Source: Peptococcaceae bacterium
Lineage (GTDB): Bacteria; Bacillota; Peptococcia; DRI-13; PHAD01
NCBI GenBank assembly: GCA_024655825.1
Contig: JANLFJ010000034.1
Span: forward strand, 1 to 32,784
Direction: 5' to 3'
DNA length: 32,784 bases
Of the stretch, positions 1 to 32,784 are shown piece after piece. A model generated the notes under the pieces. That model had not been told where the DNA came from. It ran no database searches and saw only the letters and a program-made list of their open reading frames with translations. Position numbers and translations under genes: made by a program. Each line of letters opens with the position of its first letter. Within the stretch, counting starts at the first letter, position 1.

Positions 1-49
1 ATCTCGTGTATTCGTTGGTTGACAAACAGATTTTAATTTATTGCAACGC

Positions 50-445
50 TAGTGATGCAAATAGGATTTAACGGTCTTTGAACTGTACCCGAGCAGTTTC
101 ATTTCGGCGAGAGCATCGTCAATATCTTCTTTGTTGATATCATTATCAAGGTTAGCAACTCTTTCTTTAATTTAAAAACTTTTATCTCTGTTTCTTCGAA
201 AACTTCAACTATTTCCTTGAGCTTGCTTTCCCCTCCTTGAAGACCCAACACTTCTGATCTTGATCCCACCTGTATCCTCGAACTGTTTTGATTTTTTCAA
301 TGTAAGCGAGGTCATAAGGGAAAAAGACATAAATTTCTCCGGTATCTTTTAAATTAATTGAAACTATTTTTTTCAAACAATCCCCACCCTCGTATGCCCA
401 CTGTGAAATTTGTCTAATTCCTTCTATAATATCTGCATTATTTAC
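50..445 (-). pseudogene. Frameshifted remnant of a tyrosine recombinase/integrase (N-terminal part)
   Basis: Reading the minus strand through three frames gives one continuous protein-like text. It starts near 445 (IIEGIRQISQWAYEGGD), runs through YRWDQDQKCWVFKEG, shifts frame near 235 to GGESKLKEIVEVFEETE, shifts again near 165-180, and ends ALAEMKLLGYSSKTVKSYLHH followed by TAG at about 50-52. The last part resembles the SAM-like core-binding domain of Xer/phage-type integrases (LRLRGYSPRTIKAYLHH style). The preceding RWDxxxKCWVF segment is typical of the extra N-terminal domain of some of these recombinases. There is no ATG, GTG or TTG with a ribosome site at the front, and the catalytic domain with its Arg and Tyr residues is not in the window. 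It is probably a dead mobile-element gene. The remaining bases up to the next gene (446-555) show nothing recognisable. Confidence 0.6.
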
Positions 446-555
446 AATTTTTGCTTTCTATCGAACATTCTACCATACATTATTCAAAATTTGGCAACTT
501 TTTTTGCTGAAGAGACCCGCTTTTTAAGCAAAATCTTCTTTGTATATGCCAATTT

Positions 556-978
556 TTATATATTCTTCGATAGCAGGATGATATCTTTTCTTTTCTGCCA
601 ACCCAACTCATTCCAAAATTTCAAACCTTCTTCATTATCTGCCAAAACGAATATATGGCACTTTTTAATGCCGGCCTCTTTCAGCCTGTCAAGGCATTTT
701 TCCGCCAACCTTTTCCCCAGTCCTTTCCCTCTGGCCTCTTTTTTAACCGCCAAGTGGTGAAGGTATCCCCTTCTCCCGTCGTGACCGCACAGGACCGCAC
801 CCGCTATACCGTTTTCGTCCTCTGCGACAAAACTCATCCCCGGATTATGCTCCAGGTAAAAAAGAATGCTTCCCCTGGAGTCGGCTTCGCTTAAGCCGAT
901 CCCTTCCGATTCCTTCCATATCTCGATAACCTTGTCGTAATCATCGGCTTTCATGTTCCGTATAATAAACTCCTCCAT
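556..978 (-). CDS. GNAT family N-acetyltransferase
   Basis: This 140-residue protein is the size of a single GNAT domain, the fold that moves an acetyl group from acetyl-CoA to an amine. Near residues 75-95 it has the acetyl-CoA pyrophosphate-binding loop (HLAVKKEARGKGLGKRLAE, matching R/Q-x-x-G-x-G/A). After it comes the usual helix and FVLADNEEGLKFWNELGW, the motif in which N and FW flank the C-terminal part of the fold. The ATG at 978 is preceded by GGAGGCAAGAGG at good spacing. Its substrate cannot be told from sequence; small stand-alone members of this type acetylate metabolites, antibiotics or protein N-termini. It stands between the recombinase remnant and adhE, about 110 bases downstream of adhE, and may have its own promoter: a TATAAT lies near 1040-1045 on the minus strand. 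Confidence 0.9.
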   Translation of the reverse strand: MEEFIIRNMKADDYDKVIEIWKESEGIGLSEADSRGSILFYLEHNPGMSFVAEDENGIAGAVLCGHDGRRGYLHHLAVKKEARGKGLGKRLAEKCLDRLKEAGIKKCHIFVLADNEEGLKFWNELGWQKRKDIILLSKNI

Positions 979-1092
979 CCTCTTGCCTCCATCCGTGTTT
1001 TCATTCGCACAGCCAATTCCGACATGTTTGAGCAGTTTAAATTATATCACTTATAGTAATCCCGATTCATTAAGAATAATCCTGCCGCTGAT

Positions 1093-3786
1093 TCAATGCA
1101 GACCCGGCGGCTGCTCCGGTTCCCGGCTGTAAACCGGAATCCCGGCAGGCGTTTCTTTTTCCGGTTCCTGCACTGCCTGGGGCTGGGGGAAAACGGTCAT
1201 TTCCAGCTCTTCAGGCATTCCGTAATATGCCTGGCGATAAATCTCTTTCAGTTCAGAAATCAGGGGAAAACGGGGGTTGGCCGTAGTGGCCTGGTCCTCG
1301 AAGGCCTTTTCGGCCAGTTCTTCGGAAAGCTCCAGGAAGCGTTCTTCCGGTATGCCCATTTCTTTTAAAGACAAGGGCATCTTCAGTTCCTTCATGAGGT
1401 TGACCACGGCCGAGACAAGGCTTTCCACTCCTTCACGGGTATCACGGGCAGGCAGTCCCAGGTTCCTGGCAATTTCCGCGTATTTTTCATGGGCCACGTA
1501 GTGTTCATATTTCGGAAAAGCATTGAACTTTGTGGGCACTGACGCGTTATACCTGATGACATGCGGGAGGAGGACAGCATTGGCCCTGCCATGGGGAATG
1601 TGAAACTCGCCTCCCAGTTTGTGGGCCAGGCTGTGATTGATGCCCAAAAAGGCATTGGTAAATGCCATGCCGGCGATAGTCGACGCATTATGCATCTTCT
1701 CCCGGGCTTCCCGGTCGCCGGCATTCCGGAACGACCTGGGCAGGTAGGCAAAAACCAGCTGGATGGCTTTCATGGCCAGCGCGTCGGTATAATCCGAGGC
1801 CATCACCGAAACATAGACCTCCAGGGCATGGGTAAGGGCATCCATTCCTGTATCCGCCGCAACCCCCGCCGGCATGCTTTCCACAAAATCCGGATCGACT
1901 ATGGCCACATCCGGTGTCAGCTCGTAATCAGCCAAGGGGTACTTGGTCTGGGTCTCCGGGTCGGTTATGACGGCAAAGGAGGTCACTTCCGAACCGGTAC
2001 CCGATGTGGTGGAAATGGCCACCAGCCTGGCCTTTTTGCCAAGGCGGGGAAACTTGGCCACCCTCTTTCTGATATCCATGAACTTCAGGCGCAAATCCTC
2101 AAACCTCGTTTCAGGGTATTCATAAAACAGCCAGATGGCTTTGGCCGCGTCAATGGCGGACCCGCCCCCCAGGGCTATAATCACGTCGGGTTTGAAGGCA
2201 TTGACCGCTTCCACTCCTTCTTTCACCGTCTGGATCGTAGGATCGGGCCGCACACCGCTGAAAATCTCGGAATGGACGTAATTGCGTCCTTCCCGGTGAC
2301 GCAGGCGGTAAAGGACCTTATCCACGTACCCCAGCTTTACCATCATTTCATCGGTAACAATAAAGGCGCGGGAGATGTCGGGCATCTTGGACAGGTACTG
2401 GACTGCCCCTGGCTCGAAATAGATTTTCTCAGGTATCTTAAACCACTGCATGTTATACCTCCTTTTTACCACCCGCTTTCTGTTGATGAGATTGACAGAA
2501 GTGATGTTTGCAGTGGTGCTGTTCCTCCCGAAGGAGCCGCAGCCCAGGGTTAGGGAGGGGAGATTGGTGTTGTAAATGTCGCCGATGGCCCCGTGGCTTG
2601 AAGGCTGGTTGATAATGAGTCTTCCCGTGTTGACCTGTTTGGCAAACTCGTTGATGACCTCCTCGTTTTCCGAGTGGATAACGGCAGAATGTCCTGACCC
2701 GCCGAAATTAACCATCTCCACGGACCTTCTCAATCCTTCCCAGGAGTCTTTCACCCTGTAACAGGCCAGGATAGGACTGAGTTTTTCCCGGGAAAGAGGA
2801 TGATCGGGCCCCACTCCTTCCAGTTCAGCCACCAGTATTTTGGTGCCTGCCGGAACGTTAAAGCCCGCCTTCCTGGCTATTTCCGTAGCAGGCTGCCCCA
2901 CTATTGCCGGGTTCATGGCACATTTCACCGTGTCAATGGCCAGGGCTTCCAGCATCCGCTTTTCCTCACCGCTGACAAAATAACACCCGTTATCCTTCAT
3001 CAACTGCACAACCCGGTCGTAGACCTCGTCATCAATGATCACCGCCTGTTCCGAGGCGCAGATCATCCCGTTGTCAAAGGTCTTGGACAGGATCAAATCG
3101 GTAACTGCCCGCCGGAGGTCGGCCGACTTTTCAATATAGCAGGGCACATTGCCCGGTCCCACTCCCAGGGCGGGTTTGCCCGCGCTGTAGGCGGCCTTGA
3201 CCATGGAAGACCCTCCTGTTGCCAGGATGAGAGAAACCCCGTCATTCTTCATAAGAAACTGCGTGGCTTCAACAGACGGCTCTTCCACCCACTGGATGCA
3301 ATTCGGAGGCGCCCCGGCGCGGACAGCCGCGTTTCTCATGATGCGGGCCGCTTCCGCGCTGCACTCCTGGGAACCAGGATGAAAAGCGAAAATGATGGGG
3401 TTTCTCGTCTTCATCGAGATTATCGCCTTGAACATGGTTGTTGATGTTGGATTGGTCACCGGCGTAATCCCGGCAATAACCCCTACCGGTTCGGCCAGGT
3501 CGTAATAGTCCTCTTCCTCGTTTTCCTCAATGATCCCTACCGATTTCTGGTACTTGATGCTGTGATAAATGTATTCCGTGGCAAACATGTTTTTGACGGC
3601 CTTGTCCTCGTATACTCCCATCCCTGTTTCCGAAACAGCCATCTTGGCCAGCCGCATGTGATTGGCCAGACCCTCGATGGCCATCTCCTTGACGATAGCA
3701 TCGACCTTTTCCTGGTCCAGCTTAATCATTTCCCCAAGGGCAAGCTTGGCGTTTTCCACCAGCTGTTCAATCATTCGCTCAGCCAT
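1093..3786 (-). CDS. adhE: Bifunctional acetaldehyde-CoA/alcohol dehydrogenase AdhE
   Basis: AdhE reduces acetyl-CoA to acetaldehyde and then ethanol with two NADH, disposing of electrons in fermentation; in the cytoplasm it assembles into long filaments called spirosomes. At 897 residues it has the full family length. The N-terminal half (about 1-440) is a CoA-acylating aldehyde dehydrogenase with the catalytic cysteine C243 in FDNGMICASEQ. After a linker, the C-terminal half (about 450-870) is an iron-dependent alcohol dehydrogenase with the nucleotide-binding GGGSAIDAAKA and metal-binding histidines in HSLAHKLGGEFHIPHGRANA. The ATG at 3786 follows an AGGGGTGTG ribosome site at a slightly long spacing. 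It is probably a single-gene unit. Its leader contains complementary segments that could pair with the ribosome site (listed separately). The C-terminal 25 or so residues are Pro/Glu rich and less conserved. Confidence 0.97.
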   Translation of the reverse strand: MAERMIEQLVENAKLALGEMIKLDQEKVDAIVKEMAIEGLANHMRLAKMAVSETGMGVYEDKAVKNMFATEYIYHSIKYQKSVGIIEENEEEDYYDLAEPVGVIAGITPVTNPTSTTMFKAIISMKTRNPIIFAFHPGSQECSAEAARIMRNAAVRAGAPPNCIQWVEEPSVEATQFLMKNDGVSLILATGGSSMVKAAYSAGKPALGVGPGNVPCYIEKSADLRRAVTDLILSKTFDNGMICASEQAVIIDDEVYDRVVQLMKDNGCYFVSGEEKRMLEALAIDTVKCAMNPAIVGQPATEIARKAGFNVPAGTKILVAELEGVGPDHPLSREKLSPILACYRVKDSWEGLRRSVEMVNFGGSGHSAVIHSENEEVINEFAKQVNTGRLIINQPSSHGAIGDIYNTNLPSLTLGCGSFGRNSTTANITSVNLINRKRVVKRRYNMQWFKIPEKIYFEPGAVQYLSKMPDISRAFIVTDEMMVKLGYVDKVLYRLRHREGRNYVHSEIFSGVRPDPTIQTVKEGVEAVNAFKPDVIIALGGGSAIDAAKAIWLFYEYPETRFEDLRLKFMDIRKRVAKFPRLGKKARLVAISTTSGTGSEVTSFAVITDPETQTKYPLADYELTPDVAIVDPDFVESMPAGVAADTGMDALTHALEVYVSVMASDYTDALAMKAIQLVFAYLPRSFRNAGDREAREKMHNASTIAGMAFTNAFLGINHSLAHKLGGEFHIPHGRANAVLLPHVIRYNASVPTKFNAFPKYEHYVAHEKYAEIARNLGLPARDTREGVESLVSAVVNLMKELKMPLSLKEMGIPEERFLELSEELAEKAFEDQATTANPRFPLISELKEIYRQAYYGMPEELEMTVFPQPQAVQEPEKETPAGIPVYSREPEQPPGLH

Positions 3787-3798
3787 GATATAATCACA

Positions 3799-3849
3799 CC
3801 CCTGCTTTACAGCTTTTTTACCTGCATTACTAGTCTGTTATTGCAGGGG
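3799..3849 (-). promoter_or_regulatory. Possible alternative RNA hairpins in the adhE leader
   Basis: On the minus strand one segment, CCCCTGCA (3849-3842), can pair in two mutually exclusive ways. It can pair with TGCAGG (3826-3821), giving a small local hairpin, or with GCAGGGG (3805-3799), which contains the adhE ribosome site. The second pairing would hide the ribosome site and the first would free it. The complementarity is seen directly; the regulatory role is a guess. Confidence 0.3.
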
Positions 3850-3899
3850 CTTTTTTATGAGTCCGGCTTCCATGTTTCATTATCACCACACTGGCGGCG

Positions 3900-5012
3900 T
3901 CAGGTTCTGCCGGGCAAGCGGTCACCCTGCAATTCAAACCGCCGCAATTCTCCCGCTTTCGTTTCCGGCTCGTGGTAACGCCGGAAAAACGGGGTCGGAG
4001 TGATATGCGTGATTAACCTGTTGACCGGCGCAAGGCCAAGCAGCGCGTGAAACAGCCTGTAAACGATATAAATCGAACCAATCCTGTAAGTATATGTCAA
4101 TATAGGATCAAGCCACGCCGTTAGGACAGGGCCGCTTACCGGCAGGTTGACGGTAATTAAGCTTATCAAATAGTGACCCGCCGGGATCGTAAAAACCAAA
4201 CAAAAAACCGCAGCAAGCAAATAACTGGCCTCCACAGCTTTTGACGGGCAATAAGCCATGCAGCGCATACAGCTCTGGCAGGAAAAGGTCCAGTACGGCC
4301 GTTTATTCTTGACCCCCCGCAGCCGCACACCCCGGTACGAGCAGTTTTTCACGCAAAAACCACAGGCAGTGCAGCGGAAGCTGGCGTAGAAAATTTTTAC
4401 CAGGAAAAAACGTCCCAGTACAAGAAAACCCAAGGATACAGGCAGCAAAAGCAGCCCCATGAGAAGACAAACCCGTCCTCTAAAAACGCGGTTGCCAGCG
4501 AGCAGCGAATTCATAAAACGAACTGTTTTTTCTCTGGCCCTGTCTATGATCGCCCGGGCATTAGCCTCGCTGTAACCCGGATGTACGACGACCCAGTTGG
4601 AGGGCATGTCAATGCCCATGACCCCTCTTACCCGGTAGCCCTTGAAGGACAATACCAGTGCCGCCAGGTACCCGGCAGTGCCTTCCAGGCCGGGTGGAAA
4701 GAAGCGTCCAAACCTAGTCCCGCCCCGGGTAGGCATGACAAAGGCATGAGTCCCTCTGCGGCGGGGGAACTTCAGTAAAAAGCGAAGCATCGCCCAAGGC
4801 ACGGTAAAGGCATGTGTGGGAAAGACCAGCCCCAGGAGGTGAGCAACGCCATCTTTTACTTCTTCTCGCGGTTTTGCGCCCGCTATAGAGGCAACTTTCG
4901 CCTCGCGGTCCTTATCGGCAAACGTTTCGCCGGCAATACGGGCAACGCGGTAAGAATTCCCTGTCCCCGAAAAATAGTAAATTAAAAGTGAACGATAAGT
5001 GTTTTCACTCAC
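3900..5012 (-). CDS. EFR1-type flavodoxin/ferredoxin membrane protein
   Basis: The protein (370 residues) starts with a flavodoxin-like domain whose FMN phosphate loop reads YYFSGTGNSYRVA (12-24). Two [4Fe-4S] ferredoxin motifs follow: C214-x2-C217-x2-C220-x3-C224 and C245-x2-C248-x2-C251-x3-C255. A hydrophobic stretch at about 181-205 and others after residue 262 predict membrane attachment. This layout matches EFR1 family proteins, thought to carry electrons between flavin and Fe-S centres; partners are unknown. The frame stays open upstream to 5306, but I choose GTG at 5012 because the flavodoxin domain begins there, AGGAGC precedes it, and it overlaps the stop of the zinc-ribbon gene in a GTGA. 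That overlap implies translational coupling. A fermentative redox role next to adhE is plausible but unproven. Confidence 0.85.
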   Translation of the reverse strand: MSENTYRSLLIYYFSGTGNSYRVARIAGETFADKDREAKVASIAGAKPREEVKDGVAHLLGLVFPTHAFTVPWAMLRFLLKFPRRRGTHAFVMPTRGGTRFGRFFPPGLEGTAGYLAALVLSFKGYRVRGVMGIDMPSNWVVVHPGYSEANARAIIDRAREKTVRFMNSLLAGNRVFRGRVCLLMGLLLLPVSLGFLVLGRFFLVKIFYASFRCTACGFCVKNCSYRGVRLRGVKNKRPYWTFSCQSCMRCMAYCPSKAVEASYLLAAVFCLVFTIPAGHYLISLITVNLPVSGPVLTAWLDPILTYTYRIGSIYIVYRLFHALLGLAPVNRLITHITPTPFFRRYHEPETKAGELRRFELQGDRLPGRT

Positions 5013-5293
5013 TTGACCACGCTCCTGCACCAGGTTCGCCTGCCGCACCGCGGGCAATACAAGAGTTTTGAGCGAAAGCTGTTTAGACCGGTAAAGGTCT
5101 GCCGCATGTTGATGGAAAAGACGGCGCCGCAGCTTTTGCACTGCCAGCGGTAACTGATCGTATTCCAGTGAACGAGCAGAATAAGTCCGGCAATGAATAG
5201 GAGCGCGCCCCAAAAAATTCTGCCCGCCGCCGTGAAAACAAGCCCAACCAGCATCACGGCAACCGCTCCCGCAAAATACATCAGGTTCTTCAT
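5009..5293 (-). CDS. Small two-helix membrane protein with zinc ribbon
   Basis: This 94-residue protein has two hydrophobic segments (about 4-22 and 27-43) followed by a soluble tail. The tail carries two Cys pairs, CKSC (WQCKSCGAVF) and CPRC (YCPRCGRRTW), the spacing of a zinc ribbon. I do not recognise a named family. A GGGGGAG ribosome site precedes the ATG at 5293. Its TGA overlaps the GTG of the EFR1-type gene, so the two proteins are probably made together in a fixed ratio. The zinc ribbon could be a docking or assembly element for that membrane redox protein; this is inference from position only. Confidence 0.75.
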   Translation of the reverse strand: MKNLMYFAGAVAVMLVGLVFTAAGRIFWGALLFIAGLILLVHWNTISYRWQCKSCGAVFSINMRQTFTGLNSFRSKLLYCPRCGRRTWCRSVVK

Positions 5294-5342
5294 AAGCTCC
5301 CCCCATGATTCTTATTCAAATCAATCCATGCCAAATAACCTT

Positions 5343-6125
5343 CTACGCGGACAGGTCTCGAACGCGATTCCGCCGTGTTTTCCTTAGTTTATGAAAATTG
5401 TAATAATCGCTTGCGGCAAAAGGAAGGTAACACAGCAAAAAAGTAACCGCTCCCACCGCCTCCAGAGACAAAATGTACCACGGCCACGGCCCCAGGTAAT
5501 CCAGGAGCGAAGGCCCGGCTGGCTTTTGGCAGATGTACAGGTAGTTGCTTCCCAGCACCGAATTGATAACAGCCATCACCAGCAGATAAATATTGGCAGC
5601 CGCAAAGGCTTTCGCTGCAGACCTGGCCCTTGGCCTGTAGTTTTCGATAAAGGTCATCCACAGGCAGGCAGTAATGATCAGGCCGTGCGAAGCAAAGAAA
5701 ACCAGGAAAGTAAAATGGGGAAAGGCATAAGCGGTATCCGGCGTAAGTAGAGCCTGGCTGGCTCCGCCGAGCCCCCAGAAATAGGCAAGCTCATATACAC
5801 TGTAATTCCCGGTCAGCAGCATGGCGGCGGAAAGGAACATAGCCATGTCGCAGAGGTGCAAAGGCAGCGAGTACCTCGCCGACCAGAAGCCGTTGACTAA
5901 AGGCCAGACCTGGAGGGAAGCCTCCAGCAAAAGAAGGGTAAAGGCCATTACCCGGCGGACAATCGCCCCTGTCCTATATCCCCGCAAGCTCCGGCGCGCG
6001 GCAAACAGCAGGATATTCACGGCAGCGATCAGCGCCAGGGCGCCGAGGTGCGAAGATGACCCGGTAATGAACGGTTGTTCAAATCCAGGCGAAAAATAAC
6101 GTTCCACATCATATGCCCCCTGCAT
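5343..6125 (-). CDS. YwaF-like (TIGR02206 family) integral membrane protein
   Basis: This protein of 260 residues is almost entirely hydrophobic, with six or seven predicted membrane spans. It has the family's recognisable features: ALQVWPL-type motif (EASLQVWPLVNG), LPLHLCDMAMFL, the YFWGLGGASQALLTPD segment, and LGSNYLYICQKP. Members of the family, such as Bacillus YwaF, are conserved in Firmicutes but have no established function. The start at 6125 follows AAGGAA closely. It is separated from the hydrogenase operon by a strong terminator and from the zinc-ribbon gene by about 50 bases, so it may head a small membrane/redox unit with the next two genes. A weaker hairpin (AAGCATT/AATGCTT) lies upstream at 6216-6233. 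Confidence 0.8.
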   Translation of the reverse strand: MQGAYDVERYFSPGFEQPFITGSSSHLGALALIAAVNILLFAARRSLRGYRTGAIVRRVMAFTLLLLEASLQVWPLVNGFWSARYSLPLHLCDMAMFLSAAMLLTGNYSVYELAYFWGLGGASQALLTPDTAYAFPHFTFLVFFASHGLIITACLWMTFIENYRPRARSAAKAFAAANIYLLVMAVINSVLGSNYLYICQKPAGPSLLDYLGPWPWYILSLEAVGAVTFLLCYLPFAASDYYNFHKLRKTRRNRVRDLSA

Positions 6126-6289
6126 TTCCTTATTCCTGTCTCCGTATTATCAAATGCCTGCCAGCGTTATCCAGGCGTCACCGGCCTGATTATATTATAC
6201 AGCTTCGTTATCAAAAAGCATTTAACAATGCTTGCCTTGGGGAGCTTTTTGTCAATCACGTGGTGGAATGCAACTTTCCTGTTTGCAAT

Positions 6290-6317
6290 AAAAAACGGGC
6301 AGCAACGCCCGTTTTTT
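6290..6317. terminator. Bidirectional intrinsic terminator after hydA
   Basis: AAAAAACGGGC (6290-6300) and GCCCGTTTTTT (6307-6317) form a perfect 11-bp stem around a six-base loop, with a T-run in both directions. It lies about 40 bases past the hydA stop and ends the hydrogenase operon. Confidence 0.9.
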
Positions 6318-6354
6318 ATCACCCTGTTTTGTTATTACTAATCGTTTCTTTCCT

Positions 6355-8088
6355 TTACATTCCGGATCGTTTCCTGTTCCTGTAGTGGGTGTGCAGGAGC
6401 TTGTGCGACATTTCGCCCAAAGGTTTGCCCAGGAACTCCTCGTAGATCTTTTTAATATACGGGTTCTCATGTGATTTCCTGAGGGGAAGGCCGCGGTCCG
6501 CTTCGTAGACGGCCTCCATCCTCTTTTTGCGTATCCCGACGTAGTCAGCCGTGTTAAGAGGCTGACCCCCTCCGCCCAGGCAGCCTCCGGGGCAGGCCAT
6601 AATCTCCACAAAGTGGTACTCGGCCCCGGCTTTAATTGCCTCTAGAATCTTTTTGGCATTCCCCAACCCGTGGGCCACGGCCACTTTTACTTCCAGTTCG
6701 CCTACCGGCACTGTTGCTTCTTTAACGCCCTCCATACCCCGGACATCAGTAAACTCCAGCTTCTCCAGCGGCTTTGAGGTAACGATTTCGTATACCGTGC
6801 GCAAGGCCGCTTCCATCACCCCGCCGGTCGCTCCAAAAATAACCCCGGCCCCTGTTCCCATGCCGAACGGATCGTCGTACTCCTCTTCCGGCAGCATATC
6901 CCAGTCTATGCCGGCCTGCCGGATAAGGGCAGCCAGCTCCCTGGTCGTCAGGACGGCGTCCACATCCTTAAAACCGCTTGCTCTCATCTCCGGCCGCTCG
7001 CACTCGAATTTCTTGGCGGTGCACGGCATCACCGACACCGTGTAAATCCTTTCCCGGGCAATACCGTTTACAATCCCGTAATAAGTCTTCATGATGGCTC
7101 CAAACATTTGCTGCGGCGATTTGCATGTCGAGATGTTCGGGATAAATTCCGGGTAAAAATGCTCCATGTACTTGATCCAGCCGGGACTGCAGGAAGTGAT
7201 GAGCGGCAGCTTCCCGCCTTTGTTGAGCCTTTCCAGAAGTTCCGACCCTTCTTCCATGATGGTCAAATCGGCCGCAAAATCCGTATCGAAAACGCCGTCA
7301 AACCCCAGACGTTTTAAGGCGGCCACCAGTTTTCCCGTCACAATGGCTCCGGCTCCCATCCCGAACTCTTCGCCGAGAGCAATCCTGATGGCGGGAGCCG
7401 TCTGGACGACAACATGCTTGTCAGGATCGCTCAACGCCTTCCAGACCTCGTCGATATAGCTCTTCTCGCTCAAAGCTCCCGTCGGGCAGACATTGACACA
7501 CTGGCCGCAGAGAGTGCACATTACATCACCCAGCGGGAGTTTAAAGGCGGGAGACACAATGGTATTGTACCCCCTGTCCAGCGCCCCGATGGCCCCGACA
7601 CCCTGGACCTCATGGCAAACACTGATGCAACGGCGGCACAAAATACATTTGTCGGGGTCCCTAACGATTGAAGGGTTCCCATCGTCCTTTTCTCTTCTTC
7701 TCCCTGGGTATGAGTATTCCAGTTCCCTGATGCCCAGCTCGGCGGCGACCTTCTGCAGCTCGCAGTTATTATTGCGGGTGCAGGAAAGGCATTCCTGGGG
7801 ATGATCGGACAGGATCAGGTTCACTACGCTTTTACGTGCCTCTCTCACCCGGCTGGTATTCGTGTACACCTTCATACCCGTCGAAACCTCCGTTGTGCAG
7901 GCAGGCATCAGGCTTTTCGCCCCCTCCACTTCCACCACGCAAACCCGGCAAGCGCCGATCGACTGGATGTCTTTAAGATAACAGAGAGTTGGGATATGAA
8001 TCCCGGCTGACCTGGCTGCTTCCAGAATCGTTAATCCCGCCTCGACCGACACTTCCCTGCCGTCAATAAGCAGATTCACTTTCATCAT
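6355..8088 (-). CDS. hydA: [FeFe] hydrogenase catalytic subunit HydA
   Basis: HydA makes or oxidises H2 at the H-cluster. At 577 residues it has the multi-cluster layout: an N-terminal [2Fe-2S] domain (C36, C47, C50, C64), the His-Cys cluster motif (HPQECLSCTRNNNC, 96-109), two [4Fe-4S] motifs (C148-C158 and C191-C201), then the H-domain with TSCSPGW (298-304), MPCTAKKFE (354-362) and MACPGGCLGGGGQP (497-510), and the C-terminal small-subunit-like tail (NPYIKKIYEEFLGKPLGEMSHKLLH region). The first motif has Ser301 where many enzymes have a second Cys. It is the last gene of a four-gene operon with NuoE- and NuoF-like partners, so it is probably a soluble NAD(P)-linked or electron-bifurcating enzyme. 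The maturation genes hydE, hydF and hydG are not in this window. GAGGAGGG precedes the tandem ATGs at 8088/8085. Confidence 0.96.
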   Translation of the reverse strand: MMKVNLLIDGREVSVEAGLTILEAARSAGIHIPTLCYLKDIQSIGACRVCVVEVEGAKSLMPACTTEVSTGMKVYTNTSRVREARKSVVNLILSDHPQECLSCTRNNNCELQKVAAELGIRELEYSYPGRRREKDDGNPSIVRDPDKCILCRRCISVCHEVQGVGAIGALDRGYNTIVSPAFKLPLGDVMCTLCGQCVNVCPTGALSEKSYIDEVWKALSDPDKHVVVQTAPAIRIALGEEFGMGAGAIVTGKLVAALKRLGFDGVFDTDFAADLTIMEEGSELLERLNKGGKLPLITSCSPGWIKYMEHFYPEFIPNISTCKSPQQMFGAIMKTYYGIVNGIARERIYTVSVMPCTAKKFECERPEMRASGFKDVDAVLTTRELAALIRQAGIDWDMLPEEEYDDPFGMGTGAGVIFGATGGVMEAALRTVYEIVTSKPLEKLEFTDVRGMEGVKEATVPVGELEVKVAVAHGLGNAKKILEAIKAGAEYHFVEIMACPGGCLGGGGQPLNTADYVGIRKKRMEAVYEADRGLPLRKSHENPYIKKIYEEFLGKPLGEMSHKLLHTHYRNRKRSGM

Positions 8089-8101
8089 CGTTCCCTCCTC
8101 C

Positions 8102-11100
8102 CTATTTCACATCGCAGCGCAGGCAGCGGCTGGCTTCATACTGGACTTCTTTTTCGGTCAAAGTAGCCTCCACCTCGTCAAAATTGAACTTTCTTTGCTC
8201 CGGCGGCAGGATCGTCGGGTTGATCCGTTCCCGCTCCCCTTCGATAACCGGCTGGTAAAGTTCTCTCTTGATCTGCCTCTTATCGAACGATTCGTAGTTC
8301 TTCCCGCCCAGGTAACGGTCAATGGTCTGGGCGGCCTTCCGCCCGTCGGCTATGGCGCTGATCACCGTTTCAGGTCCCCTGACGCAGTCGCCTCCTGCAA
8401 ATACCCCCGGAATGGAGGTCATCATGCTTTCCTTGTCAACCTCGATAACCTTCCCGCTGCCCAGGGTTATCTCATCGTCGACCACCAGGTTTTCAATATC
8501 CTGGAACAGCCCCACGGCCGTGATGACAGTATCTATCTCCACCACGAAATTTGATCCTTCTACCGGAACCGGTGTCCGTCTTCCCGACTTGTCGTACTGG
8601 CCCGGCTCCAGCCTGATGCATTCCAGCCCCACCACGTGCCCGTTTTCTTCGATTACCCGTACGGGCGTTGTAAGGCAGTGAATTTCTATGCCTTCGTTCG
8701 CCGCATCTTCGATTTCGCTCTTTTCCGCCGGCATATCTTCACGGTTCCTCCGGTAGATGATGCTCACTTCCCTTGCTCCCAGCCGCTTGGCAACCCGGGC
8801 TGCGTCAATGGCGGAATTGCCGCCCCCTATTACCGCAACGCGCTTTCCTATCTGGACCTCGTGCCCCAGGCAAACATCTTTCAAGAAGCTGAGAGCCGAA
8901 TAAACCTCAGGCAGGTCTTCCCCCGGAACGTCAAGAGGGCTGTCCTTGTGGCAGCCGATCCCCACAAAAACGGCGTCGTACTCCTTGACCAGGGAACTGA
9001 GGGAAATATCTTTTCCCACGGAGGTATTAAGCATAACATCAATACCGTGAGCCAGTATCCATTCAATTTCCTTGTTGAGAATATCCCGCGGCAGTCGATA
9101 GGCCGGAATAGTCAGGGCCAGCATTCCGCCAAGCACGGGCTGCTCCTCAATAACCATCACCTTGTAACCCCATTTGGCCAGAAAATAGGCGACGGTCAGC
9201 CCGGCCGGACCTGATCCCACCACGGCGACTTTTTTACCGTTGGGCGTAACCCCGGCCATTTTCTTTTGCACCCTTTTTATGGATTTTTCCCAGTTGGCCA
9301 GTTCATAATCCCCGGCAAACCGCTTAATATAACGGATCCCTACCGGGGCGTCAAGCTGACCTCTCTGGCAGCGTCTTTCGCAGGGATGGTTGCAGACCCT
9401 CCCGCAAACCGAAGGGAACGGATTGTCCTCCCTGATAATATCCACCGCGTCGGCGTAAGCCTTGCGCTGGACAGCCTCGATATAGCGCGGGACGTCTATC
9501 CCCGCCGGGCAAGAGTTCTGGCAAGGCGATACGAACAGCGACGCGCAGACCGAAGCCCGGCAGTACTTGTTTTTAATGTGTTCTTCATACTCCTCCCTGA
9601 AGTAGCAAATAGTGCTCAAAACCGGGTTGGGGGCAGTCTGTCCCAGCCCGCAGAGGGCCGTATCCTTGATATGCTTGCCCAGCTTTTCCAGTTTTTCGAT
9701 GTCCCCTGGCTGGCCCTTGCCCCTGGTGATATTCTCGAGTATTTCCAGCATCCTTTTGGTGCCCACACGGCAAGGAACACATTTCCCGCATGATTCTTCC
9801 TGCACAAACTCCAGGAAAAATTTGGCCAGGTCGACCATGCAAGTGTCCTCATCCATGACTATTAACCCGCCGGACCCCATAATCGTCCCTAGTTCAGTCA
9901 ACGATTCGTAATCCATGGGAACATTGAGGTACTGTATTGGTATGCACCCGCCGGACGGGCCTCCGGTTTGGGCGGCTTTAAACTTCTTGCCTTTCGGTAT
10001 CCCGCCGCCAACTTCGAAAATGACTTCGCCCAGGGTAGCGCCCATAGGAACCTCAACCAGGCCGCTGTTCTCAATTTTCCCGGCCAGGGCGAACACCTTT
10101 GTTCCCGGTGATTTAGCTGTGCCCACTGACTTAAACCATTCCGTCCCGTTTAAAATAATCGGCGGTACATTGGCCCAGGTCTCCACGTTATTGATCACCG
10201 TGGGTTTCTGCCACAAACCCCGGTCTGCCGGGAACGGCGGCTTGGGACGCGGTTCACCCCTTTCCCCTTCAATAGACCGGAGCAGGGCAGTTTCTTCGCC
10301 GCAAACGAAGGCTCCAGCGCCGACCCTGATTTCAATATCAAAACTAAAACCGGAATCAAAAATATTGCCGCCCAAAAACCCTTTTTCCCGCGCCTGCCTG
10401 ATCGCAAGATCCAGGTGTTCCACGGCAAGCGGGTACTCAGCGCGGATGTACACGAAGCCTTTGTTGGCTCCAATGGCATACCCGCCAATGATCATCCCTT
10501 CGATCAAGGAATGGGGGTCGCCTTCGATAATGCTCCTGTCCATGTAAGCGCCCGGGTCTCCTTCATCCGCATTGCAAACGACATACTTGACCGGCCCCGC
10601 GCTCCGGGCGGCCAGTTCCCACTTTAAACCGGTAGGAAAGCCGGCGCCGCCTCTTCCCCTCAAGCCCGACTCCTTTATGTGCCTGATTACCTGGGCGGGC
10701 TCCATTTCTCCCAGCACCCTGGCCAGGGCAAAGTACCCGTCCCGGGCAATGTAGTGTTCAATATTATTGGGGTCTACTATCCCCACGTTTCGCAGGGCGA
10801 TTTTAACCTGGTTGCTGAAAAAGGAAATATTGTTTACATCGTTTTCTCCTTCGAACAACAGCCTCTCCACCACGTTGCCCTGGTAAAGGTGCTTTTCCAC
10901 GATTTCCCGGACATCGTCAGGGGTCAGCTTTTTATAAAAAATGCCGTCAGGATAAACGATCATCATGGGGCCAAGAGCGCACGGACCCATACAGCCCGTT
11001 ATTACCACCTTGATTTCCTTGTCGATCCCATACTTTTTCATTTCTTCCTGCAGAGTCTTGGCAACCTCTTCGCAGCCGGAGGAGACACAGCCGCCGCCCC

Positions 11101-11134
11101 CGCAAACAAGCACATGATTCCTGTATATCTCCAT
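8102..11134 (-). CDS. hydB: HydB/NuoF-like hydrogenase subunit fused to a GltD-like oxidoreductase
   Basis: This is the NAD(P)/flavin subunit of the hydrogenase, 1010 residues from the ATG at 11134, which AGGAGAT precedes. The N-terminus (about 1-100) is a thioredoxin-like [2Fe-2S] domain (C11, C16, C48, C52). NuoF follows: GLRGRGGAGFPTG (157-169, FMN/NADH), GDPGAYMDR (192-200) and the [4Fe-4S] ligands ESCGKCVPC (447-455) with C495. Usual HydB proteins end in a ferredoxin domain. Here only a CRASVC remnant (525-530) is left, followed by a complete GltD-like module: Fe-S cysteines C538-C589, FAD loop GSGPAG (640-645), NADPH-type loop GGGNSAIDAAR (770-780) with YRRNREDMPA just after, and GVFAGGDC (910-917). 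A second flavin and pyridine-nucleotide site is therefore likely. The open frame continues 24 codons upstream, but that would overlap the preceding gene. Confidence 0.93.
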   Translation of the reverse strand: MEIYRNHVLVCGGGGCVSSGCEEVAKTLQEEMKKYGIDKEIKVVITGCMGPCALGPMMIVYPDGIFYKKLTPDDVREIVEKHLYQGNVVERLLFEGENDVNNISFFSNQVKIALRNVGIVDPNNIEHYIARDGYFALARVLGEMEPAQVIRHIKESGLRGRGGAGFPTGLKWELAARSAGPVKYVVCNADEGDPGAYMDRSIIEGDPHSLIEGMIIGGYAIGANKGFVYIRAEYPLAVEHLDLAIRQAREKGFLGGNIFDSGFSFDIEIRVGAGAFVCGEETALLRSIEGERGEPRPKPPFPADRGLWQKPTVINNVETWANVPPIILNGTEWFKSVGTAKSPGTKVFALAGKIENSGLVEVPMGATLGEVIFEVGGGIPKGKKFKAAQTGGPSGGCIPIQYLNVPMDYESLTELGTIMGSGGLIVMDEDTCMVDLAKFFLEFVQEESCGKCVPCRVGTKRMLEILENITRGKGQPGDIEKLEKLGKHIKDTALCGLGQTAPNPVLSTICYFREEYEEHIKNKYCRASVCASLFVSPCQNSCPAGIDVPRYIEAVQRKAYADAVDIIREDNPFPSVCGRVCNHPCERRCQRGQLDAPVGIRYIKRFAGDYELANWEKSIKRVQKKMAGVTPNGKKVAVVGSGPAGLTVAYFLAKWGYKVMVIEEQPVLGGMLALTIPAYRLPRDILNKEIEWILAHGIDVMLNTSVGKDISLSSLVKEYDAVFVGIGCHKDSPLDVPGEDLPEVYSALSFLKDVCLGHEVQIGKRVAVIGGGNSAIDAARVAKRLGAREVSIIYRRNREDMPAEKSEIEDAANEGIEIHCLTTPVRVIEENGHVVGLECIRLEPGQYDKSGRRTPVPVEGSNFVVEIDTVITAVGLFQDIENLVVDDEITLGSGKVIEVDKESMMTSIPGVFAGGDCVRGPETVISAIADGRKAAQTIDRYLGGKNYESFDKRQIKRELYQPVIEGERERINPTILPPEQRKFNFDEVEATLTEKEVQYEASRCLRCDVK

Positions 11135-11144
11135 TGCGAATCTC

Positions 11145-11531
11145 CTACCTCCTCTCCATTCTCGTTGACAGCAGCCACGGGACAACAGCCACCCCGTTAA
11201 TGACATGCTGCGTAAAAATCACTTCCGCCATTTCTTCAGTAACCAGGGCATACACAGAACTCCTCATCCCCGGTTTAAATATTTGGATTATTGGTTCCAT
11301 GCTGCATAAGCCCAGGCATCCAGCAGGCTCAATGATCACCTTCCCAACCATATCGTGCTTTTCGGTGAGTTTGATCAGCCTTTTTTCCACTTCCTTGGCC
11401 CCGACTGAAGTACCGCAAATTCCCAGGTGAACAATAATCCGGGTTTTATTCTTTTTTTCCTCTTCCAACTTCCTGTAAATCTTAATTGAATTTTGCCGGA
11501 ATTCAATCATTTTGTCCTTAACCGGCGTCAT
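11145..11531 (-). CDS. HndB-like [2Fe-2S] ferredoxin-fold subunit
   Basis: This 128-residue protein is a thioredoxin-like [2Fe-2S] domain similar to HndB of NADP-reducing hydrogenases. The cysteines visible are one in HLGICGTSVGAKEVE and two in GCLGLCSMEPIIQI; the classical NuoE-type fold uses four, so cluster binding here needs checking. The N-terminal 35 residues form a charged helix. It lies between hydC and hydB, 15 bases after hydC and 10 before hydB, with a GGGGGGA ribosome site before the ATG at 11531, so it is surely part of the operon. In this enzyme class such subunits probably help pass electrons between the flavin subunit and the hydrogenase; that role is by analogy. Confidence 0.85.
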   Translation of the reverse strand: MTPVKDKMIEFRQNSIKIYRKLEEEKKNKTRIIVHLGICGTSVGAKEVEKRLIKLTEKHDMVGKVIIEPAGCLGLCSMEPIIQIFKPGMRSSVYALVTEEMAEVIFTQHVINGVAVVPWLLSTRMERR

Positions 11532-11546
11532 TTTTCATCCCCCCTT

Positions 11547-12059
11547 CTATTGTTTTTTATCAGCGGGATAATAGCTGGCCAATATCTCTTCTATCTTTTC
11601 GGCCTTAACACGCGTATACACCTTATCGTTAATCATGATTACCGGCCCCAACCCGCAGGAACCCAAACACCGCAGCACTTCCAGGGAAAAAACACCGTCC
11701 TTGGTCGTATCCCCGGGTTCGATTCCCAGGACTGACTTCAGCTTGCTCAATATTCTCTCTGTTCCTTTTACATAACAGGCCGTGCCCTTGCATACCCCAA
11801 TAACATACTGCCCCTTTGGTTTTTCCCTGAACAACGTGTAAAACGAAACAATCCCGTTAACGTCCACCACCGGCATTCCCAATTCAGTGGCGATCAGGTC
11901 CTGTACTGCCGGGGGTAAATAACCGAAAACCTTTTGCACTTCGTGCAAAATCGGGATCACCGCACCAGGCTGTCTTTTGAATTCTTTAATAATGCTCATG
12001 ACGCGCTCATACTCGTCTTCTTTCAATCCTTCCTGACACAGAGCGGAGATAAACTCCAT
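11547..12059 (-). CDS. hydC: HydC/HndA (NuoE-like) [2Fe-2S] hydrogenase subunit
   Basis: This is the first gene of the hydrogenase operon (170 residues). It has the NuoE fold: a helical N-terminal part with AVIPILHEVQKVFGYLP and GMPVVDVNGIVSFYTLF, then a thioredoxin-like [2Fe-2S] domain with VCKGTACYVKG and LRCLGSCGLGPV supplying four ligand cysteines (CxxxxC...CxxxC). NuoE-like subunits sit beside the FMN site of NuoF-like subunits in complex I and in HydABC hydrogenases. I choose ATG 12059 rather than the ATG at 12098 because AAAGGAGGAAGG lies just before it and the conserved part begins there. The longer form would start at about the expected transcription start of the sigma-54 promoter at 12101-12116. 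That promoter is the main regulatory element for this gene and the three behind it. Confidence 0.93.
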   Translation of the reverse strand: MEFISALCQEGLKEDEYERVMSIIKEFKRQPGAVIPILHEVQKVFGYLPPAVQDLIATELGMPVVDVNGIVSFYTLFREKPKGQYVIGVCKGTACYVKGTERILSKLKSVLGIEPGDTTKDGVFSLEVLRCLGSCGLGPVIMINDKVYTRVKAEKIEEILASYYPADKKQ

Positions 12060-12100
12060 CAAACCCTTCCTCCTTTTTCTGTTCATTTGCAAAAACACAA

Positions 12101-12116
12101 TGCAATTTTCATGCCA
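12101..12116 (-). promoter_or_regulatory. Sigma-54 promoter of the hydrogenase operon
   Basis: The minus strand reads TGGCATGAAAATTGCA: a -24 element TGGCAT and a -12 element TTGCA with the obligatory 10-base gap between GG and GC. It matches the consensus TGGCAC-N5-TTGCW at all but one position. Transcription should start near 12,090, about 30 bases before the hydC ATG. A sigma-54 activator gene lies directly upstream. Confidence 0.85.
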
Positions 12117-12239
12117 GCTTTTTTACCGGACAAGAAAATATTAACAACAATCTTAATCAACCTTCTGCCGCCTGGCAAGGGGATTTGATAATAAAGAAAA
12201 ACTTCTTTTTCACAAATATTTGTACTTTTCTGCGCATGC

Positions 12240-12287
12240 AAAAAAACAAAGAATCCCGGTTAATGCTCGTGTAAACCGGGATTCTTT
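12240..12287 (-). terminator. Strong intrinsic terminator of the sigma-54 activator gene
   Basis: AAAGAATCCCGGTT (12248-12261) pairs perfectly with AACCGGGATTCTTT (12274-12287), a 14-bp stem with a 12-base loop. On the minus strand it is followed by a seven-T run. It lies about 100 bases past the activator stop and separates that transcript from the hydrogenase operon. Confidence 0.9.
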
Positions 12288-12303
12288 AATGCGTTGGCGC
12301 ATC
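12288..12303. promoter_or_regulatory. Candidate enhancer (activator binding) site 1
   Basis: AATGCG-TTGG-CGCATC is an inverted repeat with one mismatch and a 4-base spacer, placed about 172 bases upstream of the -24 element. It has the same plan as the palindrome at 12344-12359, whose start lies 56 bases away. Together they fill the stretch between the activator gene and its terminator. Binding by the activator's helix-turn-helix is inferred. Confidence 0.5.
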
Positions 12304-12343
12304 AGAACCGCTCTTCTCAGTATTTATCAAGGAAAAATCGCTC

Positions 12344-12359
12344 AATGCATCTCTGCATT
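12344..12359. promoter_or_regulatory. Candidate enhancer (activator binding) site 2
   Basis: AATGCA-TCTC-TGCATT is a perfect inverted repeat with a 4-base spacer, about 230-240 bases upstream of the sigma-54 promoter. A further half-site, TGCATTA, lies at 12373-12379. The distance is usual for enhancer sites of sigma-54 activators. The rest of the 325-base gap between hydC and the activator gene holds the terminator and promoter listed here and no gene. Confidence 0.5.
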
Positions 12360-12384
12360 AGGGATTCCGTTTTGCATTAAGACT

Positions 12385-14976
12385 TTATTTTATGCCGTAT
12401 TTCTTTAATTTCCTGACAACCGTGGACTGGTTTATCCCCAAGGCTTCAGCTATTTTATAGCTGTTGCCGTAAACCTGGTTGGCTTTGACCAGAATCTCTT
12501 TTTCCAGCATTTCAAGAGCATCAGCCAGGCGCGGTAATCCTTCCGCGCTGTGGAGAACGGCCTCATCCTTCAAGTATGAAGGCAGGCTGTTTTCATCTAT
12601 CAAGTCCTGATCAACCGTCACCACCAGCCGTTCAATCAGGTTGGAAAGCTCCCGGATATTGCCGGGCCAGCTATAACCATTCAACAATTGAATAGCGCTG
12701 CCGCTCATCCTCTTATTTACGCCGTATTTTGTATTATATAACTTCAAAAAGTGATGAACAAGCGGATTGATGTCGTCTCTCCGGCTGCGGAGGGGAGGAA
12801 TGGCAATGGGAACCACATTCAAGCGGTAATAAAGGTCCTGCCTGAACTTTTCTTTCGCCACCATTTCTTCCAGGTTACGATTGGAAGCGGCAATAATCCT
12901 CACGTCAATCTCTACCGGTCTGGTCCCGCCCAGCCGTACGACCCGTTTTTCCTGCAGAACCTGAAGGAGCTTTACTTGCAGGTTGTAAGGCAGTTCCCCG
13001 ATCTCATCCAAAAAGATCGTCCCGCCGTGCGCCAGCTCGAACATGCCTACTTTCCCCTCCCTTTTTGCGCCGGTAAACGCCCCGGCTTCATAACCAAACA
13101 GTTCCGATTCGATGAGGGATTCGGGAATGGATCCGCAGTTCACTTTTACCCAGGGCCCGTCTTTCCTGTTGCTGATGCTGTGTATATAGCGGGCAATAAT
13201 ATCCTTCCCCACCCCCGACTCACCGCTCAACAAAACAGTTGAGTCGACCTTGGCTATTTTCCGGCAAGTCTCCAGAACCCTGGCCATGGAAAGGCTGTAA
13301 GCGATTACACTGTCCGTGCCGTAATTCTTCCCTGCGCTTTCCATTTGACGCAGGTTGTTTTCAAATTTGTTCTTCACCTTTTCCAGTTCTTCAAAATCGC
13401 GCGAATTGATTAACACCCTGCTCAGCCGGCCGTTTTCATCAAAGACCGGCGTGCCGGTCACCAAAAGATTGCGGCCGGTATGGATCTTTTGCACTATCGT
13501 CACCGGCCTTTTTTCCTTTATTACCAGCACCGTCACCGAAGGATAGGCCAGTTTGCGCTCTTCCAGTTCCCCGGCATAAGTTCCTTTTATATTTTCAGGC
13601 AGCCCGTACAGGTGTAAAAAAGCCTTATTGGCCTTTATAATGATCCCCTTTCCGTCGGTGATGCAAAGCCCGTCGTACGACGTTTCCACAATCCCGTCCA
13701 GTTCACGGTTTAGTTCCTCGATGACATGCAGTTCCTGGTCCAGTTGTTCCAGCAGTTTGGTCTTCTTGTCCAACAAGTAGGGCAGGCACATCTCCACTTC
13801 GGCAATACCCTGATATACCGCCACGGCTTTCTCCCGGCAGGAGCTGTACCCGCAGGCGCCACAATTTATCTCGTCCTGAGGGCTCAGCTTGCCTGTGCCG
13901 GCCAGGATCCTTTTGATTTCCCCATCCGAGGGCTGCGGAAGAACAACCTGCCGGTTGGAAAACTCTCGCGCCAGGTTAAGCCCTTCTATTTTTTCAATAA
14001 TTTCCTGCCCTTTAATCTTTTTCTCCTGCGGGATGCTCTCATAGTACTCGATTATACCCGCTTTTTTGGTATATAAATTTTTCCTGCTTTCACTGGCCGG
14101 CCCGTCGATACAACCGCGGCACATCAGCATGTCTATAAACCTGGCATTGAGCTTGCCCCGGCTGATGTCCTCCAGGGCTTGATAACACTCTTTCTGACCG
14201 TCTACCACCAGGACATCGGTATCCAGCAGGTTCAGGTCGAAACGGAGCATTTTGGCCAGCCCGCCCGACAATGGGATTAAATGACCGTCCAGGGGAACAG
14301 GCCCTGAAAATTCTCCCTCCGGCAAAGCCGCCGGATCTATGTCGCGTTCCTCAAGTATTCTTTTTAACTCTTTAAAGGTAAGCGCACAGGTTATCATGTC
14401 CTGGTAATACTTGATTTCTCCAATCTTCGCCACGCAGGGACCGGCAAAAACCAGCCTGGCCCCAGGGTCATTCAACCCGATGTAGCGGGCAGTGGCCCCC
14501 ATGGGAGAGGCAATGGGAGCCAGGTGCTTGAGAAGAGAAGGGAAATGCTTCTCCACCATGCTCACCACGGCGGGGCAAGAAGAGCTTATGGTCATTTTAC
14601 TTCTGGCAACCAGTTTCCTATACTCCGGTACCAAAAGCTGCGCTCCCAAGGCAGCCGGCCAAACATCCCTGAAACCCAGGGCTTTCAGGGCGGAAACAAG
14701 CCGGAGGGGTTTTTCCAGGTCAAATACGGAAGCAAAAGACGGGGCCAGAATTAAGGAAACTGGTTTATCCCCGGCAAGCATTTCCATGACCTCTTTTTTG
14801 TAACTTAAAACCTGCTTCGCATCCTGAGAGCACACCTTCAAGCAGTTCCCGCACTCAATGCAGCGGTAATCTATCACCTCCGCCTGACCCTTTTCTATTT
14901 TGACAGCCTTGACGGGGCAGTTTCTAACGCAGGCATAACACTGCTTGCATCTTTCCTTTTTCGTGGAAATAATCAT
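12385..14976 (-). CDS. Sigma-54 activator with [FeFe]-hydrogenase-like, Fe-S and PAS sensor domains
   Basis: This 863-residue regulator has, in order: a two-[4Fe-4S] ferredoxin (C10-C20, C39-C49); an [FeFe]-hydrogenase H-domain relative (about 70-310) with SSSCPAV (131-137), GPCVAK (C181) and MCRGC (C286, C289); a 4Fe-4S domain CGACGYSSC...C (372-397); a PAS domain (about 420-530); a sigma-54 AAA+ domain with Walker A GESGVGKD (585-592), GAFTGA (632-637) and Walker B GGTIFLDEIGELP (651-663); and a Fis/TyrR-like helix-turn-helix (840-860). The hydrogenase-like part keeps cysteines for a [4Fe-4S] cluster but lacks catalytic features: the proton-relay Cys is Ser133, and the third motif is CxxC instead of CxxxC. 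It probably senses redox state or H2 and drives sigma-54 RNA polymerase at the neighbouring hydrogenase promoter. The target is inferred from position. Confidence 0.93.
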   Translation of the reverse strand: MIISTKKERCKQCYACVRNCPVKAVKIEKGQAEVIDYRCIECGNCLKVCSQDAKQVLSYKKEVMEMLAGDKPVSLILAPSFASVFDLEKPLRLVSALKALGFRDVWPAALGAQLLVPEYRKLVARSKMTISSSCPAVVSMVEKHFPSLLKHLAPIASPMGATARYIGLNDPGARLVFAGPCVAKIGEIKYYQDMITCALTFKELKRILEERDIDPAALPEGEFSGPVPLDGHLIPLSGGLAKMLRFDLNLLDTDVLVVDGQKECYQALEDISRGKLNARFIDMLMCRGCIDGPASESRKNLYTKKAGIIEYYESIPQEKKIKGQEIIEKIEGLNLAREFSNRQVVLPQPSDGEIKRILAGTGKLSPQDEINCGACGYSSCREKAVAVYQGIAEVEMCLPYLLDKKTKLLEQLDQELHVIEELNRELDGIVETSYDGLCITDGKGIIIKANKAFLHLYGLPENIKGTYAGELEERKLAYPSVTVLVIKEKRPVTIVQKIHTGRNLLVTGTPVFDENGRLSRVLINSRDFEELEKVKNKFENNLRQMESAGKNYGTDSVIAYSLSMARVLETCRKIAKVDSTVLLSGESGVGKDIIARYIHSISNRKDGPWVKVNCGSIPESLIESELFGYEAGAFTGAKREGKVGMFELAHGGTIFLDEIGELPYNLQVKLLQVLQEKRVVRLGGTRPVEIDVRIIAASNRNLEEMVAKEKFRQDLYYRLNVVPIAIPPLRSRRDDINPLVHHFLKLYNTKYGVNKRMSGSAIQLLNGYSWPGNIRELSNLIERLVVTVDQDLIDENSLPSYLKDEAVLHSAEGLPRLADALEMLEKEILVKANQVYGNSYKIAEALGINQSTVVRKLKKYGIK

Positions 14977-15056
14977 AACCGCTCCTGTATTCAGTATTTA
15001 TACATATCATATTTTACAATTCTGTATATCAAGGCAAATTCCTTTTTCCAAAAACT

Positions 15057-15085
15057 AAAAAACCCGGATTCGTTCGGTATCCGGG
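15057..15085 (-). terminator. Intrinsic terminator of the macro-domain gene
   Basis: CCCGGAT (15063-15069) and ATCCGGG (15079-15085) form a 7-bp stem. On the minus strand it is followed by TTTTTT from the A-run at 15057-15062. It lies about 12 bases past the macro-domain gene stop, upstream of the sigma-54 activator gene. Confidence 0.85.
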
Positions 15086-15096
15086 CTGTGGTGTTC

Positions 15097-15648
15097 TCAA
15101 GTCCTGGCGGCCTGCAAGCGGCATAAAGTTTCCCGGTATATACGGAAAATTTCATCATTGAAAAGAACCATGCGCACCTCGTTGAAGCATGCTTTTTCAA
15201 GATATTCAACAATTGTCGAAAGGGCTATCGAGGCTGCGTCTGCCACCGGATAACCGTAAGCGCCGGTGCTGATGGAAGGAAACGCCACCGTGCGGAGACC
15301 CTTTTCTTTGGCCAGTTCCAGGCTGTTATAATAGGCCCTTCTCAGGATCTCTTGCTCATTGTTTTTTCCTCCCCGCCAAACCGGGCCCACAGTGTGGATC
15401 ACATACCTGGCCTTTAGCCGCCCTCCTCCCGTGATCACAGCCTCGCCGGGCGGTAAGGCGCCCTGCCTGTTTACAATTTCCCGGCATTCTTCCAGTATAC
15501 TGGGTCCACCGGCCCTATGTATCGCGCCGTCGACTCCCCCTCCTCCCATCAGGCTGGAATTGGCGGCGTTCACTATCGCGTCAACCTCCTGCACGGTAAT
15601 ATCCCCCTGGACCACTTTCAACCTGGTTTGCGAAACCACTATTTCCAA
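15097..15648 (-). CDS. Macro domain protein (O-acetyl-ADP-ribose deacetylase type)
   Basis: The protein (183 residues) is a single macro domain, which binds ADP-ribose. Family enzymes remove acetyl from O-acetyl-ADP-ribose or ADP-ribose from proteins. It carries the canonical motifs: VDAIVNAANSSLMGGGGVDGAIH (residues about 24-46; Asn pair and glycine loop), PGEAVITGGGRLKARYVIHTVGPVW, and SISTGAYGYPVADAA for the diphosphate-binding loop. It matches YmdB/MacroD-like enzymes in length and motif content. GGAGGTGAG precedes the ATG at 15648. It follows korC by about 65 bases and has its own terminator, so it may be the last gene of the kor unit or stand alone. A link to Kor or to the regulator is not evident. 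Confidence 0.93.
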   Translation of the reverse strand: MEIVVSQTRLKVVQGDITVQEVDAIVNAANSSLMGGGGVDGAIHRAGGPSILEECREIVNRQGALPPGEAVITGGGRLKARYVIHTVGPVWRGGKNNEQEILRRAYYNSLELAKEKGLRTVAFPSISTGAYGYPVADAASIALSTIVEYLEKACFNEVRMVLFNDEIFRIYRETLCRLQAART

Positions 15649-15713
15649 ACCGTCTCACCTCCCTAACCGCTGTTTCCTTTCAACACTCATTATCTGCCAC
15701 CTGCCGCAATCCG

Positions 15714-16259
15714 TCAACCAGCTTCTTTACTCCCCCGCTCCCAGCCAAGATGCAGGGCTTTGATGTTCAACGCCGCCACCTTGACCAGCCTGAGCCGCAC
15801 GGCTTCTTCCAGGGCCTCCAGGCTGACGATGCCGCCGGCGGCAGCCAGCGCCCCGACAGCAATAATATTGGTCGTAAGGAAATTGCCTATTTCCTCCCTG
15901 GCCAGCCTGGCAAAAGGAATTTTTACGACCCTGGCCCGTTCCGCCGGCGCTCCAAAACCGGCGACGGCTTCATCCATCATAACCAGGCCGTTTGAAGCCA
16001 CTTTGCCTGCATAAAAGCGGGCCGCTTCTTCCGACATAACCAGAAGAAAGTCTGGCAGGATCACCTTGGGATAGAGAATCGGGCCGGAACTGATGACCAC
16101 CTCGGCTTTGCTTGCCCCGCCGCGAGCTTCCGGGCCGTAGCTTTGCGTCTGGACCACTTCCTTTCCGTCAAGAACGGCAGCCTCTGCCAGGAGAATCCCG
16201 CCCAGGATGATGCCCTGGCCTCCTGTCCCGCTCAAACGCACCTCTTTTCTATCGCTCAA
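15714..16259 (-). CDS. korC: 2-oxoacid:ferredoxin oxidoreductase gamma subunit KorC
   Basis: This gamma subunit (181 residues) belongs to the four-subunit enzyme that oxidatively decarboxylates a 2-oxoacid (probably 2-oxoglutarate) to the acyl-CoA, reducing ferredoxin. It shows the family signature LSGTGGQGIILGGILLAEAA at the start and QTQSYGPEARGGASKAEVVIS, which binds CoA and contacts the TPP subunit. The start is a TTG at 16259, with AAGGGAG ahead of it and the korB stop inside the ribosome-site region; a GTG eight codons in is a less likely alternative. Gene order korD-korA-korB-korC with overlaps or very short gaps means one operon. The motif is shared with 2-ketoisovalerate and indolepyruvate enzymes, so the substrate is not certain. 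Confidence 0.9.
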   Translation of the reverse strand: MSDRKEVRLSGTGGQGIILGGILLAEAAVLDGKEVVQTQSYGPEARGGASKAEVVISSGPILYPKVILPDFLLVMSEEAARFYAGKVASNGLVMMDEAVAGFGAPAERARVVKIPFARLAREEIGNFLTTNIIAVGALAAAGGIVSLEALEEAVRLRLVKVAALNIKALHLGWERGSKEAG

Positions 16260-16265
16260 CGAAGC

Positions 16266-17084
16266 TCAGCTCCCTTCTTTAATACGGGCGATCAACCCTG
16301 CATATAGTTCCGTGTATTCCGGGGCCGTTTCCCGGTACAACTCACCGATCACAAATTTCCCGGCAAGTTTTTCCGGTTCCATCGCCCGGGCGGCTTTAAC
16401 CGCAACCGCATTGTCGCGCAGCCATTTCAGCATCTCAGGCGCTGAACCAAGCTTGTTCCTCCGGCCGTACGAAACGGGGCAAATGCTCACCGCTTCCACA
16501 AAGGAAAACCCCTTGTTACGGATAGCACTTTTAACGAGTTCCGTGAGCAGTTTGGTGTGATAGACAGTGCCTCTCCCCACGTAAGTAGCGCCGGCTCCCC
16601 TGACCAGGTCGCAGATGTCAAAGGAACGCTCCAGGTTCCCGTAGGGGGATGTGGTGGCAAACCTCCCCTGCGGCGTGAGAGGCGAATACTGGCCTCCCGT
16701 CATCCCGTAAATATTGTTGTTGAACAAGATGACGTTTAAGTCGATGTTCCGCCGGGCCGCATGTATCAGGTGGTTTCCTCCTATGGCCGTTCCGTCCCCG
16801 TCGCCGGTTACCACAAAAACGCTGAGTTCCGGTTTAGCCAGCTTGATGCCGGTGGCAAAAGCCAGTGCCCTGCCGTGGGTGGTATGAACCGTGTCAAAAT
16901 TAAGATAGCCGGGCGCTCTTGAAGAGCATCCGATCCCGGATACGACCACGATCTTGTCTGTGTTGAGCCCGCTTTCATGAATAGCCTCCAGCATGGCCTT
17001 CATGACGATGCCGTTGCCGCAGCCCGGACACCAGATGTGAGGAAGGCGCCCGGTGCGCATCATGCCTTCTATATCCTTCAGCAC
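16266..17084 (-). CDS. korB: 2-oxoacid:ferredoxin oxidoreductase beta subunit KorB (TPP-binding)
   Basis: This subunit of 272 residues binds thiamine diphosphate and magnesium and forms the hydroxyalkyl intermediate. The TPP motif is visible as GDGDGTAIGGNHLIHAARRN, followed by ILFNNNIYGMTGGQYSPLTPQG, both highly typical of KorB. An N-terminal CPGCGNGI supplies part of a cluster or TPP site. It starts with GTG at 17084, preceded by AGGAGGTGG, and overlaps the end of korA by seven bases, indicating coupled translation. The adjoining korA and korC make the assignment secure at family level. The 2-oxoglutarate preference is by resemblance to the KorAB class without an internal ferredoxin domain, which here is carried by the separate KorD. 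Confidence 0.93.
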   Translation of the reverse strand: MLKDIEGMMRTGRLPHIWCPGCGNGIVMKAMLEAIHESGLNTDKIVVVSGIGCSSRAPGYLNFDTVHTTHGRALAFATGIKLAKPELSVFVVTGDGDGTAIGGNHLIHAARRNIDLNVILFNNNIYGMTGGQYSPLTPQGRFATTSPYGNLERSFDICDLVRGAGATYVGRGTVYHTKLLTELVKSAIRNKGFSFVEAVSICPVSYGRRNKLGSAPEMLKWLRDNAVAVKAARAMEPEKLAGKFVIGELYRETAPEYTELYAGLIARIKEGS

Positions 17085-18226
17085 GCTTTGGCCACCTCCT
17101 TTACTCTCGCCGCAATTTCCTGCGGGGTGATCAGCTCGCCGTTGATCTTATTGATTCCATAGAGCTTTTCCTTGCCGGGAGCATATTTTTCCACTTCGCC
17201 CCTGAGCTGCCCCCAGTTCAGCTCAGGCACAAAGACAAGCTCCTTGTCCCTGGTTAATTCCTTCACGACCTTCCGGGGAAAAGGCCAGATGGTCTGCAGC
17301 TGAAGAAGCCCGGCCTTTAAGCCTTCTTCCCGCAGGATATTCACTGCTTCCGCCGCGCTGCGCGCCGTACAGCCGAAAGTGATGAACAAGCAGCTTGCAT
17401 CAGCGGTTTTAAATGTTTTATAGAGCGTTATTTCTTCCTCGTACCGATCGAGCTTGGTAAACAGCCTTGTCAGCTGGCGTTCAACAGAATCCGCTTGCCC
17501 GGTGGGCGCTCCTTCTTCGTTGTGGGTAAGCCCTGTAACATGCCAGCGGTAGCCTGTTCCGAAATCCGCCATGGCCGGTATTCCTGTGTCATCAGTTTCA
17601 TAGGGCCTGTAGCTGCCCGGTAGAACAGCCGGCCTCTTGCGGTCAACCACTTCCAGTTCGGCAGGGTCCGGCAGCACGACCTTTTCCCTCATGTGCCCAA
17701 CAACCTCATCCAATAATATAATTACCGGCACCCGGAATTTCTCAGCAAAATTGACGGCCTTGACGGTCAATTCGTAAGTTTCCAGCACCGAGGCGGGAGA
17801 CAGGGCGATTATCGGGTGATCGCCGTGCGTCCCCCAGCGGGCCTGCATGATGTCGCCCTGGGCGGGCGAGGTCGGACCGCCGGTGCTGGGACCCATGCGC
17901 TGCACATTGACAATCACACAGGGGATTTCAGCCATAGCCGCGAAACCGATGTTTTCCTGTTTGAGCGAAAACCCCGGCCCGCTGGTGGCTGTGATCACCT
18001 TTGCTCCGGTCAGGGCCGCGCCCAGGACGGCGCCCATGCCTCCAAGCTCATCTTCCATTTGGATGAATTTGCCCCCGATCCTGGGTAAATGTTCGGCCAT
18101 GAATTCGGCAATTTCCGTGGATGGCGTTATGGGATACCCGGCGTAAAAACGGACGCCGGCATCAATTGCCGCCAGGGAACAGGCCTGGTTCCCCTGAAGA
18201 AGCTGCGCCTTCCTCTCTCTATTCAA
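17078..18226 (-). CDS. korA: 2-oxoacid:ferredoxin oxidoreductase alpha subunit KorA
   Basis: KorA (382 residues) carries the pyrimidine-binding and transketolase C-terminal-like domains of the enzyme. Typical motifs are GNQACSLAAIDAGVRFYAGYPITPSTEI near the N-terminus, ATSGPGFSLKQENIGFA, and RMGPSTGGPTSPAQGDIMQARWGTHGDH, and the C-terminal domain ends in LNWGQLRGEVEKYA. The frame is open to a TTG at 18241, but that codon has no ribosome site and lies inside the end of korD. TTG at 18226 has GGAGG eight bases ahead and lies five codons further in, so I use it. It sits just after the korD stop, with korB overlapping its own end. Kor supplies reduced ferredoxin, which the nearby hydrogenase could use. 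Confidence 0.92.
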   Translation of the reverse strand: MNRERKAQLLQGNQACSLAAIDAGVRFYAGYPITPSTEIAEFMAEHLPRIGGKFIQMEDELGGMGAVLGAALTGAKVITATSGPGFSLKQENIGFAAMAEIPCVIVNVQRMGPSTGGPTSPAQGDIMQARWGTHGDHPIIALSPASVLETYELTVKAVNFAEKFRVPVIILLDEVVGHMREKVVLPDPAELEVVDRKRPAVLPGSYRPYETDDTGIPAMADFGTGYRWHVTGLTHNEEGAPTGQADSVERQLTRLFTKLDRYEEEITLYKTFKTADASCLFITFGCTARSAAEAVNILREEGLKAGLLQLQTIWPFPRKVVKELTRDKELVFVPELNWGQLRGEVEKYAPGKEKLYGINKINGELITPQEIAARVKEVAKAC

Positions 18227-18230
18227 TGGT

Positions 18231-18431
18231 TTATCCTCCAATCCTTATAGCATAATCAGGGCAGTGGTCCTCGCAAATCCTGCATTTACTGCATAATTCC
18301 GGGTTCACTACAACTGCTTTGCCTTGCTGGTCTTTGCCCAGCACATTTTTCGGGCATAAGCTGTAACAGATTCCGCAGCCCTTGCACCATTCAGACCTGA
18401 TTTCGATTTCTGCTTTTTTCTCCGCCGGCAA
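18231..18431 (-). CDS. korD: 2-oxoacid:ferredoxin oxidoreductase delta subunit KorD (2[4Fe-4S] ferredoxin)
   Basis: This small ferredoxin-like subunit (66 residues) has two CxxCxxCxxxC motifs, CKGCGICYSLCP and CSKCRICEDHCPDYA, each binding a [4Fe-4S] cluster. It passes electrons from the catalytic Kor subunits to free ferredoxin. The frame allows a GTG at 18440, but GGAGG sits directly against that codon. A TTG at 18431 has GGAGG at exactly eight bases, so the TTG is the better start. It is the first kor gene, 38 bases after the isomerase gene, with korA following at once; the isomerase and kor genes may share one transcript. Confidence 0.92.
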   Translation of the reverse strand: MPAEKKAEIEIRSEWCKGCGICYSLCPKNVLGKDQQGKAVVVNPELCSKCRICEDHCPDYAIRIGG

Positions 18432-18469
18432 AATTCTCACCTCCAGCCAGTCCTGATTGTCACGCCCTT

Positions 18470-19537
18470 TTACCTTTGCGCGTATTTAGCCGTGTCGATA
18501 CCTCTTTGTTCACACCAGGCGCGGGTAAACCCCGTGATGACGAGCGGTATCCCGGCAAGGCTTCTAATATCGCCTGCTCCTGTCATCAAAAGCAGCATTT
18601 TCAACTCCTCTTGCATCTGCCGTATTCTCAACAGCAGCGCTTCTTCACCCTTTTGCGCCAGTATTTTTAAAAAATAGCCGGCGATCCCGACGGCATTGGC
18701 CCCCAGGCTCAGCGCTTTCATCATGTCCAGCGAAGAACTTATCCCTCCCGAGGCGACCACCTCCAAAGGCAATCCCAAACTTTTCACTTCCAGGAGAGAA
18801 CAGGCCGCCGTAATTCCCCAAAACCTCATAAAATCGAGGTTATCGCGGGGATTGCGAGCCAATTCGATTGCGGCGAAATTCGTCCCCCCCGCCCCGCTTA
18901 CGTCTATCGCCGCAACTCCCAGTTTTACCAGGCGCCCTGCCGTCTCCCTGGAAATGCCAAACCCCACCTCTTTAACCATTACCGGGACGTCGGACTTCTC
19001 AACAATACGGGCTATATTATCGGCCAAACCCCGGAATTTCCTGTCGCCTTCGGTCATCACCAGCTCCTGGGCGCCATTGAGGTGAAGCTGTAATGCATCG
19101 GCGCCGATCATCTCAACGGCTTCGCGGGCTCGTTCAGGTCCGGCCGCAGCGCTCACATTGGCCATCACCAGGCCATCCGGGTTGAATTCGCGAACCACCT
19201 GGTAAGTGTGGCGGATTTCCCGGTTAGCCAGGCCGGCGGCCTGCGACCCCACGGCCAGCGCAACCCCCGCTTCCCTGGCCACCCTGGCCAGGGAAGCATT
19301 GATCTTTTCCAGCCCGGGCGCCCCTCCTGTCATGGCGTTGATTACCAGCGGCAGCACCAGCCTTTTTCCAAACAGCGTACCGCCTGTATCGATTTCAGTT
19401 AAGTCATGCCGCAAAAGGGCCTGGTGTACCGGATAGATGTCTTCCCACCCGGCAGGAAGAGGCCCTTTTCCCAAAGCAACGGCATGAGCGACATGGGCAT
19501 GTTTTCTTTCTTCTCTTACCTGTTTTTCATCAGCCAT
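18470..19537 (-). CDS. fni: Type 2 isopentenyl-diphosphate delta-isomerase
   Basis: This enzyme (355 residues, the usual length) interconverts isopentenyl and dimethylallyl diphosphate using reduced FMN and Mg. Sequence signs are the N-terminal RKHAHVAHA, LVINAMTGGA, AVGSQAAGLANRE, LQLHLNGAQELVMTEGDR (Gln/Glu region that binds metal and substrate), VMVKEVGFGIS and the FMN-phosphate loops DVSGAGGTN and ASGGISSS. It differs from the type 1 enzyme in being a TIM-barrel flavoprotein. It follows the IspH-S1 gene, after a terminator, and so sits beside the last enzyme of the MEP route, which already produces both isomers. ATG at 19537 follows GGGGATGGGATT. Expression may continue into korD. Confidence 0.94.
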   Translation of the reverse strand: MADEKQVREERKHAHVAHAVALGKGPLPAGWEDIYPVHQALLRHDLTEIDTGGTLFGKRLVLPLVINAMTGGAPGLEKINASLARVAREAGVALAVGSQAAGLANREIRHTYQVVREFNPDGLVMANVSAAAGPERAREAVEMIGADALQLHLNGAQELVMTEGDRKFRGLADNIARIVEKSDVPVMVKEVGFGISRETAGRLVKLGVAAIDVSGAGGTNFAAIELARNPRDNLDFMRFWGITAACSLLEVKSLGLPLEVVASGGISSSLDMMKALSLGANAVGIAGYFLKILAQKGEEALLLRIRQMQEELKMLLLMTGAGDIRSLAGIPLVITGFTRAWCEQRGIDTAKYAQR

Positions 19538-19614
19538 AATCCCATCCCCGGATTCCTTAATCTGTGCTCAAATTAATTAACGGGCACGTACCTACAAGGA
19601 TACCTGTATCCATA

Positions 19615-19642
19615 TAAAAGGAAAAGCCGGCGTACGCCAGCT
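19615..19642 (-). terminator. Intrinsic terminator of ispH-rpsA
   Basis: On the minus strand AGCTGGC (19642-19636) pairs with GCCGGCT (19631-19625), one G-T pair included, around a GTAC loop. TTTTCCTTTT follows. It begins right at the stop codon of the IspH-S1 fusion gene. Confidence 0.8.
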
Positions 19643-19643
19643 C

Positions 19644-21836
19644 CTATCCTTCCTTATGGTTTTCTCCCTTATTATTCTCTTTATTATTCTTTTTAAGAAT
19701 CTCTCCGATGGTCACGCCGCTTCCTTCCTTCTGGCGCTCAAGGAAAGTCTCGTATTCGTTTTTTTCCTTGTCGCTGACAATCTCCTTTAGACTCAAACTG
19801 ATGCGTTTCTTTTCCGGGTCGTTCTCGATAACCTTAACGTCAACTTTCTCGCCTGTGGTCAGAACATCTTCCACTTTGGCGACCCGTTTTGTCGAAAGCT
19901 GGGAAATGTGGACCAGACCGTCAATACCAGGTTCCAGTTCGATAAAAGCTCCAAAAGGCGCTATTCTTACCACTTTGCCTTCAACCACTTTTCCCACCGG
20001 GTACTTTTCTGCTGCCGCTTCCCAAGGGCTCTTGAGCAGGCCTTTTAAGCTTAATGATACTTTCTGCTTCCTGGGGTCCAGCTTTATAATATTGACTTCG
20101 AGCTCTTCACCTTCTTTTACCACGTCGGAAGGTTTGCCCACACGACCCCATCCCATTTCCGAAACATGCAAAAGCCCATCTATCCCGCCCAGGTCAACAA
20201 AAGCCCCGAAGTCGGTCAGACGCCTGACTATACCTTTTCTGGTCTGCCCTTCTTCAAGCTCAGCCCACAAGGCCTCTTTTTTCCTGCGCTGCTCCTCTTC
20301 CAGTACGGCTCTCTGCGATAAGACCGCCTTCCTGTTTTTTCTGTCCAGCTCCAGCACCTTCATTCTTAATTCCTTTTTCAGGTACTGGCCGAGGTCAGGG
20401 ACAAAAGATACATCAACCTGGGAAGCGGGTACAAATCCCCGGATGCCTACATCCACCAGCAGGCCGCCTTTAACCACTTCTATTACGGGTGCCGTAACAA
20501 CAGAACCTTCCGCCTGGGCGGCTTCCAGCCTGTTTAAAGCCTCTTCCATCCTGGCTTTTTTATGTGAAAGAAGGACATTGCCTTCCTTATCTTCTTTTAA
20601 TACTTCCACCATAATCTCCTGCCCCGCGGAAACATACTCCCTCGGGTCTACATGCCGGGAAGCCAATTCGGCCGCCGGAATAATTCCCTCTGATTTGCCG
20701 CCGATGTCAACCAGCACCTCATCAGCGCTCACTTTTACAACCTTTCCTTTAAGAACATCACCCGGCTTAAAGCTCTTAAAGCCGATCTCGTCTTGCATCA
20801 CGGGCGCGTACGGCTCTGCAGGGGCTGGTGTTCCCCCTTCTATTTCACTGGGGCCTGTGTCGTCTTCTTCGGGCCTCTCCTCAGCGGGGCTGTCTTCCTT
20901 CAGCCTATCCAATGCGCTTGTTTCCGGCTGAAGCAAATCCTGAGACTCTGTCTCCACTTTTTCCTCGTCGAAACCTGTGTTTTTCTCTTTTTGTTCCATG
21001 TTTTCTTCCATCTTCTCAATTACCTCCTTGATAATCCACGCCGGGGTGGAAGCCCCTGCTGTGATGCCCACTGACCTTAGCCCTTTGAACCAATGCGGCC
21101 TAATATCTTCCGGCCCCTCAATCAGGCAGCTGTTTTTATTATAGCTCCTGCATATTTCCAACAGTTTGCGGGTATTTGAACTGTGCCTTCCCCCGATGAT
21201 GATCATCAAATCAACTTTGGGAGCCAGTTCGGCCGCCGCTTTTTGCCTTTTCCTGGTAGCCGGGCAAATGGTTCGGATCACCTTAACCACGGGAACCTTT
21301 TCTTTCAGGTAGGAAACGAGTTCTTCAAACCGTTCCTCTTTCTCCGTGGTCTGGGCTAAGACCGCGACTTTATCGGGAAGCGCCGTTCTTTCCAATTCAT
21401 GCCATGAAGCGGCGACAACCGCCGTCTCATCGGTCCAGGCGCGCAGTCCCTTTACCTCAGCATGCTCTTTGTCGCCCAGAATTATTACCTGGTACCCTTC
21501 CTCTTTTGCCTCGCGAGCCAGCTCCTGGGCCTTTTTGACAAAAGGACAGGTGGCATCGATGACCTGCCATCCTTTTGCCTGGAGTTCCGTCACCGTATTT
21601 GGTCCAACCCCATGCGACCGGATCAGTATTGCGTCGCCTTCGCCTGCTTCAACTCCAAGGTCTTCTTCGCCTGCGCTGATCACGCCCAGTTTTTCCAGGC
21701 GCTCAACTTCTTGCCGGTTGTGAATAAGCGGCCCCAGGGAAACCACGCGCTGGTTTTTGGCGCCTTCTTCAGCCATCTGGATAGCCCTTTTTACTCCCGC
21801 GCAAAAACCCGCTTCTTCGGCTAAAAAAATCTCCAA
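19644..21836 (-). CDS. ispH-rpsA: IspH (HMBPP reductase) fused to ribosomal protein S1
   Basis: The protein (730 residues) joins two unrelated functions. Residues 1-285 are IspH, which makes isopentenyl and dimethylallyl diphosphate in the last MEP-pathway step, with its [4Fe-4S] cysteines C12, C97 and C191 and the E-x-x-V-K motif EHAEVKG. A Glu/Pro-rich linker follows (about 285-350). Four S1 RNA-binding repeats then occupy about 357-430, 443-510, 528-600 and 614-685; the last two are closest to consensus (FGAFVDLGGIDGLLHVSEM, FGAFIELEPGIDGLVHIS). A fused arrangement is known in Clostridia, where S1 repeats may bind mRNA or ribosomes. The start is a TTG at 21836 with GGTGGTG ahead. The gene follows plsC by about 115 bases and ends at the terminator at 19615-19642. 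Confidence 0.96.
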   Translation of the reverse strand: MEIFLAEEAGFCAGVKRAIQMAEEGAKNQRVVSLGPLIHNRQEVERLEKLGVISAGEEDLGVEAGEGDAILIRSHGVGPNTVTELQAKGWQVIDATCPFVKKAQELAREAKEEGYQVIILGDKEHAEVKGLRAWTDETAVVAASWHELERTALPDKVAVLAQTTEKEERFEELVSYLKEKVPVVKVIRTICPATRKRQKAAAELAPKVDLMIIIGGRHSSNTRKLLEICRSYNKNSCLIEGPEDIRPHWFKGLRSVGITAGASTPAWIIKEVIEKMEENMEQKEKNTGFDEEKVETESQDLLQPETSALDRLKEDSPAEERPEEDDTGPSEIEGGTPAPAEPYAPVMQDEIGFKSFKPGDVLKGKVVKVSADEVLVDIGGKSEGIIPAAELASRHVDPREYVSAGQEIMVEVLKEDKEGNVLLSHKKARMEEALNRLEAAQAEGSVVTAPVIEVVKGGLLVDVGIRGFVPASQVDVSFVPDLGQYLKKELRMKVLELDRKNRKAVLSQRAVLEEEQRRKKEALWAELEEGQTRKGIVRRLTDFGAFVDLGGIDGLLHVSEMGWGRVGKPSDVVKEGEELEVNIIKLDPRKQKVSLSLKGLLKSPWEAAAEKYPVGKVVEGKVVRIAPFGAFIELEPGIDGLVHISQLSTKRVAKVEDVLTTGEKVDVKVIENDPEKKRISLSLKEIVSDKEKNEYETFLERQKEGSGVTIGEILKKNNKENNKGENHKEG

Positions 21837-21951
21837 ATAATCACACCACCATAAGCTCCAAACAACTTATAATTTTATCATAAGAGTATCTTGCCTGACA
21901 ATGTTTCCAGACCTAAACTTTCAGTTAAAACATTCCTTATTTTATTTTGCC

Positions 21952-22551
21952 TTAGGCCTCTTTCAGCAAATCGTTGATTCTTGCGGCCAGTTCCGCGCAT
22001 ACCCTTTCCAAGTCTTCGCTTTTAAGTTTGGCTCCATAAAGCTCCGGGTACTGTATGGGTTTGCCTATTCTTACTTTGATCCGGCCGCGGATGGTGGCTG
22101 GAAAAGCCGTCCGGGTACCTATTAGACCCATAGGCACTATGGGTGCGCCAGCCTTTAAGGCAATCAAAGCAGCCCCTTGTTCAAACGGCAGCATTTCGCC
22201 CGTCCTGCTTCTCGTCCCCTCCGGAAAAATCCCGAGCACTTCACCTTTTTCCAGGTACCTAAGGGCCGTGCGCAGCGCGTTTTTATCCGCAACTTTCCGC
22301 TTTACTGGAAAACACTGGAGATGAGGCAGCACCCATTTTAAAAAAGGCATGTGAAACAGTTCTTCCTTGGCCATGAAGTGAACGATTCTATCCACTGAAC
22401 AACCCATAACTGGCGGGTCCCAGTAAGAGACGTGATTAGCCGCCAGCACCACGGGCCCTGAGGAAGGCATGTTTCCAAGGCCTTCCACCTCCCAGCGGTT
22501 AAAAAGCGCAATCAACAAGCGTAAAAGTCCACGGGCAAAGCGGTAAAACAT
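21952..22551 (-). CDS. plsC: 1-acyl-sn-glycerol-3-phosphate acyltransferase PlsC
   Basis: PlsC adds the second fatty acyl chain to lysophosphatidic acid to make phosphatidic acid at the membrane. The protein has 199 residues from the ATG at 22551, with a hydrophobic N-terminal stretch (about 5-17) for membrane contact. The catalytic motif is NHVSYWDPP (H-x4-D) and the substrate motif is FPEGTRSRTGEM; VPMGLIGT is the third block. The frame runs open 13 codons further, into cmk, but ATG 22551 has GAGGAG nine bases upstream and follows the cmk stop by a single base. Co-location of cmk, plsC and ispH-rpsA is common in Clostridia. Confidence 0.95.
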   Translation of the reverse strand: MFYRFARGLLRLLIALFNRWEVEGLGNMPSSGPVVLAANHVSYWDPPVMGCSVDRIVHFMAKEELFHMPFLKWVLPHLQCFPVKRKVADKNALRTALRYLEKGEVLGIFPEGTRSRTGEMLPFEQGAALIALKAGAPIVPMGLIGTRTAFPATIRGRIKVRIGKPIQYPELYGAKLKSEDLERVCAELAARINDLLKEA

Positions 22552-22552
22552 C

Positions 22553-23247
22553 TTACTTTTCTCCTCTATTTTTTCCTCTTTTCTCTTCACAAATCTTTAA
22601 AATATGTTTTACCACGGCTTCCTGCCTGACGCCGGTAGTATCGATGATTACCGAGTCGGGAGCAGGGCGGAGGGGATCCACCTCCCTGTTCTCATCAAGG
22701 CCGTCGCGCCGGGCCAGTTCTTTTTTAACAGAGTCGTAGTCACCCGCGTATCCTTTGCCCACCATTTCTTCGTACCTTCTACGGGCTCTTTCCTCCAGGG
22801 TCGCTGTAAGAAAAATCTTGCATTCAGCCTCCGGTAGAACGACAGTACCCACATCCCTGCCGTCCATGACAACGTTGCGGCCGCTGGCCATGGCTCGCTG
22901 CTTTCTGACCAGTTCCCGGCGTACTTCCCGGTGGGAGGAAACCAGGGAAACATTTTGGCTAATTAGCGGTTCCCGGATCGCTTCCGTTATATCCTCCCCC
23001 TCACAGATTATAAGCTGCTTGCCAGAGCCTGACGGCACCAGCCTGAAATCGGCCTCTGCAGCAAGCCGGGCCAGGCCCGGCCCGTCCTCACAGGAAATAT
23101 TCCTTTTGACAGCCAGGTAAGTAACCGCGCGGTACATCGCGCCAGTATCAATATAAACAAAGCCCAGTCTTTTCGCCAGTTCTTTGGCTATTGTGCTTTT
23201 TCCTGCTCCCGCAGGTCCGTCGATCGCGATTTGGATAGGCTGCTCAT
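22553..23247 (-). CDS. cmk: Cytidylate kinase, start region damaged or misread
   Basis: Cytidylate kinase phosphorylates CMP and dCMP with ATP. The core is intact: P-loop GPAGAGKST, YIDTGAMYRAVTYLA, DGRDVGTVVLPEA and DSVIIDTT, with a C-terminal end at 22553. The in-frame sequence before the P-loop reads QPIQIAIDGPAG and then continues to an upstream stop with no ATG, GTG or TTG. An ATG with a fair ribosome site (GGATAAGGAAAAGCGAAGGG) lies at 23247, but in the next frame, beginning M-S-S. Inserting one base near 23,243 would give a normal start, M-S-x-P-I-Q-I-A-I-D, of 231 residues. Either a one-base error or deletion, or an unusual start such as ATC, explains this. As cmk is usually essential, a base-call error is most likely. 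Confidence 0.85.
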
Positions 23248-23369
23248 CCCTTCGCTTTTCCTTATCCTTTTACGTAATATGCCAAATCAATTTTATCATA
23301 ATGTAACGCGGTTTTTTAGAAACAATTTCGTTTAAACCGCCCCGCTTCCAAAAAACAACCTCGCCGCTT

Positions 23370-23747
23370 TCAGGAAGAATCTTTTTCCTGGACAAGGTCG
23401 GGGCGAAGTTTAACGGCATCGTTCAAATAAACAGGCCTTGGCTTCATGCCTTCTTCAAGGTAGGCATGGATAAGCACGCGAATACAACGGAGAATACCGT
23501 GCGGCACGTCAGCTTCCACCGCTCCCAGCAGGGCGGTTTCCGCCCACCCCATTTCCCGGCAAGCCTTGGCCGGAAACTCGGCTGTAAGGTCCGGGGTGGT
23601 GGTGAATATTACGCTCACCACGTTGTCCTCTTTCAGCCCGTTGGCCTCGATTAACTCCTTCATCAATCTTGCTGCTTCCCGCAGTATGGCCTCTTTTTCA
23701 TTGGCCTCGACAGTAGTGGCTCCCCTTATTCCGTACAGCCTGCTCAT
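23370..23747 (-). CDS. aroH: Monofunctional chorismate mutase, AroH class
   Basis: AroH (125 residues, usual length about 120-127) converts chorismate to prephenate for phenylalanine and tyrosine synthesis; it works as a trimer. It begins with the family signature LYGIRGATTVEANEKEAI, followed by TTTPDLTAEFPAKACREMGW and the ADVPHGILRCIRVLIHAY block, which contains active-site Arg and Tyr residues. It begins inside the stop of the hutP-like gene (ATGA overlap), so the two are translated together. Cmk follows after about 120 bases with a possible weak promoter region. Confidence 0.96.
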   Translation of the reverse strand: MSRLYGIRGATTVEANEKEAILREAARLMKELIEANGLKEDNVVSVIFTTTPDLTAEFPAKACREMGWAETALLGAVEADVPHGILRCIRVLIHAYLEEGMKPRPVYLNDAVKLRPDLVQEKDSS

Positions 23748-24175
23748 CTGTCATCCTCCATATCGGGCGAGGCCCTGTGGCCCAGGCCAATTGCCACTTC
23801 GTCCAGGTGCAGCAAGCCGACTCCTAAAAAAACCGCCACGCTGATATGGTCATTTTGCCTGGCAATACCGATTTTACCTCCCACATTAAGGCCGAGGGCT
23901 TTGGGCATAATCTGCGAGATGGCTTCCCGGGCTGCGCCGGCAACAGCGCCTTCGTCAGAATGATTCTCCCTGATCACGTTTTCCCTCTTCGCGCATACCA
24001 GTGCTCTTTCCAGCATCTTCTTGATAGAGGTTACGAATTCACCGCCTACGTCGACTGCAGCGGTCCTGATCCCGGCTGAGGCATATTCCTGTTTAAGACG
24101 CATTTCTTCTTCCCGGCTTTCAGAAAGAGCCATCTTAATGGCCGCATACGCGATCTTTTTCGATCCGAAATTCAT
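23744..24175 (-). CDS. hutP: HutP family RNA-binding regulator
   Basis: HutP of Bacillus binds NAG repeats in the hut leader RNA when histidine and Mg are present and prevents termination. This 143-residue protein aligns end to end with the family: KKIAYAAIKMALSESREEE at the start, the SIKKMLERALVCAKRENVI block, and HLDEVAIGLGHRAS, containing the conserved H-x-x-E...GHR residues, near the C-terminus. No histidine-use genes are nearby; it leads a unit with aroH and cmk, overlapping aroH by four bases. So its target may not be hut. The leader of its own transcript has NAG triplets (listed separately). Family assignment is strong, function in this cell is unknown. Confidence 0.9.
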   Translation of the reverse strand: MNFGSKKIAYAAIKMALSESREEEMRLKQEYASAGIRTAAVDVGGEFVTSIKKMLERALVCAKRENVIRENHSDEGAVAGAAREAISQIMPKALGLNVGGKIGIARQNDHISVAVFLGVGLLHLDEVAIGLGHRASPDMEDDR

Positions 24176-24177
24176 TG

Positions 24178-24204
24178 CTCCACCATCTCCGTTGCTGGGA
24201 ACTC
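24178..24204 (-). promoter_or_regulatory. NAG-triplet leader of hutP (possible HutP RNA site)
   Basis: On the minus strand the leader holds GAG (24204-24202), CAG (24197-24195), GAG (24189-24187) and GAG (24180-24178), with spacers of 4, 5 and 6 bases. CCATCT and AGATGG around them can form a hairpin. The transcript should begin near 24,204. HutP is known to bind NAG triplets with 4-base spacers, so self-control is conceivable, but one GAG is the ribosome site and the array is short. Confidence 0.3.
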
Positions 24205-24210
24205 AGATGG

Positions 24211-24239
24211 ATTATATTATAATATGCAATATTATGCAA
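24211..24239 (-). promoter_or_regulatory. SigA-type promoter of hutP-aroH
   Basis: Minus strand TTGCAT (24239-24234), 17-base spacer, TATAAT (24216-24211); the -10 is perfect and the -35 matches TTGACA at four of six positions. It lies about 35 bases before the hutP ATG. Confidence 0.7.
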
Positions 24240-24265
24240 CCGTTTTAATTGACCCGGCAACGCAA

Positions 24266-24772
24266 TTATTTTATTACAACCGGCTCAAAAAACAACATAT
24301 TATTCCCGGAAGCGCTGCTGTTCACCTTTGGCTCCAAAATGTTGGGCGTCTTTTTGCTTACAATAACGCTTACCGGCAGCCTGGGGTCGTCGTTTCTAAC
24401 CGCCACTATACTGCCGTGTCTGACGTTCAGGGTAACTTCACTGCTCAAAAAACTGCCCACTTCTTTCCCATCAACAATCACGCTTACCTCTGGGCGGCTC
24501 ATGTAATCCACCAGCTTGAGAGTAAGGACGGCCCACGGCACTGACGAAACTCCCCCGGCGTATAACGCCGCATCACCCATTTCCAGCGGCTCTCCTTCCA
24601 GGCGCAGGGCAACATTCATACGCTTCCCCGCCTGGGGAAACGAGACCAGGACCGCCTGGATGACAACAAGAAAAATGAGAACACAAATCGCAGTCCTCAG
24701 CAGAACATAATCAACATATTCCCCGCTACCCTGAGCCTTATTTCGTTTTCTTCTTTTTTCTCTTTTCTCCAA
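24266..24772 (-). CDS. Membrane-anchored protein of unknown function
   Basis: I do not recognise this 168-residue protein. It has a very basic N-terminus (KREKRRKRNKAQG), one hydrophobic helix at about 29-46 (AICVLIFLVVIQAVLVSF), and an outside domain with a strand-rich look (LRLEGEPLEMGDAAL, VSVIVDGKEVGSF, VTLNVRHGSIVAVRND). By the positive-inside rule the C-terminal domain faces outside the membrane. Its genomic place, between rluB and hutP, with neighbouring spore genes, hints at a sporulation or envelope role, but nothing in the sequence proves it. It ends about 60 bases before the hutP promoter. Confidence 0.7.
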   Translation of the reverse strand: MEKREKRRKRNKAQGSGEYVDYVLLRTAICVLIFLVVIQAVLVSFPQAGKRMNVALRLEGEPLEMGDAALYAGGVSSVPWAVLTLKLVDYMSRPEVSVIVDGKEVGSFLSSEVTLNVRHGSIVAVRNDDPRLPVSVIVSKKTPNILEPKVNSSASGNNMLFFEPVVIK

Positions 24773-24846
24773 CGGAAACTTCCCCGGTTATCGTTATCTC
24801 TGACACTAGCTTAACCAGAACAGGGAACCGCTAAGCAGAGTCCTGT

Positions 24847-25575
24847 TTAATTGAACCGGCAGGCTGTTTGCAGTGCTCTCAGTTCCCCCGGCTTCAGGTG
24901 GCGATACGCCCCTGAAGCCAGATCCCCAAGGTATAGAGGCCCATAACGCACCCTTTTCAAAGAAAGCACCGGGTGTCCCACCGCTTCGCACATCCGGCGC
25001 ACCTGCCTGTTTTTCCCTTCATGGATCGTTATCTCCAGCTTGGTCCAGCCCTTGCCCCCAGCCAACCTTTTTACCAGGGCGGGCCTTGTTGGTCCATCTT
25101 CCAGCCATATGCCGCCCCGCAGTTTTCCCAGCGCTTTTTCCCCCACGTTTCCCCTGACCACGGCTATATATGTCTTGTCCACCTCGTAGCTGGGATGGGA
25201 AAGACGATAGGCCAGCTCACCGTCATTGGTTAACAGCAGCAGCCCTTCTGTAAGATAGTCCAGCCTGCCTACCGGGTAAACCCTTTCCTCAACGCCTTTC
25301 AACAGGTCAGTAACCTTCAATCTTCCCGCGGGATCGCGCAGCGAGGTGATTACGCGGGGCGGCTTGTTTAACATGATATACACCTTTTTTTCAGCAGCTG
25401 TTATTTCCCAGTTATCCAGGGTCACTTTATCACGGCGAGGGTCTATTTTGCTGCCTATCTCCCGGACCACCCTGCCGTTTACTTTAACCCGGCCATCCCT
25501 GATCAGGTTTTCGGCTTGGCGCCGCGAGGATACACCCGCTTTAGCCAGGAATTTTTGCAGCCTTTCCACCCGCAT
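24847..25575 (-). CDS. rluB: rRNA large-subunit pseudouridine synthase RluB family
   Basis: This enzyme (242 residues) converts a uridine in 23S rRNA to pseudouridine. It has an N-terminal S4 RNA-binding domain (about 1-60: RLQKFLAKAGVSSRRQAENLIRDGRVKVNG) and a catalytic domain with the active Asp in GRLDYLTEGLLLLTNDGEL, followed by the HPSYEVDKTYIAVV and IHEGKNRQVRRMCEAVGH motifs. All RsuA/RluB/E/F family features are present. It follows spmB after about 86 bases, an order also seen in Bacillus (dacB-spmA-spmB-rluB). Start ATG at 25575 follows GAAAGGTGAA. Confidence 0.95.
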   Translation of the reverse strand: MRVERLQKFLAKAGVSSRRQAENLIRDGRVKVNGRVVREIGSKIDPRRDKVTLDNWEITAAEKKVYIMLNKPPRVITSLRDPAGRLKVTDLLKGVEERVYPVGRLDYLTEGLLLLTNDGELAYRLSHPSYEVDKTYIAVVRGNVGEKALGKLRGGIWLEDGPTRPALVKRLAGGKGWTKLEITIHEGKNRQVRRMCEAVGHPVLSLKRVRYGPLYLGDLASGAYRHLKPGELRALQTACRFN

Positions 25576-25661
25576 TTCACCTTTCTTGCCAGGCGTTTTC
25601 TAACTCCTATACTGTCAAAAATCGTCCTCCCTGTCAAACTGTTATTCCCAGCGCCAGGCGC

Positions 25662-26195
25662 TTAACCGAACACAGTATTGACAATGTACACCGAGGCTAG
25701 AAAAGTCGTCAAATCGGCAATCAGCCCGACGGCCAAAGAATAGCGGTACTGCTTTATACCCACGGAACCAAAGTATACGGTCAGGACAAAGAACGTGGTG
25801 TCAGTGCTTCCCTGCATAGTCGAGGCCATTCTCCCGATCAGGGAATCGGGGCCGTAAGAGTTAATGAGCTCGGCAGCCACACCCAGCGCGCCGCCGCCTG
25901 AAAACGGGCGCATCAGGGCCAGCGGAACCACTTCTGCCGGAATGCGGGCTGCTCTAAAAACGGGCCCCAGGACATGGCTCAACAAATCCATTGCACCGGC
26001 CTGTCGAAAAATACTGACAGCCATCATCATGGCTACAAGGTAAGGTATGATGCGCACTGCAATGCCAAACCCTTCCTCGGCGCCCCGGATAAAGGCTTCG
26101 TACACCCTCACCCCCCGGAAAAAAGCATAAACAGGAACAAGGAACAAAAAGGCCGGGACAGCCCAGAGCGAGACTTCACGAAAGACACTGCCCAT
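25662..26195 (-). CDS. spmB: Spore maturation protein SpmB
   Basis: SpmB (177 residues) works with SpmA in the forespore to reduce core water and build heat resistance. It has four or five membrane spans and nucleoside-recognition (Gate) fold motifs, including AFIRGAEEGFGIAVRIIPYLVAMM, RPFSGGGALGVAAELI and STMQGSTDTTFFVLTVYFGSVG. It begins six bases after the spmA stop. The motifs clearly separate it from SpmA. Confidence 0.95.
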   Translation of the reverse strand: MGSVFREVSLWAVPAFLFLVPVYAFFRGVRVYEAFIRGAEEGFGIAVRIIPYLVAMMMAVSIFRQAGAMDLLSHVLGPVFRAARIPAEVVPLALMRPFSGGGALGVAAELINSYGPDSLIGRMASTMQGSTDTTFFVLTVYFGSVGIKQYRYSLAVGLIADLTTFLASVYIVNTVFG

Positions 26196-26201
26196 TACCC
26201 G

Positions 26202-26786
26202 TCATCTCCTGCCGTAAATCATGCGCAGAACACCGTCAGCCAGCACAGCCGCGCACATGCCTGCTGCCGTCGCCAAAAAAGTGGTCCCCACGATTTCGGT
26301 GGGATCGGCCGAACCAGCGGCTGCCCGGATACCGATAATCATGGTGGGCATCAGGGTAATACAGGCTGTGTTTATCGCCAGGAACGTGCACATGGCCGGA
26401 CTTGCCCTTTCCTTTGCCGGATTGATGCTCTGCAGTTCCTGCATGGCCTTAAGACCGAAGGGAGTGGCAGCATTCCCAAGTCCCAGGATGTTTGCGCTCA
26501 GGTTCATTACCATGGCGCCCACGGCCGGGTGCTGAGGGGGCACCGAAGGAAAGAGCAGCCGCATGAGCGGTCTCAAAACCCGGGCAAAGGCCGCCACCAG
26601 ACCCGCCTCTTCCGCAATTCTCATCATCCCCAGCCAGAAACTCATTATGCCTGCCAGCTCCAGAGAATACTTCACCGCCGCCTGGGCGGATTGGAAAGCG
26701 GACTGGGTAATGACCTCAGGCTTTCCCTTTACTGCCGCCATGATAATCCCCGACAAGATCATCGCCGCCCAGATCAGGTTGATCAT
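26202..26786 (-). CDS. spmA: Spore maturation protein SpmA
   Basis: SpmA (194 residues) is the partner of SpmB, an inner-membrane protein with a Gate domain. Typical stretches are SLELAGIMSFWLGMMRIAEEAGL, PAVGAMVMNLSANILGLGNAATPFGLKAM and FLAINTACITLMPTMIIGIRA. It is preceded by GGAGGAG, five bases before the ATG at 26786. The presence of both genes is good evidence for endospore formation. In Bacillus the peptidoglycan carboxypeptidase dacB precedes spmA; here no dacB is present and the space to gerW is only 130 bases. Those bases hold two short GC hairpins and a 26-codon open frame that I do not trust as a gene. Confidence 0.95.
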   Translation of the reverse strand: MINLIWAAMILSGIIMAAVKGKPEVITQSAFQSAQAAVKYSLELAGIMSFWLGMMRIAEEAGLVAAFARVLRPLMRLLFPSVPPQHPAVGAMVMNLSANILGLGNAATPFGLKAMQELQSINPAKERASPAMCTFLAINTACITLMPTMIIGIRAAAGSADPTEIVGTTFLATAAGMCAAVLADGVLRMIYGRR

Positions 26787-26916
26787 AATTTCTCCTCCAG
26801 GTCTTTTTCTTCATATTATTCGGAATCTAAGGAATACGTGGAACGGCGGCTTGCGCCGCGTTTTTCACCCTTCGGGTATAACTTATGAAAAAGCATACCT
26901 CCCTAGAACAAAAACG

Positions 26917-27357
26917 TTATTGTATTTCCTTAACAGTCGGCGGGTTTTCCGCCCTGGCTTCTGCAGCCGGTTTTTTTTTGAAGCCGTCAATAACGCCCTG
27001 TATTCTCTCAATTACCTGCGGGGCCATCTCCACTAGCCTTTCCAGGTAAGCGTTGTGTCCTGTCACCGGCATCAGCCGGACCTGTCCCTGGCCGACCACC
27101 AGAAAACCTACAGGCTGGACTGAAACACCGGCGCCGCTCCCACCGCCGAAAGGCAGACCAGCCGCCTCTTTCTTTTCTGTGCCCGTACTGAACTCGCTTC
27201 CTCCCGCCGCAAACCCGCAGGCTACCCTGGAAACCGGAATAATGACTGTGCCGTCGGGCGCTTCCACGGCATCACCCACCACGGTATTGACGTCCACCAT
27301 TTCCTTGATGCTTTCCATGGCTGTCTTCATCAGCCCTTCAATTGGATGATCGCTCAC
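26917..27357 (-). CDS. gerW: Sporulation protein GerW (YtfJ family)
   Basis: GerW (146 residues) is needed for normal germination in Bacillus spores. The family pattern is clear: HPIEGLMKTAMESIKEMVDVNTVVGDAVEAPDG with VIIPVSRVACGFAAGGSEF, then a glycine-rich GGGSGAGVSVQPVGFLVVGQGQVRLMPV block. The start is a GTG at 27357 that overlaps the stop of the DUF2953 gene (GTGA), so the two are coupled. The same neighbourhood with spmA and spmB supports a sporulation-time operon, likely controlled by a forespore sigma factor, though I could not identify one's promoter. Confidence 0.94.
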   Translation of the reverse strand: MSDHPIEGLMKTAMESIKEMVDVNTVVGDAVEAPDGTVIIPVSRVACGFAAGGSEFSTGTEKKEAAGLPFGGGSGAGVSVQPVGFLVVGQGQVRLMPVTGHNAYLERLVEMAPQVIERIQGVIDGFKKKPAAEARAENPPTVKEIQ

Positions 27358-28019
27358 TTGCTTATCCTCCTTATCAGTGTGTATATTTCCGCACCGTTTT
27401 TAATAACCTGGTAAATGATAATAATAATAATATGGCCCATGCGGAATTCAAATATACAGGAATAGTCCACGACCAGCAAATTGTCCCCGCGGTAATTGGG
27501 CACCACTTTAAAATTACTGCCGGTCGAACGCATGTTGAAAAAAGCCGACATGCGGCTGTATATAACCCCCAGCAGCGACCATATCAAACCGGCCGAAAGG
27601 GCTGTGTGCGCTGGATTTGCCAGGCCGATTTCCGTGTACAAATTCAATTCCTTTACAGTAATGCGCTTGCCCATTATTATAAAAAGCCGGTTCGCCCCCC
27701 GCCACACCTTCGCTGCTATCCGTCCGGCCTGCCTTGCCCGCCGCAGCACACGGGGCCAGCGGATTCTGCGGGCCGGCAGGTCGGCAGGGGCCTTTTCCCT
27801 CCACGGCCTGTTTTGGGAAAGGTTCCAAAACATCTTGGTCACTGGATTAACCAGGTTCACCTCAAGGGGAATAAACCAGAAAACAAAACGAGAATTAACA
27901 ATAAACCGCCCCGGAAAACGGTAAAATCGAAGATAGAGCTTTACGGGAAAAAAGCAAAAACCTATCAAGACGACAGCCCCTGCAATATAAAACCAGTTTT
28001 CCCTAAAAAAGACCGGCAC
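27354..28019 (-). CDS. DUF2953 family membrane protein
   Basis: The protein (221 residues) has an N-terminal membrane span (about 8-26), an internal RIRWPRVLRRARQ basic stretch and a C-terminal part with ELNLYTEIGLANPAHTALSAGLIWSLLG, the core motif of the DUF2953 family, which is conserved in spore formers next to gerW and scpB. Its job is unknown. The C-terminus also has a short run of Ile (IIIIIIYQV) suggesting a second hydrophobic segment. It starts 45 bases after the terminator of the scpAB unit and overlaps gerW by four bases. Confidence 0.85.
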   Translation of the reverse strand: MPVFFRENWFYIAGAVVLIGFCFFPVKLYLRFYRFPGRFIVNSRFVFWFIPLEVNLVNPVTKMFWNLSQNRPWREKAPADLPARRIRWPRVLRRARQAGRIAAKVWRGANRLFIIMGKRITVKELNLYTEIGLANPAHTALSAGLIWSLLGVIYSRMSAFFNMRSTGSNFKVVPNYRGDNLLVVDYSCIFEFRMGHIIIIIIYQVIKNGAEIYTLIRRISK

Positions 28020-28063
28020 AGGCCGCCCTCCCCGAAAAAAAATTGCCAGTATCTAGTTTAACC

Positions 28064-28089
28064 AAAAAAAGACCCCTGTAGGGTCTTTT
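28064..28089. terminator. Intrinsic terminator after scpB
   Basis: AAAAGACCC (28067-28075) and GGGTCTTTT (28081-28089) form a 9-bp stem with a CTGTA loop. T-runs follow in both directions, the longer on the minus strand. Confidence 0.85.
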
Positions 28090-28100
28090 GTCCAACCGGC

Positions 28101-28652
28101 TCAATCCTGGTTTTCCCGGTCTGGTTCCTCTGCTTCTATTCTTTTGAGGGCGGGGAGGTCTTCCAGCGACCTGATCCCCAGGTATTTTAAAAAATCCGGC
28201 GTTGTCCTGTAAAGAATAGGGCGCCCCGGCGTTTCCCTTCTTCCCCCTTCTTCAATAAGCCCGCGTTCTAAAAGAGTGTTAATGGCGCTCTCGCACTTAA
28301 CACCCCGGATTTCCTCAATCTCGCTCCTGGCAACCGGCTGCTGGTAGGCAATGATGGCCAGCGTTTCAAGCGCCGCCTGGGAAAGAGAAGACAGGCGAGG
28401 CCTGACCAGCTTTTCTATATGCGCGGCATGTTCGGGCCTGGTAGAAAAAGCGAAACCTCCCGCCACCTCGACCAGGCAAAAACCCCTTCTTTCCTTCTCG
28501 CAGTCAGCCTTGATCTCCTTTAAAAAATTTAGCACCTCTTTTTCTTCCAGGCACAATATCTCGGCAATATCTTTTGCCGTCAGGGGGTCGCCGGAAACAA
28601 ACAAAAGGGCTTCAATAACGCTTTTTGCTTCATCCGGAAACAGAGTCGGCAC
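28101..28652 (-). CDS. scpB: Segregation and condensation protein B
   Basis: ScpB binds ScpA and, with it, the SMC condensin that compacts and separates chromosomes. It has two winged-helix domains, visible as VIEALLFVSGDPLTAKDIAEIL at the start and ALETLAIIAYQQPVARSEIEEIRG with LLERGLIEEGGRRETPGRPILYRTT in the second. An ATG at 28676 is in frame but has no ribosome site. A GTG at 28652 sits behind GGGGGAGAGG, so I use it, giving 183 residues. It overlaps the end of scpA by 23 bases. The terminator at 28064-28089 ends the unit. Confidence 0.94.
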   Translation of the reverse strand: MPTLFPDEAKSVIEALLFVSGDPLTAKDIAEILCLEEKEVLNFLKEIKADCEKERRGFCLVEVAGGFAFSTRPEHAAHIEKLVRPRLSSLSQAALETLAIIAYQQPVARSEIEEIRGVKCESAINTLLERGLIEEGGRRETPGRPILYRTTPDFLKYLGIRSLEDLPALKRIEAEEPDRENQD

Positions 28653-29397
28653 TGTCCTCTCCCCCTTTGCTCTCATTTAAAAAAATCAGGATGTCGGAAA
28701 AAAGGTGGGCTTGCCTGAGCATGACGGTGCCGCGCCGCGCCAGTTCCAGCAGCGCCAGGAAAGTCACGATGACTTCGCTCCGGCTGGACATCCCGGAAAA
28801 AAGGCTTTTAAAAGAAAGCCCGGACGGTTTTTTATACAAACGGTTAAGAATATACTCGATTTTTTCCCGGACCGTTATTTCGTCCCGAGTTATGGACACA
28901 ACTTCCCTCTTTTTTTCATATTTTCGAAGTACATGATTGTAAGCGGTAAAAAGATCAGCCATAGTCACCGTTCCAAGTGGATTTAGAGGCGGAAATTCTT
29001 TGAGCAGCTTGGCCTCATCAATCTCCCGCCAGAATACTTTTGACCAGAGAATCTCCTTTTCCCTGAATTCCCCGGCCACCTCTTTGTAAATCTTGTATTC
29101 CAGGAGTTTTTCCACCAGTTCCCGGCGCGGGTCTTCCTCCTCCTCCTCTTCTTCTGAAGAGGCCGCATGCCTGGGCAAAAGCATCCTGGCCTTGATGGCC
29201 AGGAGAGTGCAGACCATCAGGAGGAATTCGCTGGTCAGCTCCAGGTCAACCTCCCGGGCAAGGGCCAGGTATTCCAGGTACTGCTGGACGATTAAGGCAA
29301 TGGGAATGTTGTAAATATCCACTTCATTCTTTTCAATGAGGTGCAAGAGCAAATCCAGGGGTCCTTCAAAAACAGGCACCTTAATCTTGTAAACCAT
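28630..29397 (-). CDS. scpA: Segregation and condensation protein A
   Basis: ScpA (255 residues) is the kleisin that bridges SMC heads. The N-terminal part is VPVFEGPLDLLLHLIEKNEVDIYNIPIA, the family hallmark, followed by LLMVCTLLAIKARMLLP. An acidic run (EEEEEEEDPR) occupies the middle, and a winged-helix C-terminus (about 165-235: VIVTFLALLELARRGTVMLRQ) binds SMC. It is about 12 bases behind trpS, with GGTGAGG before the ATG at 29397. Confidence 0.96.
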   Translation of the reverse strand: MVYKIKVPVFEGPLDLLLHLIEKNEVDIYNIPIALIVQQYLEYLALAREVDLELTSEFLLMVCTLLAIKARMLLPRHAASSEEEEEEEDPRRELVEKLLEYKIYKEVAGEFREKEILWSKVFWREIDEAKLLKEFPPLNPLGTVTMADLFTAYNHVLRKYEKKREVVSITRDEITVREKIEYILNRLYKKPSGLSFKSLFSGMSSRSEVIVTFLALLELARRGTVMLRQAHLFSDILIFLNESKGGEDSADSVSG

Positions 29398-29409
29398 GAC
29401 CTCACCACA

Positions 29410-30408
29410 CTAAACCTTCAAAGAAACATTCATGGCTAAACGGGCAAGTTCCAGGGTTTTAGCCGCTTCCCGGCGCGCCGTCTCAGCGCTGGCAAGAAGA
29501 ATTTCCCGCAGCATGCCGGGTTTGCTTTCGTAATACTTCCTTCTTTCCCGAATAGGAGTCAGCAGGTCGTCAAGTACGGCGGCAAGGCGTTTTTTACAAG
29601 CCACACAGCCGGTTTCGCCCGCCCGGCAGGCTTTCCGAATCTCCTCAACCTCCCCGCGATTATAAATCTCCTGGTAGGTATGAACGATGCACACCTCCGG
29701 TTTCCCGGGGTCCGTTTTTTTGATGCGGCCGGGGTCTGTTACCATCATCTGCACCTTTTCCAGAATCTCGTCCCTGGAAGCGCTGAGCGGTATGTCGTTA
29801 TTATAGCTCTTGCTCATTTTCCGGCCGTCCACCCCGGGTAAGAGTGAAACCCTGGCCAGTTTGGCCTGCGGTTCCGGGAACAAATCCGTCCCGTAAAGAT
29901 GATTGAACCGGCGGGCGATTTCCCTGCACAGCTCGACGTGGGCCAGCTGGTCTTCGCCTACGGGCACCGTATCGGCCCGGTAAATAAGAATATCCGCCGC
30001 CATCAATACGGGATACCCTAAAAATCCATAAGTGGAAATGTCTTTCCCCTGGCTGCCGAGCTGCTGAATCTGGTCCTTGTATGTGGGCACTCTCTCCAGC
30101 CAGGAAAGAGGGATGATCATCGAGAACAAAAGATGAAGCTCCCCGTGTTCCTTAACCTGGGATTGGACAAAAAGGGGACTTTTTTCAGGGTCCAGACCCA
30201 CGCTCAACCAGTCTAAGAGCATTGTCCGGATATTATCCTGGATTTCCGCGGTACTCTCAAAAGAGGTGGTGAGGGCATGCCAGTCGACTATCCCAAAAAA
30301 GCAGCGGTACTCTTCCTGGAGCCTTACCCAGTTCTCCAGCACGCTCAAATGACCGATATGCAGCCTGCCCGTGGGCCGCATTCCACTGAAAATTACGCCT
30401 TTTTTCAT
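29410..30408 (-). CDS. trpS: Tryptophanyl-tRNA synthetase
   Basis: TrpRS (332 residues) charges tRNA-Trp. Class I markers are HIGH at RLHIGHLSVLENW (about 15-27) and KMSKS at DGRKMSKSYNND. Between them lie SWLERVPTYKDQIQ and GEDQLAHVELCREIARRFN. A CxxC pair, CVACKK, lies in the C-terminal domain and is found in many clostridial enzymes. GAGGAGG precedes the ATG at 30408. I saw no T-box leader; the gene is a few bases behind the protease gene and appears to be carried on the cca transcript. Confidence 0.97.
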   Translation of the reverse strand: MKKGVIFSGMRPTGRLHIGHLSVLENWVRLQEEYRCFFGIVDWHALTTSFESTAEIQDNIRTMLLDWLSVGLDPEKSPLFVQSQVKEHGELHLLFSMIIPLSWLERVPTYKDQIQQLGSQGKDISTYGFLGYPVLMAADILIYRADTVPVGEDQLAHVELCREIARRFNHLYGTDLFPEPQAKLARVSLLPGVDGRKMSKSYNNDIPLSASRDEILEKVQMMVTDPGRIKKTDPGKPEVCIVHTYQEIYNRGEVEEIRKACRAGETGCVACKKRLAAVLDDLLTPIRERRKYYESKPGMLREILLASAETARREAAKTLELARLAMNVSLKV

Positions 30409-30423
30409 GGTTTACCTCCTCGT

Positions 30424-31041
30424 CTAGAAAGCAGCAACAAATTGTCCTGCCTGAAAAAGGGTGATAATTATCGCTCTCGCCGCGGGCATGAGTACCAGTC
30501 CCGTGATATTGGTCAAGATCAGCAGAACCAGGATAAGAGGCCCGTAAGCTTCTAACTGATAAATAAACCCGTGCATGCGGCGGGGCAAAAGCCCTGTCAG
30601 AATCCTGGAGCCGTCCAGGGGAGGCACCGGGATCAGGTTGAACAGGGCCAGGTAGACATTTATGCTTACCAGGGTGATTATAAATGAGGCAAAATATGTG
30701 CCGACATTAAATAGATTGTACAATATGGCCCCCAGCAAAGCAACCACCAGATTGGAGAAGGGGCCTGCCAGGCTCACCAGCAGAATTCCCCTCTGGCGGT
30801 CTCCTCTAAAATAAAACGGGTTGATTTCCACCGGCTTGGCCCAGCCAAAATGGGCCACCAGCAGCATCAAAGTACCTAATGCATCAAGGTGCGGCAGGGG
30901 ATTAAGCGTCAGGCGCCCCTGCCGTCTGGGGGTGGGGTCTCCCAGGAAGTGAGCCGCCAGGCCGTGAGAAAATTCATGCACGGTTATAGCCACAAGGATC
31001 GCCGGTACACTGATCAGAAAACCTGTTAAGTCAAACGTCAT
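30424..31041 (-). CDS. Site-2 protease family (M50) membrane metalloprotease
   Basis: The protein (205 residues) is a small intramembrane zinc protease. HEFSH (22-26) gives the HExxH zinc site in the second half of the first membrane helix, and NLIPVPPLDGSRIL supplies the third ligand (Asp) and substrate loop. There are about five spans. It lacks a PDZ domain, as is usual for the short type common in Firmicutes. Substrates are not known; larger homologues cut anti-sigma factors or membrane-anchored peptides. AAGGAGG precedes the ATG at 31041, which overlaps the end of the CCA enzyme by 11 bases. Confidence 0.92.
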   Translation of the reverse strand: MTFDLTGFLISVPAILVAITVHEFSHGLAAHFLGDPTPRRQGRLTLNPLPHLDALGTLMLLVAHFGWAKPVEINPFYFRGDRQRGILLVSLAGPFSNLVVALLGAILYNLFNVGTYFASFIITLVSINVYLALFNLIPVPPLDGSRILTGLLPRRMHGFIYQLEAYGPLILVLLILTNITGLVLMPAARAIIITLFQAGQFVAAF

Positions 31042-32263
31042 TATTCTCGTCCTCCTTACCTGCCAAAATAAGCCTGGCCATTTTTATTCCCTCTTCCCGG
31101 GTAACCCAGCTACCGGCCCGGAAATAATCTTCCAGCCTTTTTAAGAGCCGCCCCAACCCCGGACCGGGACGAACCCCCAATTGGAGCAAGTCATGACCGT
31201 TTACAGGCATGCTAATGCTGGTTGATTTTATTTCCTGGTAAAAAACTTCCCATCTCTTGCTCCCATTAAACCATTCTCGATAAAGAAAGTACACCCCTTC
31301 CGGGGGAAGTTCCTTCACTGCCCGGCTGAATTCCCGCCCTTTCAAGGGAAATGCTTCTTTGCCGCCCGCCAAAAGCTCCAGGGTGTCTTTCATGCCCACG
31401 ATGTCCCTTACGGTCAGTCCCCAGTAATCGGCTAAAACTGCAAGCGCTTCGGCCTGTGCGGCTAAAAGATGCAGCAAAAAGAAAAACCAGGGACGAAAAT
31501 CTTGCGGTCGGCCGGGCAGTATAATGTCAGAAAGCCCAGAGACAGCAGATTGGTTAAAGGACAGCCCCCTAAAAAAATGCGGCCACCCCCCCAGTGCGCG
31601 GATTTCAAAAAGAACCGCAGAAATATTTTCTTCCTGGCAAATCAACTGCCACTCCTTTAGCCTGCGGGCCGGCGAAACGCATTTTAAAAACTTCCAGTCG
31701 CGCTGGAGCAAGGCGCGTGTCTTTTTTTCAAGGCGAAAACCCAGCCGGCATTTAAACCGAATGGCCCTCAGGATGCGGGTAGGGTCGTCGCGGAAGCTGT
31801 TTTCATGCAGAACGCGCAGCAGCCCTTCCTGCAAATCGCTGCCGCCTCCTGCAAGATCGATAATCTCCCCCCACCCGTTTTTCAGAAGCGGCAAGGCAAG
31901 TGCATTGATTGTGAAGTCACGCCGCAGCAAGTCTTCTTCACAGCCCGCCGGCTCCACCTCGGGCAAGGCCCCGGGAAAAGGATATGTCTCCCGCCGTGCC
32001 CGCACGAAATCTACTGGTCCCCACCTGCTAGGCAAAGAAGCGGTCAACAGTTTCTCGTTGAGCACCAGCTTGCTTCCCAGCTCCCGGGCTAGGCTTTCAG
32101 CAACAGCAAAGGCGTCTCCCTCGACCATAAAGTCGAAATCCTTGATTGCACAGCCCCGTAAAAGGTCACGCACAGAGCCCCCCACCAGGTAAATCCTGCT
32201 GTCCGGGTGTTGTTCCTCAAATACTTTTCTCACATAAACAAAAACAGGATAATCAGGGTACAT
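31031..32263 (-). CDS. CCA tRNA nucleotidyltransferase/poly(A) polymerase family protein
   Basis: This 410-residue class II nucleotidyltransferase probably adds or repairs the CCA tail of tRNA. The catalytic head has IYLVGGSVRDLLRG and the metal-binding DFDFMVEGD, then EEDLLRRDFTINALAL, DDPTRILRAIRFKCRLGFRLE and the helical body. The frame begins with TTG at 32284, but that codon is about nine bases from a -10 element. ATG at 32263, behind AAGAGAAG, is the start I use. It heads the run of minus-strand genes cca-M50-trpS-scpA-scpB. An A-adding or CC-adding specialist cannot be excluded. Confidence 0.9.
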   Translation of the reverse strand: MYPDYPVFVYVRKVFEEQHPDSRIYLVGGSVRDLLRGCAIKDFDFMVEGDAFAVAESLARELGSKLVLNEKLLTASLPSRWGPVDFVRARRETYPFPGALPEVEPAGCEEDLLRRDFTINALALPLLKNGWGEIIDLAGGGSDLQEGLLRVLHENSFRDDPTRILRAIRFKCRLGFRLEKKTRALLQRDWKFLKCVSPARRLKEWQLICQEENISAVLFEIRALGGWPHFFRGLSFNQSAVSGLSDIILPGRPQDFRPWFFFLLHLLAAQAEALAVLADYWGLTVRDIVGMKDTLELLAGGKEAFPLKGREFSRAVKELPPEGVYFLYREWFNGSKRWEVFYQEIKSTSISMPVNGHDLLQLGVRPGPGLGRLLKRLEDYFRAGSWVTREEGIKMARLILAGKEDENNDV

Positions 32264-32292
32264 CTTCTCTTCCCGGAAAGACAATTTTTTCT

Positions 32293-32301
32293 ATTATAAC
32301 A
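32293..32301 (-). promoter_or_regulatory. Extended -10 promoter of the CCA enzyme gene
   Basis: Minus strand TGTTATAAT is a perfect extended -10 (TGnTATAAT). The -35 region is weak (TTTAAC). Transcription should start near 32,286, about 23 bases before the ATG at 32263. Confidence 0.65.
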
Positions 32302-32370
32302 TATAAATACGCGCAGTTAAAAACCACCCAAGTTTAACAGAACAATGATTTAAATTTTGAAAAAAACCTT

Positions 32371-32400
32371 CAAAAAACCGCGGAAAATCGCGGTTTTTTG
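32371..32400. terminator. Bidirectional hairpin between cca and the transposase
   Basis: CAAAAAACCGCG (32371-32382) and CGCGGTTTTTTG (32389-32400) form a perfect 12-bp stem with a GAAAAT loop and T-runs in both orientations. On the plus strand it lies just before the transposase promoter, so it would shield the insertion sequence from outside transcription. It may belong to the insertion sequence. Confidence 0.8.
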
Positions 32401-32401
32401 C

Positions 32402-32430
32402 TTGCATTTGATGGATATTCATGGTATTAT
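32402..32430 (+). promoter_or_regulatory. Promoter of the transposase gene
   Basis: TTGCAT (32402-32407), 17 bases, TATTAT (32425-32430). It lies about 35 bases before the transposase ATG. Confidence 0.55.
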
Positions 32431-32465
32431 TAAGTAGACATATACAATATATTACGGGGGTGCAC

Positions 32466-32784
32466 ATGTTTATAGAACTTTTCAAAAACAATGGCACAGA
32501 CTATCTTCGGGTTATGGAGACATATCGCGTCAATGAAGACGGCAATTCGAAATGTAGACGGCGGCTTGTCCGCAATATTGGTCCACTGTCACGTTATGAC
32601 GATGGAAAGCCGGACTATCTTGGCCGGCTGCGACAGTCATTCAGGGATGGAAAACCGATTATTGAAAGCCTCTCAGACCTGATTGAGGGAAAACCTGTAC
32701 GCAGGCGGATCAAAATCGAATATGACCTCGAAAACGAGGACGATTGTTTCAGTATCCCAAAGAATATAGGTTACTTTTTGCTTG
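32466..32784 (+). CDS. IS1634/IS4-type transposase, N-terminal part, cut by window end
   Basis: A frame opens at the ATG of 32466, behind a GGGGG ribosome site, and stays open to the window end (106 codons). The start YLRVMETYRVNEDGNSKCRR with RLVRNIGPLSRYDDGKPDYL is typical of the N-terminus of IS1634-family transposases (their form is YLxVxESYR...xxxRxVxNLG). These are DDE enzymes that cut and paste the element. It is the only plus-strand gene, and its promoter and a bidirectional hairpin sit directly upstream. The catalytic DDE part and the right end lie outside. I could not define the left inverted repeat or target duplication. Confidence 0.75.
   Translation, partial: MFIELFKNNGTDYLRVMETYRVNEDGNSKCRRRLVRNIGPLSRYDDGKPDYLGRLRQSFRDGKPIIESLSDLIEGKPVRRRIKIEYDLENEDDCFSIPKNIGYFLL

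Follow-up and report, generated by a model that had tools for sequence, protein, structure and literature searches.

The stretch of DNA analysed here (the window; 32,784 nt, contig JANLFJ010000034.1 of a Peptococcaceae bacterium) contains, on the minus strand and in this order, a gene for a sigma-54 activator, its stop codon, three palindromic sites (S1, S2 and S3), a terminator, a sigma-54 promoter and an operon for an [FeFe] hydrogenase of the Hnd/HydABC type (Table 1). The frame of the first operon gene was scanned from 12062, and its start codon at 12059 was picked by eye behind an AGGAGG sequence. The terminator hairpin occupies 12248–12287, with a T-run reaching 12240, and sits between the sites and the promoter; it was not listed by an automatic terminator scan, its 12-base loop being longer than the limit of that scan. 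A gene for an AdhE-like bifunctional aldehyde/alcohol dehydrogenase, with Aldedh and Fe-ADH domains, is found on the same strand at 1093–3786, ca. 2.5 kb downstream of the hydrogenase operon.

Table 1. Features of the activator-hydrogenase locus, in order of transcription.
Feature	Coordinates	Strand	Basis
Sigma-54 enhancer-binding activator gene, 863 aa	12385..14976	-	Pfam scan and alignments
Site S1, worn, AATGC-AAAACG-GAATC on the activator strand	12363..12378	-	One mismatch to RATGC-N6-GCATY
Site S2, AATGC-ATCTCT-GCATT	12344..12359	.	Exact match to RATGC-N6-GCATY
Site S3, AATGC-GTTGGC-GCATC, adjoining the terminator	12288..12303	.	Exact match to RATGC-N6-GCATY
Intrinsic terminator of the activator gene, 14-15 bp stem followed by a T-run	12240..12287	-	Sequence and fold
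Sigma-54 promoter (-24/-12), TGGCATGAAAATTGC	12102..12116	-	Promoter pattern
HndA-like subunit, thioredoxin-like [2Fe-2S], first operon gene	11547..12059	-	Pfam
HndB-like subunit	11145..11531	-	Weak PF01257 match (22.5 bits, cut-off 24.8); operon position
HndC/HydB-like NAD(P)H-linked subunit	8102..11206	-	Complex1_51K, NADH_4Fe-4S, Pyr_redox_2
HndD/HydA-like [FeFe] hydrogenase catalytic subunit	6355..8088	-	Fe_hyd_lg_C (334 bits), Fe_hyd_SSU

The initial annotation of this DNA described two palindromes of the same plan, AATGCGTTGGCGCATC (12288–12303) and AATGCATCTCTGCATT (12344–12359), whose starts are 56 bp apart, and an extra half-site, TGCATTA, at 12373–12379; all of these coordinates are right. 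The half-site is present but is not a lone half, being one arm of the third, worn site S1, which is 19 bp from S2. The palindromes had also been placed ahead of a sigma-54 promoter, and such a promoter was found; the centres of the three sites lie 180, 236 and 255 bp upstream of its TGGC, and the corresponding distances are 59–354 bp in the 12 loci measured. Our searches used RATGC-N6-GCATY, slightly broader than the AATGC-N6-GCATT proposed initially. This pattern has 13 exact matches in the 3.16 Mb of the genome, S2 and S3 among them, and the backwards pattern has none; a reversed-pattern control allowing one mismatch (115 vs 47) was kept out of the evidence. When the motif was scored loosely (up to two mismatches) in the window alone there was no enrichment, with 17 matches against 19.26 expected.

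A Pfam scan and alignments show that the activator is composed of Fer4, Fe_hyd_lg_C, FeS, PAS and Sigma54_activat domains and a C-terminal HTH of the Fis type (NQSTVVRK). As expected of an enhancer-binding protein, its AAA+ domain matches PF00158 (4.5e-70), with the GAFTGA motif seen in the alignment, and the HTH scores above the cut-offs of both PF18024 (38 bits, cut-off 27) and PF02954 (23.8 bits, cut-off 22). The genome also contains rpoN (Sigma54_DBD, 1.1e-61, at G000:C10). Sequence matches in the PDB include NtrC1, ZraR, FleQ and PspF among the solved relatives of the activator, and the sensor region resembles the large subunits of [FeFe] hydrogenases. This sensor appears degenerate in the alignment: CRGC replaces CPGGC, and the small-subunit domain has no counterpart. 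Taken with the Pfam assignments, these matches suggest that the signal is probably the redox or hydrogen state, perceived through the PAS domain and through the Fe-S and hydrogenase-like domains at the N-terminus.

Orthologues of the activator were found in three of 25 genomes of the order, including its own, and in three of 46 genomes of the class, which added none. A scan of genome contigs yielded seven loci, five of them full-length and two of these already matched in the order, and a draw across the phylum gave 12 in 398 genomes, again counting its own. Pooling these sources and excluding two partial actinobacterial matches (L031 and L032, residues 2–414 only) left 17 distinct activators, including that of the window, with a lowest pairwise identity of 37 %. 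Three of these (G412, G216 and G374) are 94–98 % identical, so that the 17 represent about 15 independent lines.

Conservation in relatives had been set beforehand as the test that could refute a role for the palindromes, and they passed it: in 17 out of 17 cases they were found after the activator gene and ahead of the operon behind it. Activators with 37–98 % protein identity all have exact RATGC-N6-GCATY sites behind their genes. In G310, a transposase-bearing element (L045, 7641–9407), with a frame on the other strand, breaks the last codons of the activator and changes the end of the HTH; on the far side of the element there are three sites (two exact and one with one mismatch), a promoter and an HndA gene. 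The narrower consensus of the initial annotation holds for most of these loci, with 24 exact sites in 16 of the 17, but none in UBA6129, whereas the broader pattern fits all 17. Beyond the letters demanded by the pattern, the 33 distinct sites favor T and A in the flanks and A and T in the inner pair.

Statistics were calculated on the 16 uninterrupted loci, leaving out G310, with tails scanned to 300 bp past the stop codon; that of M8S5 was scanned, and shuffled, to 640 bp because its exact site is 487 bp away from the stop codon. All 16 loci have one or more exact sites (shuffle mean 0.04, largest 1), and the 32 exact sites in total compare with 0.04 expected from 200 dinucleotide shuffles (largest value, 1). 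Two or more sites with up to one mismatch occur in 15 of these loci (shuffle mean 0.03, largest 1), and a pair of sites 17–21 bp apart in 14 (shuffle mean 0.005, largest 1); no such pair with up to one mismatch was found in the other two, from Lucifera and a Clostridium MAG. When the spacer was varied from 2 to 12 bases over the same loci, matches appeared at N6 alone, barring one at N12. A promoter-like GG-N10-GC element follows the sites in all 17 loci, in 12 by a strict pattern and in five by a looser one that could arise by chance; it deviates from TGGC in three orthologues (AGGTATAAAAATTGC, CGGTATAATATATGC and TGGAACAATTAATGC). The sites are hence dyad-symmetric elements at enhancer distance before a -24/-12 promoter and are conserved with the activator across species, the two traits that we looked for in upstream activating sequences (UAS).

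In the usual plan, S1 and S2 are placed close to the stop codon of the activator gene or across it, some two helical turns from each other; S3 follows after another 56–123 bp, either ahead of the terminator or within it. The window fits this plan, with 19 bp between S1 and S2, 56 bp between S2 and S3, and S1 beginning seven bases past the stop. In eight of the 17 orthologues (G412, G216, G374, G122, G241, G288, G311 and G309) the first site takes in the stop codon itself from its second base on (TRA-TGC...), four of these sites being exact and four having one mismatch. The locus of G309 has three sites. The activators of Lucifera, M8S5 and the Clostridium MAG (L028, L029 and L030) have short C-terminal extensions (TAHVHE, NNAFMHD and KDVLEHY, respectively); a worn first site appears to share bases with the codons of these extensions. 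The S2–S3 distances found were 56, 112 (Lucifera, in which no S1 was scored), 91, 91, 104, 104, 68, 89, 78, 90, 123 and 68 bp, without a common helical phase. The spacing of 56 bp had been taken as just over five helical turns; with a helical repeat of 10.5 bp it corresponds to 5.3 turns, which is out of phase, and it varies among relatives, so the helical-phase argument was dropped. Judging from this comparison of loci, the relevant spacing is that of the 17–21 bp S1–S2 pair and not the 56 bp.

Behind 15 of the 17 activators there is a hydrogenase operon. Using the window subunits as blastp queries, HndA was found in 11/11 loci from the phylum search and HndD in 10/11, the G310 stretch ending before HndD; the operons of Lucifera, M8S5 and the Clostridium MAG were read from translated frames, the last one showing only the first two subunits on a short contig. 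In the remaining two loci (L026 and L027, from UBA6129 and HGW-Firmicutes-12) the sites are kept and the hydrogenase operon is absent behind the activator, its place being occupied by what we take, from the sequence, to be a DUF485-like gene and an ActP-type symporter gene. No relative of the symporter fragment was found in the genome of the window at E 1e-20. In the tree, these two activators are sister to that of the window (96/93), and all others face hydrogenases; a single change of target fits this tree, in which the deeper branching is not resolved. Additionally, an exact site is absent from nine stretches containing other hydrogenase genes in G000, G001 and G024, some of which are contig ends that may lack their upstream parts. 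Since two of the 17 activators face a symporter operon and these other hydrogenase stretches have no sites, comparison of the loci indicates that it is the activator gene, and not the operon, that the sites go with.

The genome of the window encodes 24 other sigma-54 activators, but an exact site lies 300 bp or less from the stop codon in just one, that in contig C15 (L100, G000:C15). This site, GATGC-AATGGC-GCATC, overlaps the stop codon of an activator gene ending at 29807, and the paralogue shares the three-site plan, with an exact site at -1, sites with one mismatch at +20 and +99, and a promoter at +188, followed by a gene that is presumably CoA-transferase-like. The HTH of the C15 paralogue also scores highest against that of the window (70); the next paralogue, with 66, has neither site nor promoter. 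Cross-talk between the C15 paralogue and the activator of the window is possible. The proposal that the palindromes are sites for the C-terminal HTH of the activator gains support, within the reach of sequence comparison, from their conservation in all 17 loci and from their tracking of the HTH among paralogues.

A sigma-54 promoter pattern occurs within 400 bp behind the stop codon in 20 of the 24 other activators (among L081–L100, L004, L005 and L008), many of their tails have inverted repeats of their own, and an activator preceding its target is the rule in this genome. One paralogue, in C51 (L004, G000:C51), has the HTH KIDQSTIVKKAKKLGI and three GATGA-N6-TCATC repeats arranged in the same plan ahead of a sigma-54 promoter; this HTH and its repeat are a possible pair for a recognition code.

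A scan for the motif near other sigma-54 promoters, as suggested initially, did not reveal a wide regulon among the 13 exact sites of the genome: apart from the two sites of the window and that at the stop codon of the C15 paralogue, 10 out of 10 overlap open frames of at least 90 codons (L010 partly). Six other genomes contain 49 exact sites in all, 14 of them in activator loci. Of the 35 outside these loci, 23 were examined (20 regions), 20 being inside open frames and three outside; among those examined, G310:C1:1477805 alone has a sigma-54 promoter ahead, before a CoA-transferase-like gene, and the frame preceding it encodes no HTH of this kind at its end. Two candidates for duplicated sites, in C79 and C130 of G024, were rejected, both lying inside frames.

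These results make it very probable that the three palindromes serve the sigma-54 activator whose gene immediately precedes them as its UAS, or enhancer. This reading draws on the sites, their conservation and spacing, the promoter, the operon, the domain make-up of the protein and the presence of rpoN, all taken from the sequence, from which we infer binding, looping, activation and the nature of the signal. A different explanation, which we consider very unlikely, is that the palindromes act as RNA, forming 3′ untranslated hairpins that stabilize the activator mRNA or tune termination. The sites would indeed be transcribed within the 3′ end of the activator message, between stop codon and terminator, and they fold into hairpins; the 149-nt tail has a folding energy of -47.2 kcal/mol versus -30.6 in shuffles (z -4.5, 0/200), although much of that is due to the terminator. 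Nevertheless, it is letters and not pairing that are conserved: in 34 exact sites the outer pair is A-T in 24, G.T in seven and A.C, which is unpaired in the transcript, in three, and no compensation is seen because none has G-C. The ATGC/GCAT core is invariant, though demanded by the search pattern, the distant exact site of M8S5 lies behind a first terminator-like hairpin, and the 17–21 bp spacing, close to two helical turns, agrees with a role as DNA.

It is still less probable that the hydrogenase operon is controlled by another regulator, for instance a global redox regulator, to which the palindromes belong as binding sites. Redox regulators, Rex among them, act on many fermentation and hydrogenase operons, but the Rex site, TTGTGAA-N6-TTCACAA, is unlike RATGC-N6-GCATY; besides, the sites stay behind the activator where the operon is of the DUF485-ActP-like symporter type, are missing around the other hydrogenase genes and, among paralogues, accompany the most similar HTH. 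Chance palindromes, for which the unremarkable frequency of the loosely scored motif in the window might speak, can practically be dismissed, being already refuted by the conservation, the count of exact sites against shuffles and the spacer control.

With the palindromes taken as the enhancer of the activator, the Fis-type HTH of an activator dimer would read one RATGC-N6-GCATY palindrome, and neighbouring dimers would occupy S1 and S2 next to each other, S3 providing an additional site. The dimers would then seed the AAA+ hexamer, and a DNA loop would let the GAFTGA-bearing hexamer contact RNA polymerase-sigma54 at the promoter, 180–255 bp away, opening it and starting the hydrogenase operon. 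Dimers seeding a hexamer that loops to the promoter are the established way of NtrC-type activators. Systems of the NtrC, NifA and FhlA type have an AAA+ GAFTGA activator that acts on palindromes ahead of a -24/-12 promoter, and the locus described here has the same components, with binding predicted. It differs from them in the motif, in a first site that often overlaps the stop codon of the activator gene, and in a sensor that is an [FeFe]-hydrogenase-like domain.

A survey of UAS motifs in Clostridiales (PMC6615313), the single directly relevant article that the literature search brought up, lists in its Table 1 39 groups of enhancer-binding proteins and their targets. The survey mentions activators with Fer4, Fe_hyd_lg_C and FeS among the domain make-ups, and it names the UAS of FhlA and NifA. 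Like those groups, the activator of the window has a Fis-type HTH and a conserved, probable UAS and sigma-54 promoter ahead of an operon adjoining its gene; however, none of the 39 groups targets a hydrogenase operon according to that table, and RATGC-N6-GCATY differs from the TGT-N10-12-ACA used by fifteen of them. The palindromes would thus form a new UAS group of a known sort, set apart from the 39 by Table 1 only, and a similar logo may occur in another group. Swol_1040 of Syntrophomonas wolfei (PMC4324140), with a proposed role in regulating hydrogen production, also combines Fe-only-hydrogenase-like and ferredoxin domains, but it is a histidine kinase and not a sigma-54 activator, and the part of that article covered does not describe a DNA site. 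In the literature searched, no sigma-54 activator with its site was found described for NAD(P)H-linked [FeFe] hydrogenases.

The first site starts inside the stop codon of the activator gene in the eight orthologues mentioned and in the C15 paralogue, so that gene and sites would be inherited together. Tentatively, since we give it somewhat less than an even chance, activator and enhancer might be one portable block, and any sigma-54 operon arriving behind it would fall under its control, as exemplified by the change from hydrogenase to ActP-type symporter in two relatives. If activator and enhancer do form such a block, its hydrogenase-like sensor domain would make it a sigma-54 switch, responding to redox state or hydrogen, that governs the NAD(P)H-linked [FeFe] hydrogenase throughout the Firmicutes. 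An activator that retains its DNA sites through a change of target operon would also offer a natural case in which to study the evolution of regulatory wiring. The analysis further provides a consensus that can be tested, (T)RATGC(A)-N4-(T)GCATY(A), and a candidate for a specific regulator of [FeFe] hydrogenases that are NAD(P)H-linked and probably electron-bifurcating.
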